Assembly (NCBI GenBank): GCA_001664505.1 | Contig: CP011806.1 | Span: 2,172,487 to 2,236,486, forward strand | DNA: 64,000 nt | From: Acidobacteria bacterium Mor1 | Lineage (GTDB): Bacteria > Acidobacteriota > Polarisedimenticolia > Polarisedimenticolales > Polarisedimenticolaceae | Direction: 5' to 3' | Shown here: one piece after another, positions 1 through 64,000 of the stretch | Numbering within the stretch: position 1 is the stretch's first letter | How the letters are laid out: every line of letters starts with the position of its first letter | Notes under the pieces: generated by a model | Seen by the model: only the letters and a program-made list of their open reading frames with translations | What the model was told of the DNA's origin: nothing | The model's database searches: none | Position numbers and translations under genes: made by a program

Positions 1-1280
1 TCGATCGCCGGGTAACCTTCGGCAACGTAGAGGATCAGGTCGGGGAACTTCTGCTCCCAACCCTCCTGGCCATGCCGCAGGAAGTGCACGGCCAACCAGG
101 CCGTCGAGTAGTAGACGTCATGGCGGGTACCGTAGAACTCATCCCGGCTCGAGCCGAGGAGCTTCTCCAGGGTGATGTTTTCCTTGCGCGAGACCGCCTT
201 GCGCACGGTGTCGGCCGAGATCGACTGGTGGGACTTCCCGATCAGCACGCCCCAAGGCCCCCCGAAGAGCCGTTTCTTCGGGGTTCGGCCGGGAATCAGC
301 ACCCCCTTCTTCACCTGAGAGTTCCCCACGTACTCGGCAAAGCCCTCGTCGAGCCAGCGGGGGAACACCACCCCCGGCTTGGCCAGGTAGCGATCGATGA
401 ACGCGTGGGTCGATTCGTGCAGCATGATCGCGAGCAACGACTCGCGGGTCGGCATCTCGGTATGGAACGCGAGCAATCCCAGTGGCGAGTAGAACCCCGC
501 CGACCACTCCACAGACTGGCCTCGTAGCTGCAGGCCCTGGTACTGGGCCCGCGTCTCGAACATGAAGACCACCACCCGGTACGGCTCGGGCTGGGCCTGG
601 ATACGTCCATCGAGAATACCGTGGAGCGCCTTGAAGGTCGCCTCGATGTTGTTGGCCACCACGGCCGCCATGCCCTCTTGCTGAGAATCGGTGTAGACCA
701 CCACCAGCGGAGTGGCGTGCTGTTGAACCTGTTCCTGCTTGAGCTGATCGTTGGCCAGCGCCGCCAACTTCTCCAGCCGCTTCAGCCGTGCCTCGATCGG
801 CATGCTGAGGATCTCGCGCCGCAAGGACTGTCCGCGGTTCGAGCCTCCGGAGTCCATTGCGGAGCTCAACAGCGACCGGCCGCGCTCCAGCACGAACTCT
901 CCCTCGGGCTGTTCGATGCGCTTGGGAAACTGGACGCCCCAACTGAGTTGGGTCGCCACCGGCTTGCCGTCCTCGAGGGCGGGGGCGTAACGCCAACGCT
1001 CGAGGGTTTCCACGACAACCCGGCGGAAGGCGTCGTCCAGCTCCGACGACGGGCGGATCGAGAGGATCTCGACCTCGGCGACGCGACCGAGCGCATCGAC
1101 CTGGATCTGCACCTCGACCTGGGGCTCCAGATCGGTTCCGGCAGCCTCGATCGGCACGATCAGGTTCGGGGTGTAAAGCGGTACCGGCGGGAAGCGCTCG
1201 GGCTCGGCCGCGGCGGAGAAGGCAAACGGGGCCAGGAGAGCTAACAGCAGCCCCAATGGGCGCAAGCGAGTGCCGGGCAT
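1..1280 (-). CDS. Secreted TonB-C domain / HExxH metallopeptidase-like protein (C-terminus off window)
   Basis: The 426 visible codons start at ATG 1280 (upstream GGGGGAT as ribosome site) with a signal peptide (residues 1-24). Residues about 50-118 resemble a TonB C-terminal domain (VxxxIxVDxxGRVxxVEI...ALEDGKPV). The second half is of DUF1570/gluzincin type: HESTH at 288-292 supplies a HExxH zinc motif, and the Glu in GFAEY about 20 residues later is a likely third ligand. A periplasmic or surface peptidase is plausible but unproven. It lies 35 nt downstream of the selenoredoxin gene and is probably co-transcribed with it. The true frame is open to the window edge, so the C-terminus is missing here. 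Confidence 0.85.
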   Translation of the reverse strand, partial: MPGTRLRPLGLLLALLAPFAFSAAAEPERFPPVPLYTPNLIVPIEAAGTDLEPQVEVQIQVDALGRVAEVEILSIRPSSELDDAFRRVVVETLERWRYAPALEDGKPVATQLSWGVQFPKRIEQPEGEFVLERGRSLLSSAMDSGGSNRGQSLRREILSMPIEARLKRLEKLAALANDQLKQEQVQQHATPLVVVYTDSQQEGMAAVVANNIEATFKALHGILDGRIQAQPEPYRVVVFMFETRAQYQGLQLRGQSVEWSAGFYSPLGLLAFHTEMPTRESLLAIMLHESTHAFIDRYLAKPGVVFPRWLDEGFAEYVGNSQVKKGVLIPGRTPKKRLFGGPWGVLIGKSHQSISADTVRKAVSRKENITLEKLLGSSRDEFYGTRHDVYYSTAWLAVHFLRHGQEGWEQKFPDLILYVAEGYPAI

Positions 1281-1315
1281 GTCGATCCCCCGAGGGCCCG
1301 TTGCGCCCGGCCGGC

Positions 1316-2797
1316 TTATTCGCCGACTTCGATCCGCACCGGAATGTCGTGACGACGGTAAAGGCAAGTTCCGTCGATATCTTCGCACACGTAGTAGACG
1401 GCGTATACCGGCAGTCGCACACCCTTCTCGGCCCCGGCCGGAACCTGGACCTCGAATTCGACCCGGCGGGGTTCGTCGCTGATCCGCTCCCGCGGGATCG
1501 GCACGGTCAGCCGGCGCCGGTCCACCTGCCAGCCCTCGGGCGGATCGATCCAGACCGCCAGTTCCCGGGCTTCGTTGTTCCAGTGGGTGCCGGTCTGCTC
1601 GTTGGGCCGGAACTCCAGGTGCACCCGCACCGATTGCCCCGGCGCCACCTTCTCGGGCACCACGACCTTCTCCACCTCGATGAAGCGTCCCTGATCCCGG
1701 GTGACCTTGCCGCCGGGATCGGGCTCTCCCACCTCCGAAGCATCGGCCTGAAACTCGCGTTGGGGTGAGGTCAACTCGGCGCCGGCGGGTTCCACCACCA
1801 GCGGCAGCGGCTCCTCCTCACGGGCGCTAATCGCGTCACGGGCCTCGGCGACCCAGTCGTAGAACGGGTAGGGCTTGGCCTGGCGCGGCCCGTACTGCTG
1901 GATGCGGCGGCGCCAGATGTAGTTATTGGGATCGATCTCGAGGGCACGGCTCCAGTGCTCGATGGCGTCGCTGAAATCCGTGGCCTCACCCTCGGGGCTG
2001 TCGTAGCGCATGCGCGAGGCGGCGGCCAGACGGAAGTGGGTGTAGCCGTGATCGGCATCGAGAGCGACCGCACTGCGGTACGCATCGATCGCCTCGCTGA
2101 CCCGGCGCTCCCCGCCCCACAACACGAGCTGTTCGGCGTAGGCCCGCCACGCGTCTGCAGTGCCGCTGCGAATCGCCTCGGCCTTGAGTCGGGAGATGTC
2201 CCGGGAAGCGGCGCGGCGGCGATCGCCTCCGTCACCCGCTTCCTTGCCGCCGGTCTTCGAACTCTCTCCGTCGGAGGAATCGCCGGGAGCCGGATAGGTC
2301 TTGTCGACGAACAGCTCGCCGATGTTGGCGGCGTCCCGCTGGCGCAGGCCGACGTGACGCACGATGCCGTGCTCGTCGATCGCCACGGTGACCGGCACGA
2401 CGGTGACCTCGAGCAGATTGAGGGAGTCGACCATTAACGGCCAGTCCATCTGCTTCCACTGCATGAACAGCCGGGCCCGGTCGCCGTGCTGCTCCTGAAG
2501 GATGCCGAGCATCACCAGCTTGCCGTCTTCCTGAAGTTGCCTGGTCGCTTCGTGCCACCCGGGCACGTGTCTTCGGCAGCCTGCTCACCAGGAGGCGAAG
2601 ACGTGGAGCACCACCTTCTTGCCGCGGAAATCCCGGATCGACAGCGGCTGACCGTCCTCGGCCGAGGGCAGGCTCAACTCGGGAAAGGGTTGACCGACCT
2701 CGAACGGGATATCGAGCCCCTGGGCCAGGGCGGTGGTGGCGGGCATCAGCAGCAGGGCGGCCAGCAGCCCCCCCGCGACGAGCGCTCGATCGAACAC
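1316..2797 (-). CDS. Predicted selenoprotein: secreted redoxin (UxxC) with TPR and C-terminal beta domain
   Basis: Read through one in-frame TGA, this is a single 493-residue secreted protein. Residues 1-25 are a signal peptide ending ALA. Residues 30-165 are a TlpA/redoxin-type thioredoxin fold: the strand VVLHVFASW, then Sec71-Ala-Gly-Cys74 in place of CxxC, and a cis-proline at Pro135 in VVPVT. Residues about 216-300 form two TPR-like helical pairs. Residues about 375-493 form a beta-sandwich with Cys471 and Cys478 (CEDIDGTC), reminiscent of the DsbD N-terminal domain. It probably performs thiol-disulfide or peroxide redox chemistry outside the cytoplasm. The start is chosen at GTG 2797 (GAGGAG just upstream, compact signal peptide). 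ATG 2857 is an alternative, but it lies upstream of the likely transcription start. A Cys-to-stop mutation is the main competing explanation. Confidence 0.8.
2551..2567 (-). promoter_or_regulatory. Candidate bacterial SECIS hairpin
   Basis: In the mRNA, 17 nt after the TGA, the segments CGUGCC and GGCACG form a perfect 6-bp stem closing the 5-nt loop CGGGU. The loop begins 24 nt after the UGA and has G at its second position. The published bacterial SECIS criteria are a loop of 3-14 nt starting about 16-37 nt after UGA with a G among its first two bases, and all are met. The hairpin lies inside the coding region, as bacterial SECIS elements do. Folding was done by eye. Confidence 0.65.
2585..2587 (-). 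other. In-frame TGA, predicted selenocysteine codon
   Basis: On the minus strand the codon order is Phe-Ala-Ser-Trp-TGA-Ala-Gly-Cys-Arg. In thioredoxin-fold proteins the residue after this Trp is the nucleophilic Cys of WCxxC, so the TGA replaces exactly the residue that selenocysteine replaces in known UxxC selenoproteins. The frame is open and family-like on both sides: signal peptide and first strand before it, helix, cis-Pro, TPR and C-terminal domain after it. Confidence 0.78.
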
Positions 2798-2847
2798 ACA
2801 CTCCTCACGGATCGCCCGACGGGGGACGGAGCATCGGGCGTCACGTT

Positions 2848-2872
2848 TATTATGCATCACCTGAAGTATGCT
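2848..2872. promoter_or_regulatory. Divergent promoter region
   Basis: An AT-rich island in otherwise GC-rich sequence separates two divergent genes. On the plus strand TATTAT (2848-2853) and TATGCT (2867-2872) are -10-like. On the minus strand CATAAT (2854-2849) is -10-like for the selenoredoxin gene. A minus start near 2842 would exclude the ATG at 2857 and supports initiation at 2797. No convincing -35 boxes are seen. Confidence 0.35.
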
Positions 2873-2907
2873 GCGTGACCCAATCCCGCGGCAAGGAAGG
2901 AAGCCAG

Positions 2908-3963
2908 GTGCAGGTCCCACCGTTCAACAAGTTCATGGGCATGGAGCTCGTCCGCAAGGAGGGGGGTGTCTGCGAGGTCGCCCTCGAGCTGCAGCCCCAT
3001 CACTGCAACCGCCGGGGCGTGGCCCACGGCGGGGTGGTCTCGACCCTGCTCGACACGTCGCTGGGAGGCGCCGTGGTCTCCTCGATCCCCAAGGAATGGT
3101 GGTGCGCCACCATCTCGCTGAACGTCCAGTTCATCTCCGGGGGGCGGGGGCGGCTGACCAGCCGCGGGGAGGTCACCCGCCGGGGCAAGAGCGTCGCCTT
3201 TGCCCGGGGGGTGGTGCTGGACGAATCCGAGCGTCTGGTGGCCTCGGCCGAGGGCTCCTGGCACCTGTGGCAGAACAAGCCGGGGGTGATGGCTCCCCCG
3301 CCCCGGGACCACGTGGTCCTGCGGGGCAGCGGCGAACGGGTCGCCGTGGGCAAGATCGTGGCGGTCGGCCGCAACTATGCCGCCCATGCCGAGGAGATGA
3401 ACGCCCAGGTCGGCGAGGAGCCGGTGCTGTTCGAGAAGCCGTCGACGGCGCTGGCCCACGGCGGCGACACCCTGCACCTGCCCCGGGACCGAGGGGCGAT
3501 CCACCACGAGGTGGAGCTGGTGGCGTTGATCGGGAAGCGTTGCCGCAAGGCTTCTCCTGAAGAGGCGGCGGCGGCGATCGCGGGATACGCCGTCGGCCTC
3601 GACCTGACCCTGCGCCAGATGCAGTCCGGCTTCAAGAAGCGGGGCGAGCCCTGGTTCCTGGCCAAGGGCTTCGATCAGTCTGCACCGGTGTCGGTGGTCG
3701 CGCCTGCGGCGGAGGTAGGCGACGGCTCCGGCCTCGACATCTCCCTCGCCGTCAACGGTGAGATCCGGCAACAGGACAACACCTCGAGCATGGTGCGCTC
3801 GGCGGCGGACCTGGTCGCCTTCATCTCGCAGCTGGTGACCCTCGAACCCGGCGACCTGGTGATGACCGGTACGCCCGCGGGAGTCGGCCCGGTCGAGCCG
3901 GGCGATCGACTCGAAGCGACGATCGAGAAGGTCGGCAGCCTGAACCTGCGGGTCGCGGAGTAG
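2908..3963 (+). CDS. Hotdog thioesterase-FAH hydrolase fusion
   Basis: The 351-residue protein fuses two enzyme domains. Residues about 1-130 are a PaaI-type hotdog thioesterase, with GVAHGGVVSTLLDTS as the usual active-site helix entry. Residues about 145-351 are a fumarylacetoacetate hydrolase (acylpyruvase/YcgM) domain: GRNYAAHAEEM, EPVLFEKP, metal ligands in HHEVEL, the Asp of GLDLTLRQMQ, and MTGTPAGVGP. Both act on small acyl or keto-acid substrates, so it may hydrolyse an acyl-CoA and then cleave a 2,4-diketo acid; that pairing is inference. GTG 2908 is chosen because AAGGAAGG lies 7 nt upstream. GTG 2875 is in frame but has no ribosome site. The SDR gene follows after 2 nt. Confidence 0.9.
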   Translation: MQVPPFNKFMGMELVRKEGGVCEVALELQPHHCNRRGVAHGGVVSTLLDTSLGGAVVSSIPKEWWCATISLNVQFISGGRGRLTSRGEVTRRGKSVAFARGVVLDESERLVASAEGSWHLWQNKPGVMAPPPRDHVVLRGSGERVAVGKIVAVGRNYAAHAEEMNAQVGEEPVLFEKPSTALAHGGDTLHLPRDRGAIHHEVELVALIGKRCRKASPEEAAAAIAGYAVGLDLTLRQMQSGFKKRGEPWFLAKGFDQSAPVSVVAPAAEVGDGSGLDISLAVNGEIRQQDNTSSMVRSAADLVAFISQLVTLEPGDLVMTGTPAGVGPVEPGDRLEATIEKVGSLNLRVAE

Positions 3964-3965
3964 CC

Positions 3966-4751
3966 GTGGCGGCGAGCGGCAAGACGGTTCTGATCACCGG
4001 CGGCTCCGAAGGCATCGGGCGGGCCGCGGCGAAGATGTTCGCGGGGCGGGGCGATCTGGTGATCGCCACCGCCCGCAACGCCGCGCGGCTGGACGAGTTG
4101 GTCGCCGAGTGCCCGCCGGGGCGGGTCGTGCCGCTGATCGCCGATGTGGCCGACGCCACGGGCATGGAAACGATGGCCGCCGAGATCCTCGAGAACCAGG
4201 GCGTCCCCGACGTGGTGATCGCCAACGCCGGCATCGGCCTCGACGCCCGGATCGAGGAGACCAGCGACGAGCAGATGGCGCGGGTCCTGGAGATCAACGT
4301 GATGGGGGTGCTGCGCACGGTGCGCCCCTTCATCTCCGGCATGGTCTCCCGGGGTAGCGGCCGGATCCTGCTGATCTCGTCGGTGGTGGGGAAGCGCGGG
4401 ATCCCCCACTACACCGCGTACTCGGCCAGCAAGTTCGCCCTGCAGGGAATGGCTGAGGCGATGCGGCCGGAACTCGCCGGCACCGGAGTGACCGTCGGAT
4501 TGATCTACCCGTCGTCGACCGAGAGCGAGTTCGCAAAGCGGCGCCTGCGCAACGGCCCCGAACAGAAGGGCACCCGGCTGGCACGGCACTCCGCCGAATC
4601 GGTGGCACAGGCCATCGTCTCGATGGCGGACTCCCGGCGGCGGGAGATGGTGTTGTCGCTGGAGGGCAAGGCGATGGCCTGGGTCAACAAGCTCTCACCG
4701 GCGCTGATGGACTGGATCCTGACTCGGGCGTTGATGAAGGGCCGGCGCTAG
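3966..4751 (+). CDS. Short-chain dehydrogenase/reductase
   Basis: This is a 261-residue classical SDR. TGGSEGIG near the N-terminus binds NAD(P), NAG follows strand 4, and the catalytic Ser (LISSV) and YSASK Tyr-Lys pair are intact. The C-terminal tail has hydrophobic stretches and basic residues, as in ketoreductases of the 3-ketosphinganine reductase/YqjQ type that associate with membranes. The substrate is unknown. It starts with GTG two bases after the stop of the hotdog-FAH gene, so the two form an operon and may handle the same keto or hydroxy acyl substrates. Confidence 0.92.
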   Translation: MAASGKTVLITGGSEGIGRAAAKMFAGRGDLVIATARNAARLDELVAECPPGRVVPLIADVADATGMETMAAEILENQGVPDVVIANAGIGLDARIEETSDEQMARVLEINVMGVLRTVRPFISGMVSRGSGRILLISSVVGKRGIPHYTAYSASKFALQGMAEAMRPELAGTGVTVGLIYPSSTESEFAKRRLRNGPEQKGTRLARHSAESVAQAIVSMADSRRREMVLSLEGKAMAWVNKLSPALMDWILTRALMKGRR

Positions 4752-4799
4752 AAGCCCGGCCTGCCGGAGACTCGCCGACAACACGCTGCCGGACGCGGA

Positions 4800-5336
4800 C
4801 TACGAGTCCCGCAGGTTCAACAGATAGAACGCCGCCACCACCAGCGAGTGGGTGATCTCTCCACTGGCGATCAGCGACGGGATCGACTGCAGCGGCACCG
4901 TCGACAGCTCGATGTCCTCGTCGCCGTCGGGTTCCTGGGGGCCGGCCTGATACGCGCCCCGGGCCAGGTAGGTGAAGCAGGTGTTGTTCTGGATCGCAGG
5001 GTTGGGTTCGACCGAACCCAGAGGGATCATCTCGGCGCAGGCGTAGCCGGTCTCCTCGCGGAGTTCCCGGGCCGCGGTCTCGACCGGATCCTCCCCGGGC
5101 TCGCACATACCGCCGGGGATCTCGAGGGTGAAACGCTCGACGCCGACCCGGTACTGCTTGACCATCACGACCTGGTCGTCGTCGGTCAGCGGGATGACGT
5201 TGATCCAGTCGGGGGCCTCGATGACGTAGTAGTCCCGAGGCGCGTCGTGGCCGTCCAGCTCGTAGCCGACCTGCTGGACATCGAAGACCCGGCACGGGGC
5301 GACCCGCCGGCGACTGACCCGGCGGGGCGTCTTCAC
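4800..5336 (-). CDS. Nudix hydrolase, ADP-ribose pyrophosphatase type
   Basis: The 178-residue protein carries a complete Nudix box, G-x5-E-x7-REL-x-EE-x-G (GMCEPGEDPVETAARELREETGY, positions about 95-117). The IPGG strand before it and the N-terminal substrate-recognition region resemble ADP-sugar pyrophosphatases such as NudF. It probably hydrolyses ADP-ribose or related nucleotide sugars in the cytoplasm. The start is GTG 5336, a few bases after the stop of the small basic protein upstream, so the two are likely co-transcribed. It converges with the SDR gene; 48 nt separate the stops. Confidence 0.92.
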   Translation of the reverse strand: MKTPRRVSRRRVAPCRVFDVQQVGYELDGHDAPRDYYVIEAPDWINVIPLTDDDQVVMVKQYRVGVERFTLEIPGGMCEPGEDPVETAARELREETGYACAEMIPLGSVEPNPAIQNNTCFTYLARGAYQAGPQEPDGDEDIELSTVPLQSIPSLIASGEITHSLVVAAFYLLNLRDS

Positions 5337-5342
5337 CGGGGG

Positions 5343-5576
5343 TTACTCGCTGGCGGCTTCGGCAGCTTCGCCGCCGCTATCACCCCCGGCCTTCTTGGCG
5401 GCCGCGGCTTTCTTCTCGTCGGCAACCACCAGGCGGCGGCGCTTGCGCTGGGCGCGCTTGAGCTTCTTGCGCATGGCGCGGAGCTCGGCCTGGCCCAGGG
5501 ACTCTTTCTTGTCGGCAATCTCGGCGGCGAGCTTGCTCTCGGCTTTCTTCAGCGTGTCGATGGTGAGCAGCGGCAT
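5343..5576 (-). CDS. Small basic coiled-coil protein, unknown function
   Basis: The 77-residue protein starts at ATG 5576 with a good AGGAG site 6 nt upstream. Residues 8-45 are predicted helical and coiled (KKAESKLAAEIADKKESLG...). A strongly basic stretch follows (KKLKRAQRKRRRL), then an Ala/Gly/Glu-rich acidic tail. The basic patch suggests binding to RNA, ribosome or DNA, but no family is recognised. It is the first gene of a two-gene unit with the Nudix hydrolase. Confidence 0.7.
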   Translation of the reverse strand: MPLLTIDTLKKAESKLAAEIADKKESLGQAELRAMRKKLKRAQRKRRRLVVADEKKAAAAKKAGGDSGGEAAEAASE

Positions 5577-5654
5577 GCCTGTCTCCTGAAATCGTGTCGG
5601 TGGGCCCCAAAGGCCTGGAAACAAACCGGGAATGTAGCACAGGCCCGGGGCTGC

Positions 5655-5660
5655 TAGCAT
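5655..5660 (+). promoter_or_regulatory. -10 element for a leaderless transcript (ferredoxin gene)
   Basis: TAGCAT is followed by exactly 6 nt and then the ATG at 5667. Transcription starting about 7 nt after the hexamer would begin at the initiation codon. No Shine-Dalgarno site precedes this gene. The same arrangement recurs at 9305, 16057 (minus) and 50446 (minus). Confidence 0.4.
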
Positions 5661-5666
5661 TCCCCC

Positions 5667-6056
5667 ATGTCCCTCTACAAGCGCCACGTCTTCGTCTGCG
5701 TCAACGAGCGGCCCGAGGGCAGCCCCCGGGGCTGCTGCGCCCTGGAAGGGGCCCGGGAGATCCGGGCCCGGCTGAAACAGTCGGTCAAAGAGGCAGGACT
5801 CAAGGATGAGGTCCGGATCAACGCCGCCGGCTGTCTGGACCAGTGCGAGGTCGGCCCGGTGATCGCGGTCTACCCCGAGGGAATCTGGTACCAGGGGGTC
5901 ACCGCCGCCGACTGCGACGAGATCTTCGAGGTACACATCCGGAACGGCCGGCCGGTGGAGCGGCTGCAGCTGCACCAGCGGGTACCCAAGGCCAAGGCGT
6001 CCCCGGCGCCCGGGCCGCCCCAGACCGAGGCGGCCCCCGAGACCCCGGCCGAGTGA
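5667..6056 (+). CDS. Thioredoxin-fold [2Fe-2S] ferredoxin
   Basis: The 129-residue protein matches the thioredoxin-like 2Fe-2S ferredoxin family (Aquifex Fd4, Shethna FeSI, NuoE-like fold). Cluster ligands are Cys11, Cys23 (or the adjacent Cys24), Cys56 and Cys60, spaced C-x11-C and C-x3-C in CVNERPEG...GCC and GCLDQCEVGP. The last 25 residues are a Pro/Ala-rich disordered tail. It is a soluble electron carrier; its partner is not known. It overlaps the mutY start by 4 nt (GTGA), so the pair is translationally coupled. MutY also carries an Fe-S cluster, but a functional link is only suggestive. Confidence 0.92.
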   Translation: MSLYKRHVFVCVNERPEGSPRGCCALEGAREIRARLKQSVKEAGLKDEVRINAAGCLDQCEVGPVIAVYPEGIWYQGVTAADCDEIFEVHIRNGRPVERLQLHQRVPKAKASPAPGPPQTEAAPETPAE

Positions 6057-7180
6057 GCCGATCCCCGGCGATCCCCGAGCTACGCGCCGACCTGCTGGCC
6101 TGGTACCGGGAGAACCGCCGGGACCTCCCCTGGCGCCGTACCGGCGACCCCTACGCGATCTGGGTCTCGGAGATCATGCTCCAGCAGACCCAGGTGGCCA
6201 CGGTCATCCCCTACTACCAGGCCTTTCTCGAGCGGTTTCCCGACGTGGCCTCCCTGGCCGCTGCCGGCGAGGAGGAGGTCCTGGCCCGCTGGAGCGGGCT
6301 CGGCTACTACCGGCGGGCGCGGATGCTCCACGCCGGCGCGAAGGCGGTGATGGAACGCCACGGCGGCCGGGTGCCCCGGGACCCCGCCGAGATCCTGGCG
6401 CTCCCCGGAGTCGGCCGCTACACCGCCGGGGCGATTGCCAGCATCGCCTTCGACCTCTGCGAACCGATCCTCGACGGCAACGTTCGGCGGGTCCTGAGCC
6501 GCTGGTACGCCCTGGACGATCCGCCCGGGAGCGGCCTCGACCGCACACTCTGGGAGCGGGCCGCCCTGCTGGCCCAGGGCCCGGACCCCGGCGACCTTAA
6601 TCAGGCGTTGATGGAACTCGGGGCCACGGTCTGTTCCCCCAAAGACCCGCGCTGCTTGACCTGCCCGGTCCGGCGCCATTGCGAGGCTTGCCGCCAGGGA
6701 CGCCCCGAGGCGTTCCCTCGACCGGTGCCCCGGGCCAGGACCCGGACAGTGCAGGTGGCCGCAGCGTGGATCGAACGGGGGGACAAGGTGCTGCTGGAGC
6801 GCCCGGCCGGGCTAAGCCCGTTCCGCGGCAACTGGGACCTGCCCGCCCGGGAGATACCGGCCACCGGCGGCAAGGGGCGTTCGACGGGGGCAGCCGGGGC
6901 CGGCGAGGCTGGCGCCGCCGGCGTCCTGGCCCGCGAATTGGAGCGGGATCACGGCCTCGAGGTCGCCCCGGAAGCCCAGGCAGGCCGGGCTCGCCACGGC
7001 ATCCTCGACCGGCGACTGGATATCGCGATCCTGCCCTGCCGGCTGCTCAAAGGACGGGTCTCGGGGCGCAAGAACCTGCGCTGGGCGCCCCTCGCGGAGC
7101 TCGAAGAACAGGCGGTCTCGGGGGTGACCCACAAGATCCGGCGGGCCCTGGCCGGGCGCCCGGGGAAGCAGCCCGTTTGA
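6053..7180 (+). CDS. mutY: A/G-specific adenine glycosylase MutY
   Basis: The 375-residue enzyme removes adenine mispaired with 8-oxoguanine. The N-terminal half has SEIMLQQTQV with the catalytic Glu, the helix-hairpin-helix LPGVGRYTAGA followed by the conserved Asp (SIAFD), and the 4Fe-4S loop C-x6-C-x2-C-x5-C (CSPKDPRCLTCPVRRHC). The C-terminal 140 residues are the Nudix-like domain that recognises 8-oxoG (LLERPAGLSPFRGNWDLP). Length is normal for MutY. The start is GTG 6053, overlapping the ferredoxin stop. Its own stop codon forms part of the extended -10 of the next gene. Confidence 0.96.
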   Translation: MSRSPAIPELRADLLAWYRENRRDLPWRRTGDPYAIWVSEIMLQQTQVATVIPYYQAFLERFPDVASLAAAGEEEVLARWSGLGYYRRARMLHAGAKAVMERHGGRVPRDPAEILALPGVGRYTAGAIASIAFDLCEPILDGNVRRVLSRWYALDDPPGSGLDRTLWERAALLAQGPDPGDLNQALMELGATVCSPKDPRCLTCPVRRHCEACRQGRPEAFPRPVPRARTRTVQVAAAWIERGDKVLLERPAGLSPFRGNWDLPAREIPATGGKGRSTGAAGAGEAGAAGVLARELERDHGLEVAPEAQAGRARHGILDRRLDIAILPCRLLKGRVSGRKNLRWAPLAELEEQAVSGVTHKIRRALAGRPGKQPV

Positions 7181-7186
7181 TATATT
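7178..7186 (+). promoter_or_regulatory. Extended -10 promoter for the aconitase-family gene
   Basis: TGATATATT is a TGn-extended -10 element and includes the TGA stop of mutY. It lies 38 nt upstream of the ATG at 7225, which has its own AGAGGA ribosome site. No clear -35 is seen, as is usual for extended -10 promoters. Confidence 0.4.
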
Positions 7187-7224
7187 GCCCAGCCCGAATC
7201 CCTTCGAAAATCCTAGAGGAACCC

Positions 7225-9264
7225 ATGCAGACGATTCAGCCCGCGCGCTTGCTTCCCGGTGTCTCTTCCGACTCCCTCGACAGCGGTTCCTCCGCCGGCG
7301 GCGGGGGTAAGCAGGCGACGACCCTCAAGGGCAAGGCCCTGATCTTCTGGGACCCCGAAACGCCGGGCAAGAAGCTGGACGCCATCGACACCGACCAGAT
7401 CACTCCGGCGGCCTACTGCGTGTCCGAAGGGCTCGACACCCTCGACGAGAAGTGGAAGGTCGGCTCCTTTTACTACCTGATGCCCGACTTCCGGAAGCGG
7501 GTCCACAGCGGCGAAACCTTCGTCATCGCCGGCGACCGTTTCGCCATCGGCTCCTCCCGCGAGATGAGCCCCGCCGGACTGAAGGCGGTTGCCGAAGAGG
7601 TCGGCCTCGAGATGGTCGTGGTCTGTGGCGAGAACATGGGGGACATCTTCCGCCGCAACTCGCTGAACCTCGGGCTGCATGTGGTGCAGAGCCCCGAGGC
7701 GGTGGCGGACGCCCAGGACGGCGACGAATTCTCTTTCGATCCCAAGAGCCGCGCCCTGCGCAATGAGACCCAGGACAAGGACTACACGCCGGTCCCGCTG
7801 ACCGCCAAGGAAGAGGACATCCGCCAGGGCGGAGGCATCTTCGCCGTGGGACGCCGGGAGTTCGCGGCCTCGGTGCGCCAGGAACCCCGGGTGGAGTGGC
7901 CCGACGCCTCGATCGCCGACGGCTTGACCACCACCGAACAGATCATCTGGGCTCACCGGGTCGACAAGAACGCCGAGGTCGTGCCGGGCAAGACCCTGCG
8001 GGTCTACGCCGACCTGCTGCCGGTCTCCGACGGCACCGGCCCCTTCGCGATCCACACCTTCAACCAGATCACCGGCGGCAACACGATCTACCCGCGGCAG
8101 ATCGCCGTGGCCAACGATCACTTCGTGTTCACCGGCAAGGACTCGGACGACAAGCAGACCCAGATCTCGAAGCAGTTCGCCGAGAAGTACGACATCCGAC
8201 ACCCGCACTACGCCAACCCCGGCGACGGAATCTTCCACTTCTACTTCCCCGAGCAGGGGCTGGTGCTGCCCGGATTGATGATCCCCGGCGCCGACTCCCA
8301 CAGCCGGGCCTACGGAGCCTACGGCGCCATCGGTATCGGGGTCGGCTCGACCACCTCGGGGTTCGGCTGGTCCACCGGCTACATCTACTTCACCCTGGCC
8401 AAGGCGCGCCGGGTGACGCTGCGGGGCAAGCTCCAGCCCTGGGTCAGCGGCAAGGACATCGTGCTCAAGCTGCTCGAGACCTGGGGCGCCAGGCAGTCCC
8501 AGGGCATGTCGGTGGAGTTCATCGACGCCGACCAACAGCTCCCGATCGCCTACCGCAACACCATCTGCAACATGATGGCCGAGGGAGAATCGCAGAACGG
8601 CATCTTCGCCGCCGACGACATCACCTACAAGTGGTACGCCGAGAAGGGCATGTCCGAATCGCAGCTGCCCTACCCGCGGATCAAGCCGGGCAAGAACGCC
8701 CGCTACGCGATCGACGAGACCCTGGATCTGTCCTCGGTGGAACCGATGATCGCCAAGCCCTACAGCCCGGGCAACGCCTTCCCGGCAGGTGAGGTGGCCA
8801 AGGAACGGATCAAGTTCGACAAGGCCTACATCGGCTCCTGCACCAACGGCAGCTACGACGACCTGCTCTCCGCCGCGCTGATCCTGCGTGCGGGCAACCG
8901 TGCCGGCGCCAAGAAGGCGGTCACCGACTTCGTGATCTTCCCCGGCTCCGGCGGCGTGAAGCAGCTGATCGAAAAGCCCGACTCCCGGCTTGACGGCGAG
9001 TCGATCGCCAACGTGCTGCGGGAAGCCGGCGGCCAGATCCGCGACTCCTGGTGCGGCCCCTGTTTCGGCCAGGGCGCCGATGCCCTGGAAAAGGGGGAGG
9101 TGGCGATCACCACCTTCAACCGCAACTGGCAGAACCGCATGGGCCTCGGCGGCCTGGGCTACCTGGCGAGCCCGGCGGTGGTCGCGGCCTCGGCGCTGGT
9201 GGGCTACATGGCTCCGCCCGATGAGCTCGGTATCAGCTGGGAAGCGGGCGAGTTCGGGGTCTAG
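7225..9264 (+). CDS. Aconitase-superfamily hydratase with N-terminal swivel domain
   Basis: The 679-residue protein belongs to the aconitase/isopropylmalate isomerase superfamily. The swivel domain comes first: GDRFAIGSSREMSP at about residues 107-120 carries the conserved Ser-Arg substrate loop. The catalytic domain follows, with GADSHSRAYG, then IGSCTNGS (first cluster Cys) and WCGPCFG (the other two). This order matches AcnB rather than AcnA, but the N-terminal HEAT-like domain of AcnB (about 160 residues) is absent. It probably interconverts a citrate/isocitrate-type hydroxy tricarboxylate; the exact substrate is uncertain. It is expressed from its own promoter downstream of mutY. Confidence 0.88.
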   Translation: MQTIQPARLLPGVSSDSLDSGSSAGGGGKQATTLKGKALIFWDPETPGKKLDAIDTDQITPAAYCVSEGLDTLDEKWKVGSFYYLMPDFRKRVHSGETFVIAGDRFAIGSSREMSPAGLKAVAEEVGLEMVVVCGENMGDIFRRNSLNLGLHVVQSPEAVADAQDGDEFSFDPKSRALRNETQDKDYTPVPLTAKEEDIRQGGGIFAVGRREFAASVRQEPRVEWPDASIADGLTTTEQIIWAHRVDKNAEVVPGKTLRVYADLLPVSDGTGPFAIHTFNQITGGNTIYPRQIAVANDHFVFTGKDSDDKQTQISKQFAEKYDIRHPHYANPGDGIFHFYFPEQGLVLPGLMIPGADSHSRAYGAYGAIGIGVGSTTSGFGWSTGYIYFTLAKARRVTLRGKLQPWVSGKDIVLKLLETWGARQSQGMSVEFIDADQQLPIAYRNTICNMMAEGESQNGIFAADDITYKWYAEKGMSESQLPYPRIKPGKNARYAIDETLDLSSVEPMIAKPYSPGNAFPAGEVAKERIKFDKAYIGSCTNGSYDDLLSAALILRAGNRAGAKKAVTDFVIFPGSGGVKQLIEKPDSRLDGESIANVLREAGGQIRDSWCGPCFGQGADALEKGEVAITTFNRNWQNRMGLGGLGYLASPAVVAASALVGYMAPPDELGISWEAGEFGV

Positions 9265-9304
9265 GCCGCTCCGCATATCGCTACCTGCGGGGCCGGAACT
9301 CCGC

Positions 9305-9310
9305 TAAGAT
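9305..9310 (+). promoter_or_regulatory. -10 element for a leaderless transcript
   Basis: TAAGAT is followed by CGATCC and then the ATG at 9317, a 6-nt gap that would place the transcription start at the A of ATG. No Shine-Dalgarno sequence precedes the gene. Confidence 0.4.
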
Positions 9311-9316
9311 CGATCC

Positions 9317-9556
9317 ATGGATTCTGCGCCGGAGAGCTACGCCAAACGCGTCGCCGCCCTGACTCCCGCCGAGAAGGTGCGGCAAGCGGAAGCCCTGCGC
9401 CTATGGTCCCGTGAGTACCTCAAGCGGACCATTCTGCGCGAAACGCCCGGCATCTCCGGCGAGGAACTGCGCTGGGAACTGGCGCTCCGCATCTACGGTT
9501 CGGACCCGAAGTTTCGTGCATGGGCCGAGGAGCGGCGCAACCGTGCTGCCCGCTGA
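9317..9556 (+). CDS. Small helical protein paired with a nucleotidyltransferase
   Basis: The 79-residue, mostly helical, charged protein contains LTPAEKVRQAEALR, a central helix with SREYLKRTI, and GISGEELRWELALRIYG. It resembles the roughly 80-residue proteins that commonly sit directly before DUF6036/AbiEii-like nucleotidyltransferases. The stop overlaps the start of the following nucleotidyltransferase frame by 14 nt. This gene size and order are typical of two-gene toxin-antitoxin-like modules. Which partner would be toxic, or whether either is, cannot be told. It appears to have its own leaderless promoter. Confidence 0.7.
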   Translation: MDSAPESYAKRVAALTPAEKVRQAEALRLWSREYLKRTILRETPGISGEELRWELALRIYGSDPKFRAWAEERRNRAAR

Positions 9557-10117
9557 CTCGTTCCTGCCGGCCCTGAATCGCGTCACCGAGATTCTCGACA
9601 GGCTCGAAATTCGATACCACCTGACGGGGGGCATCACGGCCATCGTGTATGGCGAGCCGCGGATGACCCAGGACATCGACCTCGTGCTGGTCCTGACGCG
9701 GTCGGCCGCCTCGAAGGCCCGCTCCTCAGCGCACTGAAGGACGCGGGATTCGAGTTCAGTTCTGAAACCGCTCGAAAGGCAATCGCCGACAGGAAGATGT
9801 TTCAACTGCTCGATCCGGAGCTGGTGCTGAAGCTCGACCTCTACGTCCGATGCTTGATCCCGGGGGAACTTGACCGATCAGGTATGGTCGAAATCTCGCC
9901 TGGATCCGTTTTCCCCGTGGTATCGCGTCGGGATGCCGCACTTTCGAAGCTGATCTGGATTGATCACGGTAGCCATCGCAGCAGACGAGACCTGCGACGG
10001 CTCTTCGAAGGTGGCACCTCGGACGAACAACGGAGCATCCGCGAATCGGCGACGGCCATGGGCATGCAAGACCTCCTCGGGGAGGTACTCGCAGAGTCGG
10101 ACGAACTCGATATCTGA
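9543..10117 (+). pseudogene. Nucleotidyltransferase (DUF6036/AbiEii-like), frameshifted
   Basis: The first segment, from GTG 9543, encodes the nucleotidyltransferase core: HLTGGITAIVYGEPRMTQDIDLVLVL, with GG near the start and the D-x-D metal pair in DIDLV. It stops at 9737. Homology resumes in another frame before that, from about 9719 (PLLSALKDAGFEF), and runs to 10117 with LDPELVLKLDLYV and LSKLIWIDHGSHRSRRDL. A single-base change near 9700-9718 restores one protein of about 190 residues. It is either a real disabling mutation or an assembly error. No slippery run is evident, so programmed frameshifting is unlikely. Confidence 0.75.
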
Positions 10118-10134
10118 CGCCGTGGCGCGCAAAC

Positions 10135-11055
10135 TCACCCGCCTCGAATCGACTCCGCGGCGCGTTTGCCCAGGAGCAGTGCTCCAACGAGCCCCGGCGG
10201 CTCCTGGGTCAGTCCCGGCGATGCCAGGAAGCTCTCGGTGTCCTGTTCGATCTCCGACAGGGCGTAGCCTGCAGCCGCCGCGCGATAGGCGGTGCGCACC
10301 CGCTCGTAGAGGGAGGCTCGCTGGAACACGCCGCCACCGAGGATGATCCTCTCGGGGCGCAGTGCAAAGGTGAGGTTGGCGCAGAGCGTTCCGATGTAGA
10401 ACGCCTCGATGCGCCAGCCGTCGTGATCGTCGGGTAGTTCTTCGGCAGGCGAGCCCCAGCGTTCAGCCATCGCAGGGCCGGACGCCAGGCCTTCGACGCA
10501 GTCGCCGTGGTAGGGGCAGACGCCGGGGAAGCGCTCATCTCCTGCGGCCCGGGGCACCCGCATGTGGCCGATCTCCGTATGGCCCGCCCCCCTGACCGAA
10601 TCGCCTGCGGAGAAGACCCCGACTCCGATGCCGGTTCCCACGGTCATGTAGGCAAAGTGGGAGAGCCCGCGGGCCGCGCCTGCCATGCCCTCGGCCCGGG
10701 CGGCACAGTTGACGTCGGTGTCGATGCGCACCGGCGCGCCCAGGGTTTCCCGCACCGCGCCGCCGATGTCGAAGCCCTGCCAACCCGGCTTGGGAGTCGT
10801 GGTCAGGTGGCCGTAGTTCGGCGAGCCGGGGCGCAAGTCCAGCGGGCCGAAGCTGGCCACGCCGGCACCGGCGACAGGGCCGTGGGCCGCCGAGGCCCCG
10901 GCAAAGAAGTCCCTGACGTCGCGGAAGGTCTCCTCGGGGGTGCGGGTGGCGATGCGCGCCAACTCCAGCACCGCACCCTCACCGTCGGCGACGGCACAGA
11001 TGAACTTGGTGCCGCCGGCTTCGATTCCCGCGACCAGGCCGTTCTTCTCGGTCAA
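10135..11055 (-). CDS. ROK-family sugar kinase (fructokinase type)
   Basis: The 306-residue protein has the ROK phosphate loop GIEAGGTKF, the catalytic Asp region (RIDTDVNCAA), GTGIGVGV, and the zinc-binding segment GHMRVPR...CPYHGDCVEGLASG that marks the fructokinase/mannokinase branch. It phosphorylates a hexose, probably fructose. TTG 11055 is chosen as start because CGGAG lies 6 nt upstream and the phosphate loop falls close to the N-terminus as usual. An upstream ATG at 11154 would add a 33-residue lipoprotein-like leader that is unexpected for a cytosolic kinase. It is divergent from the haemoglobin operon and converges with the nucleotidyltransferase. Confidence 0.9.
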   Translation of the reverse strand: MTEKNGLVAGIEAGGTKFICAVADGEGAVLELARIATRTPEETFRDVRDFFAGASAAHGPVAGAGVASFGPLDLRPGSPNYGHLTTTPKPGWQGFDIGGAVRETLGAPVRIDTDVNCAARAEGMAGAARGLSHFAYMTVGTGIGVGVFSAGDSVRGAGHTEIGHMRVPRAAGDERFPGVCPYHGDCVEGLASGPAMAERWGSPAEELPDDHDGWRIEAFYIGTLCANLTFALRPERIILGGGVFQRASLYERVRTAYRAAAAGYALSEIEQDTESFLASPGLTQEPPGLVGALLLGKRAAESIRGG

Positions 11056-11186
11056 ATCGGGCTCCGCTTCGATGGTGGGCCGAACCCTGCGATCCGGCAG
11101 CGCGCAGGATACCGCCAACAGGGCCGCGGGGAGGAGCGGCCGGCGAGAATCCACTTTCCCATGATCTTCGAACCCGATTCGTAAAA

Positions 11187-11207
11187 TCTACTTCAATAGA
11201 CTATATT
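11187..11207 (+). promoter_or_regulatory. Promoter with small dyad upstream of haemoglobin operon
   Basis: TATATT (11202-11207) is a -10-like hexamer 22 nt before the start codon. Directly upstream is a dyad, TCTA-n6-TAGA (11187-11200), in the -10/-35 spacer where a repressor could act. The second gene of the operon encodes a predicted Fe-S regulator, so autoregulation is conceivable. The arms are only 4 bp, so the operator claim is weak. Confidence 0.35.
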
Positions 11208-11228
11208 AACCGACGGAGGCACCTGCTC

Positions 11229-11651
11229 ATGACCCAGCTCCACGTCATCGGACCCCAACCGGCCCGCCCCGAGTTCTCGGTGAGCGATATCGAACGGCTG
11301 GTCCACACCTTCTACGCCCGGGTGCGTGAGCATGAATCGCTGGAGCCGGTGTTCGCCCGCCGGGTCACCGACTGGCCCTATCACCTCGATCGTATGGTCG
11401 GCTTCTGGCGTTCGGTGCTGCGCGGCGAACCCACCTTCCAGGCGTCACCGCGAGGCAACCCGCCGAAGCTTCACTGGTCCATCGAGGAACTGGAGCATCG
11501 TCACTTCACCGAATGGCTGGCACTGTTCGGTGAGGTCGCCGAAGAAGTCTTCCCGGCGGAACATGCGGAGTACCTGCGCAGTCGAGCCGCTCGAATTGCC
11601 GTGACCCTCTCCCGGCACGCCAAGGGACCACGGAGCTCTTCCGCGTCGTGA
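11229..11651 (+). CDS. Group III truncated haemoglobin
   Basis: The 140-residue globin fits the TrHb3 (P group) pattern: LVHTFYARVREHESLEPVF, then RVTDWPYHLDRMVGFWRSVL, and HFTEWLALFGEVAEEVF. The proximal His is expected in the EELEHRHFTEW region. Such proteins bind oxygen or NO and are tied to NO detoxification or microaerobic respiration. GGAGG lies 9 nt before ATG 11229. The stop overlaps the next start (GTGA), so the globin and the regulator are translationally coupled. Confidence 0.9.
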   Translation: MTQLHVIGPQPARPEFSVSDIERLVHTFYARVREHESLEPVFARRVTDWPYHLDRMVGFWRSVLRGEPTFQASPRGNPPKLHWSIEELEHRHFTEWLALFGEVAEEVFPAEHAEYLRSRAARIAVTLSRHAKGPRSSSAS

Positions 11652-12328
11652 GCCGCCGGAACAGTGGACTGCTGCCTGAGACCCGCACCCGGATTCTCTC
11701 CACTCTCAAGCGGCGGGGACAGGCGACGGTGGACGACCTCGTGCGGGCACTGGATCTGTCCAAAACCGCGGTGCGCGCCCAGCTGCTTCGCCTCGAAGAA
11801 CAGGGCCTGATCGCCCGGGCGGCGCCACCTGAGCCGGCCGCCCCCGGACGGCCGCCGCTGGCCTTCAAGGTCACCGGCAAGGGAGACACCGTCTTTCCTT
11901 CCGACGACGGTGCGCTGCTGACCCGGCTACTGCGCTTTCTGTCGGACAACGGAGAGACCCGGATCATGGAAGAGTTCTTCGCCGAGCTCTGGCGGGAGCG
12001 GGAGGCGGAGTACGAACGGAAGCTGGGCCGGCGCAAGGGGCAGCGAGAGCCGCTGGCCTCCAGATTGGCCGCAGCCAGGCAGGTGCTGGCAGCGGGCAAC
12101 TTCATGCCGCAAATCGAACGGGTGAAGTCAACCGGCGCGGATCGAGAAGCGGGAGTGTGCATCCGGGAGTGCCACTGCCCCCTCCCGGCAGCGGTGCGCG
12201 CCACCCGTATCCCCTGCAGGCTCGAGGCGGAGTTCCTGGAACGGGTGGTCGGAACGGCGCCGAATCGAATTCGCTACACGACCCCCCGGGACCCGGTCTG
12301 CACCTTCGAGTTCCCCGAGCCTCACTGA
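11648..12328 (+). CDS. HTH transcriptional regulator with C-terminal Cys cluster (SufR-like)
   Basis: The 226-residue protein has an N-terminal winged helix (residues 9-80; TVDDLVRALDLSKTAVRAQLLRLEEQGLI and a GRPPLAFKVT wing). The C-terminus has Cys171, Cys175, Cys177, Cys190 and Cys218. The pattern HCPLPAAVR...C...C follows the NCP-C-C arrangement of SufR-like Fe-S regulators of the DeoR/ArsR-like group. It likely senses iron-sulfur status, oxidants or NO and acts on DNA. Coupling to a truncated haemoglobin fits NO or oxygen sensing. Its last 7 nt overlap the convergent peptidase gene. Confidence 0.85.
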   Translation: MSRRNSGLLPETRTRILSTLKRRGQATVDDLVRALDLSKTAVRAQLLRLEEQGLIARAAPPEPAAPGRPPLAFKVTGKGDTVFPSDDGALLTRLLRFLSDNGETRIMEEFFAELWREREAEYERKLGRRKGQREPLASRLAAARQVLAAGNFMPQIERVKSTGADREAGVCIRECHCPLPAAVRATRIPCRLEAEFLERVVGTAPNRIRYTTPRDPVCTFEFPEPH

Positions 12329-15300
12329 GTGCCGTTGATCTCGAACCGCTGAAGCGCCGACACATCGGCGCCCCGGGCCTCCGCCGCCTGGAGCGCTTCC
12401 AGGGCCAGCTTGCCCTCGCCCAGCATGTCCGAGGTGATCGCCAACAACAGGTAGCCGTCGGCCGAGCGCAGGATGCCGTCGTCCTTCCACTGCTTGAGCC
12501 GGCGGTGGGCCACATCCGGCTTCCCGGACAACACCTCGTAGCGCGCACGCAGGATGCCCAGACTCCGCCCGACCTGGCTGGTTTCGTAGGCCCGAGCCTG
12601 GCCGGCGCGAATGGTCTCGACGATGGCGTCGTTGAGGGAACTCCCCACCCCCTGCATCGCTCGCCGAGCCCTGGGGGACGTGCCCGAGCGCCAATCAAGC
12701 ATGGTGTTGATCGTCGAGAGCCGGCTGCGGTAGCGGCGACGCCCGCCGAACGATATCTGCTCCTCCGCCGCCTGGAGCGCCTCCCCCGCCTCGTCGATCC
12801 GCCCCTGGTCCAGGTAAAGCCAGGCGAGGTTCGTGTGGGCGCCTGCGTCGAGGATGCGGCCCTCGAGCCAGAGCACCTGGGCCTCGAGATTGGTCTTGGG
12901 CGCGCCCGGATGGACCGGCTGTTCGAAGACCGAACGGAACAGCTCCTCGGCAGCCGCGTTATCCCCCTCGGCCAGCAGGCTCTGTGCACGGCGCAGCGCC
13001 GTACGCTTCGGCGACTGCTCGGCGCTGTAGAAGCGGCCGAAGACCGCACGCTCCCGGTCGAGCCAGAAGGAGCGCGGCGGATGATCGAGGGGCAGATCGA
13101 AGCGGTAGACCGGATCGCTCATCACCAGCTTGCCCGCGACCCGGGATTCGCCGTCGCCACCGGCATCGACCACCACCTCCACCGGCGCGATCACCGGAAC
13201 CGAAGCCGCCTCCTGGGACACCATCTCCCGCCGCATGTCGTAGCGGCCGTCGTCCAGCGGCACCGCGCGCACCGCGTAGCGATACGGCGCCTGCTGTTCG
13301 GCGGTGCCGACCACCCGCCACGCGCCTCCGGGTTCCTCGACGAACTCGTAGCTGTAGTAGACCTCGGGCAGCCCGGTACCGTAGATCATCCGTTCGGCGA
13401 AGGGCTCGAGGTCGATGCCGGTGTGCGCTTCCAGATGCGCGATGAAGTCTTCCGTGGAGATCGACTCGAAGGCGCGATTCGCGGTCAGGTCCCGCAAGCT
13501 CTTGAGGAACTGCTCTTCCCCGACGAACTGGCTCAGGGTGTTGAGCACCACGGCGCCCTTCTTGTAGACCACGGCGCCATAGGCGGTGGGCCACAGCCGG
13601 GAATTCAGGCGGCGGCCCAGGGTCAACGGCCCCAGGGATTCCACCGGCCGGCCGTCGGGAGTCAACTCGGTCAGGATCGACTGCCAGTCGCGAATCGGCC
13701 CGGAGAACATCCGCGGGTCCTGGGCGACCGAACGCCCCCACAGCATCGCGGCGTAGTTGGCCATGGCCTCGCTGATCCACTCGTCGCGATAGCTGCGCCA
13801 GCCGATGACGTTGCCCCACCACTGATGGGCGATCTCGTGGGCGACGACACTTCCGCGATCCTGAACTCCCGACAACACCTGAAAAGTGCCGAAGTCCTCG
13901 AGCAGGCTGCGCGAGAGGGTGACGAACCCGAGCAAACCCTGGGAGAACGAACGCGCCGCGGTGACCACCGTCAGCCGGTCCAGCGGATAGGGCCCGAACT
14001 GCTCCTCGTAGAGGGTCAGGCTGGTGCGCAGGCTGTCGTGAAAATCCTCCCGGATCTTCTCGGGGATCCGGGCACCCTTGCGGTTGAACGCCAGCTCGAC
14101 CTCGATGTGGCCGACCTGCAGGGTGTCGATGACGAAGTCGCCTATCTCGAAACTGAAGGCGGCCGAAGGTCGATCGAGCTTTCGAAGCTGCCAGCGCCGC
14201 CGGCCCGGCGCCTCCCCTTGCTCCACGACCTCGCCGCTGGCCACGAGCTGCAGCTTGCGGGGCCACTCGAAGCGGGCGTCGTAGGTCGCCCGGTCGATGT
14301 CGCCGGCGTGGGGGTACCAGTGCACGGTGTCCCGCAGGAACAGGATTCCCTGGTCCCTGTCGAGCATCGCGCCGTGGAAGGCGGCCTGTAGTTCCAGGGT
14401 CTGCCCGGGCGCCGGGGCTTTCTCGAGAAACACCTGGGTGTGGTTGCGGGCCTTGCGGTGGAACAGCGCGTTGCCGGCGCCGTCGCGGATCGAATCGTAG
14501 ATCAGGTCGGCGCTGGCCTGGAGCCGCACCACGCGACCGACACCCGGAAGCGCCCTCAACCGGATCGTCGCTTCGCCTGCGAGGTCGCGGAAGTTGTTGT
14601 CGATCTGCGTGTCGAGGCTGTAGTGAATACTCTCGTAGCCCGAAGAGCCGGGAGCCGGGGTACCGTCACCACCCGCGAGCGCTGCCGAGTACCAGGTGCT
14701 CCACTGGCCCAGATCGCCGAGGCCGACGCCCAGCATGTGACCCTTCCGCTGGCGGCTCTCGATCTCCCGCTCCCGGGCCCGGCGCTCCTTCTCACTGGGA
14801 GCCAGCAGCGGGGTGAAGTGTTCGATCTTGACTTGCTCGTGGGCGAGAGGGTCGACCGAGAGCACGAAGGGGCCGAGACGCGGACTCCCTAGCCAGGCTG
14901 CGGTGAAGGCCGGCCGTGGGTCGCTCTCCGCCCCATTCGCCCGGGTCGCGTTGAGCAACATGCCCCCTGTAGCGTCGATCCGGCGGCGTTCGGGCGAGTC
15001 CCGCCAGCGAGCAAACAGTTCGGCGGCGGTGGCGGCCAACTTGCCCGGCGAAGGTTGCTGCTCGAGGGCGCGGAGGCGCTCGAGTACTTCTCGGTCGCCG
15101 ACTACCAGCGCCGCCTGACTGATCGTCTCGTCGAGGGCCTCGTCTCCGGTGAACAGCGCTAGCTGGCCGGCCTCGACCGGGTCCGCGGTCTGCAGCCGAA
15201 GCCGTGCCTCACCGAGGAACAACAGCTCCATGGAGCTGTCGGTGGCCGGAACCTGGAACAGGTGGCCGCGAAGGATGTCCAGCCGGGCGTTGCCCAGGGG

Positions 15301-15510
15301 CAGGGTCAGACCGTCGGCGATTCGCGCCGCTTCGAGCTGCGGCGAGGCGTCGCGAATCGAGCGATAGGCAGCATGGATGCCGCTGGCATCGGAATCGACA
15401 GCCCGGGAGCCAACAGCCTCGGCGTGGGCAGCCGCTGGCGGGACGCCACAGCCTGAAAAGAGCACGAACAGAACGGCGAGCACCGCGCTGATCCGGCTGA
15501 CCGACACCAT
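12322..15510 (-). CDS. Secreted M1-like metallopeptidase with TPR tail
   Basis: The 1062-residue putative lipoprotein (LFSGC at residues 17-21) contains an M1 gluzincin domain: HEIAH at 558-562, QWWGN directly after it, and Glu581 in WISEAMANY as third zinc ligand. The GxMEN exopeptidase motif is not seen; the equivalent stretch reads QGLLGFVTL, so aminopeptidase activity is doubtful. Residues 1-290 are an M1-unlike N-terminal region, and residues about 860-1060 are TPR-like repeats (AHTNLAWLYLDQGRIDEAGEAL). ATG 15510 has GAGG 7 nt upstream. The stop overlaps the convergent regulator gene by 7 nt. Confidence 0.88.
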   Translation of the reverse strand: MVSVSRISAVLAVLFVLFSGCGVPPAAAHAEAVGSRAVDSDASGIHAAYRSIRDASPQLEAARIADGLTLPLGNARLDILRGHLFQVPATDSSMELLFLGEARLRLQTADPVEAGQLALFTGDEALDETISQAALVVGDREVLERLRALEQQPSPGKLAATAAELFARWRDSPERRRIDATGGMLLNATRANGAESDPRPAFTAAWLGSPRLGPFVLSVDPLAHEQVKIEHFTPLLAPSEKERRAREREIESRQRKGHMLGVGLGDLGQWSTWYSAALAGGDGTPAPGSSGYESIHYSLDTQIDNNFRDLAGEATIRLRALPGVGRVVRLQASADLIYDSIRDGAGNALFHRKARNHTQVFLEKAPAPGQTLELQAAFHGAMLDRDQGILFLRDTVHWYPHAGDIDRATYDARFEWPRKLQLVASGEVVEQGEAPGRRRWQLRKLDRPSAAFSFEIGDFVIDTLQVGHIEVELAFNRKGARIPEKIREDFHDSLRTSLTLYEEQFGPYPLDRLTVVTAARSFSQGLLGFVTLSRSLLEDFGTFQVLSGVQDRGSVVAHEIAHQWWGNVIGWRSYRDEWISEAMANYAAMLWGRSVAQDPRMFSGPIRDWQSILTELTPDGRPVESLGPLTLGRRLNSRLWPTAYGAVVYKKGAVVLNTLSQFVGEEQFLKSLRDLTANRAFESISTEDFIAHLEAHTGIDLEPFAERMIYGTGLPEVYYSYEFVEEPGGAWRVVGTAEQQAPYRYAVRAVPLDDGRYDMRREMVSQEAASVPVIAPVEVVVDAGGDGESRVAGKLVMSDPVYRFDLPLDHPPRSFWLDRERAVFGRFYSAEQSPKRTALRRAQSLLAEGDNAAAEELFRSVFEQPVHPGAPKTNLEAQVLWLEGRILDAGAHTNLAWLYLDQGRIDEAGEALQAAEEQISFGGRRRYRSRLSTINTMLDWRSGTSPRARRAMQGVGSSLNDAIVETIRAGQARAYETSQVGRSLGILRARYEVLSGKPDVAHRRLKQWKDDGILRSADGYLLLAITSDMLGEGKLALEALQAAEARGADVSALQRFEINGTQ

Positions 15511-15658
15511 GAACCGACCTCGCTGCTCTGGCCCCTCACTGCCTCATGCGCGGCATTGCGCAAATCCTACTCGGAGCCACCAACGGGAGCAAACCTCTCC
15601 CCGGGGGCGGGCAGACCCGCCCAGGTGCAAATATGCGCCGAAACATCGATGATGGGGA

Positions 15659-16045
15659 TCAGGAGGGGGAAGAACCGCGGAACAGGACCCGCGACCACAT
15701 CGAGCGGTTGTCGGCGACCATCCGGTAGCCCAACCGTACCGCCCAGATGAAGGGCGGAACCTGGAGCAGCGCCGCGGGGACCCGCCACCAGCCGGGAAGG
15801 GTCCGCAGGACGTGGAGCGCGGCGTCCCCCCCCTTGAGGATCGAGCCGTCGGGGCGCACCACGTGCATGTCCCGCTCACAGGCCTTGCTCAGCTCCGGCG
15901 TCATCGGCGGGGATGGGGCCTGCTGATAGGGCGTGAGGGTCAGTCGCCCGTTGGAGTCCTTCCGGGCGGCCCAATCCGCACAGCGACGGCAAAGGCCGCA
16001 CTGGCCGTCCCAGAGGACGAGGGTTCTGGGGCCGGGATCGGGCAT
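15659..16045 (-). CDS. DCC-family thiol-disulfide oxidoreductase (DUF393)
   Basis: The 128-residue protein begins with strand LVLWDGQCGLCRRC, the D-G-x-C-x-x-C signature of the DCC1/DUF393 family. Also present are DMHVVRPDGSILKGGDAAL and a hydrophobic C-terminal part (LLQVPPFIWAVRLGYRMVADNR) typical of the family. It is presumed to be a thiol-disulfide oxidoreductase from the motif; substrates are unknown. A -10-like TAAACT lies exactly 6 nt before the ATG, within the end of the upstream membrane-protein gene, so it may also be made from its own leaderless transcript. Confidence 0.9.
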   Translation of the reverse strand: MPDPGPRTLVLWDGQCGLCRRCADWAARKDSNGRLTLTPYQQAPSPPMTPELSKACERDMHVVRPDGSILKGGDAALHVLRTLPGWWRVPAALLQVPPFIWAVRLGYRMVADNRSMWSRVLFRGSSPS

Positions 16046-16051
16046 ACGGAT

Positions 16052-16057
16052 AGTTTA
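16052..16057 (-). promoter_or_regulatory. -10 element for a leaderless transcript (DCC gene)
   Basis: On the minus strand TAAACT (16057-16052) is followed by ATCCGT and the ATG at 16045. Its TAA is the stop codon of the upstream gene. The 6-nt gap matches three other genes in the window. Confidence 0.35.
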
Positions 16058-16498
16058 GCGCCCGGAGTGGACCTGGTTCCACACGTCCCCCTCCTCGCCC
16101 TCATCTTCCGGCTGCGGCCGCTTCTTCTCTCCCCTGGCCCACGGCCAGACGGCGTAGCCGAAATCGATCCCGAGCACGAATCCGAACCACGCTGTCGCCA
16201 GGATCAGCACGCCGTAACCGAACCCGGCTGCAGCCAGCACCGCCACGCCGAATGCGCTCACCGCCGACGCTCCGCACAGCACCCCGCGCAGCCCGCCCCG
16301 CTCACCCTCCCGAGCCTCGGCGTGAAGCCCCTCGCCGACGACGAACCCCGCAGCCGGCCCGGCGAACAGGGCAAACTGCTCCGCCCAGATCAGCCAGACA
16401 TCGATCCGCTCGTCGAACACCGTCCACGGTCGATGCATCCAGCCGAGGGCGACGCAGGCCACGCCCACCCGCAAGAGCGCGAAGAACCGCAACAGCAT
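16055..16498 (-). CDS. Small membrane protein, unknown function
   Basis: The 147-residue protein has about four hydrophobic segments: residues 3-21, 36-55, 73-98 and 99-120 (GVLILATAWFGFVLGIDFGYAV). A charged cytoplasmic-type tail follows (RGEKKRPQPEDEGEEGD). No family is recognised. It ends 9 nt before the DCC-family gene, so the pair probably forms one unit, and a membrane role for both is possible. The start ATG 16498 is divergent from the hydrolase at 16629. Confidence 0.65.
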   Translation of the reverse strand: MLLRFFALLRVGVACVALGWMHRPWTVFDERIDVWLIWAEQFALFAGPAAGFVVGEGLHAEAREGERGGLRGVLCGASAVSAFGVAVLAAAGFGYGVLILATAWFGFVLGIDFGYAVWPWARGEKKRPQPEDEGEEGDVWNQVHSGR

Positions 16499-16628
16499 GG
16501 TTCGAACTTGCACCGCCTTCGTGAAGAGGGCTCGCGGGTGGCGCGCCGGCGGAGTTGGCGATCCGCAACCCCGGTTTGACACCCCGCGCCCGATCCGCAA
16601 CAGTGCCGGGGAACCCCGGAGGATCGCA

Positions 16629-17267
16629 GTGGGAGAACTTCGCAAGCTCTGGATCGAGGGGCCGGCCGGCAAGCTGGAAGCGGCGGTACGGGTCGCCCGC
16701 AACGCCCGGGCAGCCGCGGTGGTCGCCCACCCGCATCCCCTCCACGGCGGCACCCTGCACAACTCGGTAGTGTTCCACTCCGATCGCGAGTTGCACCGCA
16801 CCGGCTTCACCACCCTGCGCTTCAACTTCCGCGGGGTCGGTTCCAGTGAAGGGGTTCACGACGAGGCCCGGGGGGAGGTCGGTGACGTCGAGGCGGCGGT
16901 GACCTGGCTGCGCGGCATCGCCGCCGACCGGCCGTTGATCGTCGTCGGCTACTCCTTCGGATCGGTCTGCGGTATTCGTTGCGCGCTGCGCAACGAGAGC
17001 GTCAAGGCGCTGGTCGCCATCGGACTGCCGGTGCGGCGTTTCGAACTGGACGGGGATCTTGCCGGCTGGAACCGCCCGCTGGGTGTGGTCCAGGGCAGCG
17101 AGGACGAGTTCGGTACGCCCGACGAGGTCGAGCCGCTGATCCGCCAGGCGGATCCCGACGCGATTCTCGAGGTGATCGAGGGCGCGCCGCACCTGTTCCC
17201 CCGCCGGGCCCAGGATGCCGCCGCCGGCGTGGTCAAGACCGCCGAGGCGCTGCTCGCCCGCTTGTAG
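16629..17267 (+). CDS. Alpha/beta hydrolase (COG2945-like)
   Basis: The 212-residue hydrolase opens with a beta strand and the oxyanion segment HPHPLHGGTLHN. It then has FNFRGVGSSEG, the nucleophile elbow GYSFGS, GSEDEFG carrying the likely catalytic Asp, and GAPHLF with the catalytic His. HPHPxxGG and FNFRGVGxSxG are characteristic of the small COG2945 hydrolases. Substrate is unknown. The start is GTG 16629 with GGAGG 6 nt upstream. It is 24 nt before the PLP-enzyme gene and probably co-transcribed. Confidence 0.9.
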   Translation: MGELRKLWIEGPAGKLEAAVRVARNARAAAVVAHPHPLHGGTLHNSVVFHSDRELHRTGFTTLRFNFRGVGSSEGVHDEARGEVGDVEAAVTWLRGIAADRPLIVVGYSFGSVCGIRCALRNESVKALVAIGLPVRRFELDGDLAGWNRPLGVVQGSEDEFGTPDEVEPLIRQADPDAILEVIEGAPHLFPRRAQDAAAGVVKTAEALLARL

Positions 17268-17291
17268 CGTTGCCGCCGGGACGAGGGACCG

Positions 17292-18659
17292 ATGAACCGA
17301 CGAGACGAACGCGAGATTCAGCAACTGCTCGGCCCTGCTTTCGAACGATTGCTCGAAGGGTTCGAACAGCTCCCGGCCGACGAGACGACGCCCCCCGGCA
17401 GCGCGCGCATCCCCGCAGTGCTCGCCGAGGTCGCCGAGCGGCTCCACGACAACTATCCCTACGCCCACCCGCTCTATGCCGGGCAAATGCTCAAACCACC
17501 TCACCCGGTGGCCCGGCTGGCCTACGCGCTGTCGATGTGGATCAACCCCAACAACCACGCCCTGGACGGCAGCCGCGCCAGTTCTCCGATGGAGCGTGAG
17601 GCAGTGGCCGATCTGGCGGCGATGTTCGGTTGGCCTCAACACCTGGGCCACCTCTGTAGCGGCGGCACCATGGCCAACCTGGAAGCCCTCTGGGTCGCGG
17701 GCCGCCTCCGACCGGGCAAGATTCTACTGGCCTCGGAAGATGCTCACTACACTCACGGCCGCATCTCCGAGGTGCTGGGTATCCCCTTCGAACCGGTTCC
17801 TGCCGACGACCTCGGACGGATGCGCCTCGACGCGCTGGAGGCGAAGCTCGAGGCAGGACATGTGGGCACCGTGGTCGCGACTCTGGGCACCACCGGCTAC
17901 GGTTCGGTGGACCGCTTGCCGCAGATCCTCGAACTGGCGGGGCGCCACGGCGCTCGGGTCCACGTCGATGCGGCCTACGGTGGCTACTTCGGCCTGAGCT
18001 CCCGCCTGGGAGAAGAAGCCCGGGCCGCGTTCGACCGGTTGACCGATGTCGATTCGGTGGTGATCGACCCTCACAAGCACGGCCTTCAGCCCTACGGCTG
18101 CGGCTGTGTTCTGTTCCGCGACCCGGCGGTGGGACGGATCTATCGCCACGACTCCCCCTACACCTACTTCACCTCCGACGACCTGCACCTCGGGGAGATC
18201 AGCCTGGAGTGCTCCCGGCCGGGCTCCTCGGCGGTGGCGCTGTGGGCCACCCACCGGCTGCTGCCTCCGACCCACGGAGGTGAATTCGCCGCGGGGCTCG
18301 ATCGCTGCCTGCAGGCCGCTGCGCGGCTCCACGGCATCCTCGCCGCCGATGACCGCTATCGCACCGCCCCGGCACCGGTCCTCGACATCTTGATCTGGGC
18401 ACCTCACTGCAACGACGGCGAGCGCACCTCGATCCGCTCCCAGGCAATCTTCGACGCCGCCGCCCGCAAGGACCTGCACCTCGCCCTGCTCAAGGTGCCC
18501 GCCGCCCGGGCCCGCGCCTGGTGGCCCGGCCTGGAAATCGGTGATGCTCCGGTCACCTGCCTACGCTCGGTGCTGATGAAGCCGGAACACCTGGACTGGG
18601 TCGACCGCATCGCGGCGCTCATCGGCGAAGCCCACGACGAGGCGGAGGCCGCGTCGTGA
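17292..18659 (+). CDS. PLP-dependent group II decarboxylase/aminotransferase-like enzyme
   Basis: The 455-residue fold-type I PLP enzyme belongs to the glutamate/tyrosine decarboxylase group. Visible features are SMWINPNNHALDGSRASSPMEREAV, the cofactor-stacking region CSGGTMANLEAL, ATLGTTGYGSVD, HVDAAYGGYF with the PLP-binding Asp, and DPHKHGLQPYGCG with the Schiff-base Lys. The substrate is probably an aromatic or acidic amino acid but cannot be fixed from sequence. It overlaps the ybaK start by 4 nt. Confidence 0.9.
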   Translation: MNRRDEREIQQLLGPAFERLLEGFEQLPADETTPPGSARIPAVLAEVAERLHDNYPYAHPLYAGQMLKPPHPVARLAYALSMWINPNNHALDGSRASSPMEREAVADLAAMFGWPQHLGHLCSGGTMANLEALWVAGRLRPGKILLASEDAHYTHGRISEVLGIPFEPVPADDLGRMRLDALEAKLEAGHVGTVVATLGTTGYGSVDRLPQILELAGRHGARVHVDAAYGGYFGLSSRLGEEARAAFDRLTDVDSVVIDPHKHGLQPYGCGCVLFRDPAVGRIYRHDSPYTYFTSDDLHLGEISLECSRPGSSAVALWATHRLLPPTHGGEFAAGLDRCLQAAARLHGILAADDRYRTAPAPVLDILIWAPHCNDGERTSIRSQAIFDAAARKDLHLALLKVPAARARAWWPGLEIGDAPVTCLRSVLMKPEHLDWVDRIAALIGEAHDEAEAAS

Positions 18660-19135
18660 CTCCCGCCATCCAGGCGCTGAAGCGGCGCAAGGCGGAGTTC
18701 AAGGTGCTCGAGTACGACCCGGCGATCTACGGCGATGATTCCGCCGAGAGCTACGGTGAGGCGGTCGCCCGCGCCGTGGGAGCCGAGCCCGCCCGGGTAT
18801 TCAAGACGCTGATCGTGCAGCTCGAGCCCCGGGGACTCGCCGTGGGTGTCGTGCCGGTCACCGCCAACCTCGATCTCAAGGCGATCGCCCGGGCCGCCGG
18901 CGCCAAGAAGGCGGAGATGGCCGCCTCCCGGGATGCGGAGCGCTCCAGCGGCTACGTCCTCGGCGGCATCTCCCCCTTGGGTCAAAAGCGTCCGCTACCG
19001 ACCTTGATCGACGACAGCGCCGATGGTTTCGAGACCATCCTGGTCAGCGCCGGCAAACGGGGCCTGCAGATTGAACTCGCACCCGCGGCGCTAGCCTCCG
19101 CCTGCGACGGCCGTTTCGCCCCGATCGCCCGCTGA
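18656..19135 (+). CDS. ybaK: Cys-tRNA(Pro)/Cys-tRNA(Cys) deacylase YbaK
   Basis: The 159-residue protein is a YbaK/EbsC-type trans-editing enzyme that hydrolyses mischarged Cys-tRNA(Pro). The catalytic Lys region is VFKTLIV, followed by VVPVTANLDLKAIARAAGAKKAEMA and the family signature GYVLGGISPLGQKRPLPTLID. Length is standard. It starts at GTG 18656 overlapping the PLP-enzyme stop (GTGA), so it is translationally coupled to a gene with no obvious link to tRNA editing. Confidence 0.95.
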   Translation: MTPAIQALKRRKAEFKVLEYDPAIYGDDSAESYGEAVARAVGAEPARVFKTLIVQLEPRGLAVGVVPVTANLDLKAIARAAGAKKAEMAASRDAERSSGYVLGGISPLGQKRPLPTLIDDSADGFETILVSAGKRGLQIELAPAALASACDGRFAPIAR

Positions 19136-19185
19136 CACTCCCCGTCAGCATCCCCGCCGAGCAGGGCGCGGCCGGCCGGACCGGC

Positions 19186-19194
19186 TGGTATGAT
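19186..19194 (+). promoter_or_regulatory. Extended -10 promoter upstream of the cupin gene
   Basis: TGGTATGAT combines a TG dinucleotide with a TATGAT hexamer in GC-rich surroundings, 54 nt before ATG 19249. The coding sequence has its own GGAGGA ribosome site. The leader contains short GC-rich complementary stretches but nothing I can name. Confidence 0.4.
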
Positions 19195-19248
19195 CGAAGG
19201 GTCGCCAAGGGCGATCCGCCGCCTCCCGGCGACGGTTTCGGAGGACCC

Positions 19249-19608
19249 ATGCCCCGCCTGATCGAACAGCCGACCCGCATCGCGCCTCACGGCAACAAAC
19301 CCAAGGTGATCGACGAGTACACCGGCCGGGTCAACAGCGGCCACGAGAGCGTCAGCGTGGCCAAGATGCAGTCGCCGCCGGGGTGGTCCGAACCGGGTCA
19401 ACGTCCGGAGTTCGAGGAGATCACCGTCGTGCTTTCCGGCTGCCTCGAGGTTGAACACGACGGGGGCAACCTGTCGGTGCGCGCCGGCCAGGCGGTCGTG
19501 GCCTCACCCGGCGAGTGGGTCCGCTACAGCACTCCCGAAGGCGCCGAGTACGTGGCGGTTTGCCTGCCGGCGTTTTCCCCCGACACCGTGCACCGGGACG
19601 AGGACTGA
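19249..19608 (+). CDS. Cupin-domain protein
   Basis: The 119-residue single-domain cupin has the core FEEITVVLSGCLEVEHDG (motif 1 region) and VRAGQAVVASPGEWVRYST (motif 2 region). The canonical His metal ligands of motif 1 are largely replaced (EFEEI in place of HxHxxxxE), so metal binding is uncertain. It probably binds or isomerises a small metabolite. It ends 3 nt before the DUF4919-like gene and appears to start a new operon that runs to the glycosylase gene. Confidence 0.88.
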   Translation: MPRLIEQPTRIAPHGNKPKVIDEYTGRVNSGHESVSVAKMQSPPGWSEPGQRPEFEEITVVLSGCLEVEHDGGNLSVRAGQAVVASPGEWVRYSTPEGAEYVAVCLPAFSPDTVHRDED

Positions 19609-19611
19609 TCG

Positions 19612-20346
19612 ATGCGGCTTCACCCCGCTCTCGTGACACCGGCGCGGATCTTCACGATCGCCGCCCTGCTTCTCGCGGCGCCCCTCACGGCGGCCCAGAA
19701 CGAGAACGACACGGCGAACTCGCCGGATAGCGCATCCTCCGGCTGGTCCCTCGATCAACGTTACGAGCAGCTCTTTGCCGGCATGCTGGCCTCTCCGGGC
19801 GACGTCGACTTCCAGGCGCTCCGCGCGGCCTGGGCCCGGCACGAAACCTACGACCCTTACCTCAGCCGCAGCACCGGCTTCCAGAACGCGCTGATCGCCC
19901 TCAACGGCGCCATCGAACAGCGGCGATTTACCGAAGCGGCTTCCCTCTGCCGGCTGCAGCTCGACCGCTACTGGATCGAACCGGACTGGCAACGGGCCTG
20001 CGAGAAGGCCTACCTGCAGAGCCGGGACAGCATCCAGGCCACGGTGCATCGCTCGATTCCTCCCCGCAACTTGAGCGCGATCCTCGACAGCGGAGACGGG
20101 CTGACTCCTGCAACCGCCTTCCGCGTGGTGACCACCGGTGAGCCCCCTCGAGTGCTGGCGACCATGGGCTACACCGTTCGCACCCGGGGTCTGGTTCAGC
20201 ACGACGGTGCCACCTACGAACTGGTCACCGTCAAGGAAGATCCGATTCCGAGTTCCGTCGAGGGAGAGGATCCGGAACCCCGGCGCTTCTGGTTTGACGT
20301 CGCCCCGATTCTGAGTTGGCTCGACCGGAACGTGGACGCCGAGTGA
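19612..20346 (+). CDS. Secreted DUF4919-like protein
   Basis: The 244-residue protein has a signal peptide (residues 1-28, ending LTAA). The mature part follows the DUF4919 pattern: VDFQALRAAWARHETYDPY, a helical TPR-like middle, the segment LDSGDGLTPATAFRVVTTGE, and a repeat-free beta C-terminus (DGATYELVTVKED). Function is unknown; it would act in the periplasm or outer envelope. It overlaps the next gene by 4 nt (GTGA). Confidence 0.8.
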   Translation: MRLHPALVTPARIFTIAALLLAAPLTAAQNENDTANSPDSASSGWSLDQRYEQLFAGMLASPGDVDFQALRAAWARHETYDPYLSRSTGFQNALIALNGAIEQRRFTEAASLCRLQLDRYWIEPDWQRACEKAYLQSRDSIQATVHRSIPPRNLSAILDSGDGLTPATAFRVVTTGEPPRVLATMGYTVRTRGLVQHDGATYELVTVKEDPIPSSVEGEDPEPRRFWFDVAPILSWLDRNVDAE

Positions 20347-20585
20347 GCCCTCGCAGGTTCGACCCGTACCAACAGGGTCTGGGCGTCGCGTCCGCCTGGC
20401 TCGTCGCCGTACTCGCGGTGATCGCCGCGCTGATGGTGCGGGATTTCTCCGCGCAGAACCTCCTGGTCCGCTGGGGCTGGTGGATCCTCGTCGGCGTCGC
20501 GATCCTGCGCGCCCTCTACCGCAGCCACATCTACCGCAAGCGCTCGAGATCGGCGCAGAAGAGAGACCATGGCCACCCTGCATGA
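20343..20585 (+). CDS. Small two-helix membrane protein
   Basis: The 80-residue protein has two transmembrane segments (about residues 13-34 and 42-62) and a basic C-terminal tail (YRKRSRSAQKRDHG). It starts at GTG 20343, overlapping the upstream stop by 4 nt, and its last 17 nt overlap the glycosylase gene in another frame. No family is recognised. Tight coupling on both sides supports it as a real gene. Confidence 0.65.
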   Translation: MSPRRFDPYQQGLGVASAWLVAVLAVIAALMVRDFSAQNLLVRWGWWILVGVAILRALYRSHIYRKRSRSAQKRDHGHPA

Positions 20586-21147
20586 AGACGGCAAGAAACG
20601 CTGCGATTGGGCCAAGAATCCCCTGGCCGTCGCCTACCACGACGAGGAATGGGGTTCGCCCCTGCACGACGACCGGCTGCTGTTCGAGTTCCTGATTCTC
20701 GAGGGGGCCCAGGCCGGCCTGAGCTGGGACACGATCCTCAAGAAGCGGCCGCACTACCGCAAGGTCTACAAGCGCTTCGACCCGAAAAAGGTGGCCCGTT
20801 TCGGCAAGGCGGACGTCGAGCGGCTGCTGGCCGACCCGGGCATCGTGCGCAACCGGCTCAAGGTGGAGTCGTCGATCCAGAACGCGAAGCTCTTTCTCGA
20901 GGTCCAGAAGGAATTCGGCAGCTTCGACGCCTACATCTGGGACTTCGTCGGCGGCAAGCCCCGGCTCAACCGCTGGAAGCAGATGGGGCAGGTCCCGGCG
21001 ACCACGGCCGAGTCGGACGCCATGAGCAAAGCACTCAAAAAACGAGGGTTCCGCTTCGTGGGCTCCACCATCTGCTACGCCTTCATGCAGGCCACCGGCA
21101 TGGTCAATGACCACACCACCGGCTGCTTCCGCTACCGCCAGGTCTGA
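20569..21147 (+). CDS. tag: DNA-3-methyladenine glycosylase I
   Basis: The 192-residue enzyme is a Tag-type HhH glycosylase that removes 3-methyladenine from DNA. Features are RCDWAKNP with the first zinc Cys, YHDEEWGSPLHDD with the catalytic Glu region, ILEGAQAGLSWDTILKKR, FVGSTICYAFMQATGMVNDH and the closing HTTGCFRY zinc site. Length matches E. coli Tag. The ATG at 20569 lies inside the end of the upstream membrane-protein gene. Confidence 0.96.
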   Translation: MATLHEDGKKRCDWAKNPLAVAYHDEEWGSPLHDDRLLFEFLILEGAQAGLSWDTILKKRPHYRKVYKRFDPKKVARFGKADVERLLADPGIVRNRLKVESSIQNAKLFLEVQKEFGSFDAYIWDFVGGKPRLNRWKQMGQVPATTAESDAMSKALKKRGFRFVGSTICYAFMQATGMVNDHTTGCFRYRQV

Positions 21148-21180
21148 GCACGTTTCCGTAGGGTCTAACCCCCCGGCCAA

Positions 21181-21199
21181 AACTCGCGTATAAAGAGTT
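21181..21199 (+). promoter_or_regulatory. Promoter with overlapping inverted repeat
   Basis: TATAAA (21189-21194) is -10-like and sits inside the inverted repeat AACTC-n9-GAGTT (21181-21199), a plausible operator position. The start codon of the oligopeptidase gene is 37 nt downstream of the hexamer. The arms are only 5 bp. Confidence 0.35.
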
Positions 21200-21230
21200 G
21201 CTCAGCCAACGCACTCCGGAGGAAACGTCC

Positions 21231-23402
21231 ATGAATTCGCCCCTGTTCAAGGTCCTCGGTCTGTTCGCAGCCCTACTGCTCGTCGCAGGTTGCGGCGGCG
21301 GCGACTCCGCCCTCACCTACGAATTGCCGCAGGTCGAGTGGGATCCGCCGGCTGACCGTTCGGACCACGTGGACACCCTCCACGGCGTCGAGGTCGCAGA
21401 CCCCTACCGCTGGATGGAACAGGCGGATGCCGCCGAGGTCGCCAGCTGGGACAAGGAACGCAACGCCACCTTCGAGGAGTACACCTCGGCGTTGCCGGTG
21501 CGGGACGTACTGTACGAGCGCTTCCAGGAACTCTGGCGCTACGACGACGAGTCGACGCCGAACCCCTGCCTCCTGGCCGATTGCGAGTTCTTCTCGACCA
21601 AGAAGGCGGACCAGGACAAGTGGGTGCAGCACATCCGTGACACCAAGAGCGGCGAGACCCGGGTCGTGCTCGATCCCAACACCTGGGGCGAAACCGAGAC
21701 CCTGGCCGGCTTCAACCCCTCTCCCGATGGGAAGTTCATCGCCTTCGGCAAGGCCAACGCCGGAGACGAGAACCCGGTCATCCGGGTGATGAACACCGAG
21801 ACCGGCGAGATCCTGCCCGACACTCTCAAGGGCTGGAAGCAACGGGGCGCCTCCTGGCACCACGACAACTCCGGGTTCTACTACTCGGCCAACCCGCTAC
21901 CGGGCGAGGTTCCGGCCGGAGAGGAGTTCTACTGGAACCGGGTCTACTTCCACAAGCTCGGAACCCCCGCCGAACAGGACGAACTGATCCTCGACGATCC
22001 CGAGGTCAAGGAGCACTTCCACTTCGCCGGCGTCACCGAGGACGGCCGCTGGCTGATGATGTACCGCTACGCGTTCAACGCCCAGTCGATCTGGATCAAG
22101 GACCTGACTCGCAAGAACGCCAAGCCGGTAGCGCTGACCACCGACATGGAGAACGATTACCTGGCCACCATGGTCGAGGACCGCATCTTCATTCGCACCA
22201 ACCACGACGCCCCGAACTACCGGGTGATGACCACCACTACCGACAAACCCGGGCGGGAGCACTGGCGCGAGATGATTCCCGAGGCGGCGGACAAACTGTC
22301 GAGCATCAGCGGCATCGCGGGCCACCTCTACCTGACCTACCAGCACAACGCGACGACCAAGATCGAGGTTCGTGACCTCGACGGCGGCAAACTCCACGAC
22401 ATGGAGCTGCCCACCGTGGGTACCGCGGGAGTCAGCGGCTACTGGTCGAAGCCCGAGGTCTGGGTCGGCTTCAGCAGCTTCGCCCACCCCTCGACCACCT
22501 ACACCTACAGTGCCAAGGATCGTGAGCTGACCCTGTACAAGGAGTCGCCGATCAAGATCGACGTGTCGGACATCGTCGTCGACCAGGTCTGGTATCCGTC
22601 CAAGGACGGCACCGAAGTCAGCATGTTCATCGTCCGCCACAAGGATGCCCCCAAGGACGGATCGACCCCGTTCCTCTTGACCGGCTACGGCGGCTTCAAC
22701 GTCTCAATGACGCCCCGTTTCTCCACCGGCTACGCGGTCTGGGTCGAGTCCGGCGGCGGCGTCGCCATTCCCAACCTGCGCGGGGGCGGCGAATACGGCC
22801 AGGCCTGGCACGAGGCGGGCATGCGCGACCAGAAGCAGAACGTCTTCGACGATTTCATTGCCGCGGCGGAATACCTGGTCGACAAGGGCTACACCGCGTC
22901 CGAGCGTCTGGCGATCAGCGGCGGCTCCAACGGCGGCCTTCTGGTCAGCGCCGCCGTGACCCAACGCCCGGAGCTGTTCGAGGCGGTGCTCTGTCAGGTG
23001 CCCCTGACCGACATGGTGCGCTACCACCACTTCGGCCTGGCCAACATCTGGAGCGAGGAGTACGGCAACGCCGACGATCCGGAGATGTTCCCGCACATCC
23101 TCGAGTACTCGCCCTACCACGCGGTCGAGGAAGGCACCGACTACCCGGCGATCCTGGTGACGGGAAGCCTCAACGACGCTCGCACCGACCCGGTCCACGC
23201 CCGCAAGTTCGCGGCGGCCGTGCGCTGGGCCGACGCCGACAAGGGTCAGAAGCAGCCGATCCTGCTGCACCTCCAGGGAGACTCGGGGCACGGCGGCGGC
23301 GTGACCATCGACACCCGGGCCGACCAGACCGCCCGGCACTACGGCTTCCTGATGTCGCAGATTCAGATGCCGGCCGCGAAGCTGGAGAACCGCAAGGGGT
23401 AG
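21231..23402 (+). CDS. Prolyl oligopeptidase family serine peptidase (S9A), lipoprotein
   Basis: The 723-residue protein has a lipobox (LLVAGC near residue 21). A seven-bladed propeller region follows (DPYRWMEQADAAEV at its start, as in S9A enzymes). The C-terminal catalytic domain has the nucleophile in ISGGSNGGLL, the Asp in GSLNDARTDP and the His in GDSGHGGGV. It probably cleaves proline-containing oligopeptides at the envelope. ATG 21231 has GGAGG 8 nt upstream. A second S9A paralogue is encoded at 57473-59602; the two share domain plan and lipoprotein export. Confidence 0.94.
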   Translation: MNSPLFKVLGLFAALLLVAGCGGGDSALTYELPQVEWDPPADRSDHVDTLHGVEVADPYRWMEQADAAEVASWDKERNATFEEYTSALPVRDVLYERFQELWRYDDESTPNPCLLADCEFFSTKKADQDKWVQHIRDTKSGETRVVLDPNTWGETETLAGFNPSPDGKFIAFGKANAGDENPVIRVMNTETGEILPDTLKGWKQRGASWHHDNSGFYYSANPLPGEVPAGEEFYWNRVYFHKLGTPAEQDELILDDPEVKEHFHFAGVTEDGRWLMMYRYAFNAQSIWIKDLTRKNAKPVALTTDMENDYLATMVEDRIFIRTNHDAPNYRVMTTTTDKPGREHWREMIPEAADKLSSISGIAGHLYLTYQHNATTKIEVRDLDGGKLHDMELPTVGTAGVSGYWSKPEVWVGFSSFAHPSTTYTYSAKDRELTLYKESPIKIDVSDIVVDQVWYPSKDGTEVSMFIVRHKDAPKDGSTPFLLTGYGGFNVSMTPRFSTGYAVWVESGGGVAIPNLRGGGEYGQAWHEAGMRDQKQNVFDDFIAAAEYLVDKGYTASERLAISGGSNGGLLVSAAVTQRPELFEAVLCQVPLTDMVRYHHFGLANIWSEEYGNADDPEMFPHILEYSPYHAVEEGTDYPAILVTGSLNDARTDPVHARKFAAAVRWADADKGQKQPILLHLQGDSGHGGGVTIDTRADQTARHYGFLMSQIQMPAAKLENRKG

Positions 23403-23423
23403 GCGCTACCCACGGAGACCGCG

Positions 23424-23987
23424 TTGAAGAGCAGTTGCTTGCAGACTTTGCTGCTCGTCGTCGTGGCGGCGATCGCCACGTCGTGCAGCTCTTCGGGGAC
23501 GTGGGAACAGATCGGCGTGGTCGGAGTCGACTCCGGCCAGTTGGTTCTGCTCGACCCGGCCTACATCGAGGGTGGCGACTGGGTCCCCGAGGGGCAGGGC
23601 CAGGAGTGGCGCGTGCGCTACTGGGGCCGAGACGCCGCCAGGCTGGCCCCGGACTTTGGAGAGTCCCCGATCGAATGCTCCGATGCCGGCACGGCCATGG
23701 CTCTTGAAGCGCGCATCAAGGAGCGGGCCCGGCAGCAGGACCTCGCGGTCTTCACCTGGGCGCAATCCGGATCGAGCTACGACAAGTGTGCCGAGTTCTC
23801 GGAAAGCGCCCGGCAGGCCGGACAACTGAATTTCGCCGCCGGCCATCCGGGCCTGGGTGTCGCCTTCGCAACCGTACACGGCGACGGGATCTACCCGGTC
23901 ATGGGTCGCTACGATGGCGATCTGCTGGTCGAGGTGCGCATCGACCTCCGGCTCGACCCCGAGCAGCGGCTGCCTGCAGCTCCGTAG
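23424..23987 (+). CDS. Putative lipoprotein, DUF4241-like
   Basis: The 187-residue protein starts at TTG 23424 with GGAG 6 nt upstream. The leader ends IATSC (residue 21), a lipobox. The mature part begins GVVGVDSGQLVLLDPAYI and ends GVAFATVHGDGIYPVMGRYDGD, both reminiscent of DUF4241-type proteins. Two further cysteines lie in the middle (ECSDAG, DKCAEF). Function is unknown. It follows the oligopeptidase by 21 nt and is probably co-transcribed, and it converges with the glycosyltransferase operon. Confidence 0.7.
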   Translation: MKSSCLQTLLLVVVAAIATSCSSSGTWEQIGVVGVDSGQLVLLDPAYIEGGDWVPEGQGQEWRVRYWGRDAARLAPDFGESPIECSDAGTAMALEARIKERARQQDLAVFTWAQSGSSYDKCAEFSESARQAGQLNFAAGHPGLGVAFATVHGDGIYPVMGRYDGDLLVEVRIDLRLDPEQRLPAAP

Positions 23988-24003
23988 GCCGGCCTCGAGG
24001 GGA

Positions 24004-25665
24004 TCAACGGTTGGCGACCAACCAGACGTCGCGGCGGCTCAGCCGGGTGCGCTCGAGCACCCGCATGCGATCGACCAACTCAGGAGGCAGCAGATCGACC
24101 ACCTCCGCGTTGATCGCGGCGTAGACCACCTCCTCGTTCTGCAGGTGCTCGACCAGGCGCTCGTGCTTCCAGACCTCTTCGGTGTAGACCCCCTTTGAGT
24201 AGAGGGCGAAGGCCTCGGGGGAGTTCCCCAGGTTGAAGGCCAGCACCGGATGCCCGGCGGCACGGGAATCCGCCGAGGCTTCGGCCAGCTGCTCCGAGAA
24301 GTCCCGGGCGGATTTGACCGGATCCATGGCGGGGTAGATCAGGGAAGCCACCAGCAGGTACAGCCCGACGAAACCGAACGCCGGCGCCAGCACCCCCGCC
24401 AGCAAGCGGCCCCGAAGCAACATGCCCAGAGCCGCGATGCCGCCGACCCCGAGACTGATCGCCACGGCGACGACGACGGCAAAAGGAATCTGCGGATGGT
24501 CCCCCAGGTTCGCGACGAGAGCCGCCGCGCCCAGCACGAGCAAGACCGCGGTGATCGCCTGTCCGGCCAGGACCCAACGCCTGGAGATCCGGGTGGCGGC
24601 CTCTTCACCCCACCCGAGCACGTGCCCCACCCCCCGAGCGGTCAGGAGGGCGAAGGCGGGCAGCGACGGGAGCGCGTAGAGCTCCCGCTTCTCGGTAGAG
24701 ATCGTGAACACGATCAGCACGAAGAACGCGGCGACCAGCAGGAAACGGTCGAACGTGACCCTCCGGCGCATGGCCAGCAAGACACCCGCCGGCACGATAC
24801 CGGTCCAGGGCAGCAAGTACGGAGGCATGACCTTCAGGTAGTACCAGAACGGCTGCTTGTGATGCATGCCGCTGATGCTGCGATCGATGAAGTGTTCCCG
24901 CAGAGCGCCGTAGACCGAATAGTCGCCGCCGGTACCCAGGGTCGCCGCGACCATCCAGCCGGCGAGCAGTCCGACGAACAGCAAGATGCCCAGAGGTGAG
25001 AGCAAAACACTCAACGACGCACCCGGCTGGAAGCCGCCATGGGCCTCGCCACCGGGCACCGGCCCGGGAGCCGGGCCGGCGAATCGATCGACGATCCCCG
25101 TAATCGCCACGATCCCGACCGGGAGCAGCAGCCCGATCGGCCCCTTGGCCAGAACCGCCAGCGCCACCGCCGCCCAGAAGAGCAACCCGGGGCCGAGCCC
25201 TTTCCACTCTCCGGCCCGGCGGGCGACGAACGATGAAAGGGCGACCCAGATGCAGAAACAGAGGGTCGCGTCGATCTGGCTCCAGCGGGACTTCTCCCAG
25301 AACATCACCAGGGTGCAGAGGATCAACCCGGCAAGCGCCGCGGTCCGGGGATCGCCGTAGCGCCTTCCCAACCGAATGGTAAGCAGCAGCGTACCCAACC
25401 CGGCGAGCACCGACGGCAGGCGCGCGGTGAACGAGAACACCTCACCGAAGGGCAGGGAGAACAGCGCGATCAGCCAGAAGAACAAGGGCGGCTTGTCGGT
25501 GCTGATCATGCCGTTGACGTGGGGCACGAACCACTCGCCATCGGCGATCATCTCGCGAGCACCCTCGGCGAAGTAGGGTTCGTCGGGCGCCCAGAGGTCG
25601 TAGCCCCAGAGATTGCAGAGGAACAGGACCGCCGCCAGCAGGACGACGGCACGGCGCGGGGTCAT
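24004..25665 (-). CDS. GT39/ArnT-like membrane glycosyltransferase
   Basis: The 553-residue polytopic protein has the ArnT/PMT signature near its N-terminus: WAPDEPYFAEGAREM with the catalytic Asp-Glu, and STDKPPLFFWL. About 11-12 transmembrane segments follow, then a periplasmic domain of about 110 residues. It transfers a sugar from a polyprenyl-phosphate donor to lipid A, glycan or protein at the periplasmic face. The start ATG 25665 overlaps the asparagine synthase stop by 4 nt (ATGA). It is the last gene of the surface-glycan operon. Confidence 0.9.
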   Translation of the reverse strand: MTPRRAVVLLAAVLFLCNLWGYDLWAPDEPYFAEGAREMIADGEWFVPHVNGMISTDKPPLFFWLIALFSLPFGEVFSFTARLPSVLAGLGTLLLTIRLGRRYGDPRTAALAGLILCTLVMFWEKSRWSQIDATLCFCIWVALSSFVARRAGEWKGLGPGLLFWAAVALAVLAKGPIGLLLPVGIVAITGIVDRFAGPAPGPVPGGEAHGGFQPGASLSVLLSPLGILLFVGLLAGWMVAATLGTGGDYSVYGALREHFIDRSISGMHHKQPFWYYLKVMPPYLLPWTGIVPAGVLLAMRRRVTFDRFLLVAAFFVLIVFTISTEKRELYALPSLPAFALLTARGVGHVLGWGEEAATRISRRWVLAGQAITAVLLVLGAAALVANLGDHPQIPFAVVVAVAISLGVGGIAALGMLLRGRLLAGVLAPAFGFVGLYLLVASLIYPAMDPVKSARDFSEQLAEASADSRAAGHPVLAFNLGNSPEAFALYSKGVYTEEVWKHERLVEHLQNEEVVYAAINAEVVDLLPPELVDRMRVLERTRLSRRDVWLVANR

Positions 25666-27638
25666 CGGCTCTCCGCCACCTTCAGCGCCGGGACGACCTG
25701 GAGCAACGAGGATGCGTCGGCGATCGGGACCGGCTGCCCCTCGCCGTAGGTCCGGTCGCACCAGAGATCGAGGGCGAGCAGCGAGAAGAGCGGCTTGCGG
25801 TGATCCGCCCGGCGCGCCAGGTGCTCGTCGAGCAGCCGCCGCACTCCTTCGTGGCTGAACAGTCCGCGGGCTTCCATCCGTTCGCGGGAGAAGCGATGCT
25901 GCAGCCGCCCGCCCAGTCCCCGCAGCAACCAGCGGGAGAACGGGATGTTGAAGCCGCGCTTGCGACGGGTCAGCACCTCTTCGGGCACCCGCTTGCGCGC
26001 CGCACGGCGCAGGATGCGCTTGCAGTTGGTGCCTCGCAGCTTGTGCCGGGAGGGCAGCGCCGCAACGAACTCCGCCAGATCATGGTCGAGGAACGGGGCC
26101 CTCGCTTCGAGGGAAGCCAGCATGGTCGCCCGGTCGACCTTGGTCAGCAGGTCGTCCTGGAGGTACATGGTGAAGTCGGTGTAGAGCAGTTCGGCCAGGC
26201 CGTCGGGGAAGCGATGACCCGCGACCCGGTTCTTGGCGCAGGCAAAGGGATCGTCTCCCGACAGGAGCGTGCGCATCTGCGGCGAGAGCACTTGATCGTG
26301 CCGCTCAGGCGGCAAACTGCCGAACCAGCGATGATGCCGTTCCACCGGCGGCGCCTCGGCCGCGCTGATGAAGCGTTCGAGCAGGTAGTCGGTGCCGACG
26401 TTGCCCATCGAAACCGGCGCGAGCCTGCGCAGCCCGGCGGCGACGGTGCGCTGCACCGGCCCGGGCAAGTGCGACCAGTAGGAAGCCACCCGGTTGCCGA
26501 TGTAGGTCGGATAGCCGGCGAAGAGTTCATCGGCTCCCTCACCCGAGAGCACCACACCGACGTGGTTGCGGGCGAAACGGGCGAGCAGATGGGTCGGCAG
26601 GGTCGACGCATCCCCCAGGGGTTCGTCCATTCCCTCGCCGATGCGGCGCAGCCCCTCGTCCAGTTCGGCCTCGCCCAGGATCACCGGGAAGAACTCGGCG
26701 CCCAGCGCCTTTGCGGTCTCCTTGGCATCCGCCGACTCATCGAACTCCGGATCGACGTGGCCGATACCGAATGCCGGCACCCCGGGGCCGACCTGATCGC
26801 TCAGATGGGCCAACACCGTGGCGGAATCGAGTCCGCCCGACAGGAACACGCCGACCGGCACATCGCTCCGCCGGCGGCGGCGCACCGCCTCGGCGATGCG
26901 GGCGTCGGTTTCCGCGGTCAGGTCCTTTTCCGAACGGCCGCGGCACACGCCACTCTGGAAGCAGGGCGCAAGGTCCCAGTAGGGCTCGACGGAGACCTCG
27001 CCGTCCCGGTAGATCAGCCGGTGCCCGGCCCGCAGCTTGCGCACGCCGGCGATCGGCGAATAGGGCCCGGGAATGTAGTCGTGAAGCAGGTAGCGGCGCA
27101 GGGCCACCGGATCGACCGCGCGGGGCACGTCGGGGTGCTCGAGCAACGCCCGCAACTCGGAAGCGAAGACCAGCTGGCCCTCCCCCTCCCAGTAGTAGAG
27201 CGGCTTCTCCCCCGCCCGGTCCCGGGCGATGACCAGCAGCTGCTTGCGGTCGTCCCACAGGGCGAAGGTGAACATGCCGTTGAGCGGGCCGACCAGATCG
27301 ACGCCGTGCTCTTCGTAGAGATGCGGCAGAACCTCGGTGTCGGTTGCTGTGCGGAAGCTGTGGCCCCGCTCGGCCAGCGCCTCCCGCAGGGAGGCCGAGT
27401 TATAGATCTGGCCGTTGCAGACGCTCCAGACGTTGCCCCGTTCGTCGCAGAACGGAGTGGGCGGAGCGGCAAGATCGATGATCGAGAGACGACGGAAGCC
27501 GAGGCTGCAGCGAGCGAGATCGGTGAAGCCCTCACCGTCGGGGCCGCGGTGATCCAGGGTGCGGGTCATGCGGCGCACGATCTGCGCGCGCTTTTCCCGG
27601 TCGTCGGTCCGCCCGACGACGCCGGCCAGTCCACACAA
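25662..27638 (-). CDS. asnB: Asparagine synthase (glutamine-hydrolysing)
   Basis: The 658-residue two-domain enzyme starts at TTG 27638, giving the required Cys2 nucleophile (MCGLAGVVG). The glutaminase domain has the CNGQIYN and GMFTFALWD segments. The synthetase domain has the ATP pyrophosphatase loop VFLSGGLDSA and GEGADELFAGYP. Such enzymes inside glycosyltransferase operons usually amidate a sugar acid or act in exopolysaccharide assembly rather than making free asparagine; that use is inference from context. A GGAGG site lies upstream. Confidence 0.93.
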   Translation of the reverse strand: MCGLAGVVGRTDDREKRAQIVRRMTRTLDHRGPDGEGFTDLARCSLGFRRLSIIDLAAPPTPFCDERGNVWSVCNGQIYNSASLREALAERGHSFRTATDTEVLPHLYEEHGVDLVGPLNGMFTFALWDDRKQLLVIARDRAGEKPLYYWEGEGQLVFASELRALLEHPDVPRAVDPVALRRYLLHDYIPGPYSPIAGVRKLRAGHRLIYRDGEVSVEPYWDLAPCFQSGVCRGRSEKDLTAETDARIAEAVRRRRRSDVPVGVFLSGGLDSATVLAHLSDQVGPGVPAFGIGHVDPEFDESADAKETAKALGAEFFPVILGEAELDEGLRRIGEGMDEPLGDASTLPTHLLARFARNHVGVVLSGEGADELFAGYPTYIGNRVASYWSHLPGPVQRTVAAGLRRLAPVSMGNVGTDYLLERFISAAEAPPVERHHRWFGSLPPERHDQVLSPQMRTLLSGDDPFACAKNRVAGHRFPDGLAELLYTDFTMYLQDDLLTKVDRATMLASLEARAPFLDHDLAEFVAALPSRHKLRGTNCKRILRRAARKRVPEEVLTRRKRGFNIPFSRWLLRGLGGRLQHRFSRERMEARGLFSHEGVRRLLDEHLARRADHRKPLFSLLALDLWCDRTYGEGQPVPIADASSLLQVVPALKVAESR

Positions 27639-27671
27639 GCCCCTCAGTCCTCCAGGTTGTTCAACGTCCGG

Positions 27672-29369
27672 TTATTCGCGTCCGGTCGAGGCCACGGAGA
27701 CGCGAGCGGCCCCGATCTTATCACCGCTGTCTGCGCTTGCTTCAGCTTTACAATTCTTAACCGGCGCCCCGTCGTCCGGCCCCGCCAGGTGCCGCAACTC
27801 GAGCTCTTTCAGGGCGTTCCGCTTGAGCGCCGAATACTGGGCCTCGTTGTGGGCGAGGATGAAGCCCCGCGCACCGTCGAGGGCCGCCCGCTGCAGCAGG
27901 TACTTCTTGGCCAGTTCGATCGGGTAGATGAAGGGCAGGGTCAGACTGGAGACCTTGCGGCCCCGCTGGAACTGTTCTTCAGCCTTGAGCCGGGCATAGT
28001 TGGCCAGCTTGGTCTGATGCTCGGCGGAGCTGCGGCAGAACTCATGGAGGAACGGCGCCTGGGCCTCGAGGGCGCGGCCGGACAGCTCCAGCTTCTCGTG
28101 CACCGCAGGACAGGTCCAGGTTCCGCGGTCCCGGTGATAGATCCGCGCCTTGCGCTCCCGCACCATCGGTTTGTAGTGGCGTAGCGGCTTGCCCATGAAG
28201 ACCGCCGTGCGACGCAGCACCATCCCCGCCGCATCCGAGGCCATCAGACCGGGGAGCGCGATGGTCAGCTCACGCCGCAGGTCCTCGCTCAGCCACTCGT
28301 CGGCATCGAGCACCAGCAGCCACGGATAACCGACCTGGGTGGCGGCGAAGTTGCGCTGTGGTCCGTAGCCGAGCCACTCCTGCTCGACGACCCGGGCACC
28401 GGCGCGGCAGGCGATCTCTTGGGTGCCGTCGTCACTACCGGAATCGATCACCAGTTTTTCAGCGGCGAAGGGCACGCTCTCCAGACAGCGCTCGATGTTG
28501 TGGGCTTCGTTGCGGGTCAGGACGACCAGGCTGATCGGAAGCACCCCCTCCTCCTTCCCGTCGGCGTCGATTCCCGCCGGGGTCCGCACACGCTCTTCCC
28601 GGGCGTTGTGCTTGCGCAGGTCACGGTTGTAGCGGATGTGTTCGGGCTTGACGTAGCCACGGCCGTGATCGAGGTGAATACACATGGCCCGGTGGCGAAT
28701 CTGATGCCCCACCACGCCCATACGCATCAGCCGTTCGCCGAGTTCACGGTCCTCACCGCCGTAGGCCATGCGCTGGTCGAAGCCGTTGGTTTCGACCAGC
28801 AGCTCCTTCCAGGTCGAGGCGTTGTGCCCGTTCCACGAGGCCCGGGTCGGGGTCAATGCATCGAGCAGCGCCCCCAGGCTGCGAGGGTAGGCCAACCGCA
28901 GCAGCCGGCGATTCAGCCCGGCGCCATGACGCCACAGCCAGCCGAGGGAGAACGCCTCGCCCGAGCGGATCTCCTCGTCGCCGATCGCCTTGCTCGCCGC
29001 CATCGACAGCTTGATGTAGCCACCCGAGAGGAAGCGCTGAGGCGCGGCGAAGCGCACGTGCCAGGCGAGGAAGTCCCGGCGAGGAATGCAGTCGCCGTCG
29101 GAAAAGACCAGATAATCGCCGCCGGCCTCGACGATGGCTCGGTTGAGAATCATCGTCTTGCGGAACCCGTCGTCTTCGTGCCACACGTGCTTGAGCGGGA
29201 ACGGAAGCGTCGGACCGACCTGCTCGATGGTCTCGAAGGTCTCGGGGCCCGAGCCGTCATCGGCGATGACCACTTCGTCGGGCAGCCGGGTTTGAGCGGC
29301 GTAGCCGACGAGCACCTTGCGCAGCCATTCCGGCTGGTTGTACGTGCTTAGAACGACTGAAACCTTCAC
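27672..29369 (-). CDS. Double glycosyltransferase family 2 protein
   Basis: The 565-residue protein contains two GT2 domains. The first (residues 1-250) starts VKVSVVLSTYNQPEWL, has VFSDGDCIPRRDF and ends NGFDQRMAYGGEDREL, like chondroitin/galactosyltransferase-type GT2 enzymes. The second (residues about 280-500) starts LPISLVVLTRNEAHNIERCL and has VIDSGSDDGTQEIA, WLGYGPQRNFA and LVLDADEWLS, the WaaE/KdtX lipopolysaccharide-core glucosyltransferase pattern. It probably adds two successive sugars. GTG 29369 is chosen since homology starts there. The gene start lies within the end of the GT87 gene. Confidence 0.88.
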   Translation of the reverse strand: MKVSVVLSTYNQPEWLRKVLVGYAAQTRLPDEVVIADDGSGPETFETIEQVGPTLPFPLKHVWHEDDGFRKTMILNRAIVEAGGDYLVFSDGDCIPRRDFLAWHVRFAAPQRFLSGGYIKLSMAASKAIGDEEIRSGEAFSLGWLWRHGAGLNRRLLRLAYPRSLGALLDALTPTRASWNGHNASTWKELLVETNGFDQRMAYGGEDRELGERLMRMGVVGHQIRHRAMCIHLDHGRGYVKPEHIRYNRDLRKHNAREERVRTPAGIDADGKEEGVLPISLVVLTRNEAHNIERCLESVPFAAEKLVIDSGSDDGTQEIACRAGARVVEQEWLGYGPQRNFAATQVGYPWLLVLDADEWLSEDLRRELTIALPGLMASDAAGMVLRRTAVFMGKPLRHYKPMVRERKARIYHRDRGTWTCPAVHEKLELSGRALEAQAPFLHEFCRSSAEHQTKLANYARLKAEEQFQRGRKVSSLTLPFIYPIELAKKYLLQRAALDGARGFILAHNEAQYSALKRNALKELELRHLAGPDDGAPVKNCKAEASADSGDKIGAARVSVASTGRE

Positions 29370-30642
29370 GCGCGAACCATCCTCCGCGACGTAGCGTTCC
29401 GCCGCGAACGAGCCAGCTTGTTGATTCGCCTCTAGTGTAGCCGACCGGCAACGGCATTCGCCCGAATACAGGAGCGTCATCGGCCTGGAAACTCGATCGA
29501 CGAGCGATGAGCCACCCTGCGAAGAGCAGCACTCCCAACGTCGAAGCACCGGCCCAGAGCGGCCAGCCGCTCCCTCGCACCAGCGCCCGCTCGACGCTGC
29601 CCCAGCCCATCACCAGGGTCATCAGGTAGATCCCGCCGAGAAACTGCCGCTCCAGGCGGGGAAGGCCGGGCTCCAGCAGCGCCCAGGCCAGGAAGGGCGA
29701 AAGCAACACGAATTGGTTGAACTCGACGGCGGGACCGAACGCCAGCATGTATGCGAAGGTCACTCCCGCGCAAAAGGTCAGCCGCCTCCGCTCGCATCCG
29801 CCGGCGCGCTCGACCGCGACGCAAAGGACCGCAACCGCTAGGCCCGCAACCACCTGGCACAGGCGATAGGACGGAAGGTGAAACGGCAGGCCGCTCAGCT
29901 CCCACAGGTGCCAGGCGTCCCGGAAACTGGTCCAGCGCTCGGCGGAACTGTTGGCCAGATGGCTCATCCACGCGACGTACTCCGTCACGACGAAAGAGGG
30001 AGGCGCGGTCAGGAACGGGAGCGCGCCCACGAGCGCGCACGCCGCCGCGGCCGGCAGGGCCAGCCGGGGCCGTATCAGCACCAGCACACCGGCGAGAGCC
30101 ACCGGTGCGAGCTTGATGTGAATCGCAACCGCCAACAGGGCCGCGGCGGACATGAGCCGACGTCGGCTGAGAGCGGCCAACGCGAGGAACAGACAGGCGG
30201 CCGACAGCGCGTGACTCTGCGACGACCAGACCCCGCGCATCACACCGGGTAGCGCCAGCAACACAAGTGCGGCTCGGCGCTCGGTGGTCCATCGCCCTGG
30301 AAGAACACCGTGGGTCAGGGCCAGCACGCCGAGCAGCCACAGCGCCATGGAAGCCAGGATGAAGAGGACGTTCCCCACGCCCTGGGGAAGTATGGCGAAC
30401 GGGGACACGAGGAGCGCGAACACCGGCGGGTAGCGGAACAGGCCGCCGTCGTGGATGTACAGGGACACCCCGTCCCACCAGTTGAGCGCCGCCGCCCGAA
30501 AGAAGGTGAAGTGCTGGCGATGCGGTGAGCCGATGACCTTCAGGCAGGTCGCCAGGGTGATCAGCCCCCAGGCCGCACCCGCCCAGTACAGGATGGGGCG
30601 GCGCCGACCCATGCCACGGCGGAAAGCTCGCGATACCGGCAC
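29257..30642 (-). CDS. GT87/DUF2029 membrane mannosyltransferase-like protein
   Basis: The 461-residue protein has about nine to ten transmembrane segments and the DUF2029 features FTFFRAAALNWWDGVSLY, GLFRYPPVFALLVSPF and AVAIHIKLAPVALAGVLVL (the H-x-K-L-x-P motif). Such enzymes use polyprenyl-phosphate-linked mannose or arabinose. GTG 30642 has GGGAG 6 nt upstream. The last roughly 65 residues are soluble and Arg-rich, and this stretch overlaps the following GT2 gene by 113 nt, so a nearby frameshift or a dispensable tail is possible. It is the first gene of the glycan operon. Confidence 0.8.
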   Translation of the reverse strand: MPVSRAFRRGMGRRRPILYWAGAAWGLITLATCLKVIGSPHRQHFTFFRAAALNWWDGVSLYIHDGGLFRYPPVFALLVSPFAILPQGVGNVLFILASMALWLLGVLALTHGVLPGRWTTERRAALVLLALPGVMRGVWSSQSHALSAACLFLALAALSRRRLMSAAALLAVAIHIKLAPVALAGVLVLIRPRLALPAAAACALVGALPFLTAPPSFVVTEYVAWMSHLANSSAERWTSFRDAWHLWELSGLPFHLPSYRLCQVVAGLAVAVLCVAVERAGGCERRRLTFCAGVTFAYMLAFGPAVEFNQFVLLSPFLAWALLEPGLPRLERQFLGGIYLMTLVMGWGSVERALVRGSGWPLWAGASTLGVLLFAGWLIARRSSFQADDAPVFGRMPLPVGYTRGESTSWLVRGGTLRRGGWFAREGFSRSKHVQPAGMAAQGARRLRRSNPAARRSGHRR

Positions 30643-30748
30643 CCGACGCTCCCTGGGGAGCGACGAGCGCCTCGACTCGAGACCTCACACTCCCCGAAGG
30701 GTATGCGTCTTCCCCGGGGAGAATCCTTCGCGGCGGACCGAGAAATCT

Positions 30749-31930
30749 TTAGCCGAAGAGAATCAGGTCCTTCTGCACCGGCCCGGCGATCTCGGGAACG
30801 CCGTCGAGGCCGATGAACATGTCGACCTCGGTGCGCACCGCCATCTTGCCCGGCAGGTAGATCCCCGGCTCGATGGAGAAACAGATTCCCGGGACCAGCA
30901 GGCGGTCATCCTTGGTCTCGAGGTTGTCGATGTTGGCGCCGTTGCCGTGGACCTTGATGCCGATGCTGTGGCCGGTGCGATGCAGGAAGTGCTCGCCGTA
31001 GCCCTCGCGGACCACCACGTCGCGGCAGGCCTGATCGACCTCGTACCCGTGGCAGGGAGTCCCTGAGCCGAAACGTTCGCGGACCAGTTCGATGGCGGCG
31101 TCCCGGGCGGCACACACCGTGTTCCAGATCTTCACGTACTCCGCCGGCGGTTCGGTGCCGGCGTAGGCGCACCAGGTCACATCGTAGAAGATCCCCGGCG
31201 GCTCGGTCTCCCGGGCCCACAGGTCGAGCAGGATCGTATCCCCCGCCTTGAGGGTGTAGGCGTTCTCCGCCGTCGGCTGGAAGTGCGGATCGGCGGGATG
31301 ATCGTTGAAGCCGACGATCGGGTGCTCGTCGTCGTCGTAGAGCCCCTCTTCGGCGAAACGCTGCACGATGTGTTGCTGCACCTCGAACTCGGTGACCGCC
31401 CGCCCCTCGCGCAGGGCGTCGCTCATCATCAGGAACGCTTCGTTCTTGATCTCGTGAATCTTGTCGCCGGCGCGGCGGTGGCTGTCGAGGCCCTCCTGAT
31501 CGGTTACCGCCTCGAACTGCTGAACCAGCCCGGCCGAGGAGACCACCTCGGGCCCCATCGAACGAATCAGCTCGATGGTGCCGGCGTCGACCACCGAGAC
31601 ATAGGGAATGTTGCACATCGGCGAGTACTGCATCGCCAGCTTGCCCACGCCGGAGAGTATCTGCCGCAGTTTCTCGTGGAGCTCGGTCCAGGCCAGGTAG
31701 AACTCCTGGCGCCCGGGCAGGCTGTCCAGCTTCCGCGGCTCGACCTTGTGGCAGAGTCGCACCGGCTCACCCTGGGCGGGCATGAAGTAGAACCAGCGTC
31801 GGGAGGCCATCTCGGCGGTGTCGAGACCGAGAATGCGGTAAGCCATCAGGTCGCGGTGATGAAAGTCGTAGAACAACCAGCCGTCGACGCCGGCATCGCG
31901 CAGCGCCTGCTGCATGCGCTCCAGATTCAT
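30749..31930 (-). CDS. M24 family Xaa-Pro peptidase-like protein
   Basis: The 393-residue protein has the pita-bread metallopeptidase domain in its C-terminal two-thirds. Metal ligands are Asp in LLDLWARE, Asp in FYDVTW, His in HRTGHSIG, Glu in SIEPGIY and Glu in VRTEVDMF. The N-terminal domain is of creatinase/prolidase type. It likely removes N-terminal residues before proline or acts on a related small amide. It overlaps the Rrf2 regulator stop by 4 nt and ends the six-gene minus-strand operon that begins with the AtuA gene. Confidence 0.92.
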   Translation of the reverse strand: MNLERMQQALRDAGVDGWLFYDFHHRDLMAYRILGLDTAEMASRRWFYFMPAQGEPVRLCHKVEPRKLDSLPGRQEFYLAWTELHEKLRQILSGVGKLAMQYSPMCNIPYVSVVDAGTIELIRSMGPEVVSSAGLVQQFEAVTDQEGLDSHRRAGDKIHEIKNEAFLMMSDALREGRAVTEFEVQQHIVQRFAEEGLYDDDEHPIVGFNDHPADPHFQPTAENAYTLKAGDTILLDLWARETEPPGIFYDVTWCAYAGTEPPAEYVKIWNTVCAARDAAIELVRERFGSGTPCHGYEVDQACRDVVVREGYGEHFLHRTGHSIGIKVHGNGANIDNLETKDDRLLVPGICFSIEPGIYLPGKMAVRTEVDMFIGLDGVPEIAGPVQKDLILFG

Positions 31931-32367
31931 GTCATTCCTCCGGCCTGCCCGAGGTCGTCGTTGCGCCGTACGACGTCGGCCAGGGTGGTTCGATCGAGAA
32001 TGGCGGAAACCGCGTCGCGCACATCCATCAGCACGCCATAAAACCCGGCCTGGCGCGGGTTGCGGTCCATCAGTTCGCGGAGTTCGGCGGCGCTGGCCAT
32101 CGGCGCCAGGGGGCCGTCGAGGACACGGGCGACCTCGCCCAGCAGGATCTCCGCAGGGTCCCGGGCCAGCTCGTAGCCGCCGTCGACGCCGCGCCGGCTG
32201 CGGACGAAACCGCCCCGCTTCAACTCCAGCAGGATGCTCTCCAGAAACTTGGGCGGGATCGACTCGAGCCGGGCGATTTCGCCGATGGCCACGACCCCCT
32301 CTCCGTAGCGTTGAGCAAGGAGGCAGAGCGCCCGCACCCCGTACTCGCCGCGTTTGGAGACCTTCAT
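31927..32367 (-). CDS. Rrf2-family regulator lacking Fe-S cysteines
   Basis: The 146-residue protein has the Rrf2 winged helix (KVSKRGEYGVRALCLLAQRYGEG, IPPKFLESILLELKRGGFVRSRRGVDGGYELA). The loop that carries three cluster-binding cysteines in IscR/NsrR reads ASAAELRELMDRNPRQAGF and has none; the only Cys is in helix 1. It may respond to a metabolite like CymR, or to a partner protein. It overlaps both dusB and the M24 gene by 4 nt, so all three are translationally coupled. Confidence 0.9.
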   Translation of the reverse strand: MKVSKRGEYGVRALCLLAQRYGEGVVAIGEIARLESIPPKFLESILLELKRGGFVRSRRGVDGGYELARDPAEILLGEVARVLDGPLAPMASAAELRELMDRNPRQAGFYGVLMDVRDAVSAILDRTTLADVVRRNDDLGQAGGMT

Positions 32368-33344
32368 GCCACGAGGCTCCGGGTCTTCTCGAAGAACGCC
32401 TCGATGGCGTCGAAGAAGGCTTCCGGATCGTCCAGCGAACCGATCTGCACCCGCAGGTCGCGACCGCCGGGCAATCCCTTGGTGTACCAGCTGGTGAAGG
32501 TGCGCAGCTTGTTCATGATGATCTTGATCGGTTCCTCAGCCAGCACCATGCGGAAGTGCTTCAGGATCAGATCCCGGCGATCATCGAGGCTCGGCTCGCG
32601 CAGCGGCAGGCCGGCCCGCAGTTCGTTGATCTGCCGGTAGATCCAGGGGTTCTTCATCGAAGCCCGTCCGATCATCACCGCATCGCAGCCGGTCTGCTCC
32701 CACATGTCCATGGCGTCCCGGGCGGTGTTGATGTCGCCGTTGCCGACGACCGGAATCGAGAGCGCATCCTTCAGCTCTGCGATTCGCGTCCAGTCGGCGC
32801 TACCCCGGTACATCTGCTTGCCGGTGCGCGGGTGCAGGGCGACCGCCTGAGCCCCTTCTTCCTGACAGATCTTGCCCAACTCCAGGAAGTTGATGCGGTT
32901 GTCGTCGATGCCGGCGCGAAACTTGACCGTCAGCGGGATCGTCAGCCGCTTGCGCACCTCGCGCACGATGGCGGCGGCGTTGTCCAGGTCGGCCATCAGG
33001 GCGCAGCCGGCGCAGCCCTTGAGGATCTTGTTGGCCGGGCAGCCCATGTTGATGTCGCAGGCGTCGGCACCGATTTGCTCGACGATCGCGGCGGCATCCG
33101 CCATCCGGTCGGGCTTGGAGCCGTAGATCTGGATCGAGATCGGACGCTCCTCCTCGACGAAGTGCAGCTTGCGCAACATCTGCTTGCAGTTGCGCAGCAA
33201 CCCTTCGGAGGAGATGAACTCCATGGTGACCAGACCCACCCCGCCCAGCCGGCGCAGCACCAGCCGGAACTGCCGATCGGTGATCCCGGCCATCGGCGCC
33301 AGGATCAGCGGCGGGTCGATTTCCAGATCACCGTAGCGGAGCAT
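32364..33344 (-). CDS. dusB: tRNA-dihydrouridine synthase DusB
   Basis: The 326-residue flavoenzyme reduces uridine to dihydrouridine in tRNA. The N-terminus reads LILAPMAGITDRQFR, and the catalytic Cys lies in DINMGCPANKILKGCAGCALM. Also present are VKFRAGIDDN, VALHPRTGKQMYRGSADW (His/Arg binding FMN and RNA), VVGNGDINT and AVMIGRASMKNPWI. Length is standard for DusB. It precedes a regulator in the same operon, reminiscent of dusB-fis in enterobacteria, but here the partner is an Rrf2 protein. Confidence 0.96.
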   Translation of the reverse strand: MLRYGDLEIDPPLILAPMAGITDRQFRLVLRRLGGVGLVTMEFISSEGLLRNCKQMLRKLHFVEEERPISIQIYGSKPDRMADAAAIVEQIGADACDINMGCPANKILKGCAGCALMADLDNAAAIVREVRKRLTIPLTVKFRAGIDDNRINFLELGKICQEEGAQAVALHPRTGKQMYRGSADWTRIAELKDALSIPVVGNGDINTARDAMDMWEQTGCDAVMIGRASMKNPWIYRQINELRAGLPLREPSLDDRRDLILKHFRMVLAEEPIKIIMNKLRTFTSWYTKGLPGGRDLRVQIGSLDDPEAFFDAIEAFFEKTRSLVA

Positions 33345-33374
33345 CCTTTCCTCGAGCCGGTCCCGGAGGAGCGG

Positions 33375-34157
33375 CTAGCGACCCTTGAACTCAGGAGTGC
33401 GCTTCTCGGCGAAGGCCTTGAGCGCTTCAACCCGGTCCTCGGTCTGGAGCACACCCTGGTAGCAATCCCACTCGAAGCGGAGCGCGTCGGGCAGGGCCAT
33501 GTCGGCCCCCTGCTCCACCGCCTTCTTGGCCAGCCGAATCGCTACCGGCCCGTTGGCCGCGATCTCGCGAGCCATCGCCATGCATGCGTCATCCAGCTCG
33601 TCGGCGGCGACGACTTGATCGACCACGCCGTCGCGCAGCGCCTCGTCGGCGCCGTGCATCCGCGCGGTAAAGATCCAACGCTTGGCCCGGGCCAGGCCGA
33701 TCATCCGCGGCAAACGCTGGGTTCCGCCGGCTCCCGGGATGATCGCAAGCGCCGTTTCGCGCAGGCCGATCTTGGCGTCCTCGGAAGCGATGCGGAAGTC
33801 GCAGCCGAGAGCCAACTCGCAACCGCCCCCCGCCGCGGCTCCGCGCAGCGCCGCGATGGTCGGAAACGGCAGACGCGCCAGACCGTGACAGGCCTCGCCG
33901 AGCTTGGGTACGAAGGCCTTGACCTCCTCCTCACTCATGCCCTTCCGCTCTTTCAGATCAGCACCGGCGCAGAAGTGCTTGCTGGTGCTGCGCACGATCA
34001 GGCAGCGGGCGTCGGCGTCGTCGAGCAGCGCCTTCTCGGCGTGGAGCAGGTCGCCGACCAGGTCGCGCCCCAGGGCGTTGACCGGAGGGCGGTCCAGGTG
34101 CAGGACACGCACGCCGTCGTCGTGACGGTCGAGCTTGATGCAGGTGTAGTCACTCAT
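33375..34157 (-). CDS. Enoyl-CoA hydratase/isomerase
   Basis: The 260-residue crotonase-family protein has the oxyanion-hole segments SKHFCAGADLKERKGM and ALRGAAAGGGCELALGCDFRIA. The catalytic-Glu region reads GLRETALAIIPGAGGTQRLPR, in which Glu of IGLRET and the E/GAGGTQR pattern match true hydratases of the 3-methylglutaconyl/AtuE type. It lies 27 nt after the AtuA C-terminal-domain gene and is likely part of the same branched-acyl or terpenoid degradation pathway. Confidence 0.92.
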   Translation of the reverse strand: MSDYTCIKLDRHDDGVRVLHLDRPPVNALGRDLVGDLLHAEKALLDDADARCLIVRSTSKHFCAGADLKERKGMSEEEVKAFVPKLGEACHGLARLPFPTIAALRGAAAGGGCELALGCDFRIASEDAKIGLRETALAIIPGAGGTQRLPRMIGLARAKRWIFTARMHGADEALRDGVVDQVVAADELDDACMAMAREIAANGPVAIRLAKKAVEQGADMALPDALRFEWDCYQGVLQTEDRVEALKAFAEKRTPEFKGR

Positions 34158-34184
34158 GTTCTGCTCTGTTCCTCGCGGACCGCG

Positions 34185-34577
34185 CTAGCTGCCCGCCGGC
34201 GTCAACTCGCCGGAAGGTGCGAGAGCACCGTCGGTGCCGACCTTGGGCGGATCGTAGTCGTCGGGGACCTCGATCTCGATGCGCAGCAGCGCCATGGCGT
34301 GGGTCTTGCCCTGGGCGTCGTTCTTCAGGCTCTCGGAACCGCCTCCGCCCAGCGAGTCGTGGAGAATGAAGTTCAGGCCGAGGATGTTGGGCATCTCGTA
34401 GCGGTCGACGCCGCCACGCACGATGCTGCCGAAGTGCTGCTTGACCCGATCGGTGGTCAACCATTCCTTCATGATCTCGTAACCGCGTTGGTCGTAGGCC
34501 ATCACGCCGACGTTGGATCCGTCACCCTTGTCTCCCGAACGGCCGTGAGCCATGGCGTACAGCGGAATCTTCTTCAC
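34185..34577 (-). CDS. AtuA C-terminal-domain protein
   Basis: The 130-residue protein corresponds to the C-terminal domain of AtuA-type proteins: AHGRSGDKGDGSNVGVMAYD at the start and ILHDSLGGGGSESLKNDAQGKTHA near the end. In Pseudomonas-type AtuA this domain is fused to the DUF1446 part; here it is a separate gene overlapping the DUF1446 gene by 4 nt. It probably assembles with that partner. Confidence 0.9.
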   Translation of the reverse strand: MKKIPLYAMAHGRSGDKGDGSNVGVMAYDQRGYEIMKEWLTTDRVKQHFGSIVRGGVDRYEMPNILGLNFILHDSLGGGGSESLKNDAQGKTHAMALLRIEIEVPDDYDPPKVGTDGALAPSGELTPAGS

Positions 34578-35941
34578 GACACCTCCTCCACGTGAACTTC
34601 GGGCTGCACAAGGTGCTTGGGGATCAGCGTCGGCCAGTAGCCCAGCACCTCGGTGGCCTTGGGCCGGCCACCGGCAAATCCGGTGACCCCTGGAGGTCCG
34701 GAGGTGACCAGCGGCGCCAGTTCCTTACCGAAGCGGTCGACCGCCTTCTTGCTCGGGTCCTTGACGCCGACCCGCAGGACGACCTCGTTGACCCGCCGCG
34801 GTACGTCGATGATCTCCCCGTGGCAGGAATCGACACCGAGGAACTCGGTGCTGGTCTTTTCGTAGGTGTAGCCGGCCTGCTTCAGCCGGCCCCACAGCGC
34901 CTCGGCACAGACCCGCGCCTTGGCCACCGGGTCGGGGCCGCTGACGGTGAGCTGTCCGATGGCCTTGTAGCCTTCGAGGTAGGAGATCGAGACCTTGTAG
35001 GTATCGGTCGCCTCCCCTCCCTTGATGCCCGAAACCCGGACACGGTCCTTGGCTTCCTGCTCGAGTTGGATCGAGGTGAAGTCGACGACGCAATCGGGGG
35101 TGATGTAGCGGTTGGGGTTGCCCATCTCGTACATCAGCTGCTCGCCGACGGTGTCGACGGAGACGAGGCCCCCGGTGCCGTCGTGTTTGGTCACCACGAA
35201 GCGGCCGTCCTCGCCGAACTCGAGCACGGGATAGCCCAGGCGATCCCAGCCTTCGACTTCCCACCAGCGGGAGAAGTTGCCGCCGGTGCACTGGGCGCCG
35301 CACTCGACGATGTGCCCGCCGACGGTACCGGCAGCCAGCAGGTCGTACTGCTCGGGCCCCCAACCGAACTCGGCGATCAACGGAGCCAGCACCAGTCCGG
35401 GATCGGTGGCGCGGCCGGTGACGAGAATGTCGGCGCCCTGGCGCAGCGCCTCGGCCAGCGGACGGGTCTGAATGTAGACGTTGGCCGACAGCACCCGGTC
35501 CTGGATCTCGGAGAAGGGCTTGCCGTCGTCGAGGTTCTCGAAGGGCACCCCCTGGCCGCGCAGTTCGTCGAGACGATCGAGAATGTCGTCCCCCTGCACC
35601 GTGCCGATCTTGAGCCCGGTGGCACCCGCTTCCTTGGCGACCTCGAACAGCGCCTTGCGGCAGGCGGTCGGATTGACGCCGCCGGCGTTGGCCACGACCC
35701 GGATGTGCTTGGCACGCAGCGTGGGCAGCGTACGGCGGATCATCTCGACGAAGTCGGTGGCGTAGCCCCGGTCGGGATTGCGCCGACGCTGCTTCTGCAT
35801 GATCGACATCGTGACCTCGGCCAGATAGTCGAGCGTCAGATAGTCGAGCGGTCCTTCCTCGATAAGACGCACCGGAGCGTCAACCGAGTCGCCCCAGAAT
35901 CCTTGCCCGTTGGCGATACGAACGATGCGACCCTGCGACAT
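34574..35941 (-). CDS. AtuA family protein (DUF1446, acyclic terpene utilisation)
   Basis: The 455-residue protein is the DUF1446/AtuA N-terminal part: IANGQGFWGDSVDAP, DYLTLDYLAEVTMSIMQKQ, NAGGVNPTAC, VTGRATDPGLVLAPL and ECGAQCTGGNFS. The family accompanies acyl-CoA carboxylases and enoyl-CoA hydratases in citronellol/geraniol and leucine-type catabolism; its biochemical role is not settled. No carboxylase subunits are in this window. It is the first gene of the operon, with GGGGAG upstream of ATG 35941. Confidence 0.92.
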   Translation of the reverse strand: MSQGRIVRIANGQGFWGDSVDAPVRLIEEGPLDYLTLDYLAEVTMSIMQKQRRRNPDRGYATDFVEMIRRTLPTLRAKHIRVVANAGGVNPTACRKALFEVAKEAGATGLKIGTVQGDDILDRLDELRGQGVPFENLDDGKPFSEIQDRVLSANVYIQTRPLAEALRQGADILVTGRATDPGLVLAPLIAEFGWGPEQYDLLAAGTVGGHIVECGAQCTGGNFSRWWEVEGWDRLGYPVLEFGEDGRFVVTKHDGTGGLVSVDTVGEQLMYEMGNPNRYITPDCVVDFTSIQLEQEAKDRVRVSGIKGGEATDTYKVSISYLEGYKAIGQLTVSGPDPVAKARVCAEALWGRLKQAGYTYEKTSTEFLGVDSCHGEIIDVPRRVNEVVLRVGVKDPSKKAVDRFGKELAPLVTSGPPGVTGFAGGRPKATEVLGYWPTLIPKHLVQPEVHVEEVS

Positions 35942-36075
35942 GCTTCTCCCCTGCGATCCCCATTGGAGGTCGGCGGACGTTTACGAACACGGATTGCCGG
36001 CCGGTTTGAGCGACTGGGGATTATATCAGGCGGAGGGGTCGATTCCCCGGCCTGCGCCAGGGGTGGGATCCACCC

Positions 36076-37155
36076 TCAGATCGAGCGGAAAACGTCGGTG
36101 TGGCGCCCTGCCCGCTGGAACAGGTCGGCCAGGGTCACCACCAGAGCCAGGACCACCGGGCCGTAGATCTGGAGCGGCGTCCCTCCCGGGAGCACGCTCA
36201 TCAGGTAAATCCCCGCTCCCGCCTGGATTGCCGCCCGCAACAGGTCGGCCCACGGCCCCCGGGAACGGCCGAACTGGACGAGGGAGTTGTCCAGCCCCCC
36301 GACCGCCAGCTCCGCCGCCAGCACGCCCATGATGGTGAACGCCGGAGCGCCCCCCAGTTCCATGGCCGGGAGCATCCCGGCCGGCAGGGCCAACGCCAGC
36401 GCCAGCAGGCGCAGCGCCTCGACGGGCGAGCGGGCAAAACGGCGCATCAGCACGCCGCGCATACCCCAGACGTACTCGGCGCCGCTGTAGAGGGTGATCC
36501 CGACGATGAAGAGCATCAGCCCGTAGTTCGCCTGATCCGGCGTCAACAGCAGCCGCAGCACCAGGATCGTGTTGATCAGGATCGCTCCCGAGGTCGAGCG
36601 CCAGCCGGGGAGCCGCCCGGAGATGAAGGCCCGCAGCGGCGGCAGCAGCGCCAACGCTCCGGCGACGATCAGGATCGGCCGGATGATGTGATCCTCGGGA
36701 TACATCCAGATCAGCAGCAGGAAGCCTCCGCCGGCCATCTGCACGGTGGTCTTGAGCTTGGCGATCCGCGAGGTCTTGAACTCGAACTTCTCTTCGAGAG
36801 CGATGCTGCGCAGCACCGTGACCAGGAGTTCACGGAAGAAGATCGCCGCCACGAACAGCATCCGCACGACGTCGGAATCGGCCAGGGGCAGGTAGGCGGC
36901 GACCAGGAAGATCTTGTCGACGATCGGGTCCAGCAGTCCGCCCAGGGGGGTCACCCCGTAGCGGCGGGCCAGGATCCCGTCCAGGGCGTCGGTCAACCCC
37001 AGCAGGATGTAGACCCCGAGGGCACCCAACATCCAGAACTGGCCGGTGGCGGCATCGCCGGCCTGGCTGAGGGCGAATCCCTTGTAGTAAAGCGCCACGG
37101 GCACGGGCAACAACACGAAGCGCGCCAGCGTGACCTGATTCGCGGTGACCCTCAT
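36076..37155 (-). CDS. CDP-alcohol phosphatidyltransferase with extra membrane domain
   Basis: Residues 1-190 are a PgsA-type enzyme with the full CDP-alcohol motif D-x2-D-G-x2-A-R-x8-G-x3-D-x3-D, starting at DALDGILARRYG and ending GGLLDPIVDK. It would make phosphatidylglycerophosphate or a related phospholipid. The protein runs to 359 residues, well beyond the usual 180-200: residues about 190-345 add five or six further transmembrane helices (GLMLFIVGITLYSGAEYVWG, LLALALALPAGMLPAM and others). The extension is unassigned. It is monocistronic, with AAAGGG before ATG 37155, divergent from the RNase E/G gene. Confidence 0.88.
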   Translation of the reverse strand: MRVTANQVTLARFVLLPVPVALYYKGFALSQAGDAATGQFWMLGALGVYILLGLTDALDGILARRYGVTPLGGLLDPIVDKIFLVAAYLPLADSDVVRMLFVAAIFFRELLVTVLRSIALEEKFEFKTSRIAKLKTTVQMAGGGFLLLIWMYPEDHIIRPILIVAGALALLPPLRAFISGRLPGWRSTSGAILINTILVLRLLLTPDQANYGLMLFIVGITLYSGAEYVWGMRGVLMRRFARSPVEALRLLALALALPAGMLPAMELGGAPAFTIMGVLAAELAVGGLDNSLVQFGRSRGPWADLLRAAIQAGAGIYLMSVLPGGTPLQIYGPVVLALVVTLADLFQRAGRHTDVFRSI

Positions 37156-37543
37156 AGCCCTTTCGATCGGCGGGCGGGCCGCAGGCCGGACTTGACCTGG
37201 AACCCCCTCCGGCGCAACGTTTTACCACGCCGTGGCCGACAAGACCGGCGGGATGCCGACCGGCCCTTGAAGGTATACGGCTGTGCTATGCTGCGAATTC
37301 CGTCGTGAGCGTGGTGCGTGGCCGGCAATAAAGCAAGGCTACCCGCGACACGATCCGAGTGGAGCTAAACGCCGGCCCGATGCGCCAGGCCTCGACGCCC
37401 GAAGCGGCGGCGGCCTGGCCCGGACCGGATTGAACCGGCCGCACGAGGCCACCCACGCAGCGGTCCGCCGGACGACGCGCGAGGGGTTCCCGCCCCCCGT
37501 CTCCGATGCCGGACTGCCGCCAAGTAGAGGGGCTTAAAACCCG
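37156..37543 (+). other. Non-coding leader/intergenic region before RNase E/G
   Basis: This 388-nt stretch separates the divergent phosphatidyltransferase and RNase E/G genes, and I see no gene in it. Weak promoter-like hexamers (TTGAAG and TATGCT, 37266-37291) would give a leader of about 250 nt. That leader contains GCCAGGCC (37384-37391) and its complement GGCCTGGC (37412-37419), an 8-bp stem with a 20-nt loop, plus other GC-rich complementarity. RNase E mRNAs are known to be autoregulated through a structured 5' leader; the same is possible here. Confidence 0.4.
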
Positions 37544-39709
37544 ATGTCCAAGACCATGCTCGTCAACGTGCGACACGTTGAAGAGTCCCGCGTCGCCATT
37601 CTCGAGGACGGTGTCCTCGAGGCCTACGAGATCGAGACCGTCAACCGGTCCAGCATCAAGGGCAACATCTACAACGCCGTCGTCGAAAGCGTGCATCCCT
37701 CGCTGGAAGCCGCCTTCCTCAAGATCGGCCCGGACCTCAAGGGCTTCCTGCCCCTGGACGAGGTCAACTTCAAACTGCTCCCCGCCCGGGGTGAGCGCGG
37801 CCGCGGCGGCCGCATCAGCCAGCACCTGCACCAGGGCCAGAAACTGATGGTCCAGGTGGTCCGCGAGCCCTTCGCCGGCAAGCCGCCCAGCGTGAGCACC
37901 TACTTCTCGCTGCCCGGCCGGGCGTTGGTGCTGATGCCCGGAGTCGACTCCGCCGGCGTCTCGCGCAAGATCGCCGACGGCAAGCAGCGCGACCGGCTGA
38001 AGCAGATCATCGACGAGCTGAACCCGCCCGAGGGATTCGGCCTGATCGTGCGCACCGCCGGCGTCGGCCAGACGAAGACCGAGCTGCAGCGAGACCTCAA
38101 GTACCTGCTGCGCCTCTGGGAGTCGGTGCAGAAGGCCTCGATGGGCTCGACCTTCCCGGGGCTGGTCTACCGCGAGCGGGATCTCGTGATCCGCACCATC
38201 CGGGACTACTTCACCCCGGATATCCGCGAGGTCTGGATCGATAGCGAGGAGACCTACGAGCGAGCGCTCGAGTTCGTCAAGGATGTGATGCCGACCAAGG
38301 CCAAGATCATCCGGCACTACACCGGCCAGCGGCCGCTGTTCAACAAGTACAACCTCGAAGAGCAGATCGAGTCGATCTACAAACGCCGGGTGCAGCTGCC
38401 CTCGGGCGGCGAGATCGTGATCGACGGCACCGAGGCGTTGACCGCCATCGACGTCAACAGCGCCCGCTCCAGCCGCTCCGGCGACGCCGAGGAGAACGTC
38501 ACCCAGACCAACCTCGAGGCGGCGACGGAGATCTCCCGTCAGCTCCGCCTGCGCGACCTGGGCGGCCTGGTCGTCATCGACTTCATCGACATGTACCAGA
38601 TGCGCAACAAGAAGAAGGTCGAGAAGCGCATGAAGGAGGCGATGAAGGGAGACAAGGCCAAGCACGACATCACGCCGATCTCGCGGCTGGGCCTGATGGA
38701 GATCGCCCGGCAGCGAATCAAGGGCGAGAAGATGGCGGCCTCGTACACCACCTGCCCGAACTGCGAAGGCTACGGCCTGATCAAGAACGTCGAGCCCGCG
38801 GCGCTGACCGCGCTGCGCAAGCTGCAGACCCGCAGCGCCCGCGGCGGCATCGGCCGGATCCAGCTGACGCTGCCCGGCGACGTGGCCTACTGGATTCTCA
38901 ACAACAAACGGGACGATCTGGTCGACCTCGAACGGCGCTACGACCTGCGTATCGAGATCGTGAGCAAGGACTCGATGCTGCGCCACGAGAGCGAAATCGA
39001 GGTCTTCGCCCGCGAGGAACCTCCCGCCGAGGCCATGGCCTCGCTGCCCCCGCTCCCCCCGGCCGAACCGACACCTGAGCCGGCTGCCGAAGCCGCGGCG
39101 GACACTGCGGCCAAGGGTGACGGCGACGAGGGGGACGAAAGCGAAGCGGCCGACAAGCCCGCGCGCAAGCGCCGCCGCCGTCGCAAACGGGGTGGCCGCC
39201 GTGGCGGCGACGAGAGCGCCGAAGCGAAGGAAACCGCCGGCGACGAACAGGATTCCGCCGAGGCTGCGGAGCCGCAGACGGTCGAGGCCTCGGGTGCCGA
39301 GGAGCGGCCCGGCGACGGCGATCAGGCGGACGATGCGCCGCGCGACGATGGACCGTCCCCGGACAACCCGCGTGAGGCTGCCCCGCACGAGGCTGCCGAT
39401 GCCGGAGAACAGGACGGCAAGTCCGCTGCACCCGATGAGTCGGGAGCGGAAGAGGGCGAGGGTGACGGCGCACCGAAACGCCGCCGCCGTCGCCGTCGTC
39501 GCCGCCGCTCCGGCAGTGCCGCGGCCGAGGGTGGGCAAGAGGGCGAAAACGGTGCCGATTCCGGCCAGGAACCGGCGCCACGCCCCGAGCCTGCGATCGT
39601 GCCCACCGGGGTCCGCAGCGACGAGCTGATGCCCGCCGCCCAGGCCGGTTCAGGCCGAGGACGTGGCGGCGGCAGGCGCCCTCGCGGAGGCAAGCGCGGA
39701 CGGAGTTGA
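37544..39709 (+). CDS. RNase E/G family endoribonuclease
   Basis: The 721-residue protein has the S1 domain (GNIYNAVVESVHPSLEAAFLKIG...GFLP), the 5'-sensor/RNase H-like part, and the DNase I-like catalytic region with the metal Asp residues in TAIDVNSARS and VVIDFIDMY. The Zn-link CPNC (near residue 405) follows. It processes mRNA, rRNA and tRNA precursors. From about residue 500 the chain is disordered: acidic Pro/Glu/Asp stretches alternate with two runs of Arg/Lys (RKRRRRRKRGGRR and KRRRRRRRRRR), likely RNA-binding and degradosome-scaffold segments. Total length is between RNase G and E. coli RNase E. Confidence 0.95.
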   Translation: MSKTMLVNVRHVEESRVAILEDGVLEAYEIETVNRSSIKGNIYNAVVESVHPSLEAAFLKIGPDLKGFLPLDEVNFKLLPARGERGRGGRISQHLHQGQKLMVQVVREPFAGKPPSVSTYFSLPGRALVLMPGVDSAGVSRKIADGKQRDRLKQIIDELNPPEGFGLIVRTAGVGQTKTELQRDLKYLLRLWESVQKASMGSTFPGLVYRERDLVIRTIRDYFTPDIREVWIDSEETYERALEFVKDVMPTKAKIIRHYTGQRPLFNKYNLEEQIESIYKRRVQLPSGGEIVIDGTEALTAIDVNSARSSRSGDAEENVTQTNLEAATEISRQLRLRDLGGLVVIDFIDMYQMRNKKKVEKRMKEAMKGDKAKHDITPISRLGLMEIARQRIKGEKMAASYTTCPNCEGYGLIKNVEPAALTALRKLQTRSARGGIGRIQLTLPGDVAYWILNNKRDDLVDLERRYDLRIEIVSKDSMLRHESEIEVFAREEPPAEAMASLPPLPPAEPTPEPAAEAAADTAAKGDGDEGDESEAADKPARKRRRRRKRGGRRGGDESAEAKETAGDEQDSAEAAEPQTVEASGAEERPGDGDQADDAPRDDGPSPDNPREAAPHEAADAGEQDGKSAAPDESGAEEGEGDGAPKRRRRRRRRRRSGSAAAEGGQEGENGADSGQEPAPRPEPAIVPTGVRSDELMPAAQAGSGRGRGGGRRPRGGKRGRS

Positions 39710-39800
39710 CAAGCTCCGAACAGCCGGACAACGGGTCACATTGCACCGACTCCGACCGGGCCGTACCATGACCTCCTAAGGGTTATCCCAGGAGATCAAC

Positions 39801-40652
39801 GTGGAAAGGCATCCGGCCCTCGAAAGCGAACTCCAGACTGCCGGCGCGGCGCGCTCGGCACTGTCGGAGTTGATCGGCGATACGCCGCACTTCGACGTGC
39901 TGCACGCCGGCCTGCTCGTGGGCGCCTTCGACCGGGACGATCTCGACATCGAGAGCGACCTGGCGCGGATCCGAGAACTGGGCAATGAAGCGGCTCGCCG
40001 CGCCCATGGGCTGGAGAACCCCTTCGCCCGCCTGGACGCGGTCCGCGAGCTGCTGTTCGAGCAGCTCGGCTTCCGCGGAGGCGACGTCGATGACCCCAAG
40101 GACTCTTTGTTCCACGAGGTTCTCGAGCGCAAGACCGGTTCGCCGCTGGCGCTCTCGGTCCTGTTCCAGCGGGCCGCCTCCGACGCCGGTTTCGAGACTC
40201 GCGGAATCGGGCTGCCGGGACACTACGTCTGCGGTGTCCGTTACGGCGGCCGTGACCTGCTGATCGATGCCTACCACCAGGGTGCGGTCATCGTCGAAGA
40301 AGACTGCCGGGAACTGGTGACCCGCAACACCGGGCGGCCGAGCTTCTTCCGCCGAGAACTCCTGGACGGCGTCGACGACCGGACCACCCTCGGCCGCATG
40401 CTGGGGAACCTCAAGCGGGTCTATCTGTCCCGCGAGGACTACCGCCGGGCCCTGGCGATGGTCGAGTTGATGCTGGTCGTGAAGCCCGGCGATACCCAGG
40501 AACGGCGCGACCGCGGGATCCTGCTCTCGCACCTGGGCCAGCCGGACAAGGCGCTGGCCGAACTCGAGACCTACCTGGAACTGGAACCCTCGGCTCCCGA
40601 TGCGGCCTCGGTCCGCGGCCGCATGGCCTGGCTCCGCCGCCGCCTGCAGTAG
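39801..40652 (+). CDS. SirB1/transglutaminase-like protein with TPR
   Basis: The 283-residue protein follows the SirB1 N-terminal/transglutaminase-like family: RIRELGNEAARRA, DPKDSLFHEVLERKTGSPLALSVLF, and GIGLPGHYVCGVRYGGRDLLIDAYHQGAV. The H of GLPGHY and D of LIDAYHQG match the family's catalytic-like His/Asp. Residues about 205-280 are TPR-like (YRRALAMVELML, DKALAELETYLELEPS). Function is unknown. GTG 39801 has AGGAG 6 nt upstream. Confidence 0.9.
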   Translation: MERHPALESELQTAGAARSALSELIGDTPHFDVLHAGLLVGAFDRDDLDIESDLARIRELGNEAARRAHGLENPFARLDAVRELLFEQLGFRGGDVDDPKDSLFHEVLERKTGSPLALSVLFQRAASDAGFETRGIGLPGHYVCGVRYGGRDLLIDAYHQGAVIVEEDCRELVTRNTGRPSFFRRELLDGVDDRTTLGRMLGNLKRVYLSREDYRRALAMVELMLVVKPGDTQERRDRGILLSHLGQPDKALAELETYLELEPSAPDAASVRGRMAWLRRRLQ

Positions 40653-40711
40653 CCTCCCCCCAGGCCGCCACCCGGACCCTTTCGCCGATCCCGGCCACTC
40701 TCCCCGCCGAG

Positions 40712-40731
40712 GATTTGACCTCGGTCAAATC
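40712..40731. promoter_or_regulatory. Perfect inverted repeat, Crp/Fnr-type operator upstream of korAB
   Basis: GATTTGACC-TC-GGTCAAATC is a perfect dyad with 9-bp arms. Its core TTGAC-n4-GTCAA matches the Fnr/Dnr consensus layout TTGAT-n4-ATCAA with C/G substituted at the inner position. It lies 122 nt before the korA start in a non-coding stretch. With a 2-nt centre it cannot form a usual hairpin, so DNA binding by a dimeric regulator is the likelier role. Confidence 0.6.
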
Positions 40732-40853
40732 TAGCCCCGTTCACGGCGCCAAACCGCCAATCCTGCGGCCACGGGGGTTCTCCGGCTTTCGCAACCACCC
40801 GCCCGAGGCGCTAAGATTGGCGTCTTTACCTTTGCGGAGTAGCGAGCGAACAC

Positions 40854-42704
40854 GTGGCCTCTCAGACGACCCAGGAAAAAGGCGGCACCACACTGGAACA
40901 GTCGAGTGTCGTGATCCGCTTCGCCGGCGATTCCGGCGACGGCATGCAGCTCACCGGCAGCCAGTTCACCGCGACCAGCGCGCTGGCCGGGAACGATCTG
41001 GCGACCTTCCCCGACTTCCCGGCGGAGATCCGCGCCCCGGCCGGCACCCTGCCCGGGGTCTCGGGCTACCAGATCAACTTCTCGTCGGACCAGGTGTTCA
41101 CGCCGGGCGACGTGCCCGACGCGTTGGTGGCGATGAATCCGGCGGCCCTCAAGGCCAACATCGACGAGCTGAAGCCCCAGGGAATCCTGATCGTCAACAC
41201 CGACGCCTTCAAGGCCAACGACCTGCGCAAGGCGGGCTACGACGAAAACCCGCTGGAGAACGGCAGCCTCGACGGCTACCGCACGGTCAAGGTCGAGTTG
41301 ACTTCGCTCACCCGCAAGTCCCTGGCCGAACTGGAGCTACCGACCCGCACCGTCGATCGCTGCAAGAACTTCTTCGCCCTCGGGATGGTCTACTACCTCT
41401 ACGGCCGCTCCCTCGAACATTCGCTGGCCTGGATCGAACGCAAGTTCAAGGGCAAGAGCGAGCTGGTCGAGGCCAACCGCCTGGCGCTCAAGGGCGGCTA
41501 CGCCTACTGCGAAGCGACCGAGGTGTTCCACGAGACCTACGAGGTCGCCCCGGCGAAGCTGCCGGCCGGCACCTACCGCAACATCGCCGGCAACCAGGCG
41601 CTGGCACTGGGCCTCCTGGCCGCCGCGGAAAAGAGCGGACTGTCGTTGTTCCAGGGGTCGTATCCGATCACCCCGGCGTCGGACCTGCTGCACGAACTCT
41701 CCAAGTACAAGAACCACGGCGTGGTGACCTTCCAGGCCGAGGACGAGATCGCGGCCATCGGCGCGGCCATCGGCGCCTCCTTCGCCGGCGCGCTGGGAAT
41801 CACCTCGACCAGCGGACCGGGCATCGCGCTGAAGGCCGAGTTCATGAGCCTGGCGATCTCCGTCGAGCTCCCGCTGGTGGTGATCAACGTGATGCGCGGC
41901 GGGCCGTCGACCGGACTGCCGACCAAGACCGAGCAATCGGACCTGCTGCAGGCGATGTACGGCCGCCACGGCGAGACCCCCTGCATCGTGATCTCGGCTT
42001 CCTCGCCGGCGGATTGCTTCGAGACCGCCTACGAGGCCTGCCGGCTGAGCGTCGAGCACATGACGCCGGTGATCATGCTCTCCGACGGGTTCATCGCCAA
42101 CGGCGCCGAGCCCTGGAAGCTGCCGTCGACCGGCGACATGAAGCCCTTCGCCCCGAACTACCGCACCGATCCCGAAGACTTTCTGCCCTACAAGCGGGAT
42201 GAGCAGACCCTGGCCCGGCCCTGGGCCATTCCCGGCACGCCGGGACTGGAGCACCGCATCGGCGGATTGGAGCGGGCGGAGAACACCGGCAACGTCTCCT
42301 ACGATCCGGAGAACCACGAGCGCATGGTGCACATCCGCGCCGACAAGGTCGCTCGCGTCGCCGACAGCCTGCCCCCTGCCGAGGTCGATGGGCCGGCCGG
42401 CGGCAAGCTGCTGGTGCTCGGCTGGGGTTCGACCTACGGCTCGATCTGCGGCGCGATCCGCGCCGCCCGCCAGGAGGGCATCGAGGTCAGCCGGCTGCAC
42501 CTGCGGCACCTCAACCCGTTCCCCAAGAACCTCGAGGAGATCCTGGGCTCGTTCGAACGGGTCCTGCTGCCCGAGAACAACATGGGCCAGCTGCATCTGC
42601 TGCTGCAGGGACGCTTCCTCAAGCCGATCGAGTCGCTGACCAAGATCAAGGGCCAACCCTTCAAGAAATCCGAGATCCTCGCCAAGATCCGCGAGATGGC
42701 GTAG
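40854..42704 (+). CDS. korA: 2-oxoacid:acceptor oxidoreductase, alpha (gamma-alpha fusion) subunit
   Basis: The 616-residue subunit fuses the gamma domain (residues about 18-200; VVIRFAGDSGDGMQLTGSQF) to the alpha domain (residues about 230-616; SYPITPASDLLHELS, GAIGASFAGALGITSTSGPGI and the C-terminal core GWGSTYGSICGAI). With KorB it converts 2-oxoglutarate or a similar 2-oxoacid to acyl-CoA and CO2, reducing ferredoxin. The start is GTG 40854 with only a weak ribosome site. It is 8 nt before korB. Confidence 0.94.
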   Translation: MASQTTQEKGGTTLEQSSVVIRFAGDSGDGMQLTGSQFTATSALAGNDLATFPDFPAEIRAPAGTLPGVSGYQINFSSDQVFTPGDVPDALVAMNPAALKANIDELKPQGILIVNTDAFKANDLRKAGYDENPLENGSLDGYRTVKVELTSLTRKSLAELELPTRTVDRCKNFFALGMVYYLYGRSLEHSLAWIERKFKGKSELVEANRLALKGGYAYCEATEVFHETYEVAPAKLPAGTYRNIAGNQALALGLLAAAEKSGLSLFQGSYPITPASDLLHELSKYKNHGVVTFQAEDEIAAIGAAIGASFAGALGITSTSGPGIALKAEFMSLAISVELPLVVINVMRGGPSTGLPTKTEQSDLLQAMYGRHGETPCIVISASSPADCFETAYEACRLSVEHMTPVIMLSDGFIANGAEPWKLPSTGDMKPFAPNYRTDPEDFLPYKRDEQTLARPWAIPGTPGLEHRIGGLERAENTGNVSYDPENHERMVHIRADKVARVADSLPPAEVDGPAGGKLLVLGWGSTYGSICGAIRAARQEGIEVSRLHLRHLNPFPKNLEEILGSFERVLLPENNMGQLHLLLQGRFLKPIESLTKIKGQPFKKSEILAKIREMA

Positions 42705-42712
42705 AGGCACCG

Positions 42713-43720
42713 ATGACCGTCAAGCTGACCAAGAAGGATTTCGCCACCGACCAGGAAGTGCGCTGGTGCCCCGGCTGCGGCGACTACGCGATTCTGAGCG
42801 CCGTGCAGCAGGTCTTCCCCGACCTGGGCATCCCCAAGGAAAAGTTCGTCGTGATCTCGGGCATCGGCTGCTCCAGCCGTTTTCCGTACTACATGAACAC
42901 CTACGGCTTCCACACGATCCACGGCCGCGCTCCGGCAGTGGCCACGGGCGTCAAGGTCGCCAACCCCGACCTGTCGGTCTGGATCGCCACCGGTGACGGC
43001 GATTCGCTCTCCATCGGCGGCAACCACATCATGCACCTGATGCGGCGCAACGTGGACGTCAACGTCATGTTGTTCGACAACCGCATCTACGGCCTGACCA
43101 AGGGGCAGTACTCGCCGACCTCCGAGACCGGCAAGCGGACCAAGTCGTCGCCGTTCGGCTCGATCGATCCGCCCTACAACCCGATCACCCTGGCCCTGGG
43201 CGCCGGCTCCAACTTCGTCGCCCGCTCGGTGGACGTGTTCGCGCCGCACCTGAAAGGGGTGCTCAAGCGGGCCCACGAGCACAAGGGCACCTCGTTCGTT
43301 CAGATCTTCCAGAACTGCAATATCTTCAATGACCACGCCTTCGACGAGTTCCGCGAGAAGGGCATGCGGGACGACAACCTGTTGATCCTGGAACATGGCC
43401 AGCCGCTGGTTTTCGGCAAGGACCGGGACAAGGGTGTGCGGCTCAACCACGGGGTCACTCCCGAGGTGGTCACCCTGGGTAACGGCGTGCGGGAAGAGGA
43501 CTTGCTGTTCCACGACGAGGCCGCTCCCCTGCCCTACGCGGTGATGCTGTCCCAGATGACCCCGCCGGACTTCCCGATGCCCGTGGGGGTGCTGCGCAAG
43601 GTCGACGCCCCGACCTTCGAGCGCGGCGTCCACGAGCAGATGGAGCAGGTTGCGGCGGCCAAGGGCCCGGGCAACGTCGACGCGCTGATCCGGGGCGGGG
43701 ATACCTGGGAGGTTTCCTGA
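42713..43720 (+). CDS. korB: 2-oxoacid:acceptor oxidoreductase, beta subunit
   Basis: The 335-residue subunit binds thiamine diphosphate and an Fe-S cluster. RWCPGCGDYAIL is the N-terminal cluster motif, with further Cys in GIGCSSRFPYY. GDGDSLSIGGNHIMHLMRRN is the ThDP motif (GDG...N), and NRIYGLTKGQYSPTS completes the site. Lack of separate gamma and delta genes makes this the two-subunit KorAB type found in aerobes and microaerophiles. Such enzymes are oxygen-sensitive and may serve a reductive or ferredoxin-linked TCA cycle. Confidence 0.95.
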   Translation: MTVKLTKKDFATDQEVRWCPGCGDYAILSAVQQVFPDLGIPKEKFVVISGIGCSSRFPYYMNTYGFHTIHGRAPAVATGVKVANPDLSVWIATGDGDSLSIGGNHIMHLMRRNVDVNVMLFDNRIYGLTKGQYSPTSETGKRTKSSPFGSIDPPYNPITLALGAGSNFVARSVDVFAPHLKGVLKRAHEHKGTSFVQIFQNCNIFNDHAFDEFREKGMRDDNLLILEHGQPLVFGKDRDKGVRLNHGVTPEVVTLGNGVREEDLLFHDEAAPLPYAVMLSQMTPPDFPMPVGVLRKVDAPTFERGVHEQMEQVAAAKGPGNVDALIRGGDTWEVS

Positions 43721-43739
43721 CCTTTCCCGCCTCGACCCG

Positions 43740-43762
43740 GGCGATTCCGCGTTAGAATCGCC
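43740..43762 (+). terminator. Hairpin between korB and the STAS gene (terminator or promoter)
   Basis: GGCGATTC and GAATCGCC form a perfect 8-bp stem with a 7-nt loop, followed by GTTTC. This could end the korAB transcript, though the T-tract is poor. The same segment contains TAGAAT (43753-43758), close to a -10 hexamer, 28 nt before the STAS start codon, so it may instead or also be that gene's promoter. Confidence 0.4.
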
Positions 43763-43785
43763 GTTTCGGGGTACACGGAGGGGTC

Positions 43786-44145
43786 ATGAAACTCGATCTC
43801 AGCGAAAAAGACGGCATCGCGATCCTCGAGCTGCGAGGACGCCTGACCGTCGGAACCGACCAGCTCCTGCGCGAGGCGATCGACACCCTGCTCGGCGCCC
43901 ATCGCAGCAACATCCTGCTGGATTGCACCGAGCTGACCTTCATGGACAGTCAGGGCATCGGCGAGTTGGTCTCGAGCATGAAGACCGTCAAGAAGTTCGG
44001 CGGCCAGCTCAAGATCCTCAAACCCGGCAAGCGCATCAAGGACTCGCTGGAACTCTCGGCGTTGCTGCCGGTGTTCGAGATCTACGAAGACACCGAAGAA
44101 GCGATCGAGAGCTTCGACCAGCCCTCCGAGGAAACCGATGACTAA
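43786..44145 (+). CDS. STAS-domain anti-sigma factor antagonist
   Basis: The 119-residue single STAS domain resembles SpoIIAA/RsbV. The phosphorylatable Ser is Ser55 in FMDSQGIGELV. An N-terminal beta strand (GIAILELRGRLTVG) and a short acidic tail complete it. It would bind and release an anti-sigma factor or kinase when unphosphorylated. No RsbW-type kinase is in the window, so its partner is elsewhere. GGAGGGG precedes ATG 43786, and the end overlaps the next gene by 8 nt. Confidence 0.93.
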   Translation: MKLDLSEKDGIAILELRGRLTVGTDQLLREAIDTLLGAHRSNILLDCTELTFMDSQGIGELVSSMKTVKKFGGQLKILKPGKRIKDSLELSALLPVFEIYEDTEEAIESFDQPSEETDD

Positions 44146-44752
44146 TTCGCGTTTGCCGGCGGCGCTGTTGCTCCTGGCCGCGCTGGGTTTCGGAGCCGGC
44201 TGCGCCGGACAGGGCTCGGCGGACACGACAGCCTCTGCGGATGACGTTGACGCCGCACCGGCAGGCAACCTCGCGGACAGCGATGCCGAAACCGATTCCG
44301 CGCCGCTGGTCGAGATGAAGAACGCGATCAAGGCCGCCGACAACCTGATGGTCGCCGGCCAACCCTCCCGGGAAGAACTGCAGGCCGCCGCGGATGCCGG
44401 CTACACCACCGTGGTGAACTTTCGCGGTCTCGACGAACAGGGCGCGTGGGACGAGACCGAGTTCGTCGAATCTCTGGGCATGCGCTTCGTCCACTTCCCG
44501 ATCACCGGCCGCGAGGACTTCAACCGGGAGCGCATCGACGAGTTCAACGCACTGCTCGAGGAGCTCGGCGACGAGCCGGCGGTGCTTCACTGCGCCAGCG
44601 GTAACCGCATCGGCAACCTGTTCGCCCTGCGGGCGGCGTGGGTCGACGGCGCCGGGGCCGACGCGGCCCTGGAGGTCGGCCGCAACTCCGGCATGCGGCG
44701 TGACGGGCTGGTGCGGGAGCTGCTGGGCGCACCTGAAGCCGAACAGGAGTAG
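44138..44752 (+). CDS. Secreted phosphatase-like lipoprotein (BLH/DUF442-like)
   Basis: The 204-residue protein has a lipobox (FGAGC at residues 18-22), an acidic linker to about residue 58, and a phosphatase-fold domain. The P-loop is HCASGNRIG (C-x4-R), as in the beta-lactamase-hydrolase-like/DUF442 group, preceded by TTVVNFRGLDE and FPITGREDF. Catalytic Cys and Arg are intact. Substrate is unknown and activity would be periplasmic. Coupling to a cytosolic STAS protein is odd and probably reflects operon packing. Confidence 0.85.
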   Translation: MTNSRLPAALLLLAALGFGAGCAGQGSADTTASADDVDAAPAGNLADSDAETDSAPLVEMKNAIKAADNLMVAGQPSREELQAAADAGYTTVVNFRGLDEQGAWDETEFVESLGMRFVHFPITGREDFNRERIDEFNALLEELGDEPAVLHCASGNRIGNLFALRAAWVDGAGADAALEVGRNSGMRRDGLVRELLGAPEAEQE

Positions 44753-44999
44753 CCCCGCAAGCCCGGTCCGGCCCCGGGCCCGATCGTCCGACCCGACAGC
44801 TCCAGTCCCGGCAACCCCTTCTGCACGCGAAAGATGCCCGCCCGAGGAACTTGGATTTCTTCTTGGGAACTGGACGTTTCCACTCAAACCTCGCGCAAAA
44901 ACTGCACTCCGGCCCTGCTTCGGGAGGTGCGGAATAGGGTAAGCTCCGCTTGGCCGGTTTGGGAGGAATCGCCTCGTCGCACCCGACGGGGCACGCGTC

Positions 45000-46115
45000 G
45001 TGATGGCCTGGGATGCGGGAAAGAACGTTCGTTCTGCGCCGGAGGTGCTGCGTCACTTCCTCGACTCCGGCCCTATCCGCATGCTGTTCGATCAGTCTCC
45101 CATCTTCGCCTATCTCAAGGACACCGAGAACCGTCACATCCGCGTGAACCAGGCGGTGGCGGATTCCCTGGCGGCGGAGATCGATCAGGTCAACGGCGCG
45201 CCCTGCGCCTACTGGTACCCGGAACACGCCGACGCATACTTCGAGGACGACCTCGAGGTCATTCGCACCGGCCGTCCCAAGACCGGAATCCTCGAGCCCC
45301 ACCGGCGACACGACGTCATGGGGTGGATCGAGACCGACAAACACCCGATCTTCAACGACCACGGCGAAGTCGCCGGCGTCCTGGTGCTCGCCCGTGACGT
45401 CTCCGAGCGGGAGTACTACCGCGACCTCTTGCAACGCACCTCGCGGGTCAAGGCACTCGAGAAGATGGCGGCGGGCGTCGGACATGATCTGAACAACCTG
45501 CTGTCGGTGATCCAGGGGGAACTGGAACTTCGCGTCCACGACAAGAAGCAGCTCTCCACGGTCTACGACGCGGTGGGCCGTGCCGCCAAGCTCACCCGGC
45601 AACTGATGGGACCGGTGCGGTCCAGTCGCGAGCCCCTCACCACGGCGAGGGTCGACCGGGTGGTCGAAGAGGTTCGCCGGCTGGTTCGATCGTCGATTCC
45701 TCAACAGGTAGTGGTCCGCACCGAGTCGATCGGCTACCCGGAAGCCCGCTGCCGCCCCCTCGAGCTCGCCGAAGCGCTGACCAACCTGTTCGTCAACGCA
45801 TGGGATGCGATGCCTGACGGCGGGTCCCTGACGATCATCACCGAAAAGACCCGCGGCCCCCGGGGTGAGCCCGTGGCCGCCATTCGCGTGATCGACACCG
45901 GAACGGGCATTGCCCGGGCGCACCACGAAGCGATCTTCGCGCCGCTGTTCACCACCAAGGGAGGCGACGGCACCGGCCTCGGCCTCTCGATCGCCCGCTC
46001 GTTGATTCGTGACATGGGCGGCGAGCTGGTCGTCGAATCCCGCGAGGGGTTCGGCAGCGAGTTCCGCGTGCTGCTCCCCCTCGCCGACGGCCCGGCCCAG
46101 GGATCAGGGATCTAG
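45000..46115 (+). CDS. PAS-domain sensor histidine kinase
   Basis: The 371-residue soluble kinase has a PAS domain (residues about 22-140; LFDQSPIFAYLKDTENRHIRVN) and an NtrB-like phosphoacceptor helix with His in AAGVGHDLNNLLSVI. The ATPase domain has the N box (NLFVNAWDAMPDGG), the G1 box (VIDTGTGIA) and G2 (FTTKGGDGTGLGLSIA). No transmembrane segment is present. No response-regulator gene is nearby, so it is an orphan. GTG 45000 and ATG 45003 are alternative starts. Its TAG stop shares CTAG with the convergent gene's stop. Confidence 0.92.
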   Translation: MMAWDAGKNVRSAPEVLRHFLDSGPIRMLFDQSPIFAYLKDTENRHIRVNQAVADSLAAEIDQVNGAPCAYWYPEHADAYFEDDLEVIRTGRPKTGILEPHRRHDVMGWIETDKHPIFNDHGEVAGVLVLARDVSEREYYRDLLQRTSRVKALEKMAAGVGHDLNNLLSVIQGELELRVHDKKQLSTVYDAVGRAAKLTRQLMGPVRSSREPLTTARVDRVVEEVRRLVRSSIPQQVVVRTESIGYPEARCRPLELAEALTNLFVNAWDAMPDGGSLTIITEKTRGPRGEPVAAIRVIDTGTGIARAHHEAIFAPLFTTKGGDGTGLGLSIARSLIRDMGGELVVESREGFGSEFRVLLPLADGPAQGSGI

Positions 46116-47014
46116 GGACAGGCAAAGGGAGACAGGGCAATCTCCATGTCCCGGCTCTCGGCCTGCCCCTGGCCGCCGGAATCATAGCTGCCGCTCCCCG
46201 GCCCGGTCGCGTCCCGCACGAGAAACCAGAACCCCTGGCCGATTCCGGGGTCGATCGCGTAGGTCAGTGCACTCGGAATGTAGTCGTCGACGAGACATTC
46301 CTCCGTCGCGACCGCGAAGTCCCCGGCTGTCGCGTCCAGCTGTTCCAGGGCGCCTCGAACCACGTCGAATCGCTCCACTGCACTCTTGGCGCACCAGGTC
46401 AGCTGATCGCGGTTCACCTGAAGCAACAACGGAGGGATCGCGTCGAACTCCGGTGCCGACTCGGAGATCGCCGCCTCGGCGAGGGATCCCGCGACCTGGT
46501 GGGTACCGGTCTCGACCCGTGTCGAACTGCCGTCGGAGTAGGTCACGGTCAAGGTGGTGCCGGCGAACTCGGCCGGCGACACGAAGGCCCCCATGCCCCC
46601 CTCACCATCGACATCGGCGAGCACGACGATCTCTTCGCAGGAATCGAAATCGGCGAACTCGATGGTCAGCTTGCGGTAGACCATGCGGGCTTCCGGCTCG
46701 GTCTGGAAGAATCCCTCGGACCAGATCAGGTCTCCCGAGAAGCCCGAGTCCCCGACGGTGTCCCGCAACTCACCGGGCTGCCCGCCCGAGGGCTGCTCCG
46801 GATCGAACACCAGGTCGAACGGCGACCCGCCGAGATCCCACTCGAGGCGAGTAATACGCAGCCCCGGATCCGAGCCGTGGCTGACACGCAGTTCATCACC
46901 GGGCGCGCCGAAAACATCTTCACCGTAGAACCCCGAAGTCTGCACCTCGGCCCCTTGTGCAGCGCCGGCAACGAACAGCAGCAGCAGTGATGCCGCCTGA
47001 ACCCTCAGCTTCAT
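46112..47014 (-). CDS. Secreted beta-rich protein with acidobacterial-type C-terminal motif
   Basis: The 300-residue protein starts at ATG 47014 with GGAG 6 nt upstream and has a signal peptide (cleavage after AAQGA). Its mature part is acidic and beta-rich, with Cys pairs (DSCEE, TWCAKS, ECLVDD). The end, GQGFWFLVRDATGPGSGSYDSG, resembles the 'xFYLVRA...GxGSYG' motif that closes many secreted proteins in Acidobacteriota. Function is unknown; a surface or extracellular structural role is possible. Stop codons of this gene and the histidine kinase share the palindrome CTAG. Confidence 0.78.
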   Translation of the reverse strand: MKLRVQAASLLLLFVAGAAQGAEVQTSGFYGEDVFGAPGDELRVSHGSDPGLRITRLEWDLGGSPFDLVFDPEQPSGGQPGELRDTVGDSGFSGDLIWSEGFFQTEPEARMVYRKLTIEFADFDSCEEIVVLADVDGEGGMGAFVSPAEFAGTTLTVTYSDGSSTRVETGTHQVAGSLAEAAISESAPEFDAIPPLLLQVNRDQLTWCAKSAVERFDVVRGALEQLDATAGDFAVATEECLVDDYIPSALTYAIDPGIGQGFWFLVRDATGPGSGSYDSGGQGQAESRDMEIALSPFACP

Positions 47015-47039
47015 GGGAGTCTCCTTCGGGGCCTTCATG

Positions 47040-47070
47040 CGGCTCCGCTGTCGAACTCCTAACGGAGCCG
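47040..47070. repeat. Inverted repeat between divergent genes
   Basis: CGGCTCCG (47040-47047) and CGGAGCCG (47063-47070) are perfect 8-bp complements separated by 15 nt. The repeat lies 26 nt upstream of the secreted-protein start codon on the minus strand and 26 nt before the plus-strand TTGACA. It may be an operator for either gene or a transcribed hairpin. Confidence 0.45.
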
Positions 47071-47095
47071 GGAGACGAAGTAACGAACCCTCGGT

Positions 47096-47123
47096 TTGAC
47101 AACCCTGAGATCGGTGCTACCTT
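47096..47123 (+). promoter_or_regulatory. Promoter for the MATE exporter leader
   Basis: A consensus -35, TTGACA (47096-47101), is followed after 16 nt by TACCTT (47118-47123). This is the clearest -35 box in the window. It would start a transcript near 47130, about 370 nt before the MATE start codon. Confidence 0.45.
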
Positions 47124-47497
47124 CCCCCCATCGCGCGGACGGGCCGCGCGGAACCGCCGCACGCCGGCGCCTCTTCCGAAACGAGGGCATGTAGATGTTC
47201 AAAGCTCCAGCCACCGTGGCCGTTGTAGCCGACCCTCGTCCCGCCCGCGTACGCGCCTAGCCTCTTACCCGGCCTGAAAGCGTAGACCCGCCGGAATCCC
47301 CGGCAACTCGGGCGGAGCCGACGACCCTCGGCGCTCCGGGACCCCGACCTCTTTCCGCGCCCAGCTGTTTGATTCGCGGCCGTGGGTGACCTGCCGTCCC
47401 CACACACGTAGTAACTGGCGTCGCGGTGCCCCGTGTCGGAGCCCGGGCTCAGCTTTCCTCAATCTGTTGTGTAATCCCTCTACGGGAGCGGTTCGAA
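47124..47497 (+). other. Long untranslated leader with a possible 21-codon ORF
   Basis: This 374-nt stretch has no full-length gene. A short frame runs from ATG 47195 to TAG 47260 (MFKAPATVAVVADPRPARVRA) with GAGGG 7 nt upstream, so it could be a leader peptide controlling the downstream exporter. The rest contains several GC-rich complementary segments. I recognise no known riboswitch. Attenuation of an efflux gene by a leader peptide is known in other systems, but here it is speculation. Confidence 0.3.
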
Positions 47498-48922
47498 ATG
47501 AGTTCAGAACAGGCAAAGGATGCGGACAACGAGTTCCGCATGGGCTGGGGACAGGCGATTCGCGAGTCCCTGGCCGGAAAACAATTCGATTTCACCAAAC
47601 TGGATCTGAAGAAGGCGATCCTGCTTCTGGCCATCCCGATGGTGATCGAGATGACCATGGAGTCGGTCTTCGCCGTGTTCGACGTGTTCTTCGTCGCCCG
47701 GCTCGGCGCCGACGCGGTCGCGGCGGTCGGCCTCACCGAAGCGGTGCTGACGCTGATCTACGCGGTGGCGATCGGTCTGGCCATGGCCACCACGGCCATG
47801 GTCGCCCGGCGCATCGGCGAGCAGGACAACGAAGGCGCGGTGCGCGCGGCGACCCAGGCGATCGCCCTGGGCATCATGCTGTCGGCCGCGGTCGGGATTC
47901 CTGCCGCCATCTTCGGCGACGAAATCCTGCGGCTGATGGACGCCGAGGAGTCGACCATCGCCATCGGGTCCGGCTATACCTCGATCCTGCTGGGCACCAA
48001 CGCGGTGATCTTCCTGTTGTTCCTGAACAACGCGATCTTCCGCGGTGCCGGCGATCCGGTCATCGCCATGCGCAGCCTGATGCTGGCCAACGGCATCAAC
48101 ATCGTGCTGGACCCTTGCCTGATCTTCGGGCTCGGTCCCTTCCCCGAGATGGGGGTCACCGGCGCCGCCGTGGCCACCACCATCGGACGAGGCACCGGGG
48201 TGCTCTACCAGTTCTGGGCGTTGCGCCAGGGCTCCGCGCGCGTCCGTTTGATCGGACCGGCGTTCCGGCTCCACCTGCAGACGATGCTGCGGTTGGTTCG
48301 GGTGTCGCTGGGAGGCATCGGCCAATTCCTGATCGCCACGGCAAGCTGGGTCGTCCTGATGAAGATCATGGCGCGGTTCGGTGCCGAGGCCCTGGCGGGC
48401 TACACCATCGCGATCCGCATCATCATCTTCGTGCTGATGCCGAGCTGGGGCTTCTCCAACGCGGCGGCGACGCTGGTCGGCCAGAACCTGGGCGCCAAGC
48501 AGCCGGAGCGGGCGGAGAAGTCGGTCTGGTTGACCGGGGCCTACAACATGGGCTTCCTGGCGCTTGTGACGGTGATCTTCGTGATCTTTGCCCCGCAGCT
48601 CGTCGGGATCTTCACAGACGACCCGGCGATCCAGACGGTCGGCGCCGAGGCGCTCCGGGTGATCAGCTACGGCTACGTGTTCTACGCCTGGGGCATGGTC
48701 GTGGTCCAGGCGTTCAACGGCGCCGGAGACACGATGACGCCGACGTGGATCAACCTGTTCACCTTCTGGACGTTCCAGATTCCGCTGGCCTGGTTCCTGG
48801 CGACACGGGCCGGGTTCGAATCGGCGGGGGTGTTCTGGGCTGTCGTGCTGGCGGAATCGGTGCTGACCGTTGTGTCGATTCTGGTGTTCCGGCGCGGCGC
48901 CTGGAAGCTGCGAACGGTCTAG
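47498..48922 (+). CDS. MATE family efflux transporter
   Basis: The 474-residue protein has 12 predicted transmembrane helices with the MATE pattern: LAIPMVIEMTMESVFAVFDVFFVARLGADAVAAVGL at helix 1-2 and a matching second half from LRLVRVSLGGIGQFLIATASWV. It exports drugs or other organic cations using a Na+ or H+ gradient. ATG 47498 is chosen with GGGAG upstream; the first 30 residues are a hydrophilic N-terminal extension. A long leader precedes it. Confidence 0.93.
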   Translation: MSSEQAKDADNEFRMGWGQAIRESLAGKQFDFTKLDLKKAILLLAIPMVIEMTMESVFAVFDVFFVARLGADAVAAVGLTEAVLTLIYAVAIGLAMATTAMVARRIGEQDNEGAVRAATQAIALGIMLSAAVGIPAAIFGDEILRLMDAEESTIAIGSGYTSILLGTNAVIFLLFLNNAIFRGAGDPVIAMRSLMLANGINIVLDPCLIFGLGPFPEMGVTGAAVATTIGRGTGVLYQFWALRQGSARVRLIGPAFRLHLQTMLRLVRVSLGGIGQFLIATASWVVLMKIMARFGAEALAGYTIAIRIIIFVLMPSWGFSNAAATLVGQNLGAKQPERAEKSVWLTGAYNMGFLALVTVIFVIFAPQLVGIFTDDPAIQTVGAEALRVISYGYVFYAWGMVVVQAFNGAGDTMTPTWINLFTFWTFQIPLAWFLATRAGFESAGVFWAVVLAESVLTVVSILVFRRGAWKLRTV

Positions 48923-48994
48923 CTCCTCGATGACCACAAACCGTTTCGTGACGTGGTCCGGGTGCCCTCGGCATCCGGGCCACGGCACGGGCGA

Positions 48995-50434
48995 TCAGCC
49001 GCCGGTCTGCGGACGGCAGTCCACCCGGAAGAGCATCTCGTCCCGCTCCATCACCTGGGGGCCCGGCTTGCGGATGTCGACCCAGAAGCAGTGGAACTCC
49101 GCCGTCACCGCCGGCTCGCCGGCGTTGTCCCGGTTCCAGTCCTCGCACAGCTGCTCGACGTAGACCCGGCCGAGATCAGGAACCTCGTAGATCCGGTCGA
49201 AGTAGCTGGTCCGTCGAGCGCCGGCACCGGACCAGGGGGCGGGAGGCGCCGCGGCGGTGATCGGATCGCCGTCGCGCATCAGGTCGACCCGTCTCCCGGA
49301 ACTCAGAAGCGCCGGGGCCACCAACCAGCCGTCAAAGCCCAACACATCGGGGGAATACATCGTCCAACGCTGCTCCAGGTAGAAGGTGCGGGTCAGACGG
49401 TCGAAGGGGCTCCAGGCCTGATCGCGCCCGGCGAGGATCGAAGCGGCACCGATCAGCGACACGCCGATGAAGCCGGCGCAGGCCCAGGTGGATACCCGGC
49501 GGGCCCCGCCGAACCGTAGGGGTTCCGGCGAAGCAGCCACGGGCCCGAAGCCCAGCAACTTCCCGTCCCAGAACGCCGTCGGCAACAACACCGTCGAGGC
49601 CAGGATGGCGAACAGCGGGAATGCTCCGAGGACCAGGAACACCGCCAGCAACAGGTGAAAACCCCAGAGGCCCGCCACCGCCGCCAGCCGCGCCGGCCCC
49701 TGGGCGAAGGGTGTGAACAGCAGGAGCGGCAACACCATCTCCAGCGGCCGCACCAGGTAGGTCGAAGCATCGAGCAGCGCTTTGTACGGCAGCAGCAGTT
49801 CGGCCAGCGGCGCTGCGCGCCACTTCTGGGCCAGCACCAGCCAGACCGCGTTCATCTCCTCGGTCCAGGCCGGCCCGGTCTTCAGGATCCCGGGCATGAA
49901 GTAGATGGCCGAGAACTGCAGCAACATCGCGAAGGTCGGAACAGAGGCCTCTACCGTGGTGCTGCGCCGGGCCACCCTGCCCTGCATCCGGTCCAGGGAG
50001 AAGTGGCTCCCCAGCGGCAGGAACGCTCCCCAGAACAGCAGCACCAGCAGGATCTGATCTCCGAAGTTGGTGACCGTCGGGTTCCGCGCCTGAAGCATCG
50101 CCATCAGGAGCCAGCACGCGGCGCAGGCCGGTTGGCTGCGGTACCCGAGCATCGTCGCCAGCGCTGCGACGACGATCGCCGCAGGAAGCAGCCAGGGGAT
50201 CACCCCGGGAGCCATGTGGAACGGCAGGTGGTAGACCGCGGACTTGACCGGGTCGAGCCGGGCGATCATCTCGAGGGACACCAGCTCGTAGCTGACGATC
50301 ATCTCGCGGTAGATGCCGTAGTAGGTGGAGAGACTGAGCAGCACCGCCAGGCCGATCCCGACTCGGAAGAGCGAGATCGAGCGCGTGTCCAGGGAGATCG
50401 CGCGCAGCAGCAGGGTGCGGATGTCGGAGCCCAT
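48995..50434 (-). CDS. HTTM-domain membrane protein
   Basis: The 479-residue polytopic protein begins with SDIRTLLLRAISLDTRSISLFRVGIGLAVLLSL, the usual start of HTTM proteins related to vitamin K-dependent gamma-carboxylase. About eight to nine transmembrane helices include NPTVTNFGDQILLVLLFWGAFLPLG and FSAIYFMPGILKTGPAWTE. The C-terminal 130 residues are a soluble, probably periplasmic domain with TFYLEQRWTMYSPD. Enzymatic function in bacteria is generally unproven. ATG 50434 is chosen because TATAAT lies exactly 6 nt upstream, giving a leaderless message. Confidence 0.88.
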   Translation of the reverse strand: MGSDIRTLLLRAISLDTRSISLFRVGIGLAVLLSLSTYYGIYREMIVSYELVSLEMIARLDPVKSAVYHLPFHMAPGVIPWLLPAAIVVAALATMLGYRSQPACAACWLLMAMLQARNPTVTNFGDQILLVLLFWGAFLPLGSHFSLDRMQGRVARRSTTVEASVPTFAMLLQFSAIYFMPGILKTGPAWTEEMNAVWLVLAQKWRAAPLAELLLPYKALLDASTYLVRPLEMVLPLLLFTPFAQGPARLAAVAGLWGFHLLLAVFLVLGAFPLFAILASTVLLPTAFWDGKLLGFGPVAASPEPLRFGGARRVSTWACAGFIGVSLIGAASILAGRDQAWSPFDRLTRTFYLEQRWTMYSPDVLGFDGWLVAPALLSSGRRVDLMRDGDPITAAAPPAPWSGAGARRTSYFDRIYEVPDLGRVYVEQLCEDWNRDNAGEPAVTAEFHCFWVDIRKPGPQVMERDEMLFRVDCRPQTGG

Positions 50435-50440
50435 CACGGG

Positions 50441-50446
50441 ATTATA
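50441..50446 (-). promoter_or_regulatory. Consensus -10 for a leaderless transcript (HTTM gene)
   Basis: On the minus strand a perfect TATAAT (50446-50441) is separated by CCCGTG from the ATG at 50434. Initiation 7 nt downstream of the hexamer would start the RNA at the ATG. No ribosome-binding sequence lies between. A clear -35 is not seen. Confidence 0.5.
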
Positions 50447-50520
50447 CAAAGCCGCGCGGGAGCACGGTGGTATCGCCCGGGCCTGAAACGGTAGGTTTTG
50501 GACCTGGGCCGGCGGCCGTA

Positions 50521-50994
50521 CTAGCCGCCGGTGACCATCCCGATGCGCAGGCCGTCCACGCCGCTCTTGGCCGAATCGACGATGCGCATCACCGCCTCGT
50601 AGTTCAGACGGTCCTGGGCGCGCAGGAACAGCACGCGGTCCTCGTCGGCCCGGTTCTCGAAGGTCGCGGCCACCTGCCCCGCCAGATCTTCCACCGGCAG
50701 GTAGCGGCCGTTGAGGTCGACCTGGCAGCCGGCGGGAAGCCCGTCCTGCTGCATCGGCTTGGTCGCCGGGCAGGTGGTGTAGTCGATGCCCAGCACGATC
50801 TGCTCGGGACGCTCGGCGTCGGCCACGGTGGCCGGCGCCGTCGACGGACGCGGGATATCCATGTCGAAGCCGCGCATGGTCAGCGGCACGATCACCATGA
50901 AGATGATCAGCAGCACCAACACCACGTCGACCAGCGGCGTGACGTTGATTTCCGAGTTGAGACCGCTTTCGTCTCCGCCGACATCCATCGCCAT
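50521..50994 (-). CDS. ExbD/TolR family protein (second copy)
   Basis: The 157-residue protein has one N-terminal transmembrane helix in the ExbD signature INVTPLVDVVLVLLIIFMV, with the proton-path Asp, followed by a periplasmic domain (LFLRAQDRLNYEAVMRIVDSAKSGG-like). A pair of Cys (YTTCPATK, AGCQVD) in the periplasmic part is unusual and absent from the neighbouring ExbD. With ExbB it would convert proton-motive force to TonB movement. It is the last gene of the tonB-M48-exbB-exbD-exbD operon. Confidence 0.93.
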   Translation of the reverse strand: MAMDVGGDESGLNSEINVTPLVDVVLVLLIIFMVIVPLTMRGFDMDIPRPSTAPATVADAERPEQIVLGIDYTTCPATKPMQQDGLPAGCQVDLNGRYLPVEDLAGQVAATFENRADEDRVLFLRAQDRLNYEAVMRIVDSAKSGVDGLRIGMVTGG

Positions 50995-50997
50995 CGG

Positions 50998-51420
50998 TTA
51001 GCTCCCGGTCTTGACGTCTTCGTAGCGTTCGGTGATCAGGCCGACGTTCTTGAAGCCGGCGCTCTGCACCGCCAGCATCGCCTGCTTGACGGTGCCGTAC
51101 TCCAGGCTCGCGTCACCCTTGATCACGACCTTCCAGTCGCCGCGCTCGGCGGCGGCCTGCTGCATACCCGCCTGGAAGTTCCCGGCGGGCACCTCGTCCT
51201 CATCGATCCAGAACTTCCCGCCCGGCTCGATGGAGACCATGATCTGCTTGCCGTCTTCAGGCTTCTCCGGCGGCTTCTCGGTCACGGGCAGATCGACTTT
51301 CTGCCCGCCCACAAGCTGCGGAGCCATCACCATGAAGATGATCAACAACACCAGCACCACGTCGACCAGCGGCGTGACGTTGATGGTGGAGTTGACCTTG
51401 TCCGGTTTACCGGCTTGCAT
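50998..51420 (-). CDS. ExbD/TolR family protein (first copy)
   Basis: The 140-residue protein has the same STINVTPLVDVVLVLLIIFMV transmembrane signature and a periplasmic domain typical of ExbD (WKVVIKGDASLEYGTVKQAMLAVQSAG). It starts inside the end of exbB (14-nt overlap) and ends 3 nt before the second ExbD. The paired genes may form hetero-dimers, or serve different TonB or Tol partners. Confidence 0.94.
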   Translation of the reverse strand: MQAGKPDKVNSTINVTPLVDVVLVLLIIFMVMAPQLVGGQKVDLPVTEKPPEKPEDGKQIMVSIEPGGKFWIDEDEVPAGNFQAGMQQAAAERGDWKVVIKGDASLEYGTVKQAMLAVQSAGFKNVGLITERYEDVKTGS

Positions 51421-52084
51421 GGGCCGCCCGCGCCTGGCCGCTGCGCTTGTAGAGATGATCGACCAGCTCCGAGGCGGCGCTGCTCATCTCGACGTTGAAG
51501 CGCTCCAGCACGCCGGTGAAGTGGTTGAACGCCATCACCGCCGGCACCGCGACGAAGATACCCAGCGCCGTGGCGATCAGTGCCTCGGAGATACCGCCGG
51601 ACACCGCCGCGACGCCGCCGGAACCGCTCTCGGCGATTCCGGAGAAGGCGTTGATGATGCCGACCACCGTACCGAACAGCCCGATGAACGGCGCCGTCGA
51701 GGCGATGGTCGCCAGGGCGCCGAGCCCCTTCTTCATATCGCTGATCGTCTCGACCTTGGAGCGGTCGAGCGCCCGGGACACCAGTTCGATACGGGTACCC
51801 GCATCCCCTTCGGTCTGGGTCAGCTCTTGCGCCCCGGCACAGACCACCCGGGCCACGTGGGATCCCGAGTGCTGCTGGGCGTTGCGGATCGCGTCCTGAA
51901 GCTTGCCCTCCCGCAGACTGCGACTGTAGGTCGACATGAACTGCGACGACTGGCTCGACGACTGCTTGAAGCGGCGGTACTTGCCCAGGATGACGCTGAC
52001 GGAGTAGATGGAGAGCACCAGCAGGCAGACCATGACGGCCATGCCCACAATCCCCATGCTGCCGAGCATCTCGGAAACGTTCAT
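51407..52084 (-). CDS. ExbB/TolQ/MotA-family proton channel protein
   Basis: The 225-residue protein has a first transmembrane helix near residues 13-32 and the conserved pair in the C-terminal half: GLGALATIASTAPFIGLFGTVVGIINAF and ALIATALGIFVAVPAVMAFNHF. This is the ExbB/TolQ signature, including the pore Thr/Ser residues. It forms the proton channel with ExbD. GGAG lies 6 nt before ATG 52084. Confidence 0.95.
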   Translation of the reverse strand: MNVSEMLGSMGIVGMAVMVCLLVLSIYSVSVILGKYRRFKQSSSQSSQFMSTYSRSLREGKLQDAIRNAQQHSGSHVARVVCAGAQELTQTEGDAGTRIELVSRALDRSKVETISDMKKGLGALATIASTAPFIGLFGTVVGIINAFSGIAESGSGGVAAVSGGISEALIATALGIFVAVPAVMAFNHFTGVLERFNVEMSSAASELVDHLYKRSGQARAAHASR

Positions 52085-52112
52085 GACTTACTCCTCGGAG
52101 TGACTTCTTCGC

Positions 52113-53870
52113 TTAAGGGAGTTGCGGGGAGTCGGGGCCTTGCTCCTGCGCGGCCTCCTCGTCCTCGATCTCGGCCCGCAGCTCGGCGGGGCGCGCCTCG
52201 CCCGGTTCCTGCACGGCCTCTTCGGCCAGGTTCGGTTCGGCGGAGCCGAAGCGAGCCAGGTAGGGCATCAGCGGAGTGACCTGGAACGGCATCTTCTCCC
52301 GGGCGGAAAGCAGCGCCACCCGGTTGTTCTTCATCAGCGAGATTTCCGCCGTCCAGGGATCGACCTTGACCCGACCGCCCAGGGGCAGGGCCGCGGTCTG
52401 GTTCAGCGCGCCGGGCACGAGGACCGGGGCGGATTCGAGCACCTTGGGCATGCGGTAGAGGGTCGTGCCCTCGGCCATCTCATTGCCGAAGTGGGGGCGG
52501 ATCAGCGCCGGCAGGGTGTTGGCCCGTTCGGACAACGCCTTGAGGAACAATCCGGCGTTGCCCAGCTTGTCGGCGTAGGGAGACGCTTCGAGCAGCAGCT
52601 CCGCCTTGGCGTCAGCCTGGCGATCCTCGGCAGGATCCCGCTTGAACTTGAAGCCCTTGAGCGCTTCCTTGTCGTCGACCAGCATCTGGTCGCTGAAGGC
52701 ATAGCGGGTGTCCAGGCGGTGCCCTTCGAGGATGTGACCCAGCTCGTGGGCCAGGACCATGGCCAGGCTGGCCTCGTCGGGCAGCACGTCGATCAAGCCG
52801 CGACTGAGCACGATGGTGTGGCCGATGGTGAAGGACTCCAGCGGCGTGGTCATCAGCACCCGGCAGCGAACCGGCGGGTCGATGGTCAGACCGTTGGTCA
52901 CCTCGAGGTTGGCGACGACGGTGGCCAGCACCTCGTCCACTTCACCCTCGGGGGCCAGCAGGCCCGCCTTCTGCAGCCGGCGCAGCACGTTCTCTTCCGC
53001 TTCCCGCGCCCAGGCCCGGGTGCTCTCCACCGGGGAGATTTGTCCCGGAGTCTCGCTGCGATCGTCGGCCAGCTCCGACTCGATCATGATCTTGGCGAAC
53101 TCTTCTTCCTCGGAGGTCGCGCTGACCTTGTAGCCCCACAGGCGGGTCTGCCCCTGGTGGGTCAGGGTGGTCTTGCGGCTGATCTGCTCCGATTCCTCGG
53201 TGTAGACATAGGCCGGGAACCAGATGCCCGGCGCCATGTTCAGGCGCCAGCTGTCGAAGTGCAGATCCGAGCCGAAGGCGGAACCGTAGACTCCGTTGAA
53301 GCGCACGATGTGGAACTGCTCGTCCTCGACCCAGATGCGGCCGGTGAAGCGGTTGCTGCGGGCCCGGCCGATATCCTTGGGGACCACGTCGAACACCAGG
53401 GTCCGGATCTCACCGAGGAAGTCCCGGCGGATGAAGTCGAAGTCGTAGTACTGGCGATCCAGGCCGCCCTGATCGAGCACCACCATCTTGGCGAAACCGT
53501 CGGACTGCAGCGACGCCGAGTAGAAGTCGTCGAACAGGGTCTGCAGCTTGCCCGAAGAACCCTTGCGGGAGCGTTTGCGCTTGGTCGCAGCCGCCTGGCC
53601 GCCGTCACGCAGGTCGAGGCGACCCAGGAAGTAGCGGTCCTTGACCGGCAGGAAACCCATCTCGGTGTCCGGCTTGACGGTCTGCAGGTAAGTCTCGACC
53701 AGCGGGTTGTACTCGCTGAGCCGGCTGGCCATGGCGCGCTCGTTCTCGACGATGCGATCGAGCACCTGGTCCAGGCGAGACGTTCCTTCGCTCGCCGCGG
53801 CCATGCCGCTGCAAAGCGCGATCAACGCCAGCACCGACAACCATCGGAAGTTCGACATGTGGACTCGCAC
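52113..53870 (-). CDS. Secreted M48-like metallopeptidase
   Basis: The 585-residue protein has a signal peptide (residues 1-26). Residues about 30-250 form an uncharacterised beta-rich domain (DRQYYDFDFIRRDFLG, FHIVRFNGVYGS) resembling outer-membrane-lipoprotein sorting folds. Residues about 300-430 are the M48 domain, with HELGH at 375-379 and EDRQADAKAE as the third-ligand segment. It is placed between tonB and exbB, so a role in maturation or quality control of the TonB-dependent envelope machinery is plausible. GTG 53870 has GGGAGG 9 nt upstream. Confidence 0.88.
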   Translation of the reverse strand: MRVHMSNFRWLSVLALIALCSGMAAASEGTSRLDQVLDRIVENERAMASRLSEYNPLVETYLQTVKPDTEMGFLPVKDRYFLGRLDLRDGGQAAATKRKRSRKGSSGKLQTLFDDFYSASLQSDGFAKMVVLDQGGLDRQYYDFDFIRRDFLGEIRTLVFDVVPKDIGRARSNRFTGRIWVEDEQFHIVRFNGVYGSAFGSDLHFDSWRLNMAPGIWFPAYVYTEESEQISRKTTLTHQGQTRLWGYKVSATSEEEEFAKIMIESELADDRSETPGQISPVESTRAWAREAEENVLRRLQKAGLLAPEGEVDEVLATVVANLEVTNGLTIDPPVRCRVLMTTPLESFTIGHTIVLSRGLIDVLPDEASLAMVLAHELGHILEGHRLDTRYAFSDQMLVDDKEALKGFKFKRDPAEDRQADAKAELLLEASPYADKLGNAGLFLKALSERANTLPALIRPHFGNEMAEGTTLYRMPKVLESAPVLVPGALNQTAALPLGGRVKVDPWTAEISLMKNNRVALLSAREKMPFQVTPLMPYLARFGSAEPNLAEEAVQEPGEARPAELRAEIEDEEAAQEQGPDSPQLP

Positions 53871-53887
53871 GGTGGATACCCTCCCAG

Positions 53888-55096
53888 CTAGGCGAGCTGA
53901 AACACGATGCGCAGCCGCGCGGTGTGGTCCACCGCCTGGCCGTCGCGTCGCGCAGGTTTGAATTTGATCTTCTTAGCCGCCGTGATGGCGGCCTCGTCCA
54001 GACCGTGTCCCAGAGACCCCACGACTCCGAGAACCTCGACCTTTCCGTTTGCGATGAACTTGACTTCCAGCACCACCTCACCCTCGACGCCGAGATCTCG
54101 AGCCTTCTGGGTGTAGACGGGCTGGGGTTTGGACAGAATCTCGACCGGAGTGTCCGGTTTCTCACCCGGCAGCTTGCGCTTGCGCTTGGGCTGGGCCACC
54201 GGCTCGCTGTTGCCGAACCCACCCTGCTTCACGCTGCCGCCGGGGCGGCGGTTCGAGGCGGCCTTGGTCGTACTGCCGAAACCACCCTGGCTGACCTTGC
54301 CCTGGGGCCGCCGGGCAGCCTGCCGGGGGGCGTCGTCGGCGAAGTTGGCGGCGGTTACCGTGCGCGCCTCGCGGCTCGGCGTCTTGTCCTTGGCCTCTTC
54401 GGTGAAACCGGTGTTGGTCACCCGGCGGGTCGGCGCCGTGCGTTTCTGCCGCTTGGCATCGTCGGTGAAGTTGGCGCTGGCCACGATGCGGCGATCGCCG
54501 TCGGCAGTCGGCCGGGCCGCGCTCTTGACCTCGAAGCCGCCCAGGTTGGCCTGGCGGGTCGGCTTCGGCGCCTCGCGCCTGGCCTCGGCCATGGCAAAGG
54601 AGCCGGTCTCGGTGCGACGGGGCTCCCGCTTGGGCAGCGGCTTGGCGTCCTGTTGCTCGAACAGGTTGGTCTTGACCTTCCGCTTCGGCGGCTCCGGCTT
54701 CTTGGCGACCACCGGCTCGGGCTTCGGCTCCGGCTTCGGTTCGGGCCGGCGCGCCGGCTCGGGCACGACCGGCTCCGGTTCGGGCTCCGGCTCGACGATC
54801 GGTTCCGGCTCCTCGAACACTTCCTGTTCGGGTTCCGGTTCGGGCTCGGGGATCGGTTCCGGCTCCGGTTCCTGCAGCTCGGCAACGAGCTCCGGCTCCA
54901 GCTCCGACTCCGGATAGAACACGACCTCCACCGGTTCCGGCTTCTCTTGATGCGGGAACAGGCGGGCGGGCAGCACCAGCAGCAGGGCGATCACGAAAAT
55001 GTGAATCCCGATACTGATCGCAATGGTGGACAGACGCGACGACGCATCGGCAGGACTTACACGTTCGTGTACTTCCGGTTGCGTTTTCGTAGCCAA
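53888..55096 (-). CDS. TonB-family energy transducer with repetitive linker
   Basis: The protein is about 402 residues if started at TTG 55096; in-frame starts up to 55183 are possible. One transmembrane helix ([20 protein letters not shown]) is followed by a Pro/Glu-rich then Pro/Lys-rich spacer, eight Phe-anchored 21-residue repeats, and a TonB C-terminal domain ([22 protein letters not shown]...[20 protein letters not shown]). It transmits proton-motive force to outer-membrane receptors. It heads the operon with the M48 peptidase, ExbB and two ExbD genes. Confidence 0.9.
54164..54673 (-). repeat. Eight tandem 21-residue repeats in the TonB linker
   Basis: Phenylalanines recur at nearly exact 21-residue spacing (offsets 21, 21, 22, 21, 21, 21, 21), from the Phe codon at 54661-54659 to that at 54217-54215. 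Each unit has small residues (G, N, A, S) before Phe, an Ala about 5 residues later, then Arg/Lys/Pro-rich sequence, and often Val before the next unit, as in TNTGF, TAANF, SQGGF and KQGGF. The DNA repeats are degenerate, so the period is kept at protein level. Confidence 0.85.
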
Positions 55097-55361
55097 GCTT
55101 CGAACGCCTCGCGATACCGGCCAGGCCGGAAACCAACGTTTTCCCTCGGAGTCTTCGACTCCACGGCCGCCCCCCCGCACCACGCGGGTCGTCGACGGCT
55201 ATTTGGTTTGCAGGAAGCACGCCATCCTCGTTCACGCGGCCGGCCGCGTTTCTGAGGACAGGTCCTCCCCTTCTTCCGGGAACTATCGGGACTGGTGGGA
55301 AACATCAGGACCGGAGGTAGGACCGGTCAAGAGCTGGCGGGGAAAACTGGGATTGGAGGAA

Positions 55362-57266
55362 TTATCGACTCGGTAATCCGAGCCGGCGGGAGATTTCGTT
55401 GCGGCGCGGATCACCGCTCAGTCCGTCCAATCGCGGGTCGACCTGCAGGAACATCAACCAGGGGTCGCGATAGTCCCAGGCCCGCTCCACCGCGTCGAAG
55501 GCGAGTTCCTTCTCCCCTGCCTCAGCGGCGGCCATCGCCAACTCGAGTTCCCCGGCAGGGCGGCGTTCCCCGTCCCGGAGCTCCCGTAGACGCCGCTGCC
55601 TCAACGCCGCCAGGATCTCTCCCGCTTTGCGGCCCTCGAACTCCCGGGCGACCTCCGGCTGTGCGTAGGCGGTGTAGGCCAACGCCTCTCGCTCCCGCCC
55701 GAGGGCGACGAGGCCGTGGTACATGCAGGCCTCGGCCCAGCCGTAACCCTGCCCTTCGAGAATCCCCCGGCACTCGGCGAGGCCTTCCTCGTAGCGATCC
55801 GCGAACAGGTAGTACCAGCCCAGGTCCGACAACACGCTGAGGGAAACCGGATCCAGCTCCGCCGCGCGCCGGACCGCCCCGATGGCCTCGTCATGCCGCT
55901 CCAGCGCGGCCAGGGCCCCCGCCCACCAGTGGTAGGCCATGGCGTAGTTCGGAGCGAGTTCGACCGCTCTGCGGAACTCCCGATCCGCCCCGGTCGCGTC
56001 GAAGTCTCCGTAGAGCCGGACGAACCCGAGCGCCGCGTGAGCCTCGGGCGAGGACGGATCCAACTCGAGGGCACGCTCCGCAGCACGGCGGGCCGCCGGA
56101 AAGGTCTCCATCGGTCCCAGCGCGGAACCCCAGGTGCGCAGGTTGTGGACGTTGGCCAGCCCCGCCCACGCCGCGGCATAGTCCGGGTCGAGGGCGATCG
56201 CCTGCTCGAAGTGGGCGACCGCCTGGGGATAGCGCTCGGACTGGAAGGTGTTCCACTCGTAGCGCCCTCGCAGGTAGGCCTCGTAGGCCCGGGTGTTGCG
56301 GGTGCCGGCCCGAGCCTGGGCCAAGGGTTCGTCGGGCAGCAACTCCAACGCCAGTGCCTGGGCCACCCGCACCGCAACCTCACCCTGAACCTGCAGGACG
56401 TCATCGAGAGGAACGTCGTAGGCATCACTCCAGAGGTGGGTCTGATCCGAAACCTGGATCAGCTGGGCGGTAACCCGGAGCCGGTCCGCCGACGCGCGCA
56501 CGCTGCCTTCGATCACGTAGTCCACTCCGAGTTCCTTGCCGATCACGTCGACGGGCTCGCTGGAATCCCGATAGTGCATGGCCGACATCCGGGCGATCAC
56601 GCCGAGACGCTCGGGCTGAAGCCGGCCCAACTGCATGATCAACTCCTCGGTCATGCCGTCGGCAAAGAAGCGTTTCTCCTGGCCGTCATCCAGATCGACG
56701 AAGGGCAGCACCGCCAGCATGACCCGCCCGGTTGCGGCACCGGCGGATTGGGGTGCGTTGCGTCTGGCGTCGGCCAACCACCAGGCGGCCAACAGCAACA
56801 GCGGCAACAACGCGATCCACGGCGTCCAGCGGCGAACCCGGCCTCCGGCGGAAACGCGGTTGTCCTTCGCGTCGACCGCCCCGAGGGCTGCGGCGCTCGG
56901 CGCCGACGCGGCGGACGGTACCGGCTCCACCGGCGCGATGAAGCGATACCCCCTGCGGGGCAGGGTCTCGACGAATCGCGGGCTGTCGGCGGAATCTCCC
57001 AGGCTCTCCCGCAGCTTGCGCACGGCGGCGTTCAGGTTGTTGTCGAAATCGACGAAGGTGTCGTCACCCCAAAGCCGCAGGCGGAGCTCGTCCCGGGTGA
57101 CCAGCTCGCCGGGGCGCTCGAGCAGCGCCGCCAGCACCTGGAAGGGCTTCTCCGGCAGGTGGACACGGGCGCCGCGCTTGGTCAACTCGCCTGTGTCCGG
57201 AGAGACCTCGAACACGCCGAATCGAAGGTGCCCCGCCGTGTGGGGCCTGGCCGGTCGTTCACCCAT
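55362..57266 (-). CDS. CadC-like winged-helix regulator with TolB-like and TPR domains
   Basis: The 634-residue membrane regulator starts at ATG 57266 (AGGAAGG upstream). Residues about 12-115 are an OmpR/PhoB-type winged helix (GELTKRGARVHLPEKPFQVLAALLERPGELVTRDELRLRLWG and RYRFIAP-type wing). One transmembrane helix lies near 145-165 (WIALLPLLLLAAWWLA). A TolB-like domain follows (VLPFVDLDDGQEKRFFADGMTEEL...YVIEGSVR), then TPR repeats to the end. It probably senses an envelope signal and binds DNA. It is divergent from the S9A gene at 57473, its most likely target. Confidence 0.92.
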   Translation of the reverse strand: MGERPARPHTAGHLRFGVFEVSPDTGELTKRGARVHLPEKPFQVLAALLERPGELVTRDELRLRLWGDDTFVDFDNNLNAAVRKLRESLGDSADSPRFVETLPRRGYRFIAPVEPVPSAASAPSAAALGAVDAKDNRVSAGGRVRRWTPWIALLPLLLLAAWWLADARRNAPQSAGAATGRVMLAVLPFVDLDDGQEKRFFADGMTEELIMQLGRLQPERLGVIARMSAMHYRDSSEPVDVIGKELGVDYVIEGSVRASADRLRVTAQLIQVSDQTHLWSDAYDVPLDDVLQVQGEVAVRVAQALALELLPDEPLAQARAGTRNTRAYEAYLRGRYEWNTFQSERYPQAVAHFEQAIALDPDYAAAWAGLANVHNLRTWGSALGPMETFPAARRAAERALELDPSSPEAHAALGFVRLYGDFDATGADREFRRAVELAPNYAMAYHWWAGALAALERHDEAIGAVRRAAELDPVSLSVLSDLGWYYLFADRYEEGLAECRGILEGQGYGWAEACMYHGLVALGREREALAYTAYAQPEVAREFEGRKAGEILAALRQRRLRELRDGERRPAGELELAMAAAEAGEKELAFDAVERAWDYRDPWLMFLQVDPRLDGLSGDPRRNEISRRLGLPSR

Positions 57267-57472
57267 GGGCCTTCCTGGAGTGGGCTTCGAGTCTAGCACC
57301 GGAGCCCCTTCGAACCGTGCTTCCCGGCGCTTAAGCCGAGCCCCCAAACTGCTGAATAAAAAAGGCTTATGGATTCACCTGACTTTCAGGCGGAGTGCAG
57401 GCCCCGGCCCTTGGGCCTGGACCCGATTCCGGGCAGTTTCGAGACCTCGATCACCCGAACAAGGAGGCAACC

Positions 57473-59602
57473 ATGCGAAACCTGCTCTGCCTGCTGCCGG
57501 CGCTCGTGATGGCCGGCTGCGCGACGACCCATCGAGAGGGGCCCGCGCCTGACCCGCTGACCTACCCGGCGACACCGACCGTGGATCAGATCGACACCTA
57601 TCACGGGGTCGAGATCGCCGATCCCTACCGCTGGCTCGAAGACGATCAGGCGGATCAGACGAAGCGCTGGATCGAGGCCCAGCAGGTCGTCCTCGAAGAC
57701 TACGTCGAGGAGGTGCCCCGCTTCGACCAACTCGAGAACCGGGTTCGGCGGATCCGAGAGTTCGGCGCCTACGCGACGCCGGTCCGAGGAGGCGAGCACC
57801 TCTTCTACACCTATCGCGAACCCGGGGCCCAGCACCCGGCCGTGCACCTGGACGGCCCCGGCGGAACCCGGCCGCTGCTTCCCTTCGAGGCGGTCCACGA
57901 TGAGCCCGGTCACGGATCGGCGGGGATCGCCCCGAGCCGCGACGGAAAGTACCTGGCCTGGGCCGGAACCGATCCCAGGGGCTGGGGCTTCCTCGACGTC
58001 GTCCGGGTGGCCGACGGTGAGGTGCTGCAGGAAACGATCGAAGGGGTCGCCGGAAACAGCGCGATCTGGGACCGGGGCTCCCGGGGCTTCTTCTATCAGA
58101 AGTACGGGACCTACGCGGCGCTGATGGAGGGAGCCGCTCCCGCACCCCAGATCCGCTACCACCGGGTCGGCACCGACCCCGCAGCGGACCCGGTGGTCTA
58201 CGAACGTCCCGACCGCCCGTCGATGCTGTTCAACCCCCGGCTGAGCAGCGACCTGCGCTACCTGATCGTCCACCTCAACGACGGGAGCCGCACCCACAAC
58301 CAGGTGGTCTACCTCGACCTGGACGCCGACGGTGCCGAGTTCACCACCCTGATCGAAGAGGCAGACGCGTCCTATCGCTTCGAGGCCAATCAAGGAACCC
58401 GCTTCCTGTTCCGGTCCACCCTGGACGCGCCGCGCAGCCGGGTGATCGCCGTCGACCTGAACCGTCCCGAGCGGGAACACTGGGAGACCGTCGTCCCCCA
58501 GCAGGAGAGCGCGATCACGGCGGTCAGCCATATCGGAGGCCGGCTGGTGCTGCAGACCACCGCCCACGCGCGGCCGGTGGTTGAGGTCTGGAGCCTGGAC
58601 GGCCGGCGGGAGAAAAGTCTCGACCTCCCCTCCATCGGCCTGCTCTCCGGCTTCGCCGACCGGCCGGATTCCGACGAGGCGTTCTACCGGCTGAACAGCC
58701 TTGTCGATCCGGGCACGATCTACCGGGTCGACCTGGACACCGGTGACAGCGAGGTCTACCGGCGGATGGAGCTGGCCCACGATCCCGACGACTACGAGAT
58801 CCGCCAGGTGTTCTATGAGAGTGGAGACGGCACCCGGGTGCCGATGTTCCTGGCCCACCGCAAGGATGTCCCCCTTCGCGGCGAGAACCCGCTCTACATG
58901 TACGGCTACGGTCACGGCGGCTGGGTCGCCTTCCCCTGGTTCCAGCCCTTCCTCGTCGAGTGGATGGATCTCGGAGGCACCTACGCACTGCCCGGCCTGC
59001 GTGGCGGCGGTGAATACGGCCTCGAGTGGCAGGAAGCGGGCACCCGCCTGAACAAGCCCAACACCCTCGACGATTTCATCGCCGCGGCGGAATGGCTGGT
59101 CGACAACGGCTACACCCGGGCCGATCGCCTGGTAGCCAACGGCGGTAGCGCCAGCGGCGTCGTCCCGGCGGCGGCGGTGATTCGCCGGCCGGACCTTTTC
59201 GGCGCGGCGGTGATCGACTTCCCCTTCCTCGACATGCTGCGCTACCACCACTTCACCACGGTCAAGGGCTGGACTCGCGGCTACGGCTCGGCGGACGACC
59301 CCGAAGAGTTCGCGGTGCTCCACGGCTACTCGCCGCTACACCGGATCGAACCGGAGACCTGCTACCCCGCGGTGCTGACCATCGTAGGTGAGAAGGACAC
59401 GGCAACGGTACCGATGCACGGCTACAAGTTCACTGCCGCGCTCCAGGCCGCCAGCGAATGCGGGCCGAGCCTGCTCAAGTTCGTTCCGGGAGGCGGACAC
59501 TACAGCTACGGGACGACCCCGGCCGAGTCCGCCCACACCGAGGCGGAGATCCTGGCGTTCCTGGTGCGCACTCTGGGAATGGAGATGCCTGACCGCTCGT
59601 GA
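57473..59602 (+). CDS. Prolyl oligopeptidase family serine peptidase (S9A), lipoprotein
   Basis: The 709-residue protein has a lipobox (LVMAGC, residue 16), the S9A N-terminal hallmark YHGVEIADPYRWLEDDQAD, the propeller, and the catalytic domain LYMYGYGHGGW...LPGLRGGGEYGLEWQEAG. The nucleophile elbow is GGSASG, where S9A enzymes usually have GGSNGG. The catalytic Asp is in GEKDTATVP and His in GGGHYSYG. AAGGAGG precedes ATG 57473. It is a paralogue of the enzyme at 21231-23402. Confidence 0.94.
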   Translation: MRNLLCLLPALVMAGCATTHREGPAPDPLTYPATPTVDQIDTYHGVEIADPYRWLEDDQADQTKRWIEAQQVVLEDYVEEVPRFDQLENRVRRIREFGAYATPVRGGEHLFYTYREPGAQHPAVHLDGPGGTRPLLPFEAVHDEPGHGSAGIAPSRDGKYLAWAGTDPRGWGFLDVVRVADGEVLQETIEGVAGNSAIWDRGSRGFFYQKYGTYAALMEGAAPAPQIRYHRVGTDPAADPVVYERPDRPSMLFNPRLSSDLRYLIVHLNDGSRTHNQVVYLDLDADGAEFTTLIEEADASYRFEANQGTRFLFRSTLDAPRSRVIAVDLNRPEREHWETVVPQQESAITAVSHIGGRLVLQTTAHARPVVEVWSLDGRREKSLDLPSIGLLSGFADRPDSDEAFYRLNSLVDPGTIYRVDLDTGDSEVYRRMELAHDPDDYEIRQVFYESGDGTRVPMFLAHRKDVPLRGENPLYMYGYGHGGWVAFPWFQPFLVEWMDLGGTYALPGLRGGGEYGLEWQEAGTRLNKPNTLDDFIAAAEWLVDNGYTRADRLVANGGSASGVVPAAAVIRRPDLFGAAVIDFPFLDMLRYHHFTTVKGWTRGYGSADDPEEFAVLHGYSPLHRIEPETCYPAVLTIVGEKDTATVPMHGYKFTAALQAASECGPSLLKFVPGGGHYSYGTTPAESAHTEAEILAFLVRTLGMEMPDRS

Positions 59603-59608
59603 CCCGAT

Positions 59609-60445
59609 TCAGCGTTCCCCGAACCAGGAGAGTGCCTGTTCCCACAGGCGCTCTCCCTCGGGACGGAAGAAGCCGACGTGCCCGATCCGCTTCATGCCGA
59701 CGTCATCGGGTCCGACGTGGCGCCGCTCGACGTCGCTTGCGCTGTAGCCCGACATCATCTCGTCGACGGCGCGGCGGGTGCCCCATGCGTCGTCGACGAA
59801 GCTGTAGGCCAGGATCGGCGAGGTGAAACGCTGGTAGTTGTGGAGCGGTAGAGTGGCGTCGTCGAACAGGTAGCGGCGGCTGCGGCACCAGGACGACCAT
59901 TCCCGGGCCACTCCGAGAGGTAGATCCTCACCGGAGCCGAACATGCGCCAGGGCAGGTAGCCGTAGATCGTCGTGAGCAGCGGGAACAGCACGTACATGT
60001 AGAACCAGACCTTCTGCTTCTCCGAACCGCCCTGAACTCCCCAGTAGCCGCTCTGGGCCGAGACACCGACCATGCCGGCGATCGCCGAGGTGTTCTCGAT
60101 CAGGCCCGGAAGCTGCCCGCCGATGCTGTGGCCGAGCACGAAGGTCTTCCGCGGCGCGTAGGTCGCCTGGACCCATTCGAGGGCGCCGCGCATGTCCTGG
60201 AGGCCCCAATCACGAGCCCGGGCCTTGAACCCGCGAAGCCGCCCGGGCCCGGAATCGCCGATCCCGCGGTAGTCGTAGGTCACCACCTGGTAACCCCGCT
60301 CGGCGAACCAGGCGGCGCAGTGGCGGTAGAAACGGCGGGGGACTCCCGTGGCGGAGTTGATCACGAGAGCGTCGGGGCCGCCCTTCTCGAAGACCGTGGC
60401 AGCGAGCTTGAACCCGTCGCTGGCCGGCATCTCGACGTCGCGCAT
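59609..60445 (-). CDS. Alpha/beta hydrolase
   Basis: The 278-residue hydrolase follows the YheT/COG4757-like pattern: VINSATGVPRRFYRHCAAWFAERGYQVVTYDYRGIGDSG, the nucleophile in LGHSIGGQLPG, and the catalytic His region RIGHVGFFRPE. Substrate is unknown. It begins at ATG 60445 with AAGGA just upstream, and its stop lies 6 nt past the convergent S9A stop. Confidence 0.88.
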   Translation of the reverse strand: MRDVEMPASDGFKLAATVFEKGGPDALVINSATGVPRRFYRHCAAWFAERGYQVVTYDYRGIGDSGPGRLRGFKARARDWGLQDMRGALEWVQATYAPRKTFVLGHSIGGQLPGLIENTSAIAGMVGVSAQSGYWGVQGGSEKQKVWFYMYVLFPLLTTIYGYLPWRMFGSGEDLPLGVAREWSSWCRSRRYLFDDATLPLHNYQRFTSPILAYSFVDDAWGTRRAVDEMMSGYSASDVERRHVGPDDVGMKRIGHVGFFRPEGERLWEQALSWFGER

Positions 60446-60502
60446 TCCTTGCGTTTAGCCCGGGTCACCCTGGCAAGGCAAGGACTTTGCGGCGAACAGC
60501 GT

Positions 60503-60838
60503 TCAATCGTTGGAACGAGTTTCGGCGTGGCGCCGGCGCAAGGAGAGATCCGAGGCTCTCTGCTTCACCGTCTTGGGCGCCGCCGCGTCGTCGCACAGCG
60601 GGACCCCATCGACAGCGTCGTCCGTGCCGGCAGCTAACCGGCGCCGCAGCGCGCCACCGCGAGTAAAGGTCACCGCATCGGCGGCGTCCCGGCAGGTGGC
60701 TTCGGCGGCCGCGCCGGGAGGCGCAGCAGCAGGCTCGCCCGCCGACGGCGCGGGCTCAGCGCCGGGAGGCGCGCAGGCTACGGCCAGGAGCGAGCCGGCC
60801 AGGACCGCGACGGCAATCGATAGCTTGTGGCTGCGCAC
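60503..60838 (-). CDS. Small putative lipoprotein
   Basis: The 111-residue protein starts at GTG 60838 and has a lipoprotein signal peptide (LLAVAC, residue 22), a Pro/Ala-rich linker, and a basic C-terminal half with two Cys (ATCRDAAD, VPLCDD). No family is recognised. The ribosome site is only a G-run upstream. It is probably real because the leader is well formed, but the C-terminal half is low-complexity. Confidence 0.5.
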   Translation of the reverse strand: MRSHKLSIAVAVLAGSLLAVACAPPGAEPAPSAGEPAAAPPGAAAEATCRDAADAVTFTRGGALRRRLAAGTDDAVDGVPLCDDAAAPKTVKQRASDLSLRRRHAETRSND

Positions 60839-61069
60839 TGTCAGTTCAGTCCCCCCAAGGGCTGATGGCCGGCCTACGAATTCCTGGACCTCTTGAACCC
60901 CAGGGAGTCACCAATTCATCCCTTTGTCGGCAAAAATGTTCATGTAGCAAACAATTCGGCCGGACGAGCGGGGCGGGAAGCGCCACAGTCGCGCGTCGGT
61001 TGTTCCGAACACCCCGGGACGGAGGAACCCAGGGGCTCTCTCGACGTAGGATGACCGCGGAGGACCGTG

Positions 61070-61894
61070 ATGACTCGCTCGAACAACCCCCAGGCCAGCC
61101 AGATGGCCGACGAATCGATGGTGCGCGGCCTGTCCGCCCAGGCCCGGGCGATCTGGCCCCAGGAGCAGGAGCTGCTGAGCAAGTACGCCCTGCCCGAAGC
61201 TCCCCGGATTCTCGACCTGGCCTGCGGAACCGGAGAGATCAGCGAGCGCCTCGGCGCGCTCTTTCCCCGGGCGAGCCTGTTGGGGGTGGATATCGACGCC
61301 GCCCACCTCGAAAAGGCGGAGGCCCGCTGCGCGGCTCACGGTGAGCGGATGAGCTGGCTCGAAGGGGACATCTACGAGGTGGACCTGCCCTCCGGCCACT
61401 TCGACCTGTCGGTCTGCCGCCACATCCTGCAGGCGGTCCCCGACCCTGCCCGGGTCGCCCAACGCCTGGTCGAGGCGACCCGCCCCGGCGGAATCGTCCA
61501 TCTGGTCGCCGAAGACTACGCAATGATGCACTTCCACCCGACCCGGGGGGACAACGACCGCTTCTGGCTCGACGGCCCGATCGTCTTTGCCAACCGGCTC
61601 GGCTCGGACCTGCGCAGCGGGCGCACCATGTTCACCATCCTCAAACGGCTGGGTCTCGAGGACGTCCGGGTCGACTACGTGACCATCGACCCGATGCGGG
61701 TGCCCCGCGAGGTGGTCGCCGAGATCTGGGTCGCCTGGCGTGACGGCTTCGCCGAGCCGATCTCCCAGGAGACCCCGTTCAGCTCCGAAGAGGTCCACGA
61801 CCAGTTCGAGAGCATGATCGAGTGCATCCGCAACCCCGAGGGGTACTTCATCTGGCACCTGCCGGTGGTGTCGGGGCGCCGATCACAATCCTGA
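61070..61894 (+). CDS. Class I SAM-dependent methyltransferase
   Basis: The 274-residue protein has the SAM-binding motif ILDLACGTGEISERL, acidic motif II in LGVDIDAAH, motif III near WLEGDIYEVDL, and DLSVCRHILQAVPDP. It methylates an unidentified small molecule. The ATG at 61070 is favoured because GGAGGA lies 5 nt upstream; a GTG directly before it is in frame. It is followed by the HDOD gene after 69 nt. Confidence 0.92.
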   Translation: MTRSNNPQASQMADESMVRGLSAQARAIWPQEQELLSKYALPEAPRILDLACGTGEISERLGALFPRASLLGVDIDAAHLEKAEARCAAHGERMSWLEGDIYEVDLPSGHFDLSVCRHILQAVPDPARVAQRLVEATRPGGIVHLVAEDYAMMHFHPTRGDNDRFWLDGPIVFANRLGSDLRSGRTMFTILKRLGLEDVRVDYVTIDPMRVPREVVAEIWVAWRDGFAEPISQETPFSSEEVHDQFESMIECIRNPEGYFIWHLPVVSGRRSQS

Positions 61895-61963
61895 AAGCGG
61901 CTTCAGGCCGGAGGGGATACGGCCGATAAGGGGCGACCGGGTGATGACCCATGGAGCCCCCAA

Positions 61964-62938
61964 TTGAGCGAACATCTCGGCCGCACCAAGGATCAGGCGG
62001 ACTACGGCCTGGGCGAACACGCCTTCGACGCCGACCGCATGGGTCTCGTCGACAAGGCGGAGCTGACCGACAAGCTCATCGCCACCTTCGAATCGGACAG
62101 CTACCAGCCGCCCCGGCTTCCCGCCGTGGCCATGGAGCTGATGACCCTGTCCCAGAACCCCGACGTGGAGTTCAAGGACATCGAGAAGGTGCTGGAGCAG
62201 GACGCCATGCTGGCCGGCGAGATCCTGTCGATCGCCCGCTCGGCGTTCTACGGCGGCATCGGCCAGATCACCAGCCTGCATCAGGCCCTGGTGCGGCTGG
62301 GCCTGGCCAAGCTGCGCCAGGTGGTGATGCAGGCGGCGATGAGCGTGCGGGTCTTCCGTTCCAAGGCCTACGGCCCGTACATGGACCGGGTGCGGGAACA
62401 TAGCCGCATCACCGCCCACGCGGCGCGGATCGTTTCCCAGTACACGCCGTTCGAGGAGGAGCAGGCGTTCCTTTGCGGCCTGCTCCACGACGTCGGCATC
62501 GCCGGCATCCTGCTGATCCTCGGAGACGTGAAGCGGGGCGAGAAACCGCCGGAGCTGGCGGTCCTGTGGCCGACGATCCATGACGCCCACATGCGGGCAG
62601 GCGAACGGATGGTCAAGCTCTGGGATCTACCCGTCGAGATCGCAATGGTCGTCGGCGCCCACCACGACGTCTGCATCCAGGGGTTCGACCACCCGCTGGC
62701 GGCGACGATCTGCTTGGCCGAAGACATCGTGCGCCGGCTGGACCGGGGCCTGGTGCCGACGGTCAACGGTGAAGTCGTCGAGACCAAGGCGGACTGGGGC
62801 ATGGTCGGCCACGGGCGCATCGACCAGAGCACCCCTCAGGCGTTGGAGCGGGCGCGGACCGCGCTCGGCATCACCGAGCCTACCGAGGAGCTGATCCTGC
62901 AGGCGACCCGGGATTGGCTGGAGAAGGATGCGGAGTAG
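61964..62938 (+). CDS. HDOD-domain protein
   Basis: The 324-residue protein has an HDOD domain (LPAVAMELMTLSQNPDVEFKDIEKVLEQDAMLAGEIL...LVRLGLAKLRQVV). HD-type residues LLHDVG and a later HHD are retained, so phosphohydrolase activity is possible. HDOD proteins act in signalling, motility and stress responses. The start is TTG 61964 with GGAG 7 nt upstream. It converges with the M14-type gene and is 3 nt from its stop. Confidence 0.92.
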   Translation: MSEHLGRTKDQADYGLGEHAFDADRMGLVDKAELTDKLIATFESDSYQPPRLPAVAMELMTLSQNPDVEFKDIEKVLEQDAMLAGEILSIARSAFYGGIGQITSLHQALVRLGLAKLRQVVMQAAMSVRVFRSKAYGPYMDRVREHSRITAHAARIVSQYTPFEEEQAFLCGLLHDVGIAGILLILGDVKRGEKPPELAVLWPTIHDAHMRAGERMVKLWDLPVEIAMVVGAHHDVCIQGFDHPLAATICLAEDIVRRLDRGLVPTVNGEVVETKADWGMVGHGRIDQSTPQALERARTALGITEPTEELILQATRDWLEKDAE

Positions 62939-62941
62939 CGG

Positions 62942-64000
62942 TCAGGGCGTGTCGGTCATGCCGACGACGACCAGATTGTCTCCCTCGTTCACCGGAGGCG
63001 TCCCGAAGACGATCAGCAGGATGCCGCTCGCCGGAGCCCTGATCTCGGCCCGAGGGTTCCCGTGATAGTCGGTGATCGTTCCCAGAAGGGTACCCTTGGG
63101 CACGTACTGTCCCGCCTGAATCCGCGGGGCGAGATGCCAGACGCCATCGTGTTCGCTGTGGACCCGGGCACGGTCGACGATGAAGTGCGGGGTATTCGTC
63201 GGCGCCGGCTTCCCGGGGGCGATCTTCAGATCTCGGATCACGCTCAGGGCGCCTGACACGATCGGGTCGATGAATCGGTCGTCTACCACTCCCAACTCTC
63301 CCGACTCGACATCCATCGACGGGACTCCGAGAGCGACCGCCTGGGCGCTGGTGTAGATCCTCGACCGGGACTTCGACAGATCCCCCTTGAACAGCACGAT
63401 CGTGTCCAGCCCGAAGGCGAGGGTCATTTGCCGGGACTTCGCCCGGATCTCATCACTCCCCGCTTCGGCGTAGTAGGCCGTGTACGCGGGTCCCAACCTC
63501 TCGTTGGCGTCTCCGGAGTGAATGTCGATCAGGTAGTCGGATTGTTTGATGACGGTCTCGGTCAACACATGGGCGATGCGTTCGGTGACCGTTCCGTCGG
63601 CCTTGCCCGGAAAGGATCGGTTCAGGTTCTTGAGATCATGGGGCCCGAAGTAGATCGTACGGCGTTGAAAGGCCGGGAGGTTCGCGTTGTGGACCACGAT
63701 CACGGCGCCGGACATCTCCGCCGGATCCAACTCTCTCACGACGCGATGCATCGCCAGGATCGGCGAGTACTCAGCCCCATGGATTCCGGCGACCAGGGTC
63801 AGAACCGGACCGTCCGCGGCTCCGTTGAAGACCGTCACCGGGATCGACGTTGACACGCCGTCGCCGGCTGCGGGGACCTCGATCATCCCCTGGACGACCT
63901 CTCCCCGCGGGACGCGAACGTTCCCCAGGTCCAGCGTGTCGTTCGCCGTGAGCGGCAGCGTCGAGACCGCCCAAACAGCCAACGCGAGAGAGAGCACCGC
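62942..64000 (-). CDS. Succinylglutamate desuccinylase/aspartoacylase-type M14 deacylase (start near window edge)
   Basis: At least 351 residues are visible. The zinc motif is GIHGAEYS (H-x2-E), with the third ligand in IDIHSGD. Also present are NLPAFQRRTIYFGPHDLKNLNRSFPG and a C-terminal biotinyl-lipoyl-like beta domain (PKGTLLGTITDYHGNPRAEIRAPASGIL). It removes an acyl group from an amino acid derivative. A signal-like N-terminus ends LPLTA but lacks basic residues at its start, so the true start probably lies beyond 64000. Confidence 0.85.
   Translation of the reverse strand, partial: AVLSLALAVWAVSTLPLTANDTLDLGNVRVPRGEVVQGMIEVPAAGDGVSTSIPVTVFNGAADGPVLTLVAGIHGAEYSPILAMHRVVRELDPAEMSGAVIVVHNANLPAFQRRTIYFGPHDLKNLNRSFPGKADGTVTERIAHVLTETVIKQSDYLIDIHSGDANERLGPAYTAYYAEAGSDEIRAKSRQMTLAFGLDTIVLFKGDLSKSRSRIYTSAQAVALGVPSMDVESGELGVVDDRFIDPIVSGALSVIRDLKIAPGKPAPTNTPHFIVDRARVHSEHDGVWHLAPRIQAGQYVPKGTLLGTITDYHGNPRAEIRAPASGILLIVFGTPPVNEGDNLVVVGMTDTP

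What the first reader, a model, noticed from the sequence alone, without database searches (positions are those of the whole stretch)
1316..2797. Likely selenoprotein: redoxin with UGA at the first active-site cysteine
A TGA at 2585-2587 occupies exactly the nucleophilic Cys position of a thioredoxin-fold W-C-x-x-C site (W-U-A-G-C). Reading through gives one coherent 493-residue secreted protein with signal peptide, redoxin domain including cis-Pro135, TPRs and a Cys-bearing C-terminal beta domain. A random nonsense mutation would rarely hit this codon while the rest stays intact. Sec-containing thioredoxin-fold proteins are established, but I do not recognise this secreted redoxin-TPR-beta architecture as a known selenoprotein family.
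Basis: partly seen in the sequence, partly recalled or inferred. Interest (0 to 1): 0.92.

Follow-up and report, generated by a model that had tools for sequence, protein, structure and literature searches.

The report
Selenium-containing redox protein found in four phyla
An environmental bacterium (phylum Acidobacteriota) has a secreted redox protein whose catalytic residue is almost certainly the rare amino acid selenocysteine, read from a codon that normally means stop; about 80 relatives in four bacterial phyla keep this feature without a single cysteine version, and standard annotation would split such genes in two.

Summary
The gene lies on the minus strand (2797-1316), with an in-frame TGA at 2585-2587 in W-U-A-G-C. 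It is a real selenoprotein gene on all computational criteria. The genome has tRNA-Sec, SelA, SelB and a TGA-containing SelD. About 80 distinct homologues in Acidobacteriota, Gemmatimonadota, Verrucomicrobiota and Planctomycetota all have TGA at this codon; none has Cys, and one divergent paralogue has Ser. A hairpin 23 nt after the UGA is conserved, with compensatory changes and strong synonymous-codon constraint (Val GTG 49/50 against 38% elsewhere), as expected of a bacterial SECIS element. Selection after the TGA is purifying (dN/dS 0.05-0.34). In four Planctomycetota loci the gene sits beside sel genes. The read-through protein gives one confident model (pLDDT 91.8): signal peptide, ResA/TlpA-like domain with UxxC, TPRs, and a C-terminal DsbD_N-like domain with an invariant C-x6-C pair. 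I propose a periplasmic thiol-disulfide oxidoreductase in which Sec71/Cys74 exchanges electrons with Cys471/Cys478. It is close to NCBIfam NF041054 (WAxxUGC) but below that model's cut-off. The kind is known; this family and architecture appear undescribed in what I could search. Selenium itself is not demonstrated.

The parts
1316..2797 (-). selenoprotein gene: redoxin-TPR-DsbD_N-like, 493 aa when UGA is read through (GTG start at 2797-2795, GAGGAG upstream; TAA at 1318-1316)
2585..2587 (-). UGA codon read as selenocysteine 71 (W-U-A-G-C; Cys74 is the resolving residue)
   Evidence: TGA in all ~80 distinct homologues, no sense Cys
2551..2567 (-). SECIS-like hairpin, +21 to +37 from the U of UGA: 6-bp stem CGUGCC/GGCACG, loop CGGGU (2557-2561) with invariant G at loop position 2
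   Evidence: inner 5 pairs standard in 57/57, compensatory changes, rank 1 of 445 hairpins; de novo RNAalifold gives the same hairpin
2723..2797 (-). predicted signal peptide, residues 1-25 (ALA|Q)
   Evidence: read from sequence; helix 2-23 in the model
2336..2698 (-). ResA/TlpA-like thioredoxin-fold domain, residues 34-154, cis-Pro135
   Evidence: PF00578 2e-12, PF08534 6e-12; Foldseek best hits are ResA and TlpA/DsbE-like proteins
1898..2197 (-). TPR region ending in a near-invariant YIWRRRIQQYGPR motif, residues 201-300
   Evidence: Pfam TPR hits, conservation, helices
1319..1690 (-). C-terminal Ig-like, DsbD_N-like domain, residues 370-493
   Evidence: hhalign to a DsbD_N alignment 92.7%; control score 33.8 against at most 15.2 in 30 column shuffles; Ig-like fold
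1385..1387 (-). Cys471, first of the invariant C-x6-C pair
   Evidence: 50/51 and 49/49 homologues; aligns with the first DsbD_N Cys
1364..1366 (-). Cys478, second of the pair
   Evidence: 50/51 and 49/49 homologues; aligns with the second DsbD_N Cys

Best explanation
The gene encodes a secreted selenoprotein. SelB with Sec-tRNA-Sec, positioned by the hairpin 23 nt downstream, decodes UGA at codon 71 as selenocysteine (strongly supported by sequence, not shown biochemically). The protein is a periplasmic ResA/TlpA-like thiol-disulfide oxidoreductase with Sec71 as attacking residue and Cys74 as resolving residue (inferred from fold and position). Its C-terminal DsbD_N-like domain carries the only other conserved cysteines, Cys471 and Cys478. 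I infer that electrons pass between the two centres, so that the protein acts as a self-contained relay towards, or from, an unknown periplasmic partner that the TPR region may hold. Rough odds: Sec decoding 0.97, thiol-disulfide oxidoreductase 0.85, internal relay 0.5.
For: Machinery in the same genome: tRNA-Sec 72.7 bits, SelB 330 bits, SelA 516 bits, SelD 358 bits with its own in-frame TGA. About 80 distinct homologues in four phyla, all TGA. SelA over cut-off in 46 of 52 gene-bearing genomes. Hairpin: inner five pairs standard in 57/57, 11 cells with double-sided changes against 2.0 in shuffles, 0/500; de novo consensus fold gives the same hairpin; hairpin Val codon GTG 49/50 against 750/1950 elsewhere, p 4e-19, loop Gly GGG 36/39 against 431/1683. 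dN/dS after TGA 0.05-0.34. Sel genes adjacent in L089, L094, L097, L118, the last with tRNA-Sec. Read-through model pLDDT 91.8, pTM 0.89. Only four Cys/Sec columns are conserved: 71, 74, 471, 478. DsbD_N homology of the C-terminus. The one homologue without Sec (Ser, L121) also lacks the C-terminal domain. A different Sec redoxin in L038, next to tRNA-Sec, selA and selB, is also fused to a DsbD_N domain.
Against: No protein or selenium data. The fold energy of the SECIS in the window alone is not better than shuffles (z 0.21); the case rests on comparison. DsbD_N is below Pfam's cut-off, and Foldseek ranks other Ig-like folds first. I had no coordinates to measure the distance between the two redox centres. 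No neighbour other than sel genes is conserved, so partner and direction are unknown. Sec machinery is common among relatives (SelB over cut-off in 79 of 100), so co-occurrence alone is weak.
Confidence: 0.78

Rival explanations
1. Nonsense mutation, pseudogene or sequencing error: TGA is a stop in a dead gene that once had Cys.
For: Standard annotation would end the first ORF at 2585 and start another at 2566. One relative (G047, L006) does have a broken frame after the UGA.
Against: TGA at the same codon in ~80 sequences from four phyla, purifying selection after it, SECIS covariation.
Confidence: 0.01
2. UGA is read as a standard residue (for example Trp) by a variant code or by nonspecific read-through.
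For: UGA read-through occurs in some bacteria (general knowledge).
Against: Many homologues end in TGA themselves; the flanking Trp is a standard Trp codon; the position is the catalytic Cys of a thioredoxin fold; dedicated Sec machinery is present.
Confidence: 0.01
3. A Sec peroxidase (peroxiredoxin-like) rather than a thiol-disulfide oxidoreductase.
For: Matches AhpC-TSA and Redoxin models; Sec peroxiredoxins exist (review PMC13188914).
Against: The peroxiredoxin PxxxT/SxxC motif is absent (LHVFASWU: Leu at -7, Ala at -3); best structural matches are ResA/TlpA-like.
Confidence: 0.15
4. A Sec oxidoreductase with no internal relay: the C-terminal domain only binds a partner, and its Cys pair is a structural disulfide.
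For: Ig-like domains are common binding modules; weak NEW3 match.
Against: The pair is invariant and aligns with the catalytic pair of DsbD_N; a separate Sec redoxin-DsbD_N fusion exists (PMC9402790).
Confidence: 0.35

Closest known systems
NCBIfam NF041054, WAxxUGC_long (ResA-like selenoprotein)
   Same: Redoxin plus TPR-like C-terminus, Sec at the same position, similar hairpin after the UGA; nearest in the tree
   Different: U-G-C active site instead of U-A-G-C; extra N-terminal region; no C-terminal DsbD_N-like domain. The window protein scores 70 bits against a cut-off of 300.
'Redoxin family protein', PF08534, UxxC, in the selenoprotein inventory of PMC13188914 (HEU0032618.1; earlier MBA3499694.1 in PMC9312934)
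   Same: Domain and UxxC motif fit
   Different: Sequence not available here, so whether it is this family is untested. No TPR or DsbD_N architecture is mentioned for it in the text searched.
Prx-like U/CxxC protein fused to DsbC/DsbD_N (PF11412), PMC9402790
   Same: Sec redoxin plus DsbD_N in one chain
   Different: TPRs are not mentioned and Cys forms exist. A candidate example here (L038, SADWUPFC motif) is another family.
ResA/TlpA/CcmG thiol-disulfide oxidoreductases
   Same: Fold, secreted, cis-Pro, CxxC position
   Different: Sec instead of Cys, dipeptide AG, fused TPR and DsbD_N-like domains
DsbD N-terminal domain (DsbD_N)
   Same: Ig-like fold with a C-x(n)-C pair near the C-terminus that aligns
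   Different: Below Pfam cut-off; here at the C-terminus of a soluble Sec redoxin, no membrane domain

Membership tests
Selenoprotein | in-frame UGA at a conserved catalytic codon | tested here: met
   ~80 distinct homologues TGA, 0 Cys, 1 divergent Ser
Selenoprotein | SECIS hairpin just after UGA with G at the start of the loop | tested here: met
Selenoprotein | Sec machinery in the genome | tested here: met
   tRNA-Sec, SelA, SelB, SelD
Selenoprotein | selenium in the protein | not testable with these tools
   needs 75Se labelling or mass spectrometry
ResA/TlpA-like thiol-disulfide oxidoreductase | thioredoxin fold with C/UxxC and cis-Pro | tested here: met
ResA/TlpA-like thiol-disulfide oxidoreductase | reductase activity on protein disulfides | not testable with these tools
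   no assay
NF041054 WAxxUGC_long | score over curated cut-off of 300 bits | tested here: not met
   70.2 bits; all 51 members match the model, the best with E 1.3e-24, far below the strength of a true member
NF041054 WAxxUGC_long | WAxxUGC motif (U-x-C) | tested here: not met
   FASWUAGC (U-x-x-C)
Peroxiredoxin | PxxxT/SxxC(U) catalytic motif | tested here: not met
   Leu64 and Ala68 at those positions
DsbD_N (PF11412) | score over Pfam gathering cut-off | tested here: not met
   14.5 bits against 25
DsbD_N (PF11412) | profile homology with the catalytic Cys pair aligned | tested here: met
   hhalign 92.7%; with Cys masked score 26.2 against a shuffled maximum of 15.2
Redoxin family protein of PMC13188914 | sequence relationship to HEU0032618.1 | not tested
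   sequence not held in the tools

The most novel reading that the evidence does not exclude
An undescribed, Sec-only protein family (no natural Cys form) in four phyla, in which a Sec redoxin and a DsbD_N-like domain in one soluble chain form an internal Sec-to-dithiol electron relay, evolved separately from another Sec redoxin-DsbD_N fusion.
Probability: 0.4. Interest if true: 0.72.

Novelty: new variant of a known kind. Interest (0 to 1): 0.62.

Why it matters
Most bacterial selenoprotein families have many Cys homologues, so why Sec is kept is hard to test. This family seems to have none in about 80 sequences, so it offers a case where Sec may be required. It also adds a widespread selenoprotein to phyla where annotation would split such genes at the UGA, and links Sec chemistry to a DsbD-type periplasmic relay in a form that point mutants can test.

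Tried and rejected
Rfam scan of the window: nothing. Single-sequence folding of the SECIS: not better than shuffles, so comparison was used. ARAGORN hit at 25067-25159 (anticodon 'gctg') looks spurious. Conserved gene neighbourhood: none besides sel genes. Cys homologues: sought in four phyla, none found; one weak match (G424:C197, L165) could not be aligned at the site. DsbD itself did not appear in the structural hit lists for the C-terminal model; this is not evidence against. PDB profile search of the C-terminal domain: nothing convincing. Plasmids: no homologue. Papers for 'WAxxUGC' or for a redoxin-TPR selenoprotein: none found. The Haft and Tolstoy 2025 paper (PMC12013261) is not held.

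Full report
Observation. The gene is on the minus strand, 2797 to 1316. The genome is a 5.985 Mb single contig. It belongs to Acidobacteriota: relatives placed in its family and class are the same contigs as named Acidobacteria MAGs (G012:C22 and L074, both 9012 bases; G002:C63 and L103, both 16664 bases).

Sec machinery. The genome holds tRNA-Sec (72.7 bits, C1:1275848-1275941, also found by ARAGORN), SelB (330 bits), SelA (516 bits) and SelD (358 bits), the last with an in-frame TGA. The SelA model separates well: among 14 control genomes only one passes its cut-off.

Homologues. A phylum search, a scan of named genome contigs and searches in two further phyla gave about 80 distinct homologues from Acidobacteriota, Gemmatimonadota, Verrucomicrobiota and Planctomycetota. 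Wherever the site could be read it was TGA, in W-U-A-G-C, or rarely W-U-Q-G-C or W-U-V-G-C. No Cys codon was found. One divergent paralogue, L121, has Ser; it also lacks the C-terminal domain, in a genome that has SelA. Counts are of distinct sequences; several loci are the same gene fetched twice. SelA passes its cut-off in 46 of 52 distinct gene-bearing genomes. The exceptions are probably incomplete drafts; one of them, that of L089, has selB and selD beside the gene.

Selection and RNA. Codons after the TGA evolve under purifying selection (dN/dS 0.05 to 0.34 in 15 pairs). A hairpin covers +21 to +37 from the U of UGA. Its inner five pairs are standard in 57 of 57 sequences, with both-sided changes such as G-C to C-G when Val-His becomes Leu-Gln. 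RNAalifold proposes the same hairpin without guidance, and it ranks first of 445 possible hairpins for the share of paired cells. Double-sided changes number 11 against 2.0 in shuffles, but shuffles ignore relatedness. Apart from pairing counts, the Val codon in the stem is GTG in 49 of 50 cases against 38% elsewhere in the same genes, and the loop Gly codon is GGG in 36 of 39 against 26%. The loop has an invariant G at position 2, as described for bacterial SECIS elements (general knowledge). The fold energy of the single sequence is not unusual.

Gene neighbourhood. The gene lies next to selD and selB (L089), selA, selB and selD (L094), selD (L097), and selD, selB, selA and tRNA-Sec (L118); in G012 selA lies 3 kb away. 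No other neighbour is conserved.

Protein. The read-through protein gives one confident model (pLDDT 91.8, pTM 0.89). The N-terminal domain matches ResA and TlpA-like proteins. The peroxiredoxin motif is absent. Across 51 homologues only four Cys/Sec columns are conserved: 71, 74, 471 and 478. The C-terminal domain is Ig-like. It matches Pfam DsbD_N only weakly (E 0.038). A direct profile comparison with 15 DsbD_N domains from relatives gives 92.7% and aligns the Cys pair. In my own run of the comparison with other settings (70% probability) the score was 33.8, against at most 15.2 for 30 column-shuffled templates, and 26.2 with the Cys masked. I therefore treat it as DsbD_N-like, not as a Pfam member.

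Relation to known families. All 51 members match NF041054 (WAxxUGC_long), but the window protein has 70 bits against a cut-off of 300. WAxxUGC-type proteins (L166, L167, L168; L168 passes the cut-off, the others score 135 and 166 bits) have U-G-C; L166 and L167 lack the C-terminal domain. In a tree the 80 U-A-G-C rows form one group (100/100) with the U-G-C type next to it (long branches, so the exact order is tentative). The 2026 inventory of prokaryotic selenoproteins lists a 'Redoxin family protein', UxxC, HEU0032618.1 (PMC13188914), and a 2021 study reports a Prx-like U/CxxC protein fused to PF11412 (PMC9402790). The first may be this family; I could not obtain its sequence. The second fits L038 better, a different Sec redoxin with motif SADWUPFC fused to a DsbD_N domain beside tRNA-Sec, selA and selB.

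Verdict. Sec decoding is as well supported as sequence can make it. Oxidoreductase function is inferred from fold and motif. The internal relay is a hypothesis with comparative support. The kind is known; the family and its architecture appear new in what I could search.

Noticed in passing
L038 (G066), about 330-1484, + strand: A different Sec redoxin (SADWUPFC) fused to a DsbD_N domain (YQACDDKICYNP), followed by tRNA-Sec, selA and the start of selB: an independent Sec redoxin-DsbD_N fusion inside a sel locus.
   Followed up: partly
L121, 4584-5915: Homologue with Ser (W-S-R-V-C) at the Sec position that also lacks the C-terminal Cys-pair domain, in a genome that has SelA.
   Followed up: partly
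L006 (G047), about 1400-1750: Remnant of the family gene: UGA site kept, reading frame broken shortly after; decay or assembly error.
   Followed up: partly
L108, 4962-6443: Family gene whose 3' end reads into a polynucleotide phosphorylase / S1 sequence; fusion or misassembly.
   Followed up: no
window 2875-3963, + strand: One ORF that looks like a hotdog thioesterase fused to a fumarylacetoacetate-hydrolase domain, divergent from the selenoprotein gene (by eye, not searched).
   Followed up: no
window 1-1280, minus strand (L127:5918-7267): Downstream secreted protein with a TonB-C-like start and a HESTH peptidase-like motif; no NCBIfam match.
   Followed up: partly
window 25067-25159: ARAGORN reports a tRNA with four-base anticodon 'gctg'; probably spurious.
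   Followed up: no

What the first reader, a model, noticed from the sequence alone, without database searches (positions are those of the whole stretch)
2551..2587. SECIS-like hairpin just after the UGA
A perfect 6-bp stem (CGUGCC/GGCACG) with loop CGGGU begins 17 nt after the UGA. Loop start at 24 nt, loop size 5 and G at loop position 2 satisfy the published bacterial SECIS rules. This is independent support for Sec insertion.
Basis: partly seen in the sequence, partly recalled or inferred. Interest (0 to 1): 0.75.

Follow-up and report, generated by a model that had tools for sequence, protein, structure and literature searches.

The report
Conserved hairpin marking a selenocysteine codon
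A small RNA hairpin right after an in-frame UGA codon is a real, evolutionarily maintained signal that tells the bacterium to insert selenocysteine rather than stop, in a secreted thioredoxin-like protein; the signal is of a known kind, but this family shows unusually clean proof of it and one case where the hairpin has moved.

Summary
The hairpin is exactly where described, and comparison makes it a bacterial SECIS. Alone it is weak: about 3% of all TGA triplets in this GC-rich window have an equally good hairpin. Of 80 related genes found elsewhere, all 79 that cover the site have TGA. In 84 of 85 genes the two four-fold-degenerate wobble bases in the loop are complementary, against 182 of 616 at comparable dipeptides; this pair changed at least 9 times on the tree. 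In 10 of 86 rows, one planctomycete clade, the stem is broken, but the same stretch forms a stem 5 nt upstream. A sister selenoprotein family has the same hairpin one codon closer to UGA; its one Cys homologue lost the stem. The genome encodes SelA, SelB, SelD and tRNA-Sec, and six related loci lie beside such genes. The protein is a secreted UxxC redoxin + TPR + Ig-like family without its own NCBIfam model. Thermodynamic folding of longer stretches does not favour the hairpin. Verdict: real SECIS, new member of a known kind.

The parts
1316..2797 (-). Selenoprotein gene: GTG start 2797-2795 to stop 1318-1316, 493 residues with UGA read as Sec (residue 71); N-terminal signal-peptide-like hydrophobic stretch
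   Evidence: open in frame except for the one TGA; orthologues align along the whole length
2801..2806 (-). Shine-Dalgarno-like GAGGAG, 3 nt before the GTG start
   Evidence: Read from the sequence; inference
2585..2587 (-). UGA codon read as selenocysteine (FASWUAGCR)
   Evidence: TGA in 79 of 79 genome contigs relatives that cover the site (80 loci in all) and in 11 of 11 other same-phylum genomes in which the site is covered (12 others have the gene)
2562..2567 (-). SECIS stem, 5' arm CGUGCC
2557..2561 (-). SECIS apical loop CGGGU; bases 2561 and 2558 (Pro and Gly wobble positions) covary as a pair
   Evidence: Loop pair CG 58, GC 18, AU 5, other 1 in 82 distinct rows; 84 of 85 versus 182 of 616 control
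2551..2556 (-). SECIS stem, 3' arm GGCACG
2336..2698 (-). Redoxin / TlpA-ResA-like thioredoxin domain with UxxC active site (2576-2587)
   Evidence: Pfam PF00578 2.2e-12 and PF08534 6.1e-12; predicted structure matches ResA-type chains at Z 14-15
1898..2197 (-). Helical TPR region
   Evidence: Pfam TPR matches, helices in the model
1319..1714 (-). C-terminal Ig-like beta-sandwich with a C-x6-C (both Cys invariant in 40 of 40 rows of A5)
   Evidence: model pLDDT 95.7; best structural matches are assorted Ig-like domains

Best explanation
The hairpin is a functional bacterial SECIS. When a ribosome arrives with the UGA in its A site, the hairpin 17 nt downstream binds SelB carrying Sec-tRNA(Sec), SelB delivers selenocysteine, and translation continues through 422 more residues. 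The product is an exported UxxC redoxin with TPR repeats and a C-terminal Ig-like domain carrying a second Cys pair, most likely a periplasmic thiol/selenol oxidoreductase. Shown here: conservation of TGA, covariation of the hairpin at synonymous sites, presence and clustering of Sec genes. Inferred: SelB binding, actual Sec insertion, export and the redox role.
For: TGA in 79 of 79 relatives covering the site. Canonical stem plus loop pair: 96.5% of cells paired versus 89.6% in shuffles, 29 cells changed on both sides versus 7.1 (0 of 500 shuffles reach either). The loop pair joins two four-fold-degenerate wobble bases: complementary in 84 of 85 genes versus 182 of 616 Pro-[Gly/Val/Ala] dipeptides elsewhere in the same genes; the stem Val codon is GTG in 83 of 84 versus 1037 of 2633. 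Where the second His is Tyr (TAC), the Val codon is GTA in one of three rows (pair G-C to A-U) and GTG in two (G-U); in L096, with Ile-Pro-Val-Trp-Asn, CGUGCC/GGCACG becomes CAUUCC/GGAAUG. At least 9 changes of the loop-pair state on a tree built without the site. Sister family WAxxUGC: inner five pairs formed in 31 of 32, with the second pair C-G in 30 of 32 where the main family has G-C; its one Cys homologue has lost the two C-G pairs next to the loop. The genome has tRNA-Sec, SelB, SelA and a SelD that itself contains an in-frame TGA. selA, selB, selD or tRNA-Sec lies within 3 kb in 6 of 80 loci.
Against: Minimum-energy folding of longer stretches prefers other structures: the hairpin reaches 0.43 probability in UGA to +60 and at most 0.16 in eight other windows; in downstream-only folds of 79 relatives only 34 favour the canonical and 9 the shifted hairpin, 36 neither. 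RNAalifold on the mixed alignment did not recover it. Ten of 86 rows break the canonical stem. L098 breaks the loop pair, and 8 of 32 sister-family rows do not form it. On well-supported branches alone only 3 independent pairs are available, too few for significance. 2 of the 13 same-phylum genomes with the gene show no SelA (75% and 91% complete).
Confidence: 0.95

Rival explanations
1. The hairpin is a by-product of a conserved peptide (HVPGWH) encoded in GC-rich DNA; the UGA is read as Sec, but with another or no local signal.
For: The peptide is highly conserved, and hairpins are common after TGAs in this window. Energy folding does not favour the hairpin.
Against: Covariation at two four-fold-degenerate wobble positions and the near-fixed GTG cannot come from the peptide. 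Stem pairs are compensated when the amino acids change (L096, L059, sister family DLPGWQ). The Cys homologue lost both Pro-Gly and the stem.
Confidence: 0.03
2. The TGA is a true stop, or a sequencing error or pseudogene, and translation restarts at the GTG 2566.
For: A GTG-initiated 416-codon frame starts 18 nt after the TGA. Table 11 annotation would give two pieces.
Against: TGA at the same codon in 79 of 79 relatives. The thioredoxin fold spans the TGA with high model confidence. Sec machinery is present.
Confidence: 0.01
3. UGA is reassigned (for example to Trp) in this organism.
For: None found; an open frame under a changed code is not evidence.
Against: UGA sits at the first Cys position of the CxxC active site (Cys in the more distant paralogues L114, L116, L119 of the same genome), and the genome has a complete Sec system.
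Confidence: 0.01

Closest known systems
Bacterial SECIS (bSECIS) consensus model, as given in the review PMC13188914 (Fig. 2 legend, read)
   Same: Spacing 23 nt (allowed 16-37), 6-bp stem (4-16), 5-nt loop (3-9), G in the first two loop positions, -8.5 kcal/mol (at most -7.5), and a base pair inside the loop as in their N1-N2 pair
   Different: The intraloop pair here encloses two bases (positions 1 and 4), where the legend's pattern has room for three
E. coli fdhF SECIS
   Same: Downstream hairpin in the coding region with a GG/GU loop; the invariant loop G corresponds in kind to G23
   Different: No bulged U in the 5' arm like U17 (PMC8659212 passages); the loop G lies at nt 28 counted from the U of UGA, against 23 in fdhF
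NCBIfam NF041054, ResA-like WAxxUGC selenoprotein family
   Same: Redoxin plus following helical region, UGA at the homologous active-site position, same hairpin, often with the identical loop CGGGU (19 of 32)
   Different: Motif is UGC, not UAGC, so the hairpin is one codon closer to UGA; the window protein scores 70 bits against a cut-off of 300, and the match ends at residue 300, before the C-terminal Cys-pair domain
'Redoxin family protein', UxxC, in Table 1 of PMC13188914 and in PMC9312934
   Same: Redoxin fold (PF08534) with UxxC
   Different: Only accessions and a motif are given; I could not open the sequences, so identity with this family is untested

Membership tests
Bacterial SECIS | Hairpin in the coding region, 16-37 nt between UGA and apical loop | tested here: met
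   23 nt
[quoted passage not shown] stem 4-16 bp | tested here: met
   Loop CGGGU, 6 bp; the column of this G is invariant in 86 of 86 rows
Bacterial SECIS | Free energy of the hairpin at most -7.5 kcal/mol | tested here: met
   -8.5 kcal/mol
Bacterial SECIS | Structure maintained by selection (compensatory change) | tested here: met
Bacterial SECIS | Host encodes SelA, SelB, SelD and tRNA-Sec | tested here: met
   all over curated cut-offs
Bacterial SECIS | Binds SelB and directs Sec insertion | not testable with these tools
   Needs a binding or reporter assay
E. coli fdhF-type SECIS | Bulged U in the 5' arm (U17) | tested here: not met
   The 5' arm is perfectly paired
NF041054 WAxxUGC_long | Score over the curated cut-off (300 bits) and UGC motif | tested here: not met
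   70 bits; motif UAGC
Review entry 'Redoxin family protein' (UxxC) | Sequence match to the listed representative | not testable with these tools
   HEU0032618.1 / MBA3499694.1 could not be fetched; only PF08534 and UxxC agree

The most novel reading that the evidence does not exclude
SECIS register switching: within one group of related selenoproteins the SelB-binding hairpin sits in three positions relative to UGA (loop G at nt 28 in the main family, 25 in the WAxxUGC sister family, 22 in a planctomycete clade), in the clade by re-pairing nearly the same nucleotides, and the peptide HVPGWH / DLPGWQ / AVPAWN after the active site is dictated largely by the RNA rather than by protein function.
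Probability: 0.6. Interest if true: 0.55.

Novelty: new member of a known kind. Interest (0 to 1): 0.45.

Why it matters
It turns a one-sequence guess into a well-supported recoding signal, and it describes a family in which Sec appears fixed (no Cys form among the 79 relatives seen). Genome annotation by table 11 will cut such genes in two. The three hairpin positions give ready natural variants for measuring how much freedom SelB and the ribosome allow in SECIS spacing.

Tried and rejected
Single-sequence energy as evidence: z-scores near zero for longer stretches and low pair probabilities; dropped as support. RNAalifold on all 86 rows gave only three pairs of another helix, I think because two registers are mixed; on nine rows of the shifted clade it gave an 8-bp version of the shifted stem. 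The first alignment A1 had three rows in wrong orientation and was replaced by A2. In some searches some sister-family rows were overwritten by spurious frames (among them L136, L145, L146 and L157); one search is the corrected count (32 rows). L120, flagged with one TGA, is a gene whose TGA is its ordinary stop. A DsbD N-domain-like identity of the C-terminal domain (suggested to me from memory by the Cys pair) did not appear among the top 50 rows, so it stays open. Gene neighbourhood: neither window neighbour recurs, except one upstream homologue in L044. Literature: searches were the searches; no passage I read describes this redoxin-TPR-Cys-pair family. Seen: PMC13188914 abstract, outline, passages and part 1 of 3 of section 7; PMC1088965, PMC1794560, PMC2398784, PMC9312934, PMC12013277 and PMC8659212 passages only.

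Full report
The observation. On the minus strand the sequence after UGA 2587-2585 is 17 nt, then CGUGCC (2567-2562), CGGGU (2561-2557), GGCACG (2556-2551). The hairpin alone folds at -8.5 kcal/mol, and it meets all four rules of the consensus bacterial SECIS model quoted in PMC13188914 (legend read).

How much that is worth alone. In this window 946 of 1347 TGA triplets on both strands are followed by a hairpin that passes a loose form of the rule, and 44 of 1347 by one as good as this (6 or more Watson-Crick pairs, -7.5 kcal/mol or lower). Longer folds do not favour it: probability 0.43 for UGA to +60, 0.01 to 0.16 in eight other windows.

Relatives keep UGA. A scan of one genome for each of 84,980 species returned 129 relatives, of which the best 80 were kept. 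The six peptide patterns used do not include the active site, so they do not select for UGA. Of the 80, 79 cover the site and all 79 have TGA. In a separate sample of 297 genomes of the same phylum, 13 have the gene at E 1e-20 or better; in 12 (own genome included) the site is covered and is TGA, and in G104 the match starts after it. The titles of the 80 loci name Acidobacteria, Gemmatimonadetes, Planctomycetota, Verrucomicrobia and others.

The hairpin covaries. Eighty-six rows (window, 79 loci, six more from the genome search) align without gaps. With the six stem pairs plus a pair between loop positions 1 and 4, 96.5% of cells pair, against 89.6% in shuffles and at most 55.5% when the partner is slid; 29 cells are changed on both sides, against 7.1. 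The loop pair is the strongest point: its two bases are the third positions of the Pro codon and of the following Gly, Val or Ala codon, all four-fold degenerate. They are complementary in 84 of 85 genes (of 86; L077, with a further in-frame TAG, dropped out of the count), against 182 of 616 Pro-[Gly/Val/Ala] dipeptides elsewhere in the same genes. The Val codon in the stem is GTG in 83 of 84, against 1037 of 2633 other Val codons. These simple contrasts ignore kinship. On a tree built with the site masked, the loop-pair state changes at least 9 times, and only L098 ends in a non-pair. On strongly supported branches alone there are only three independent pairs, all in agreement, which cannot be significant. 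Amino-acid changes are compensated as well: L096 has CAUUCC/GGAAUG, L059 CGUACC/GGUACG.

A moved hairpin. In ten of 86 rows, where the motif reads VPAWN, VPVWN or VPAWD, the canonical stem is broken at one or more pairs, and the same stretch forms CAGGCC-GUGCC-GGCCUG (or a close variant) five nt upstream. In the alignment of nine of these ten rows (L072 left out; 8 distinct) the shifted 7-pair helix has 96.4% of cells paired and the canonical one 75.0%; with so few and so similar rows the shuffles are not decisive (126 of 500 reach the observed value). The ten rows form one clade with support 99, so this happened once. The shifted loop begins at nt 19 after UGA, inside the published range.

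A sister family. All 52 aligned members match NCBIfam NF041054 (WAxxUGC), the window protein at 70 bits against a cut-off of 300. Thirty-two TGA-bearing members of that family from the same phylum, found, were read. The inner five stem pairs are formed in 31 of 32 and all six in 29; the second pair is C-G in 30 of 32 where the main family has G-C, in step with DLPGWQ against HVPGWH; and the loop is CGGGU in 19. The hairpin lies one codon nearer to UGA, as UGC is one residue shorter than UAGC. Loop positions 1 and 4 are complementary in 24 of 32; the other eight have A at position 1 and U at position 5, which could close the loop instead. The one Cys homologue found, L135 (WASWCGCRQDLKAWQ), keeps four outer pairs but has lost both C-G pairs next to the loop, together with Pro-Gly; its genome still has SelA (G183).

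Machinery and linkage. The genome holds one clear tRNA-Sec (72.7 bits, cut-off 47), SelB, SelA, and a SelD with its own in-frame TGA (SCAGUASKMG). Among the 80 loci, six carry Sec genes within 3 kb: L047 and L069 selB and selD, L088 selD, L061 and L085 selA and tRNA-Sec, L040 selB; in G101 selA lies about 3 kb away on the same contig. In the phylum sample 11 of 13 genomes with the gene have SelA, against 192 of 297 overall; the two without are 75% and 91% complete.

The protein. From a GTG at 2797 with GAGGAG before it, a signal-peptide-like stretch leads into a redoxin domain with UxxC, a TPR region and a C-terminal domain. The model has mean pLDDT 90.4. The first domain resembles ResA-type thioredoxins (Z up to 15.2, 133 residues, 2.1 A). 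The last domain, modelled alone at pLDDT 95.7, resembles assorted Ig-like domains (Z up to 10.8) and carries a Cys pair invariant in 40 of 40 rows (at least L089, not in that set, lacks the second Cys). I infer an exported thiol/selenol oxidoreductase with two redox centres; its partner is unknown.

Conclusion. The SECIS claim is right. The signal is of a known kind. What stands out is the strength of the synonymous-site covariation, the absence of Cys forms among the relatives seen, and the register shift in one clade.

Noticed in passing
L122 (own genome, G000:C1:2910488-2911429): SelD of the window's genome is itself a selenoprotein (in-frame TGA in SCAGUASKMG); [quoted passage not shown]
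   Followed up: partly
L077:3190-3204: A planctomycete relative has a TAG in frame five codons after the TGA (FASW*AGCR*HVPVWH): a sequencing error, a broken gene or a further recoding.
   Followed up: no
window 25067-25159: ARAGORN reports a tRNA-like element with a four-base anticodon reading (gctg), minus strand; possibly a chance match.
   Followed up: no
window 1-1280: Downstream of the selenoprotein lies a secreted-looking protein frame that starts at 1280 on the minus strand and runs off the window; it is not conserved next to the relatives.
   Followed up: partly
L135: Cys form of the WAxxUGC family in a genome that still has SelA: a Sec-to-Cys change with loss of the SECIS pairs nearest the loop.
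   Followed up: partly
L047, L069, L061, L085, L088, L040: Selenocysteine machinery genes (selA, selB, selD, tRNA-Sec) sit within 3 kb of this selenoprotein gene in several loci.
   Followed up: partly

What the first reader, a model, noticed from the sequence alone, without database searches (positions are those of the whole stretch)
54164..54673. TonB linker built from eight 21-residue Phe-anchored repeats
Phe recurs every 21 residues (one 22) over 148 residues between the Pro-rich spacer and the TonB C-terminal domain. The period is much stricter than general low complexity, and I know no such array in a characterised TonB. It may be a multivalent peptide that binds ExbD, peptidoglycan or a periplasmic partner.
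Basis: seen in the sequence. Interest (0 to 1): 0.6.

Follow-up and report, generated by a model that had tools for sequence, protein, structure and literature searches.

The report
Phe-anchored docking array in TonB linker
A bacterial protein that carries energy between the two cell membranes has a floppy middle part with a short sticky motif repeated every 21 residues; related bacteria keep this pattern and pair the gene with one protease-like gene, so the motifs are probably a docking rail for that partner.

Summary
Eight Phe lie 21,21,22,21,21,21,21 residues apart in the TonB linker, with no other Phe between residues 124 and 375; shuffles never give this. It is neither chance nor recent slippage. 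Orthologues in the window's own order carry 3-5 copies 22-25 apart, and most Acidobacteriota orthologues carry the same VxxGGF-type motif, 20-27 apart. So the array is an old, conserved feature of one Acidobacteriota TonB subfamily; only the strict 21 and the count of eight are special to this genome. The array is predicted disordered, has no Pfam match and does not match the known ExbD-binding D-box. New: the next gene, a LolA-like/M48-peptidase protein, lies directly downstream on the same strand in 134 of 135 orthologous loci holding both genes, and the pair is present or absent together in 394 of 396 phylum genomes. Phe anchors are missing only where the peptidase zinc site is destroyed (0 of 85 intact, 34 of 44 destroyed), and there a V-x-L-G array with the same spacing replaces them. 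Best reading: tandem docking motifs for the M48 partner. Binding is untested.

The parts
53888..55183 (-). TonB-family protein carrying the array (431 aa from the GTG listed by the ORF tool; the true start may be further in, e.g. the TTG at LATKTQPEV)
   Evidence: Pfam TonB_C 353-430, E 1.2e-15
54959..55054 (-). N-terminal membrane helix, residues 44-75
   Evidence: AlphaFold2 helix, pLDDT about 70-95
54914..54931 (-). Single D-box-like motif VEVVFY (residues 85-90, flanked by Pro), likely ExbD site
   Evidence: pattern scan; motif definition from PMC10907165
54686..54907 (-). Glu/Pro- and Lys/Pro-rich spacer, residues 93-166
   Evidence: sequence
54191..54697 (-). Array of eight Phe-anchored units, residues 163-331
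   Evidence: predicted disordered
53891..54151 (-). TonB C-terminal domain, residues 345-431, with LGHGLDEAA signature
   Evidence: Foldseek to FoxA-bound TonB CTD 6i97
52113..53870 (-). Adjacent partner gene: exported LolA-like domain (about 32-250) plus M48 peptidase domain (about 280-540); HELGH present, third zinc ligand Glu replaced by Asp416
51407..52084 (-). ExbB/TolQ-type motor protein
   Evidence: Pfam MotA_ExbB 2.5e-32
50998..51420 (-). ExbD/TolR-type protein 1
   Evidence: Pfam ExbD 9.8e-25
50521..50994 (-). ExbD-type protein 2
   Evidence: translation; its orthologues lie beside the pair in L046, L053 and L183

Best explanation
The repeats are a tandem array of short, disordered, hydrophobic-anchored docking motifs (consensus about V-x-x-G-G-F-G, spaced 20-27 residues) in the periplasmic linker of an Acidobacteriota TonB subfamily. 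Their main partner is most likely the LolA-like/M48 protein encoded by the next gene. Several copies along the rod would hold one or more partner molecules on TonB, between the inner-membrane motor and the outer-membrane transporters, so that this peptidase (or, in some lineages, its inactive form) acts on or near TonB-dependent receptors, or on TonB itself. Shown: the array, its conservation, the obligate gene pair, the predicted partner fold, and the anchor change together with zinc-site loss. Inferred: physical binding, which partner domain binds, and the biological outcome. Strict 21-spacing and eight copies are a lineage-specific expansion, not a requirement.
For: Array is non-random. Conserved in orthologues: gaps 22-25 in the window's order. 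In a set of 109 orthologues, 102 were scored (7 gave no C-terminal landmark) and 92% of gaps between anchors were 19-28. Anchors F196, F302 and F323 are invariant in a 67-row alignment in which most of the linker is not. Disordered in the AlphaFold2 model, no contact with the own C-terminal domain. Partner gene directly downstream on the same strand in 134 of 135 loci holding both; pair present together in 57, absent together in 337, M48 alone in 2, TonB alone in 0 of 396 genomes; G114 carries the whole pair twice. Partner fold: LolA/LolB-like half-barrel plus BepA-like M48, both folds with known peptide- or protein-binding members (passages of PMC7400510; abstract of PMC8423444). Phe anchors absent in 0 of 85 pairs with an intact zinc site and 34 of 44 with a destroyed one; all 3 Phe losses on the tree lie on destroyed-site branches. 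The Phe-less linkers keep V-x-L-G motifs, 105 of 106 gaps 19-25.
Against: No binding was measured or modelled; complexes could not be folded here. Gene adjacency can reflect co-regulation only. The tree test is weak: 3 independent losses, the tool's own sign test cannot reach significance (p 1), and my branch-length estimate is about 0.05, or 0.11 without the long-branch row G262. Ten pairs with a destroyed zinc site keep the Phe array, and Phe-less lineages keep the partner, so neither catalysis nor Phe itself is strictly needed. Between Phe and Phe-less lineages more conserved positions changed in the M48 domain (10 of 41) than in the LolA-like domain (4 of 40), a difference too small to name the binding domain.
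Confidence: 0.48

Rival explanations
1. The units are substrate or cleavage sites: the M48 partner clips TonB in the array, setting TonB length or turnover, and Phe is kept as the recognition residue.
For: Phe lost only where the zinc site is destroyed; M48 enzymes act on extended strands (BepA edge-strand, abstract of PMC8423444).
Against: Ten pairs with a destroyed site keep Phe; Phe-less lineages keep an array with changed anchor rather than losing it, which simple loss of cleavage would not require; cutting the linker would uncouple TonB.
Confidence: 0.15
2. Extra ExbD handles: each unit is captured by the ExbD dimer, letting the motor grip TonB at successive points.
For: ExbD is known to take one TonB strand by strand addition (PMC10907165); exbB and two exbD genes follow the pair in the window.
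Against: The D-box pattern occurs once outside membrane helix and C-terminal domain, and in none of the 8 units; exbB/exbD adjoin only 2 of 80 named orthologues, against 78 of 80 for M48.
Confidence: 0.1
3. The array binds another periplasmic target (peptidoglycan, the transporters, another TonB molecule), and the M48 gene is linked only by expression.
For: The window's array is strongly basic (41 K+R against 20 D+E in 178 residues), which could favour anionic cell wall.
Against: Basic charge is not a feature of the Gly-rich Terriglobia arrays by inspection; no contact with own C-terminal domain predicted; does not explain the near-perfect pairing with M48.
Confidence: 0.17
4. Spacer only: a long extended linker whose periodicity is a by-product of unit duplication, without binding role.
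For: Eight units in the window against 3-5 in its order; two unit pairs are more alike (48% and 52% of residues), as after duplication.
Against: Invariant Phe and near-invariant V-Q-T-G-G-F-G-D-P motif in a disordered linker across the phylum; spacing kept while spacers diverge; anchors switch as a set to V-x-L-G.
Confidence: 0.1

Closest known systems
E. coli TonB (and its D-box)
   Same: Membrane helix, one D-box-like strand, Pro-rich spacer, TonB C-terminal domain
   Different: E. coli has a single linker Phe (SPFEN) and no array; the D-box binds ExbD (PMC10907165), the array does not match it
Other TonB-family proteins of the same genome
   Same: TonB_C domain (16 matches)
   Different: None of the 9 other proteins read in full (10 loci, two giving the same protein) shows a run of Phe at about 21 residues
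RseB/MucB with RseA/MucA (LolA-fold protein binding the periplasmic tail of a membrane protein)
   Same: A LolA-like domain is the predicted fold of the partner's N-terminal half; works-like analogy for binding a flexible tail
   Different: No sequence family match; partner also has an M48 domain; weak structural scores (Z about 5 for RseB/MucB, 7.6-9 for LolB/LolA types)
BepA / LoiP (periplasmic M48 peptidases)
   Same: Partner's C-terminal half: BepA Z 15.1; LoiP is the NCBIfam model matched by most members, 56 of 58; in the window protein it scores 16.4 against a cut-off of 365
   Different: LolA-like domain instead of BepA's TPR (TPR recalled); zinc site lost in many lineages; paired with tonB

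Membership tests
TonB energy transducers | TonB C-terminal domain | tested here: met
   PF03544 58.2 bits over cut-off 24.6; Foldseek 6i97, TM 0.85 by target
TonB energy transducers | single N-terminal membrane helix and Pro-rich periplasmic linker | tested here: met
   helix 44-75; EP/KP-rich stretch
TonB energy transducers | drives TonB-dependent transport with ExbB-ExbD | not testable with these tools
   exbB and two exbD downstream in the window; 24 plug domains in the genome
D-box (ExbD-binding motif) | hydrophobic pattern at 1,3,5,6 of a short strand flanked by Pro | tested here: not met
   for the eight units: none matches; VEVVFY at 85-90 does
M48 peptidases (partner) | M48 domain | tested here: met
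   PF01435 in 58 of 58 aligned partners; BepA Z 15.1
M48 peptidases (partner) | HExxH and a third Glu zinc ligand | tested here: inconclusive
   window: HELGH met, third ligand Asp416 instead of Glu; site lost in 44 of 129 pairs with readable site
LolA/LolB/RseB-like fold (partner N-domain) | half-barrel antiparallel sheet | tested here: inconclusive
   Z 9.0 (3bk5), 8.6 (3buu), 7.6 (LolB 1iwm), about 5 (RseB, MucB); no Pfam match

The most novel reading that the evidence does not exclude
Acidobacteriota run a Ton-coupled peptidase: their TonB linker is a multivalent rail that carries a dedicated LolA-like/M48 protein towards the outer membrane, and rail and rider co-evolve, the anchors switching from Phe to V-x-L-G after the rider loses its zinc site.
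Probability: 0.35. Interest if true: 0.78.

Novelty: new variant of a known kind. Interest (0 to 1): 0.6.

Why it matters
The TonB linker is usually treated as a passive rod. A phylum-wide array of conserved motifs, locked to one protease-like gene, suggests that in an abundant soil phylum the rod is also a scaffold, and it links energised uptake to outer-membrane proteolysis or quality control. It gives a concrete, cheap test: does a 40-residue peptide bind the product of the next gene?

Tried and rejected
Recent DNA slippage: rejected, no tandem DNA repeat in the array and low unit identity. Folded repeat domain or solenoid: not supported, pLDDT 38-50 in the array. Docking on own C-terminal domain: no contact in the model, a weak negative because the model is unsure in this region. 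Extra D-boxes: pattern scan negative. Array general to TonB: the other TonB ORFs of the genome lack it; L045 gave no readable ORF, and L038 and L039 returned the same protein, so 10 loci are 9 proteins; 4 of the 16 TonB_C matches were not fetched as loci and not read. A search outside the phylum failed for want of a genome handle; the one scan over all genomes returned the best 80 of 202 matches, nearly all with Acidobacteriota-type titles (one is titled Betaproteobacteria, one only 'bacterium'), so presence elsewhere is not excluded. The cut-offs that define 'array TonB' (57 genomes) and 'partner' (59) in the co-occurrence count were set after seeing the lists (partner: clear gap between about 1e-70 and 1e-21; TonB: set at 7e-34, next row 5e-30). 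In the zinc-site table 6 of 135 pairs were dropped because the site fell in a gap or off the contig (G208, G360, L050, L079, L095, L105). The Phe-anchor pattern counts 7 of the window's 8 (the first is preceded by Leu). Literature: searches found no paper on this array or pair (listings read only); the library holds open-licence papers only.

Full report
What is there. The finding lies in a TonB-family gene on the minus strand, 53888-55183. The protein has a membrane helix (44-75), a D-box-like strand PVEVVFYP just after it, a Glu/Pro- and Lys/Pro-rich spacer, the array (about 163-331) and a TonB C-terminal domain (345-431). The genes after it on the same strand are an M48-type protein (52113-53870), exbB (51407-52084), exbD (50998-51420) and a second exbD (50521-50994). 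The start codon is uncertain.

The period is real. Phe sit at 175, 196, 217, 239, 260, 281, 302, 323 and nowhere else between 124 and 375. Random placement of eight Phe never reached this in 1,000,000 trials; lag-21 identity exceeds all 2000 shuffles, with or without Phe. Around each Phe the window's units share V at -5 (6 of 8), R at -7 (6 of 8), P at -9 (5 of 8) and often G or N at -1 and -2. DNA units are only 43% alike on average, above shuffled codons (33%), with two closer pairs, units 4 and 6 and units 7 and 8. So the units are old or under selection, with some later duplication.

Orthologues keep it. In the window's order, the TonB of G003, G004, G002, G007 and G009 has 3-5 anchors with gaps of 22-25, and the last anchor stands 52-53 residues before the first Phe of the C-terminal domain in all, as in the window. 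Two other genomes of the window's family (G001, G005) and two of its order (G006, G008) gave no match to this TonB profile. The 80 named loci have Acidobacteriota-type titles, bar L053 (titled only 'bacterium', the window's family) and L116 (titled Betaproteobacteria), which groups inside the others in the tree. Their linkers hold the motif V-Q-T-G-G-F-G-D-P-N-G and variants. Over 109 orthologues put together, 7 gave no C-terminal landmark and were not scored; of 102, 99 have 3-7 anchors by a strict pattern and 3 have none; 92% of gaps are 19-28. The unscored seven include Ile-anchored linkers (such as VASAGIPG) of one family. The window's other TonB proteins that were read show no such run, nor does E. 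coli TonB.

What it is not. AlphaFold2 with 67 sequences leaves the array disordered and out of contact with the C-terminal domain. Pfam has nothing on it in 67 of 67 members. The D-box pattern described for E. coli TonB (abstract and passages of PMC10907165; passages of PMC12215075) fits residues 85-90 and none of the units. A survey of TonB/TolA linkers (passages of PMC12204202) does not contain the word Acidobacteri and in the passages shown describes Pro-rich, helical or disordered linkers without arrays.

The partner. The M48-type gene adjoins the TonB in 78 of 80 named loci; the other two end at a contig edge soon after the TonB. In all loci gathered (140), 135 hold both genes, and in 134 M48 is directly downstream on the same strand; the exception, L205 of G198, has an M48 upstream. 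Many of the later loci were fetched around coordinates where both had matched, so the unbiased figures are the 78 of 80 and the genome counts that follow. By contrast exbB/exbD adjoin 2 of the 80, plus G003. Searched over the same 396 genomes of the phylum, strong matches to the partner (59) and to this TonB (57) coincide in 57; the two left are G214, where the M48 lies at a contig start, and G201, where it is a fragment with a stop. G114 carries two whole pairs. The partner has an apparent signal peptide (by eye), a LolA/LolB-like domain and a BepA-like M48 domain. The window's copy has HELGH but Asp for the third ligand Glu.

Array and peptidase change together. I read the zinc site (positions 375, 376, 379, 416; Asp at 416 counted as intact) in 129 pairs: 85 intact, all with three or more Phe anchors; 44 destroyed, of which 34 have two or fewer. 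Fisher's test (1.5e-22) ignores kinship. On a tree of 115 partners built without those four columns, Phe is lost three times and the site changes seven times; all Phe losses fall on destroyed-site branches, which make up 36% of tree length, so chance gives about 0.05 (0.11 without G262, a long branch). The tool's sign test on three pairs has no power. In the Phe-less linkers the array is not gone: V-x-L-G motifs recur, usually five, with 105 of 106 gaps of 19-25; Phe-type linkers have none in 72 of 100 and one or two in the rest. The anchor changed, the rail stayed.

Reading. A set of evenly spaced, conserved hydrophobic motifs in a disordered tether, inherited with one adjacent exported protein, is most simply a docking rail for that protein. 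LolA-fold proteins bind flexible tails of membrane proteins (MucB on MucA, passages of PMC7400510), and the M48 enzyme BepA takes an unstructured stretch along its edge strand (abstract of PMC8423444), so either domain could do it. Binding, and what the partner does once on TonB, are inferences.

Novelty. TonB, LolA-fold and M48 are known kinds; the array and the obligate pair appear undescribed in the searches made, in an open-licence library only.

Noticed in passing
window 933-1154 (-): A second, weak TonB_C match (39.5 bits) in a 629-aa open frame within the window (G000:C1:2173419-2173640).
   Followed up: no
window 52113-53870 (-): M48 partner has Asp416 where 57 of 58 aligned members have Glu as third zinc ligand; activity of this copy is doubtful.
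   Followed up: partly
window 50521-51420 (-): Two different exbD genes in a row; this arrangement beside the pair was seen only in the window's own family.
   Followed up: partly
window 55362-57347 (-): Protein with a winged-helix (Trans_reg_C) domain and TPR repeats (CadC-like) upstream of tonB on the same strand.
   Followed up: no
L116: A record titled Betaproteobacteria carries this pair and groups within Acidobacteriota rows in the tree; probably a mislabelled bin.
   Followed up: partly
G114, G198 (L194, L195, L204, L205, L232): Genomes with more than one copy of the pair; in G198 one M48 stands upstream of its TonB.
   Followed up: partly
G000 whole genome: 16 TonB_C matches and 24 plug domains, so many transporters share several TonBs.
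   Followed up: no
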